NCBI GenBank assembly: GCA_023150055.1
Contig: JAKLLP010000026.1
Location: 1-12,508, forward strand
Reading direction: 5' to 3'
Source: Gammaproteobacteria bacterium
Lineage (GTDB): Bacteria > Pseudomonadota > Gammaproteobacteria > Steroidobacterales > GCA-2729495
DNA: 12,508 nucleotides
A program made the position numbers and the translations under genes. Positions within the stretch are counted from its first letter, which is position 1. Each line of letters starts with the position of its first letter. This document shows positions 1-12,508 of the stretch, one piece after another. The notes under the pieces are model-generated. The model was not told the origin of the DNA. It made no database searches and saw only the letters and a list, made by a program, of their open reading frames with translations.

Positions 1-729
1 AAGGATCCGGCTATCGTGCTGGCCTCGGCGGAGCCTGCGCAGGCCGCCCGGACCGTGTTGCGCGCTGCCGTGCAGGCTACCGGCCAGGCCTGCCAGTCGA
101 TCGAACGCGTGTACGTGGACCGGGCGAGCTACCAGCCGTTTCTCGAGGCGCTCACCCGCGCTGCGACCCGGGTCGAGTTCAACTATCCGGATGCGCATCG
201 CGGCCATATCGGGCCGCTCATCTTCGAACGCCAGGCGGCGATCATCAGCGCGCATCTCGACGATGCGCGCGACAAAGGCGCTGAGGTGCTCACCGGGGGC
301 GTCATCGAGCGGCACGGTGGCGGATGCTGGCTGCGGCCGACCGTCGTGGCCGGGGTCACCCACCAGATGCAGCTCATGACCGAGGAGACCTTCGGTCCGG
401 TGATCCCGGTCATGGCTTTCGATACCGTCGAGCAGGCCATCGATCTTGCCAACGACTCCGCCTATGGACTGTCCGCCGCCGTGTTCGGCGCCGAGGACGA
501 GGCCAGGGCGGTTGCGCGGCATCTCGAAGTCGGGGCGGTCAGCATCAACGACGGCGGGCTCACCACCGAGGCCTTCGATGCGGAAAAGAACTCCTTCAAA
601 CTGTCGGGCATGGGCCCCTCGCGCATGGGGCCGTCGGGCCTCACGCGCTTCCTGCGCAAGCGTGCGATCCTGATCCAGCGCGGCGTTGCCAAGGACCTCG
701 CCGCATTCGAGGAAACCCCGGACGGCTAG
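1..729 (+). CDS. NAD(P)-dependent aldehyde dehydrogenase, C-terminal part (5' end outside window)
   Basis: The reading frame is open from base 1, so the gene begins upstream and the GTG at 16 is not its start. The 242 visible residues start inside the conserved GGKDP motif (KDPAIVL). The catalytic cysteine is residue 31, in TGQACQSIERVYV, where family members attack the aldehyde and form a thiohemiacetal. The EETFGPV motif at residues 128-134 carries the conserved glutamate that binds the nicotinamide ribose. The end (SRMGPSGLTRFLRKRAILIQ) is the usual oligomerisation region. What is seen is the catalytic and oligomerisation half of a roughly 480-residue soluble oxidoreductase converting an aldehyde to a carboxylate. 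The substrate cannot be told from this half. The gene converges on the hyf-like operon, with 31 bases between their stop codons, and nothing links them functionally. Confidence 0.93.
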   Translation, partial: KDPAIVLASAEPAQAARTVLRAAVQATGQACQSIERVYVDRASYQPFLEALTRAATRVEFNYPDAHRGHIGPLIFERQAAIISAHLDDARDKGAEVLTGGVIERHGGGCWLRPTVVAGVTHQMQLMTEETFGPVIPVMAFDTVEQAIDLANDSAYGLSAAVFGAEDEARAVARHLEVGAVSINDGGLTTEAFDAEKNSFKLSGMGPSRMGPSGLTRFLRKRAILIQRGVAKDLAAFEETPDG

Positions 730-752
730 CCCGGAGGCGAGCCGGTCCTTTT
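723..752 (+). terminator. Possible weak terminator after the aldehyde dehydrogenase gene
   Basis: CGGCT (723-727) can pair with AGCCG (740-744) across a 12-base loop, and TTTT follows at 749-752. The stem is only 5 bp and overlaps the stop codon, so it is a marginal candidate. It is the only hairpin plus T-run in the 31-base gap between two convergent genes. No T-run was seen on the minus-strand side for the hyf-like operon. Confidence 0.2.
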
Positions 753-760
753 GCGCCTTC

Positions 761-1285
761 TCAGCCCGGGCGGGAACCGGCGTCGAGCAGCAGGAGCAGG
801 CCCTGCAGCAGCTCGAGCGGGGGTGGCGGGCAACCGCGAATGGCGAGGTCGACCGGGACGACCTTCGCCACGGCCCCCACGCAGGCGGGGCTGTCCCTGA
901 AGACGCCGCAACCGGCGGCGCAGTCCCCCGCCGCGATCACCCATTTCGGTGCCGGCGTGGCCGCATAGGTTCGCTCCAGCGCCTCGCGCATGTTCCAGGT
1001 CACGGGACCCGTGACCAACAGCACGTCGGCATGGCGCGGCGAGGCGACGAAGCGCACGCCGAAGCGTTCGACGTCGTAGTAGGCATTGGCGAGCGCGTGA
1101 ATCTCCAGCTCGCAGCCGTTGCAGGAGCCGGCATCGATCTGCCGGATGGCGAGGCTGCGACCGAGACGCCGTCCGATGACGCCCTGCAGTTGCGCGCCGA
1201 TCGGCTCCAGCGCCGGCGTAGGCTGCGCGTGCACCGGCTCGGTGACCGCGCGTGCGAAGAAGTTTTTCAACAGCAGGCGACGCAT
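761..1285 (-). CDS. hyfI: HyfI/NuoB-like small [4Fe-4S] subunit of a complex I/hydrogenase-4-related complex
   Basis: This 174-residue protein is the small electron-transfer subunit of the complex, equivalent to NuoB of complex I and HycG/HyfI of group 4 hydrogenases. It should sit on the cytoplasmic side, docked to the HyfG-like subunit. All four expected ligands of the proximal (N2-type) [4Fe-4S] cluster are visible: C55 and C58 in SCNGCE, C122 in GDC and C151 in RGCPPPP. The VTGPVT segment (91-96) is also typical of the family. It is the last gene of the operon and starts 6 nt after the hyfG-like stop codon. The Shine-Dalgarno sequence is weak, so translational coupling is likely. The intact cluster ligands show that the complex still transfers electrons even though its large subunit lacks the hydrogenase active site. 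The name hyfI is by homology and does not imply hydrogenase activity. Confidence 0.88.
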   Translation of the reverse strand: MRRLLLKNFFARAVTEPVHAQPTPALEPIGAQLQGVIGRRLGRSLAIRQIDAGSCNGCELEIHALANAYYDVERFGVRFVASPRHADVLLVTGPVTWNMREALERTYAATPAPKWVIAAGDCAAGCGVFRDSPACVGAVAKVVPVDLAIRGCPPPPLELLQGLLLLLDAGSRPG

Positions 1286-1291
1286 GGCGGC

Positions 1292-2791
1292 TCAGAGATC
1301 GTGTCCGGAATACGAGCAGTTGAAGGATTTGTTGCACAGCGGGAAATCGGCGACGATGTTGCCCTCGACGGCCGCTTCGAGCACCGGCCACTGGAACCAC
1401 GACGGGTCGCGCAGGTGACAGCTCTCGATGCGCAGGTCCGGCGCGACGCGCACGTAGGCGAGGATGTCGCCGCGGAATCCCTCGACGAGTGCGGTCGACT
1501 CGCGGGTCTCGGCCGGGGCCGGCAGGTCGCAGAGCAGTGAACGACCGGCGGGCAGTCCCGCGAGCAGGCGGCGGATCAGCGCCGTGCTCGCGCTGACCTC
1601 GGCCAGGCGCACGCGCACACGGGCATCGACATCGCCCTCCTGCAGCACGGTCAGCGCCGGCATGACGACGTCGTAGGGCGCGTAAGGGAGCTGGCAGCGC
1701 ACATCGAAGGCCCGGCCCGAGGCGCGGCCGATGACGCCGCCGCAGGCAAAGCGTGCGGCGAGTTCGCTGCCGAGCCGGCCCGTGCCGACGGTGCGATCCT
1801 GCAGCGATGCCGTGTTGTCGTAGAGTTCGATCAATTCCGGCATGCGCCGGTCGATGTGGTCGAGCAGCCGCCCGATGCGGCCGGATCCGGCCGGGTCGAG
1901 ATCGGCGATCACGCCACCGGGCACGAGGCAGTCCATCATCAGGCGGTGGCCGAAGCAGCCGTCGACGACGCGGAGCACCTGCTCGCGCAGCATGCCGCAC
2001 TCGTTGTGCATCAGCGCGAAGGAAGCGTCATTGCAGATTGCGCCGATATCGCCCAGGTGATTGGCGATGCGCTCGAGTTCCGCCATGACGGCGCGCAGCC
2101 ACGTGGCACGCGCCGGCACCTGGACGCCGAGGGCGGTTTCCACGGCCCGGCTGTAGGCCCAGGCGAATGCCACCGCGCTGTCGCCGCTGGTGCGCGCCGC
2201 GAGCCGATGACCGGCGCGCACCTCGCAGCCCGCGAGCAGACGTTCGACGCCCTTGTGCGTATAGCCCAATCGTTGCTCGAGGCGCACGATCATCTCGCCG
2301 TGCGCGGAGAAGCGGAAATGCCCCGGCTCGATGATGCCGGCATGCACGGGACCGACCGGAATCTGGTGCAGAGCCGGCCCGTTGGCCGGCAGGAACTCGA
2401 AACCTGCCTGCGCCCGGTCGCGGTCGCGCGCCGGTCGCGTGGGCCAGTGACCATGATCCAGCCAGGGACGCGGGTCGGGCAGGGCGGTCACCTCGATGCC
2501 GTGAAGGTCCTGCAGCGCGCGTTCGAGCCGGATGGCCGGCGCATGGAAGACACCGAGCGAGGGCACGCGTCCGTCCCAAACCGGCAGGGACAGCACGCAC
2601 GGTGCCGCACCGCTGCGCTCGAGTACCGCCGCGTGCACGCACTCGACATCGCCCCACAGGCCGAGGAGGTCGAGGTCGTCGGCGCGCAGCGCTTCGCCGA
2701 GCGCGCGCCAGCCATCGGCAGGGGCCAGGCGACGCGGCCAACCCTGGTGGCGGGTAACGATCGGCCAGTCGCTGAACCGCGAGTGAAACAT
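1292..2791 (-). CDS. hyfG: HyfG/HycE-like fused NuoC-NuoD large subunit lacking nickel ligands
   Basis: This 499-residue protein has two domains. Residues 1-120 are a degenerate NuoC (30 kDa) domain, with PSLGVFHAPAIRLERALQDL around 77-96 and DPRPWLDHG at 106-114. Residues about 140-499 are a NuoD (49 kDa)/hydrogenase large-subunit domain, with YTHKGVERL (177-185) and VPARATWLRAVMAELERIAN (225-244). Aligned from memory to the HycE segment RVCGICGFAHSTAY, residues 200-213 read RTSGDSAVAFAWAY, so both N-terminal nickel-binding cysteines are serines (S202, S205). The C-terminal DPCxxC is replaced by ADFPLCNKSFNCSYSGHDL, whose two cysteines (C486, C492) are spaced CX5C. The protein therefore cannot hold a classical NiFe site and belongs with the Ehr-type subunits. 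The ATG at 2791 has GAGG about 6 nt upstream and lies 6 nt after the hyfF-like stop. The substrate is unknown. Confidence 0.87.
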   Translation of the reverse strand: MFHSRFSDWPIVTRHQGWPRRLAPADGWRALGEALRADDLDLLGLWGDVECVHAAVLERSGAAPCVLSLPVWDGRVPSLGVFHAPAIRLERALQDLHGIEVTALPDPRPWLDHGHWPTRPARDRDRAQAGFEFLPANGPALHQIPVGPVHAGIIEPGHFRFSAHGEMIVRLEQRLGYTHKGVERLLAGCEVRAGHRLAARTSGDSAVAFAWAYSRAVETALGVQVPARATWLRAVMAELERIANHLGDIGAICNDASFALMHNECGMLREQVLRVVDGCFGHRLMMDCLVPGGVIADLDPAGSGRIGRLLDHIDRRMPELIELYDNTASLQDRTVGTGRLGSELAARFACGGVIGRASGRAFDVRCQLPYAPYDVVMPALTVLQEGDVDARVRVRLAEVSASTALIRRLLAGLPAGRSLLCDLPAPAETRESTALVEGFRGDILAYVRVAPDLRIESCHLRDPSWFQWPVLEAAVEGNIVADFPLCNKSFNCSYSGHDL

Positions 2792-2797
2792 CGTGCC

Positions 2798-4246
2798 TCA
2801 GCCTCCCAGCACTGCGGCGACCTGGCGAAACCAGGCGGTGATCGGTTCCGGGATGAAGACGCCGGCGATGGCGACCAGCGCGAGATGCACGAACATCGGC
2901 AACAGGCGCCATGCTGGTAGTTCGTGACGGTGTGTCGTGTCACCGAATGCCATGCCCTGGAGCCGCATCAGCAGGGCGCCGAAGCCGACCATGAGGCCGA
3001 TGGCGAGCGGTACCGTGAGCAGCGGCATGCGCGCAAACGTCGAGGTGACGACCAGGAACTCGCTGGTGAACACGCCGAAGGGGGGCAGGCCGGCGATGGC
3101 GACCACGGCGGCGACCAGCATCCACCCGAGCAACGGCTGGCTGCGGGTCAGGCCACGGATGTCGGCGATCTGTTGTGTGCCCTCGAGCTGGGACACGTAG
3201 CCTACCCCATAGAAGATCGCAGACTTCGTCAGACTGTGCATCGCCATGTGCAGCAGGCCGGCGAAGTTCGCCAGCGGTCCACCAAGGCCGAACGCGAAGG
3301 TGATGATGCCCATATGTTCGATGGACGAATAGGCGAACAGCCGCTTGATATCGCGCCGCCGGTAGAGCATGAATCCGGCGAGCAGGACCGAGGCCAGTCC
3401 AAGAGCCATCATCAGCGGGCCGGGAGCGAGAACGCCGGGGTTGCCCGCGACGATCAGTTTGAAACGCAGCAGCGCGAAGAGGGCCACGTTGAGCAGCAGC
3501 CCGGAGAGCACGGCGGAGATCGGCGTCGGTCCTTCCGCGTGCGCGTCGGGCAGCCAGGCGTGCATTGGCGCGAGTCCGACTTTCGTGCCGTACCCGAGCA
3601 GCAGGAACACGAAGGCGAGATTGAGGAGCGCGGGGTCGAAGACCGCGGCGTTGGCCAGCAGGCGATCCCACGCCATGGCCGGTAGTCCCTCGCCGAGCAC
3701 TGGCTGGGCCGCGAGATAGACCAGTATGGTGCCGAACAGCGCGAGCGCGATGCCGACAGAGCCGAGAATGAAGTACTTCCAGGCGGCCTCCAGCGCTGCA
3801 GCGCTGCGGTAGATGCCAACCATGACTACGGTCGTCAGGGTCGACGCCTCGACGGCGACCCACATCAGTCCGATGTTGTTGGCAAGCAGCGCAAGGTTCA
3901 TCGAAAACATCAGGAACTGATACATCGCGTGGTAGAACCGGATGTAGCTTGCCGTCAGGTGTCGCGTCTCGATTTCGTGGGCGATGTACCCGGCGCTGAA
4001 GAGGCTGGTCGACAGCCCGACCAGGGCATTGATGATCAGGAACACGGTGTTGAGATCATCGACTGCCAGGTAGATCCCGCCCGCCGGGCGCGCCGCATAC
4101 AGCGTGGCCGCGCAGACGAGCGTGGCCGCGCAGACGAGCGAGTTGAGCAGCGCGGACACCCGGTAACCGGGCAGAAGTAGCAGCAGCAGCGCCCCGCCAC
4201 CGGGGATCGCCAGCAGCCCCGCCATGGCCAGCTCCGCCGGCATCAC
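2798..4246 (-). CDS. hyfF: HyfF-like (NuoM/antiporter-type) membrane subunit
   Basis: This 482-residue, largely hydrophobic protein of about 14 helices belongs to the NuoL/M/N-MrpA/D antiporter-like family and should form a cation-translocating channel in the inner membrane. Conserved channel features are E133 in VAVEAS, K222 in GTKVGLAPMHAWLPDAH, K341 in HSLTKSAIFY and E396 in FTSEF. In helix 8, where NuoM and the HyfB-like neighbour have a lysine, it has N253 (SGLLLNVALFALLRF). The start is ambiguous: GTG at 4246 forms a GTGA overlap with the hyfE-like stop, and ATG at 4243 would give a TGATG junction. GGAGAG upstream could serve either. An 18-bp tandem duplication near the 5' end repeats LVCAAT at residues 37-48. 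The next gene, hyfG-like, follows 6 nt later. Confidence 0.9.
   Translation of the reverse strand: MMPAELAMAGLLAIPGGGALLLLLLPGYRVSALLNSLVCAATLVCAATLYAARPAGGIYLAVDDLNTVFLIINALVGLSTSLFSAGYIAHEIETRHLTASYIRFYHAMYQFLMFSMNLALLANNIGLMWVAVEASTLTTVVMVGIYRSAAALEAAWKYFILGSVGIALALFGTILVYLAAQPVLGEGLPAMAWDRLLANAAVFDPALLNLAFVFLLLGYGTKVGLAPMHAWLPDAHAEGPTPISAVLSGLLLNVALFALLRFKLIVAGNPGVLAPGPLMMALGLASVLLAGFMLYRRRDIKRLFAYSSIEHMGIITFAFGLGGPLANFAGLLHMAMHSLTKSAIFYGVGYVSQLEGTQQIADIRGLTRSQPLLGWMLVAAVVAIAGLPPFGVFTSEFLVVTSTFARMPLLTVPLAIGLMVGFGALLMRLQGMAFGDTTHRHELPAWRLLPMFVHLALVAIAGVFIPEPITAWFRQVAAVLGG
4101..4140. repeat. Perfect 18-bp tandem duplication inside hyfF (about 2.2 copies)
   Basis: Period-18 identity runs over 40 bases, from 4101 to 4140, with unit CGTGGCCGCGCAGACGAG on the plus strand. 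It breaks at 4100 versus 4118 and at 4123 versus 4141. The duplication keeps the reading frame and adds six residues (LVCAAT twice, residues 37-48) to the second predicted transmembrane helix of the HyfF-like protein. Perfect identity suggests a recent event. Confidence 0.9.
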
Positions 4247-4905
4247 TGCTGCTCTCCGCGCGACATGTCGAGCGCCTGCAGGTCGACGGTGTCGAACCGC
4301 TCACGAATGCGGAACAGGAAAATGCCGATGACCAGGAAGGCGATCAGGATCGAGAACCCGACGCTGATTTCCACCACCAGTGGCATCCCGCGGGCGCCGG
4401 TGGCGGCGAGGACCAGCCCGTTCTCGAGCGACATGAAACCGACCACCTGGCTGACCGCATTGCGCCGCGTGACCATCATGAGCATGCCGAGCAGGACCAC
4501 GGACAGCGCGAACGCGAGATCCTCGCGGCCGATGCTCGAGGCGACCGCGGTCACGGGCAGCATTATGACGATGGACAGCGCTACCAGCCCGATGCCGAAG
4601 AGCATGGTGAGGCCGATGCCGCCGACCGTCTCAACGGAGCGGTGGATGCCGAGGCGCTGCACGATCCGATGCAGGGCGCCGGGGATGATCACGCCCTTGA
4701 AGACGAAGGCGATGAAGGCGGTCACGTACAGATGGGGCGCATCCTGGATCCAGGCCTGCCAGCCGACGGCGAGCGCGAGCACTACGGCATGCAGGGCAAA
4801 GACATTGAGCAGCGCGAACATCCGGTCCTGGTAGAGCAACATGAAACTTACCAGTACCAGCGAACCGGCGAGCAGATGGGCAATATCGAACCAGATGCCG
4901 CTCAC
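4243..4905 (-). CDS. hyfE: HyfE-like membrane subunit with NuoK-like C-terminal part
   Basis: This 220-residue hydrophobic protein has about six or seven predicted helices. Its C-terminal half resembles NuoK: FMSLENGLVLAATG (residues 157-170) carries membrane glutamate E161 and LVVEISVGFSILIAFLVIG (176-194) carries E179, the two positions used for proton transfer in NuoK. The N-terminal helices are the HyfE-specific addition. It should link the HyfC-like quinone/ion module to the antiporter-like subunits. The start is a GTG at 4905, overlapping the hyfC-like stop as GTGA, with GAGG about 8 nt upstream. No other in-frame start lies close. It overlaps the hyfF-like start in the same way at its 3' end, so translation is probably coupled throughout. 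Confidence 0.87.
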   Translation of the reverse strand: MSGIWFDIAHLLAGSLVLVSFMLLYQDRMFALLNVFALHAVVLALAVGWQAWIQDAPHLYVTAFIAFVFKGVIIPGALHRIVQRLGIHRSVETVGGIGLTMLFGIGLVALSIVIMLPVTAVASSIGREDLAFALSVVLLGMLMMVTRRNAVSQVVGFMSLENGLVLAATGARGMPLVVEISVGFSILIAFLVIGIFLFRIRERFDTVDLQALDMSRGEQQ

Positions 4906-5861
4906 TGGCTCATCCTCGAGACGAACAGCAGCAGCGTGCCGAGCAGGCCGAGCATGAGTGCGGCACCAAGAAACTCCGGCACGCGAAACACCCGCATCTT
5001 GGCGATCGATGTCTCGAATACAGCCAGCAACGCCGCGAGCGCCGTGAGCTTCGCAAGAAAAGCGGCGATACCGACGGCAACGGCTCCCGCACCGGCTCCG
5101 GCATCGGCGAGTCCGAAGGGCAGGAACACGCAGGAGAGTATGGCCAGGTAGGCGATGAGCTTCAGGGCCGCTGCCAGCTCGATCATCAGCAGGTGCCGGC
5201 CGGCGTACTCGAGCACCATCGCCTCGTGCACCATGGTGAGTTCGAGGTGGGTGGCGGGGTTGTCGACCGGAATGCGGCCGTTCTCGGCGATCGCCACCAT
5301 GACGAGCGCAGTCAGGCCGAGCGCGAGCGACACGCGCAAGCCGACCTCGGGGCTGGCCATGAAGGCCGCGATGCCGGTGAGTTGGCTGGTACCCGACAAC
5401 AACGCCACGATGAACACCACCATGAGCATGGCGGGTTCGGCCAGCGCGGCGATCATGGCTTCACGGCTCGAGCCGATGCCGCCGAAGCTGGTGCCGGCAT
5501 CGAGGCCGGCAAGCGCCACGGTGGCGCGCCCCGTGCCGATGAGGGCGATGATGGCGATGAAATCTCCCGACCAGCTGAACAGCAAGCCGGTGGCGAAGGT
5601 CGGCACCAGGGCGGCGGCCACCCAGGTCGCGCCGAAGGCGACGTAAGGGTAAACGCGAAACAGCGGCGAAGCGGTCTCGGCTACCAGGGCCTCCTTGCGC
5701 AGGAGTCGCGCCAGATCGCGATAGGGTTGCAGCACCGGCGCTCCCGTGCGGCGCAGCAGCCGCGCCCTGGTTTTGCGCGTGATGCCGATGATGAGCGGGG
5801 CCACGGCGACGACCAGCAGCATCTGCAGAAACTGCAGTGCCAGTGACGGGATCAGTGCCAT
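4902..5861 (-). CDS. hyfC: HyfC/HycD-like (NuoH family) membrane subunit
   Basis: This 319-residue membrane protein of the NuoH (complex I subunit 1) family anchors the soluble arm and begins the ion-translocating path. The family signature is AENGRIPVDNPATHLELT at residues 192-209, followed by MVHEAMVLEYAGRHLLMIE (210-228), which has the conserved acidic residues. QPYRDLARLLRKE (45-57) is the usual cytoplasmic loop that contacts the small and large subunits. I chose the ATG at 5861 rather than an in-frame ATG at 5963: the upstream 34 residues are non-hydrophobic and atypical, while MALIPSLALQFLQML is a typical NuoH/HyfC beginning with GGTGGCGGC just upstream. This start overlaps the hyfB-like stop by 10 nt. 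The gene ends in a GTGA overlap with the hyfE-like gene. Confidence 0.9.
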   Translation of the reverse strand: MALIPSLALQFLQMLLVVAVAPLIIGITRKTRARLLRRTGAPVLQPYRDLARLLRKEALVAETASPLFRVYPYVAFGATWVAAALVPTFATGLLFSWSGDFIAIIALIGTGRATVALAGLDAGTSFGGIGSSREAMIAALAEPAMLMVVFIVALLSGTSQLTGIAAFMASPEVGLRVSLALGLTALVMVAIAENGRIPVDNPATHLELTMVHEAMVLEYAGRHLLMIELAAALKLIAYLAILSCVFLPFGLADAGAGAGAVAVGIAAFLAKLTALAALLAVFETSIAKMRVFRVPEFLGAALMLGLLGTLLLFVSRMSQ

Positions 5862-7885
5862 GCCGCCACCACTGCCAGCAGAATGATCAGCGCCGCGAAC
5901 ACCAGCAGCAGATAACGCCGTATCGTGAGAAATTGCAGAGCATTTGCCTGTGTGGCGAGCCACATGATGCTGCCGGCGAGTGGCCGGTAGCCCAGCTCCC
6001 AGGACAGGTCACGCCATTCCACATGGGCGATCGCGGGACGGGTCTCACCGGGTGGGGCCATCTCGACGCGTTCCCGGGCCAGGAACAGGGTGGAGCCGAA
6101 CACGCGCTTCAGCGGTTGGGCAAAGCTCGTGGCCGTGTATTGCGTGGCCGGGTTCGTATCCGGGGAACCGCAATCCCAGGCAGGCGTGCGCCGCAGCGCT
6201 CCGGAGGCAACGAGACGCAGGACGACGGCCGCGATTGTCGCGGAGGTCAGCAAAAACGCGAGGATAATCGCGCCGTTGTACGAACTGCCCGAACTGGACA
6301 GCGGCACGAGTGAGCGCCAGGGCCCGGCGTCGGGATCCGGCAGGCGGGTGCCGACGATGTCGCGCACCACCAACTGCAGTGGCTCGATGGCGAGAGCCGG
6401 GATGGCGCCGAGCAGAACGCAGGCGGCCGCGGCCACCAGCAGCGCGGTGGAGGACGCCGGATCTGTTTCCTGCGCGTTCCGGGCCTCCGGGCTGCGCGCG
6501 CGCCCGAGGAAGGTAATGCCGAACAGGCGCACGAACAGCGCGGCCGCGAGAGCTGCCGCCAGCGCAAAAGCTGCGCCGCCTGCGGGGATGAGCAGCTTGA
6601 GCAACCAGCCCGGCAGCGTTGGGCTGGCGAGCACCGCCTGGAACAGCAGCCACTCCGAGACGAAGCCATTCAGCGGGGGCAGGGCAGCGATCGCCGCGGC
6701 TGCGATCAGCATCCCCGCTGCGGTGCGCGGCATGCACCGGATCAATCCACCGTAGCGCTCGAGCGAGCGCTCTCCCGTGGCGCTGATCAAGGCGCCGGCT
6801 CCCATGAACAGCGCGCTCTTCATGAATGCGTGATTCACGCCATGCAGCAGCGCCGCGGTCAGCGCCAGGGCGGCGGCGGCCTCGAAATGCTTCGCCTGGA
6901 ACGCAAGTGCCAATCCGAGGGCGCCGAAAATCATGCCGATGTTCTCGATGGTGCTGAACGCCAGCACCCGTTTGATGTCGACCTCGAGCAGCGCAGCGAG
7001 TACGCCGTAGACCGCCGTCATGGCGCCGAGCACGATCAGCAGGCCGCCGAGCCAGTCACCGTGGTCGCCCGGGGTGACCAGATCGAACGCAAAGCGCACG
7101 AACGCGTAGACCGCCACCTTCGTCATGACGGCGCTCATCAGGGCCGAAACGTGCGAAGGTGCCGCGGGGTGGGCCAGTGGCAGCCAGGCATGCAGGGGAA
7201 ACAGCCCAGCCTTGGAGCCCGTGCCGGCGAGCGCCAGCAGCAGCACGGTCGCGCCCGTAAGGCCCGGCAGGGAGGCGCCGCGTATCTGCGCGAAGCTGTA
7301 GCCGCCGGCAACCCCGGCCAGCAGGCCGAAAAACATCAGTAGCGACAGGGTGCCGCCAAACGCCATGAGCAGGTAGACCAGGCCGGCGTGGCGATTGCCC
7401 TCGTCGCGGTCCTGGCTGACGACCAGCGCCCAGGAGGCGAGCGACATGAACTCCCACCCGACGAGAAAGGAAAAAGCGTCGTTGGCAAGCAGCACGAGGT
7501 TCATGCCGGCGAGAAACGCCGGGTAGAAGGGCAGTACCCGCGCGGGCTCCGGCTCGTGGCGCCCATAGCCGAGCGCGTAAGCGCTGGTGATCGCCGTCAC
7601 CGCATTGATGATGACGGCGAATGCCGCAGAAAGCCGGTCCCAGCCGAGCAATGTGTGTTGCATCGGCAGGCCGACGGCCAGGTCGAGCGCGGCTGCGGGT
7701 TGCGGCGCGAGCAGGCTGTAGAGTGCGAGAGCCGTTTGCGCGGCGGTAAGCGCCATGCAGGTGCCGTAGACCAGCGCCGTAGCGCTGGTGCGCCGCGCGA
7801 TCCACGGCGCGAGCGCCGCGAGCAGCAGCAGCGCCCCGATGACGAGCGCGGCCCAGACCTGCAGCGGCGGTGCGCTGGGGCTCAT
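5852..7885 (-). CDS. hyfB: HyfB/HycC-like (NuoL/M antiporter-type) membrane subunit
   Basis: This 677-residue protein has about 16 predicted helices and is the larger antiporter-like subunit. Channel residues are all present: E145 in VGWEFMSLASWAL, K225 in GTGSKAGLFPLHAWLPLAHP, K256 in SAVMTKVAVYAF, K305 in VDIKRVLAFSTIENIG, K356 in HAFMKSALF and E411 in FVSEWLL. The hydrophilic segment TPAWDCGSPDTNPATQYTAT (567-586), followed by SFAQPLKRVF, is diagnostic for HyfB/HycC rather than NuoL. A final helix lies near 656-675. The role is cation translocation across the inner membrane, driven by the redox reaction of the soluble arm. It is the first structural gene. Its ATG overlaps the XRE regulator stop codon as ATGA, which ties its translation to that of the regulator. 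Confidence 0.93.
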   Translation of the reverse strand: MSPSAPPLQVWAALVIGALLLLAALAPWIARRTSATALVYGTCMALTAAQTALALYSLLAPQPAAALDLAVGLPMQHTLLGWDRLSAAFAVIINAVTAITSAYALGYGRHEPEPARVLPFYPAFLAGMNLVLLANDAFSFLVGWEFMSLASWALVVSQDRDEGNRHAGLVYLLMAFGGTLSLLMFFGLLAGVAGGYSFAQIRGASLPGLTGATVLLLALAGTGSKAGLFPLHAWLPLAHPAAPSHVSALMSAVMTKVAVYAFVRFAFDLVTPGDHGDWLGGLLIVLGAMTAVYGVLAALLEVDIKRVLAFSTIENIGMIFGALGLALAFQAKHFEAAAALALTAALLHGVNHAFMKSALFMGAGALISATGERSLERYGGLIRCMPRTAAGMLIAAAAIAALPPLNGFVSEWLLFQAVLASPTLPGWLLKLLIPAGGAAFALAAALAAALFVRLFGITFLGRARSPEARNAQETDPASSTALLVAAAACVLLGAIPALAIEPLQLVVRDIVGTRLPDPDAGPWRSLVPLSSSGSSYNGAIILAFLLTSATIAAVVLRLVASGALRRTPAWDCGSPDTNPATQYTATSFAQPLKRVFGSTLFLARERVEMAPPGETRPAIAHVEWRDLSWELGYRPLAGSIMWLATQANALQFLTIRRYLLLVFAALIILLAVVAAWH

Positions 7886-8163
7886 GGCTTGCCGGCCTGG
7901 CCCGCTCCGCCGTCGTCGGATTGGCGCAGGCGTACGCCGCGTCCGCCGCTGCCGCTGGCTGCGTTATCGCCGATCAACTCGATGCCCGCCGCCTCGAGTG
8001 CCCCGATCAGCTTCATCAGCGAATCGACGTTGCCGCGGATCACTCCCTGGCTTGATTCCATGCGCTGGATGGTCGGCAGCGACAGCTGGGCCGCCTCCGC
8101 CAGCGTGCGCTGATCCATGCCGAGGAGGGCGCGGGCGGCACGGAGCTGAGCAGCAGTAATCAT
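7882..8163 (-). CDS. Small XRE-family helix-turn-helix regulator, first gene of the hyf-like operon
   Basis: This 93-residue cytoplasmic protein has a Cro/CI-type helix-turn-helix over roughly residues 4-60: AAQLRAARALLGMDQRTLAE, then AAQLSLPTIQRME (24-36) with the recognition helix about 27-36. The tail (67-93) is Gly/Ser/Asp-rich and probably disordered, and there is no ligand-binding domain. The ATG at 8163 is chosen because MITAAQLRAARALLG is the usual beginning of this group. No Shine-Dalgarno sequence precedes it, since the bases upstream form an AT-rich inverted repeat, so a leaderless mRNA is possible. The stop codon overlaps the hyfB-like start (ATGA), so the regulator is co-transcribed with the complex. 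By position and family it is most simply an autorepressor of the operon. That role is inferred. Confidence 0.88.
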   Translation of the reverse strand: MITAAQLRAARALLGMDQRTLAEAAQLSLPTIQRMESSQGVIRGNVDSLMKLIGALEAAGIELIGDNAASGSGGRGVRLRQSDDGGAGQAGKP

Positions 8164-8165
8164 AA

Positions 8166-8191
8166 TTTAAACGTCAGAAATGATGTTTAAA
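8166..8191. promoter_or_regulatory. Candidate operator: near-perfect inverted repeat at the XRE start codon
   Basis: TTTAAACGTCA (8166-8176), GAAA spacer, TGATGTTTAAA (8181-8191): two 11-bp arms with one mismatch (G8173 against T8184, a GT pair in RNA). The left arm ends 2 nt before the ATG at 8163. The position, AT-richness in GC-rich surroundings and dyad symmetry suit a binding site for the dimeric XRE protein encoded next to it. The repeat also occupies the place of a ribosome binding site. A weaker dyad, TTGTA (8202-8206) and TACAA (8220-8224), lies further upstream and may be chance. No convincing -35/-10 pair could be fixed on either strand. Confidence 0.6.
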
Positions 8192-8409
8192 AGTTGCTTT
8201 CTTGTACTTCATGTCGGGTTACAAATCCAGCGAGTCGGGCACATCGGCGGCTATCATCTGCATCGGGTCGTGGTGAAAGGGAGGTCCTTGGGGCGGCGCA
8301 TCGCATGGCTGGTCACGGCTTCGACGCGCGCCCGCGCGCCGGGCGGCGCCGGGGAGCCGGGCGAACTATCGCGTGGACGCCGCGGGCGTGACGCTGCCCG
8401 ACGGCCATC
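8192..8409. other. Divergent intergenic region between the XRE regulator and the methyltransferase
   Basis: This 218-base stretch should hold the start signals for both the minus-strand operon and the plus-strand methyltransferase. It is AT-rich up to about 8230 and GC-rich beyond. A strong Shine-Dalgarno-like GGGAGGT occurs at 8279-8285, but no start codon lies at a workable distance that opens a believable gene. The GC-rich second half (8320-8409) has no recognisable coding content in any frame. Confidence 0.4.
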
Positions 8410-9096
8410 ATGAAACGCGTCACCGAGCCCGAGTTGATGGATGACGCCGAGCAGGCGCGCGCCTATCACGAGGCCGATTTCAGCGTTGCACATGGCGAGC
8501 GGGTCGCGATCTTCCGCCAGATGTTTCCCGGTTTAGAGCCCGACGGCGCCGTGCTCGACCTAGGCTGCGGATCAGGCGACGTGCTGCTGCGTTTCGCGCG
8601 CGCCTTTCCCCGCGCACGCTTCACCGGGGTGGACGGTTCGCAGCCGATGCTGGACCTGGCCGCCGGTGAACTGCGCCGGCATGCGGATCTGCAGCGCCGT
8701 GTCCAGCTGTGCCGCGCCATCCTGCCGTCGAGTGAACTGCCGCAGGCGGACTGGCAGCTGGTGATGAGCCACAGCTTGCTCCATCAGCTGCACCAGCCGC
8801 AGGTGCTGTGGCGGACGATTCGCGAGGCGGCGCCGCCTGGCTGTAAGGTGTTCGTTGCGGACCTGCGCCGGCCCGCGACGGCGGCGGACGCTGCTCGCAT
8901 CGTGGCCGAACGCTCGGCCGGCGAGCCCGACGTCCTGCAGCAGGATTTTTTCAACTCGTTGTGCGCAGCGTTCGAACCCGCCGAGGTCTGCGCGCAGCTC
9001 GACGCAGCCGGGCTTGCTCATCTCTGTGTCGAGCCGGTGGGCGACATTCACCTGGTCGTGTACGGAACGATGGCGGGCGCGGGCAGTGGGGTTTGA
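8410..9096 (+). CDS. Class I SAM-dependent methyltransferase
   Basis: This 228-residue soluble protein has a Rossmann-type methyltransferase fold. Motif I is VLDLGCGSGD (residues 48-57), which binds S-adenosylmethionine. Motif II is TGVDGSQPML (72-81), with the acidic residue expected to hold the ribose hydroxyls (D75). Motif IV-like LVMSHSLLHQL is at 117-127 and the post-motif VFVADLRRP at 147-155. The N-terminus, MKRVTEPELMDDAEQARAYH, is familiar from a group of uncharacterised methyltransferases and supports the ATG at 8410, although no Shine-Dalgarno sequence is obvious. The HSLLHQL segment suggests a small-molecule rather than a protein or rRNA target, but the substrate cannot be named. 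It is divergent from the hyf-like operon and is followed 172 nt later by the membrane protein gene, on the same strand but probably with its own promoter. Confidence 0.85.
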   Translation: MKRVTEPELMDDAEQARAYHEADFSVAHGERVAIFRQMFPGLEPDGAVLDLGCGSGDVLLRFARAFPRARFTGVDGSQPMLDLAAGELRRHADLQRRVQLCRAILPSSELPQADWQLVMSHSLLHQLHQPQVLWRTIREAAPPGCKVFVADLRRPATAADAARIVAERSAGEPDVLQQDFFNSLCAAFEPAEVCAQLDAAGLAHLCVEPVGDIHLVVYGTMAGAGSGV

Positions 9097-9198
9097 TGGT
9101 CTTTGCTTTCCATGGCCGGCCGCAGCAGCAAATGCCGCTCGCGCCAGGCTGCACCGTGGATCTGAACCGGTGGTCGCGGGTGCGGCTATTCGCCGCAC

Positions 9199-9245
9199 GG
9201 GCCTTCTAATATCGGATCAAAGGCCTAACATTGTTTTTATAGCGA
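9199..9245 (+). promoter_or_regulatory. AT-rich stretch, probable promoter region of the membrane protein gene
   Basis: Between the methyltransferase stop (9096) and the ATG at 9269, bases about 9204-9245 turn AT-rich, with TAATAT at 9207-9212 and TATAGC at 9238-9243 as possible -10 elements. Neither has a good -35 at the right distance. The gap otherwise holds nothing recognisable. Confidence 0.25.
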
Positions 9246-9268
9246 GTTGTCAGACACCGGGTGATCCC

Positions 9269-10171
9269 ATGGCCGACCTGCACGAATTCAAGAAGCTCTA
9301 CCAGGCCCCGTTGCCGGCCATCATCGCGCTGCTGGTCGTGTTCGGCTGGCAGGGCGTCGGCCACTGGGTGATGTACATGATGGAGCACAGCTGGTTCAAG
9401 GATCAGGTGTTCCTCGCCTCCTTTGTCATCGGCCTCGTCGGTGCGATCATGGTCTGGATCGGCCGCAACAAGGGCGAGAGCCCGGCGACGCTGCTTGGTT
9501 TTGCCGGCGGCAGCCTGATCTGGCTTGCGTGGATCGAATTCAGCTTCGTTTATGTCGCTGACGATCTCGGGGTGCAGCCGGTCCGGTGGGGAGCGAAGGA
9601 CACTCTGCCCGAGTACCGCGTCATGCTGTCCTCGATCGGCGTGCTGTTCGCCTCGCTGCTGTTTTTCTTCTACAACCGCGACACGCGCTGCAACGCCTTC
9701 ATGTGGCTGCATCGCAATCTGCATCTCAAGCCCGGCGATCGCAGCTCGGTGCAGCAGCGCAATATCGCCTCCATCACCGCGATGGAGACGATTTACGTCA
9801 CCTGGTTCTGTTACCTGTACCTGTTGATCCTCTACAACCCCGCCTTTTTCGGCACCGACCACTGGTTCACCTTCGCCTCCTGCGCTTTCTTTGCCGTGTG
9901 GGCGATTTACCTCGGCCAGCGGCTGTGGTGGTTCCAGCGGGTTGCACCGGCCGTCCGCTACGCCATCCCCACGGGCATCATCGCCTACAACGTGGTGGAG
10001 ATCCTCGAGAAGTGGGGCAAGATCGACGAGATCTGGGTGCAGCCACAGAAATACGCGGTCGAAATCGGCGTCGCGGTGGCGGCGTTGATTCTGGTGATCG
10101 TGCTCGCGATCGTCAGCCCGGCGCGGCGCATCGTCGAGCGCCCGGAGGCCGGCAGCCACGCACGTTCCTGA
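9269..10171 (+). CDS. Unrecognised multi-pass membrane protein (300 residues)
   Basis: I do not recognise this family. The ATG at 9269 is chosen within a longer open frame because it has a GGGTGA-like ribosome binding site at 9260-9265, follows an AT-rich probable promoter, and opens with MADLHEFKK leading into a helix. Further upstream, the frame overlaps the methyltransferase gene. About eight hydrophobic segments are predicted near residues 14-37, 46-65, 74-97, 118-135, 173-191, 197-219, 231-248 and 262-283. Polar loops contain conserved-looking patches: RNKGESPAT (66-74), RWGAKDTLPEYR (106-117), FFYNRDTRCNAFMWLHRN (133-150) and SSVQQRNIASITAMETI (159-175). Charged or polar residues lie in or near helices (E90 in WIEFSFVY, E173 and T178 in METIYVTWF, E244 in NVVEILEKW), which hints at a cofactor, lipid or ion role. 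There is no signal peptide or known motif. It is followed by a strong hairpin, so it is probably monocistronic. Confidence 0.75.
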   Translation: MADLHEFKKLYQAPLPAIIALLVVFGWQGVGHWVMYMMEHSWFKDQVFLASFVIGLVGAIMVWIGRNKGESPATLLGFAGGSLIWLAWIEFSFVYVADDLGVQPVRWGAKDTLPEYRVMLSSIGVLFASLLFFFYNRDTRCNAFMWLHRNLHLKPGDRSSVQQRNIASITAMETIYVTWFCYLYLLILYNPAFFGTDHWFTFASCAFFAVWAIYLGQRLWWFQRVAPAVRYAIPTGIIAYNVVEILEKWGKIDEIWVQPQKYAVEIGVAVAALILVIVLAIVSPARRIVERPEAGSHARS

Positions 10172-10176
10172 CGATA

Positions 10177-10205
10177 GGGGACGGTTCCCGGAGGGAACCG
10201 TCCCC
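10177..10205. terminator. Perfect 13-bp hairpin between convergent genes (terminator-like or REP-like)
   Basis: GGGGACGGTTCCC (10177-10189), loop GGA, GGGAACCGTCCCC (10193-10205). It lies 5 nt after the membrane protein stop and 6 nt after the ilvB stop on the other strand, so it could end both transcripts. No T-run follows on either strand, so it is not a textbook intrinsic terminator. The sequence resembles dispersed palindromes beginning GGGGAC that occur in many proteobacterial genomes. Confidence 0.6.
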
Positions 10206-10211
10206 GAGTCT

Positions 10212-12065
10212 TCAAAACATCGAGTTGCCGCTCGGCGTGCCGGGTTCTTCCTTCGGCGTCCGACAGGCGATGAAGTCCCCGGTGATCATCTGGTCGTAGG
10301 ACATGCCGGGGCCGACCATGGGGTAGACGCCCGCATCGGGGTCGATGATGACCTCCAGGAACGCCGGCCCCGGGTATTCCATGAACTCCTGCACGACCCG
10401 CGGCACATCGGCCTTGCGGTCGAGTCGCCGCGCAAAGCCGAAACCATCGGCCTGCGCCGCCTTGACGAAGTCCTTGCGCCGGAGGGATTTGTCGCTCGCC
10501 GACAGCCGGCCTTTGTAGAACAGCTTCTGCCACTGCTTGACCATGCCGTCGCCGTAATTGTTGAGCACCACGATCTTGATCGGCAGGTCGTAGGTGGTAA
10601 CGGTCTCCATTTCGCCGAGGTTCATGCGCAGGCTGGCATCGCCGTCCACGTCGACGACGAGGCGGTCGGGGTGCGCGAACTGGGCGCCGATTGCAGCCGG
10701 CAACCCGAAGCCCATCGTGCCCATGCTGCCGGAGGTGAGCCACAGCCGCGGCTGGCTGAAATCGAAGTATTGGGCCGCCCACATCTGGTGCTGTCCGACG
10801 CCGGTCGTGATGATCGCCTCGCCGCGCGTGTGCCGGTTGATTTCCTCGATGATGTAGTTCGGCTGGATCAGCGGGCTTGCGCGATCATAGTCATAAGCAA
10901 AGCGGCGCTTGAGTTCGGCGATCTCCCGGTGCCACTCGCTGAAATCCGGCCCCTGGTGATGCCGCTCGCCGTAGGTGGTCAGTGTATCGAGATCGCGGGT
11001 CAGCACGCCGACGTGGTGCCAGTCGACCTGCTTGACCTTGCCGATCTCCGCCGGATCCACGTCGAGGTGCGCGATACGCAGCGCACGCGGCGCGAACTTG
11101 TCCGGCACCGCGGCGACGCGATCGTCGAAGCGTGCGCCGACGGCGATGAGAAAGTCGCAGTCCTCCACCGCGTAATTAGCGTAAGCGGCGCCATGCATGC
11201 CGAGCATGCGCAGCGAAAGCGGATCGGTGGTATCGGTGGCGCCGATGCCCATCAGGGTCGTCGTCACCGGGATGCCGAAGCGGCCGGCAAAGCGGCGTAA
11301 TGCCTCGGCGGCATTGCCGTTGATCACGCCGCCGCCCGCGTAGATGAGCGGCCGCTTCGACTCGCGCAGCAGGCCGAAAAAGCTCTTGCACTCGCTCGCG
11401 TTGAGGGCGTTGTCCTGCACGGCCTGCACGCGTTGCCGGTAGCCGGGTACGGGGAGCAGTCCTGTGCCCTGGAATTCGCCGGTCCAGTTCTGGATGTCCT
11501 TCGGCAGGTCCACCACCACCGGCCCTGGGCGCCCGGTACGGGCGATCTCGAAGGCGGTGCGGATGGTCGCTTCCAGCTTGTAGGGATCGGTGACGAGCAG
11601 CACGTGCTTGGCAACCGACCCCATGATCGCCGACACCGGCGCTTCCTGGAACGCATCGGTGCCGATCATGTTGGTCGGCACCTGGCCGCAGAGCACGACG
11701 ATCGGGGTGGAATCCGCGGCGCAGTCGCGCACCGGGGTGACGGTGTTGGTGGCGCCAGGCCCGGAGGTCACCAGTACCACGCCGACCCGGCCGCTCGCGC
11801 GCGCGTAGCCCGCCGCCATGAAGCCCGCCGCCTGCTCGTTGGCCGGCACGATGATCGGCAGCGGTTCGCGGCCGGCTTCGTCGCGACGCTCGTCGTTGAA
11901 GCGGAAAACGGCGTCGTAGGTCGGCAGGATCGCCCCGCCGCTGTAGCCGAAGATGATTTCGACGCCCTCATCGGCCAGTACCTGGACGATCATCTCCGCG
12001 CCAGTCATCCGTTTGCCGGCCAGCGGGTGCGGTTCGATCGCCACGGTCTGGGATGCGATTGTCAT
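10212..12065 (-). CDS. ilvB: Acetolactate synthase (acetohydroxyacid synthase) large, catalytic subunit
   Basis: This 617-residue thiamine-diphosphate enzyme condenses pyruvate with pyruvate or 2-oxobutyrate, the first common step of valine, isoleucine and leucine synthesis. The N-terminal domain (about 20-190) has MTGAEMIVQVLADEGVEIIF, FGYSGGAILP and the catalytic glutamate E77 in PANEQAAGFMAAGYAR, followed by TSGPGATN. The central FAD-binding domain (about 220-370) shows GARFDDRV and HLDVDPAEIGK. The C-terminal TPP/Mg domain has VDGDAS (473-478) and LNN (501-503), then GMVKQWQKLFY. Two motifs differ from the common form: ANEQ rather than RHEQ, and GDA rather than GDG. I chose the ATG at 12065 (MTIASQ) over one at 12161 because the extra 32 residues are atypical and overlap the probable promoter. 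No Shine-Dalgarno sequence is clear. It is divergent from, not co-directional with, its small-subunit gene. Confidence 0.95.
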   Translation of the reverse strand: MTIASQTVAIEPHPLAGKRMTGAEMIVQVLADEGVEIIFGYSGGAILPTYDAVFRFNDERRDEAGREPLPIIVPANEQAAGFMAAGYARASGRVGVVLVTSGPGATNTVTPVRDCAADSTPIVVLCGQVPTNMIGTDAFQEAPVSAIMGSVAKHVLLVTDPYKLEATIRTAFEIARTGRPGPVVVDLPKDIQNWTGEFQGTGLLPVPGYRQRVQAVQDNALNASECKSFFGLLRESKRPLIYAGGGVINGNAAEALRRFAGRFGIPVTTTLMGIGATDTTDPLSLRMLGMHGAAYANYAVEDCDFLIAVGARFDDRVAAVPDKFAPRALRIAHLDVDPAEIGKVKQVDWHHVGVLTRDLDTLTTYGERHHQGPDFSEWHREIAELKRRFAYDYDRASPLIQPNYIIEEINRHTRGEAIITTGVGQHQMWAAQYFDFSQPRLWLTSGSMGTMGFGLPAAIGAQFAHPDRLVVDVDGDASLRMNLGEMETVTTYDLPIKIVVLNNYGDGMVKQWQKLFYKGRLSASDKSLRRKDFVKAAQADGFGFARRLDRKADVPRVVQEFMEYPGPAFLEVIIDPDAGVYPMVGPGMSYDQMITGDFIACRTPKEEPGTPSGNSMF

Positions 12066-12148
12066 AATTGTCGGGGCTCGGTGGCGTAACAAGCGACCGG
12101 GGAGAGCTGAAAATCCGCCGGGCGCGGTCTTGCCCAGAGTGTCGATCA

Positions 12149-12177
12149 ATTGTATTTGCATTGCAATAGCGCAGGAA
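12149..12177 (-). promoter_or_regulatory. Possible ilvB promoter with an internal dyad
   Basis: On the minus strand TTCCTG (12177-12172), 17 bases, then TACAAT (12154-12149, five of six matches to TATAAT) gives a sigma70-like arrangement. Transcription would start near 12142, about 77 nt before the ilvB ATG. The -35 is poor. A dyad TTGCA-T-TGCAA (12156-12166) lies in the spacer and could bind a regulator. This is the only AT-rich patch in the 195-base divergent gap. Confidence 0.35.
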
Positions 12178-12194
12178 GTCGGTCACCATTCAAG

Positions 12195-12255
12195 GCCCTG
12201 TGCCGGAAACCGGCGAGTATTCATGAGCACCGGCAGGGCGGCGTTTACAGCCCTG
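12195..12255 (+). promoter_or_regulatory. Leader of the small-subunit gene with mutually exclusive hairpins
   Basis: Four segments can pair in alternative ways. GCCGG-AAA-CCGGC (12202-12214) forms one hairpin and CAGGGC (12234-12239) with GCCCTG (12250-12255) another, ending 5 nt before the start codon. Alternatively GCCCT (12195-12199) plus GCCGG (12202-12206) pairs with CCGGCAGGGC (12230-12239). There is no T-run and no leader peptide rich in Leu, Val or Ile codons, so classical attenuation is not supported. Control of ribosome access is possible, but these GC-rich stems may be chance. Confidence 0.25.
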
Positions 12256-12260
12256 GCACT

Positions 12261-12508
12261 ATGCGCCACATCATTTCAATCCTGCTGCAGAACGAAGCCG
12301 GGGCGCTCACCCGCGTCGCCTCGCTCTTTTCCACGCGCGGCTACAACATCGAGTCGCTCAGCGTCGCCGCTACCGAAGATCCGCGCTTTTCCCGCCTCAC
12401 CCTGGTCACGATGGGCTCGGACCAGGTCATCGACCAGATCAACAAGCAGCTTCTCAAGCTCGTCGATGTCGTGAGCATGTCGGACATGACCCGCGGCGAC
12501 CATATCGA
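12261..12508 (+). CDS. ilvH: Acetolactate synthase small (regulatory) subunit, N-terminal part (3' end outside window)
   Basis: The frame stays open to the window end, giving 82 residues of a protein normally about 160-180 long. It begins MRHIISILLQNEAGALTRVA and continues LFSTRGYNIESLSVAATED, then HKLVDV-like KQLLKLVDVVSMSD, which is the ACT domain of IlvH/IlvN. N11, G14 and N29 occupy positions known in E. coli IlvH to bind the feedback inhibitor valine, and T17 stands where E. coli has S17. It should activate the IlvB catalytic subunit and confer valine sensitivity. The ATG at 12261 matches the family N-terminus exactly, but there is no evident Shine-Dalgarno sequence. Its start lies 195 bases from the ilvB start, in divergent orientation, whereas in most bacteria the two genes lie in tandem. 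Confidence 0.93.
   Translation, partial: MRHIISILLQNEAGALTRVASLFSTRGYNIESLSVAATEDPRFSRLTLVTMGSDQVIDQINKQLLKLVDVVSMSDMTRGDHI

What the first reader, a model, noticed from the sequence alone, without database searches (positions are those of the whole stretch)
1292..2791. Hydrogenase-4-type large subunit with both N-terminal nickel cysteines replaced by serine (SGDS)
Aligned from memory with the E. coli HycE segment RVCGICGFAHSTAY, residues 200-213 read RTSGDSAVAFAWAY, so CGIC has become SGDS. The C-terminal DPCxxC is also absent. The protein cannot carry a classical NiFe centre, yet the rest of the complex is intact. The position of the quinone-binding tyrosine of NuoD (Tyr87 of Thermus Nqo4) aligns by eye with G203, so a standard quinone site is doubtful too. 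The catalytic reaction of this complex is therefore unknown. It matches the proposed Ehr (energy-converting hydrogenase-related) class.
Basis: partly seen in the sequence, partly recalled or inferred. Interest (0 to 1): 0.8.

Follow-up and report, generated by a model that had tools for sequence, protein, structure and literature searches.

The report
Nickel-free hydrogenase look-alike proton pump
This gene cluster encodes a relative of hydrogen-handling enzymes in which all four nickel-holding cysteines have been replaced; it likely works as a nickel-free, ion-pumping electron-transfer complex, and because the same cluster was reported to affect hydrogen in a nitrogen-fixing bacterium, it would make the question of a nickel-free hydrogenase testable.

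Summary
HyfG (window 1292-2791, minus strand) has SGDS (202-205) where E. coli HycE has CGIC, and NCSYSG where HycE has DPCYSC. It is no oddity: in 82 related ORFs the motif is SGDS 78, SGDA 3, CGDS 1. The fixed core is S-G-D, since position 205 is S, M or A in wider relatives. The gene sits in HTH-hyfB-C-E-F-G-I, the gene order of the hyqRBCEFGI operon of Azorhizobium; its authors reported in 2012 that HyqG lacks both CxxC pairs (PMC3357923). By the published descriptions it is an Ehr complex. Added here: the canopy aspartate called strictly conserved in the superfamily (HycE D529) is Asn in 82 of 82; D204 and K488 are new and invariant; 20 of 42 carrier genomes show no HypD; a 0.9-Mb genome keeps the operon although no NuoF, COX1, cytochrome bd, HypD or Fdh-alpha was found. 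Most likely it is a nickel-free, complex-I-like ion pump. Published genetics that tie hyq to H2 leave a nickel-free hydrogenase open (about 10%).

The parts
1292..2791 (-). hyfG/hyqG: large subunit (499 aa), NuoC-like N-terminal part fused to NuoD/hydrogenase-like part
   Evidence: PF00346 117 bits; HycE best solved-structure match
2177..2188 (-). codons of S202-G203-D204-S205, in place of the CGIC nickel motif
1295..1321 (-). codons of the C-terminal tail NCSYSGHDL (491-499), in place of DPCYSCTDR; the chain ends at the residue aligned with HycE R537
761..1285 (-). hyfI/hyqI: NuoB-like small subunit with cysteines C55, C58, C122, C152 predicted to bind one [4Fe-4S] cluster
   Evidence: PF01058; the four Cys are kept in 78 of 78 ORFs
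2798..4246 (-). hyfF/hyqF: antiporter-like membrane subunit
   Evidence: NCBIfam hydrogenase 4 subunit F, 781 bits over cut-off 533; ion-path residues kept in 59 of 59
4243..4905 (-). hyfE/hyqE: membrane subunit
   Evidence: NCBIfam hydrogenase 4 membrane subunit, 81 bits, below its cut-off of 136
4902..5861 (-). hyfC/hyqC: NuoH-like membrane subunit; start at 5861 chosen by me (first in-frame ATG near the hyfB end; one search lists the longer ORF to 5963)
   Evidence: PF00146 125 bits
5852..7885 (-). hyfB/hyqB: antiporter-like membrane subunit
   Evidence: NCBIfam hydrogenase 4 subunit B, 740 bits over cut-off 667; ion-path residues kept in 67 of 67
7882..8163 (-). hyqR-like small HTH regulator at the head of the operon
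   Evidence: PF01381 24.7 bits; an HTH match is present in 47 of 82 related loci

Best explanation
This is the large subunit of a hydrogenase-4-like complex (Hyq/Ehr) that has none of the four nickel-binding cysteines, and it likely works as a nickel-free, complex-I-like ion pump that would pass electrons between a low-potential soluble carrier and membrane quinone through one predicted [4Fe-4S] cluster. Shown by sequence: the ligands are lost; the HyfI cluster cysteines, the ion-path residues of HyfB and HyfF, and the proton path behind the pocket (E155, H245, R356, E398, R440) are kept; the canopy Asp is Asn491; D204 and K488 are new and invariant. Inferred: D204 takes over the proton-handling role of the lost canopy Asp; a ferredoxin or flavodoxin docks where HyfH would sit; quinone is the other partner; the complex can run in reverse and use the ion gradient to make low-potential electrons. 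In Azorhizobium this would account for NifA control, slower growth on N2 and lower acetylene reduction of hyq mutants without H2 chemistry in HyqG.
Against: No call shows any electron donor or acceptor. Quinone is doubtful: the complex I quinone Tyr and His positions are Gly and Ile, and Asn stands at the canopy Asp whose change impairs quinone reduction in complex I (PMC9474812). The quinone-pool evidence in G260 is one menA homologue. No partner gene recurs beside the operon. hyq-dependent H2 evolution in a nifK hupSL strain (56,600 pmol per 10^9 cells per min, PMC3357923 Table 2) and retained H2 recycling after deletion of hup/hyp (PMC2930871) are not explained simply by this model. NifA plus sigma-54 control is not general: 0 of 45 upstream regions show both elements, and the window shows neither.
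Confidence: 0.42

Rival explanations
1. HyqG is itself a hydrogenase with a new kind of site: no NiFe cofactor, H2 handled in the S202-D204-K488-N491 pocket next to the [4Fe-4S] cluster, perhaps with C253, C486, C492 or an unknown metal.
For: Genetics from one laboratory: hyq deletion raises H2 loss about 15-fold and the hyq hup double deletion 45-fold at 20 uM O2; microaerobic H2 evolution falls from 61,000 to 14,000 when hyq is deleted in a hupSL strain and does not need nifK (PMC3357923 Table 2); recycling persists after deletion of the whole hup/hyp operon, and in a species with hyq but no hup/hyp (PMC2930871, the latter data not presented). Loop Glu, canopy Arg and the proton path of hydrogenases are kept in 82 of 82.
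Against: No known hydrogenase lacks metal ligands of this kind; the canopy Asp is lost (82 of 82 Asn). Of the Cys trio, C486 is Cys in 1 of 11 and C253 and C492 in 9 of 11 outer relatives, and C253 is Cys in HycE too. The authors state that no cell-free assay was at hand (PMC3357923). The deletion also removes hyqR.
Confidence: 0.1
2. The complex is driven by a separate soluble dehydrogenase, for example formate dehydrogenase, that docks on HyfG/HyfI.
For: Proposed for Riflemargulisbacteria and Saganbacteria (PMC6349859, passages); Ehr proteins are more abundant on formate in Geobacter (PMC7894505, passages).
Against: In the even sample Fdh-alpha over the cut-off is in 17 of 57 carriers against 102 of 242 others (p 0.10), G260 has none, and no dehydrogenase gene recurs beside the operon. 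In G114 an SthA-like transhydrogenase follows the operon, but in 1 of 21 outer loci.
Confidence: 0.13
3. The complex takes up CO2 or bicarbonate, driven by the ion gradient, like other NuoL-type carbon-uptake systems (recalled).
For: One of the hyf clusters of Acidithiobacillus caldus is next to a carbonic anhydrase gene (PMC3826726, passages); in L143 a hexapeptide-repeat protein gene precedes hyfB, a fold shared by gamma carbonic anhydrases (recalled).
Against: The [4Fe-4S] cysteines are kept in 78 of 78, which such uptake would not need; carbonic anhydrase was not searched for in the other loci and did not show as a recurrent neighbour cluster.
Confidence: 0.06
4. A redox-dead relic: an ion channel or antiporter, or a complex on its way out.
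For: All nickel ligands and the quinone Tyr and His are gone; the operon is sporadic, found in 2 of 10 genomes of the genus.
Against: The pocket is among the most conserved parts, the cluster Cys are kept in 78 of 78, and the operon is kept in a 0.9-Mb genome.
Confidence: 0.08

Closest known systems
Hyq complex of Azorhizobium caulinodans (hyqRBCEFGI; PMC2650096, PMC2930871, PMC3357923)
   Same: Same seven-gene order; HyqG without CxxC pairs and with three conserved Cys (258, 491, 497), here C253, C486, C492 at a constant offset of 5; HyqI Cys 55, 58 and 152 at the same numbers. The operon of R. johnstonii 3841 (L024/L056), a species those papers name, has SGDS.
   Different: Host outside the alphaproteobacteria (same class as the enterobacterial genomes by inference). 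The third HyqI Cys is printed as 112 there and is C122 here. No NifA plus sigma-54 promoter elements found upstream. H2 phenotype known only in Azorhizobium (and stated for one more species).
Ehr (energy-converting hydrogenase-related) complexes of Nitrospira, Geobacter, Sulfobacillus and others
   Same: Group-4-like large subunit without the NiFe motifs, HyfB/HyfE/NuoH/NuoL-like membrane genes, function unknown (PMC4378227, PMC10284858, PMC10432482, PMC6349859; passages read).
   Different: Their sequences were not compared here, so whether S-G-D is shared with them is untested.
E. coli hydrogenase-3/-4 (HycE, HyfG)
   Different: No nickel ligands, canopy Asp replaced by Asn, no C-terminal extension, no HyfA/HyfH/HyfJ match in the window.
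Respiratory complex I (NuoD/Nqo4)
   Same: Fold, Asp255 (the Nqo4 Asp139 position by alignment), chain end (NuoCD ends at the same column), antiporter residues.
   Different: No NADH module in the operon; quinone Tyr and His positions are Gly and Ile; Arg instead of Lys at the canopy; Asn instead of the canopy Asp; HyfI has the hydrogenase-type CxxC.

Membership tests
Hyq complex (hyqRBCEFGI) | HTH gene followed by B-C-E-F-G-I in one operon | tested here: met
   same order in R. johnstonii 3841
Hyq complex (hyqRBCEFGI) | HyqG without both CxxC pairs and with the three conserved Cys of PMC3357923 | tested here: met
   C253, C486, C492, offset 5 from the published numbers
Hyq complex (hyqRBCEFGI) | hyq-dependent H2 uptake and evolution in the cell | not testable with these tools
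   reported for A. caulinodans only by deletion mutants
Ehr complexes | homologue of the group 4 hydrogenase large subunit lacking the NiFe-binding motifs | tested here: met
Ehr complexes | membrane arm with NuoH-like and antiporter-like subunits plus a NuoB-like small subunit | tested here: met
Ehr complexes | grouping with the Ehr sequences of the defining paper (Marreiros 2013) | not tested
   paper not held; no such sequences fetched
Group 4 [NiFe] hydrogenase | RxCGxC and DPCxxC nickel ligands | tested here: not met
   SGDS and NCSYSG
Group 4 [NiFe] hydrogenase | C-terminal extension removed by a maturation protease | tested here: not met
   chain ends at the column of HycE R537; that the protease cuts there is recalled; no HycI match in the window
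Group 4 [NiFe] hydrogenase | Hyp maturation in the genome | tested here: inconclusive
   no HypD match, but the assembly is 73% complete
Complex I | NADH module and catalytic quinone Tyr/His | tested here: not met
   no NuoE/F/G-type gene among the scanned window ORFs; Gly203 and Ile154 at those positions

The most novel reading that the evidence does not exclude
HyqG-type proteins, this one included, are a fourth kind of hydrogenase: H2 is made and oxidised in a nickel-free polar pocket (S202-G203-D204, K488, N491, R440, E155) beside a single [4Fe-4S] cluster, coupled to a proton pump and needing no Hyp maturation. It would be the first hydrogenase without a metal-CO cofactor.
Probability: 0.1. 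Interest if true: 0.97.

Novelty: new member of a known kind. Interest (0 to 1): 0.58.

Why it matters
Ehr/Hyq complexes are widespread (57 of 299 evenly drawn genomes of the phylum have a match at E <= 1e-130; the motif was read in 30 of these 57), yet what they catalyse is unproven. Three papers report hyq-dependent H2 metabolism, while the sequence excludes the NiFe centre. The residue map given here (D204, K488, N491, Cys trio), the carriers without HypD and the reduced genome turn that contradiction into single-mutant and purified-complex tests: either the H2 phenotype is indirect and the complex is a new entry point for low-potential electrons, or a new kind of H2 chemistry exists.

Tried and rejected

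Dedicated redox partner: neighbour clustering of the inner loci gave no gene at a fixed place beyond HTH genes; the most frequent other cluster, an ABC-transporter ATPase in 12 loci, is scattered. SthA and rnfABCD beside the operon in L142 occur in 1 of 21 outer loci.

NifA/sigma-54 control as a general feature: 3 and 3 of 45 upstream regions, none with both; random windows give 5.2%, 1.5% and 0.2% (the NifA-box element is thus a little above its control; an earlier scan, included regions without an identified HTH gene and is superseded).

HypD dependence: 21 of 57 carriers against 59 of 242 others, p 0.07 (one sub-threshold HypD match, G174, counted as absent). Origin of Ehr from hydrogenase or from complex I: the tree separates three groups but is unrooted with long branches.

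Limits of the counts: the 80 loci were found with two patterns from residues 147-162 and are the best 80 of 577. The 82 ORFs include one plasmid locus twice (L024 and L056). 68 of 82 loci show all six genes; 13 of the other 14 run into a contig end, but L087 shows no HyfI with 4 kb left. In one search I set the carrier threshold at 1e-130 and left out G225 (partial hit at a contig end). Ion-path counts use only length-filtered ORFs (59 of 81 HyfF, 67 of 73 HyfB).

Full report
What is there. The window (contig C188 of a 2.65-Mb, 517-contig, 73%-complete assembly) carries on its minus strand a tight cluster: HTH regulator 7882-8163, hyfB 5852-7885, hyfC 4902-5861, hyfE 4243-4905, hyfF 2798-4246, hyfG 1292-2791, hyfI 761-1285. 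Neighbouring genes overlap or lie 6 bases apart, and all frames are open.

The observation. Aligned with E. coli HycE (fetched from K-12), HyfG has S202-G203-D204-S205 for C241-G-I-C244 and N491-C492-S493-Y494-S495-G496 for D529-P-C531-Y-S-C534. No nickel ligand is left. In 121 rows (120 homologues plus the window) position 202 is Ser in 119 and Cys in 2; G203, D204 and S205 never vary. In 82 ORFs from 80 named genome contigs and 2 plasmids the motif is SGDS 78, SGDA 3, CGDS 1 (L024 and L056 are one plasmid). In 31 rows that include 11 relatives at 41-46% identity, S202 and D204 hold in 31, G203 in 30, and position 205 is S 25, M 4, A 2. The signature is S-G-D, not SxxS.

What else the pocket shows. 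The E. coli formate hydrogenlyase structure paper (PMC9474812; one section read in full, passages) lists loop Glu193, canopy Arg478, Asp529 and Ser283, and the path His284-Glu437-Arg395, and calls Asp529 strictly conserved in the superfamily. Here Glu193, Arg478, His284, Glu437 and Arg395 are kept in 82 of 82, but Asp529 is Asn491 in 82 of 82 (and in 31 of 31 of the wider set), while D204 and K488 are new and invariant. My inference is that the carboxylate moved from the C-terminal to the N-terminal loop. The complex I quinone residues are absent: Tyr position G203, His position I154, second His position Met or Leu; the Asp position (D255) is kept in 82 of 82. The chain stops at the column of HycE R537, the last residue of the solved HycE chain, in 82 of 82, so no cleavable tail exists; NuoCD stops at the same column. 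That HycI cleaves after R537 is recalled.

Genomic setting. 68 of 82 loci show all six genes; 13 of the other 14 run into contig ends and L087 lacks a HyfI match. An HTH match is seen in 47 of 82. No other gene recurs at a fixed place. Of 21 outer loci, 14 show an HTH-cupin regulator gene at the head, and none but L142 shows SthA or Rnf. In the genus of the window a close match is in 2 of 10 genomes, and in 2 of the 40 nearest.

Nickel independence. HypD is not found in the own genome (incomplete), in 20 of 42 carrier genomes (completeness not told), and in 36 of 57 carriers of an even sample of 299 genomes of the phylum, ten of which are inner-clade genomes listed as 100% complete. Carriers do not differ clearly from the rest (HypD in 21 of 57 against 59 of 242, p 0.07). 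R. johnstonii 3841 (L056) has SGDS and shows no HypD.

A natural experiment. G260, a 0.9-Mb genome (listed as 100% complete, 50 contigs), keeps the operon over two contigs, both cut at contig ends. It shows no NuoF (1 of 57), exactly two Proton_antipo_M genes, HyfF and HyfB, no COX1 (1 of 9), no cytochrome bd (4 of 9), no HypD and no Fdh-alpha (10 of 299). It has a menA homologue and an 87-aa ORF matching only positions 63-127 of the NuoB family. So the complex is kept where complex I and these oxidases were not found; nitrogen fixation was not tested.

Literature. The cluster is the hyq operon: PMC2650096 (parts 1-4 of 5 read), PMC2930871 (parts 1-2 of 3), PMC3357923 (parts 1-4 of 5). They report NifA-dependent expression, slower diazotrophic growth of the deletion, hyq-dependent H2 recycling and microaerobic H2 evolution, and recycling that persists after deletion of hup/hyp. 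[quoted passage not shown] Here these are C253, C486 and C492; in 11 outer relatives they are Cys in 9, 1 and 9, and C253 is Cys in HycE too, which argues against a Cys-ligated site shared by the whole family. Ehr complexes are described as of unknown function in PMC4378227, PMC10284858, PMC10432482 and PMC6349859 (passages read). In ten searches I saw no paper that equates Hyq with Ehr, and the three hyq papers show no use of Ehr in the listing; the library holds only part of the literature, and the 2013 Ehr paper was not held.

Reading. The NiFe centre is excluded by sequence. The published H2 phenotypes are either direct (new chemistry) or indirect. I favour the indirect case: a reversible pump between a low-potential carrier and quinone would help feed nitrogenase, fits NifA control in Azorhizobium, and fits the lower acetylene reduction of both hyq mutants in nodules (25 against 31 and 33, PMC2930871 Table 1), which hup loss does not cause. 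It explains less well the hyq-dependent H2 evolution of the nifK hupSL strain and the persistence after hup/hyp deletion. PMC2930871 describes hyq as confined to N2-fixing microaerophilic alphaproteobacteria; the records found here include contigs labelled beta- and gammaproteobacterial, and 0 of 45 upstream regions show the NifA plus sigma-54 pair, but nif genes were not searched.

Verdict. It is a member of a known but unsolved family; the loss of CxxC was in print in 2012. Added here: the S-G-D signature over a wider range, the loss of the 'strictly conserved' canopy Asp with a new Asp and Lys, independence from HypD, retention in a reduced genome, and concrete tests.

Noticed in passing
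L139 and L158 (G260, contigs C21 and C5): A 0.9-Mb, 35% GC genome keeps hyfB and hyfC(part)-E-F-G-I, beside sugar-acid catabolism genes (UxaC, KDPG aldolase, altronate dehydratase family) on C21; an 87-aa ORF on C5 matches only the second half of the NuoB family, as if complex I decayed.
   Followed up: partly
L142:13050-19339: In G114 the outer-type operon is followed 6 bases on by an Si-specific transhydrogenase-like gene and then rnfABCD, a low-potential electron complex; seen in 1 of 21 outer loci.
   Followed up: yes
L060:3-995 (minus strand): A CGIC-type NiFe hydrogenase large-subunit ORF stands next to the hyq operon on the opposite strand in a MAG labelled Terriglobia.
   Followed up: no
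L053 (match 2036-3538): One of 82 ORFs has CGDS, a single cysteine at the first nickel-ligand position; 2 of 121 proteins also have Cys there.
   Followed up: no
window 8855-10171 (+): An ORF that ends in a hydrophobic, apparently membrane-spanning protein matches no Pfam or NCBIfam family.
   Followed up: partly
window 16-729 (+) and L005: An aldehyde dehydrogenase gene (cut at the window start) lies beside hyfI here and beside the operon of the only other genome of the genus that carries it.
   Followed up: no
L143:15303-15863 (minus strand): A hexapeptide-repeat protein gene directly precedes hyfB in G351; a carbonic-anhydrase link was suggested for another hyf cluster in PMC3826726.
   Followed up: partly
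names: Public records name these proteins Ni,Fe-hydrogenase III large subunit, HypE, nickel-dependent hydrogenase or NADH-quinone oxidoreductase subunit C; these names mislead.
   Followed up: no
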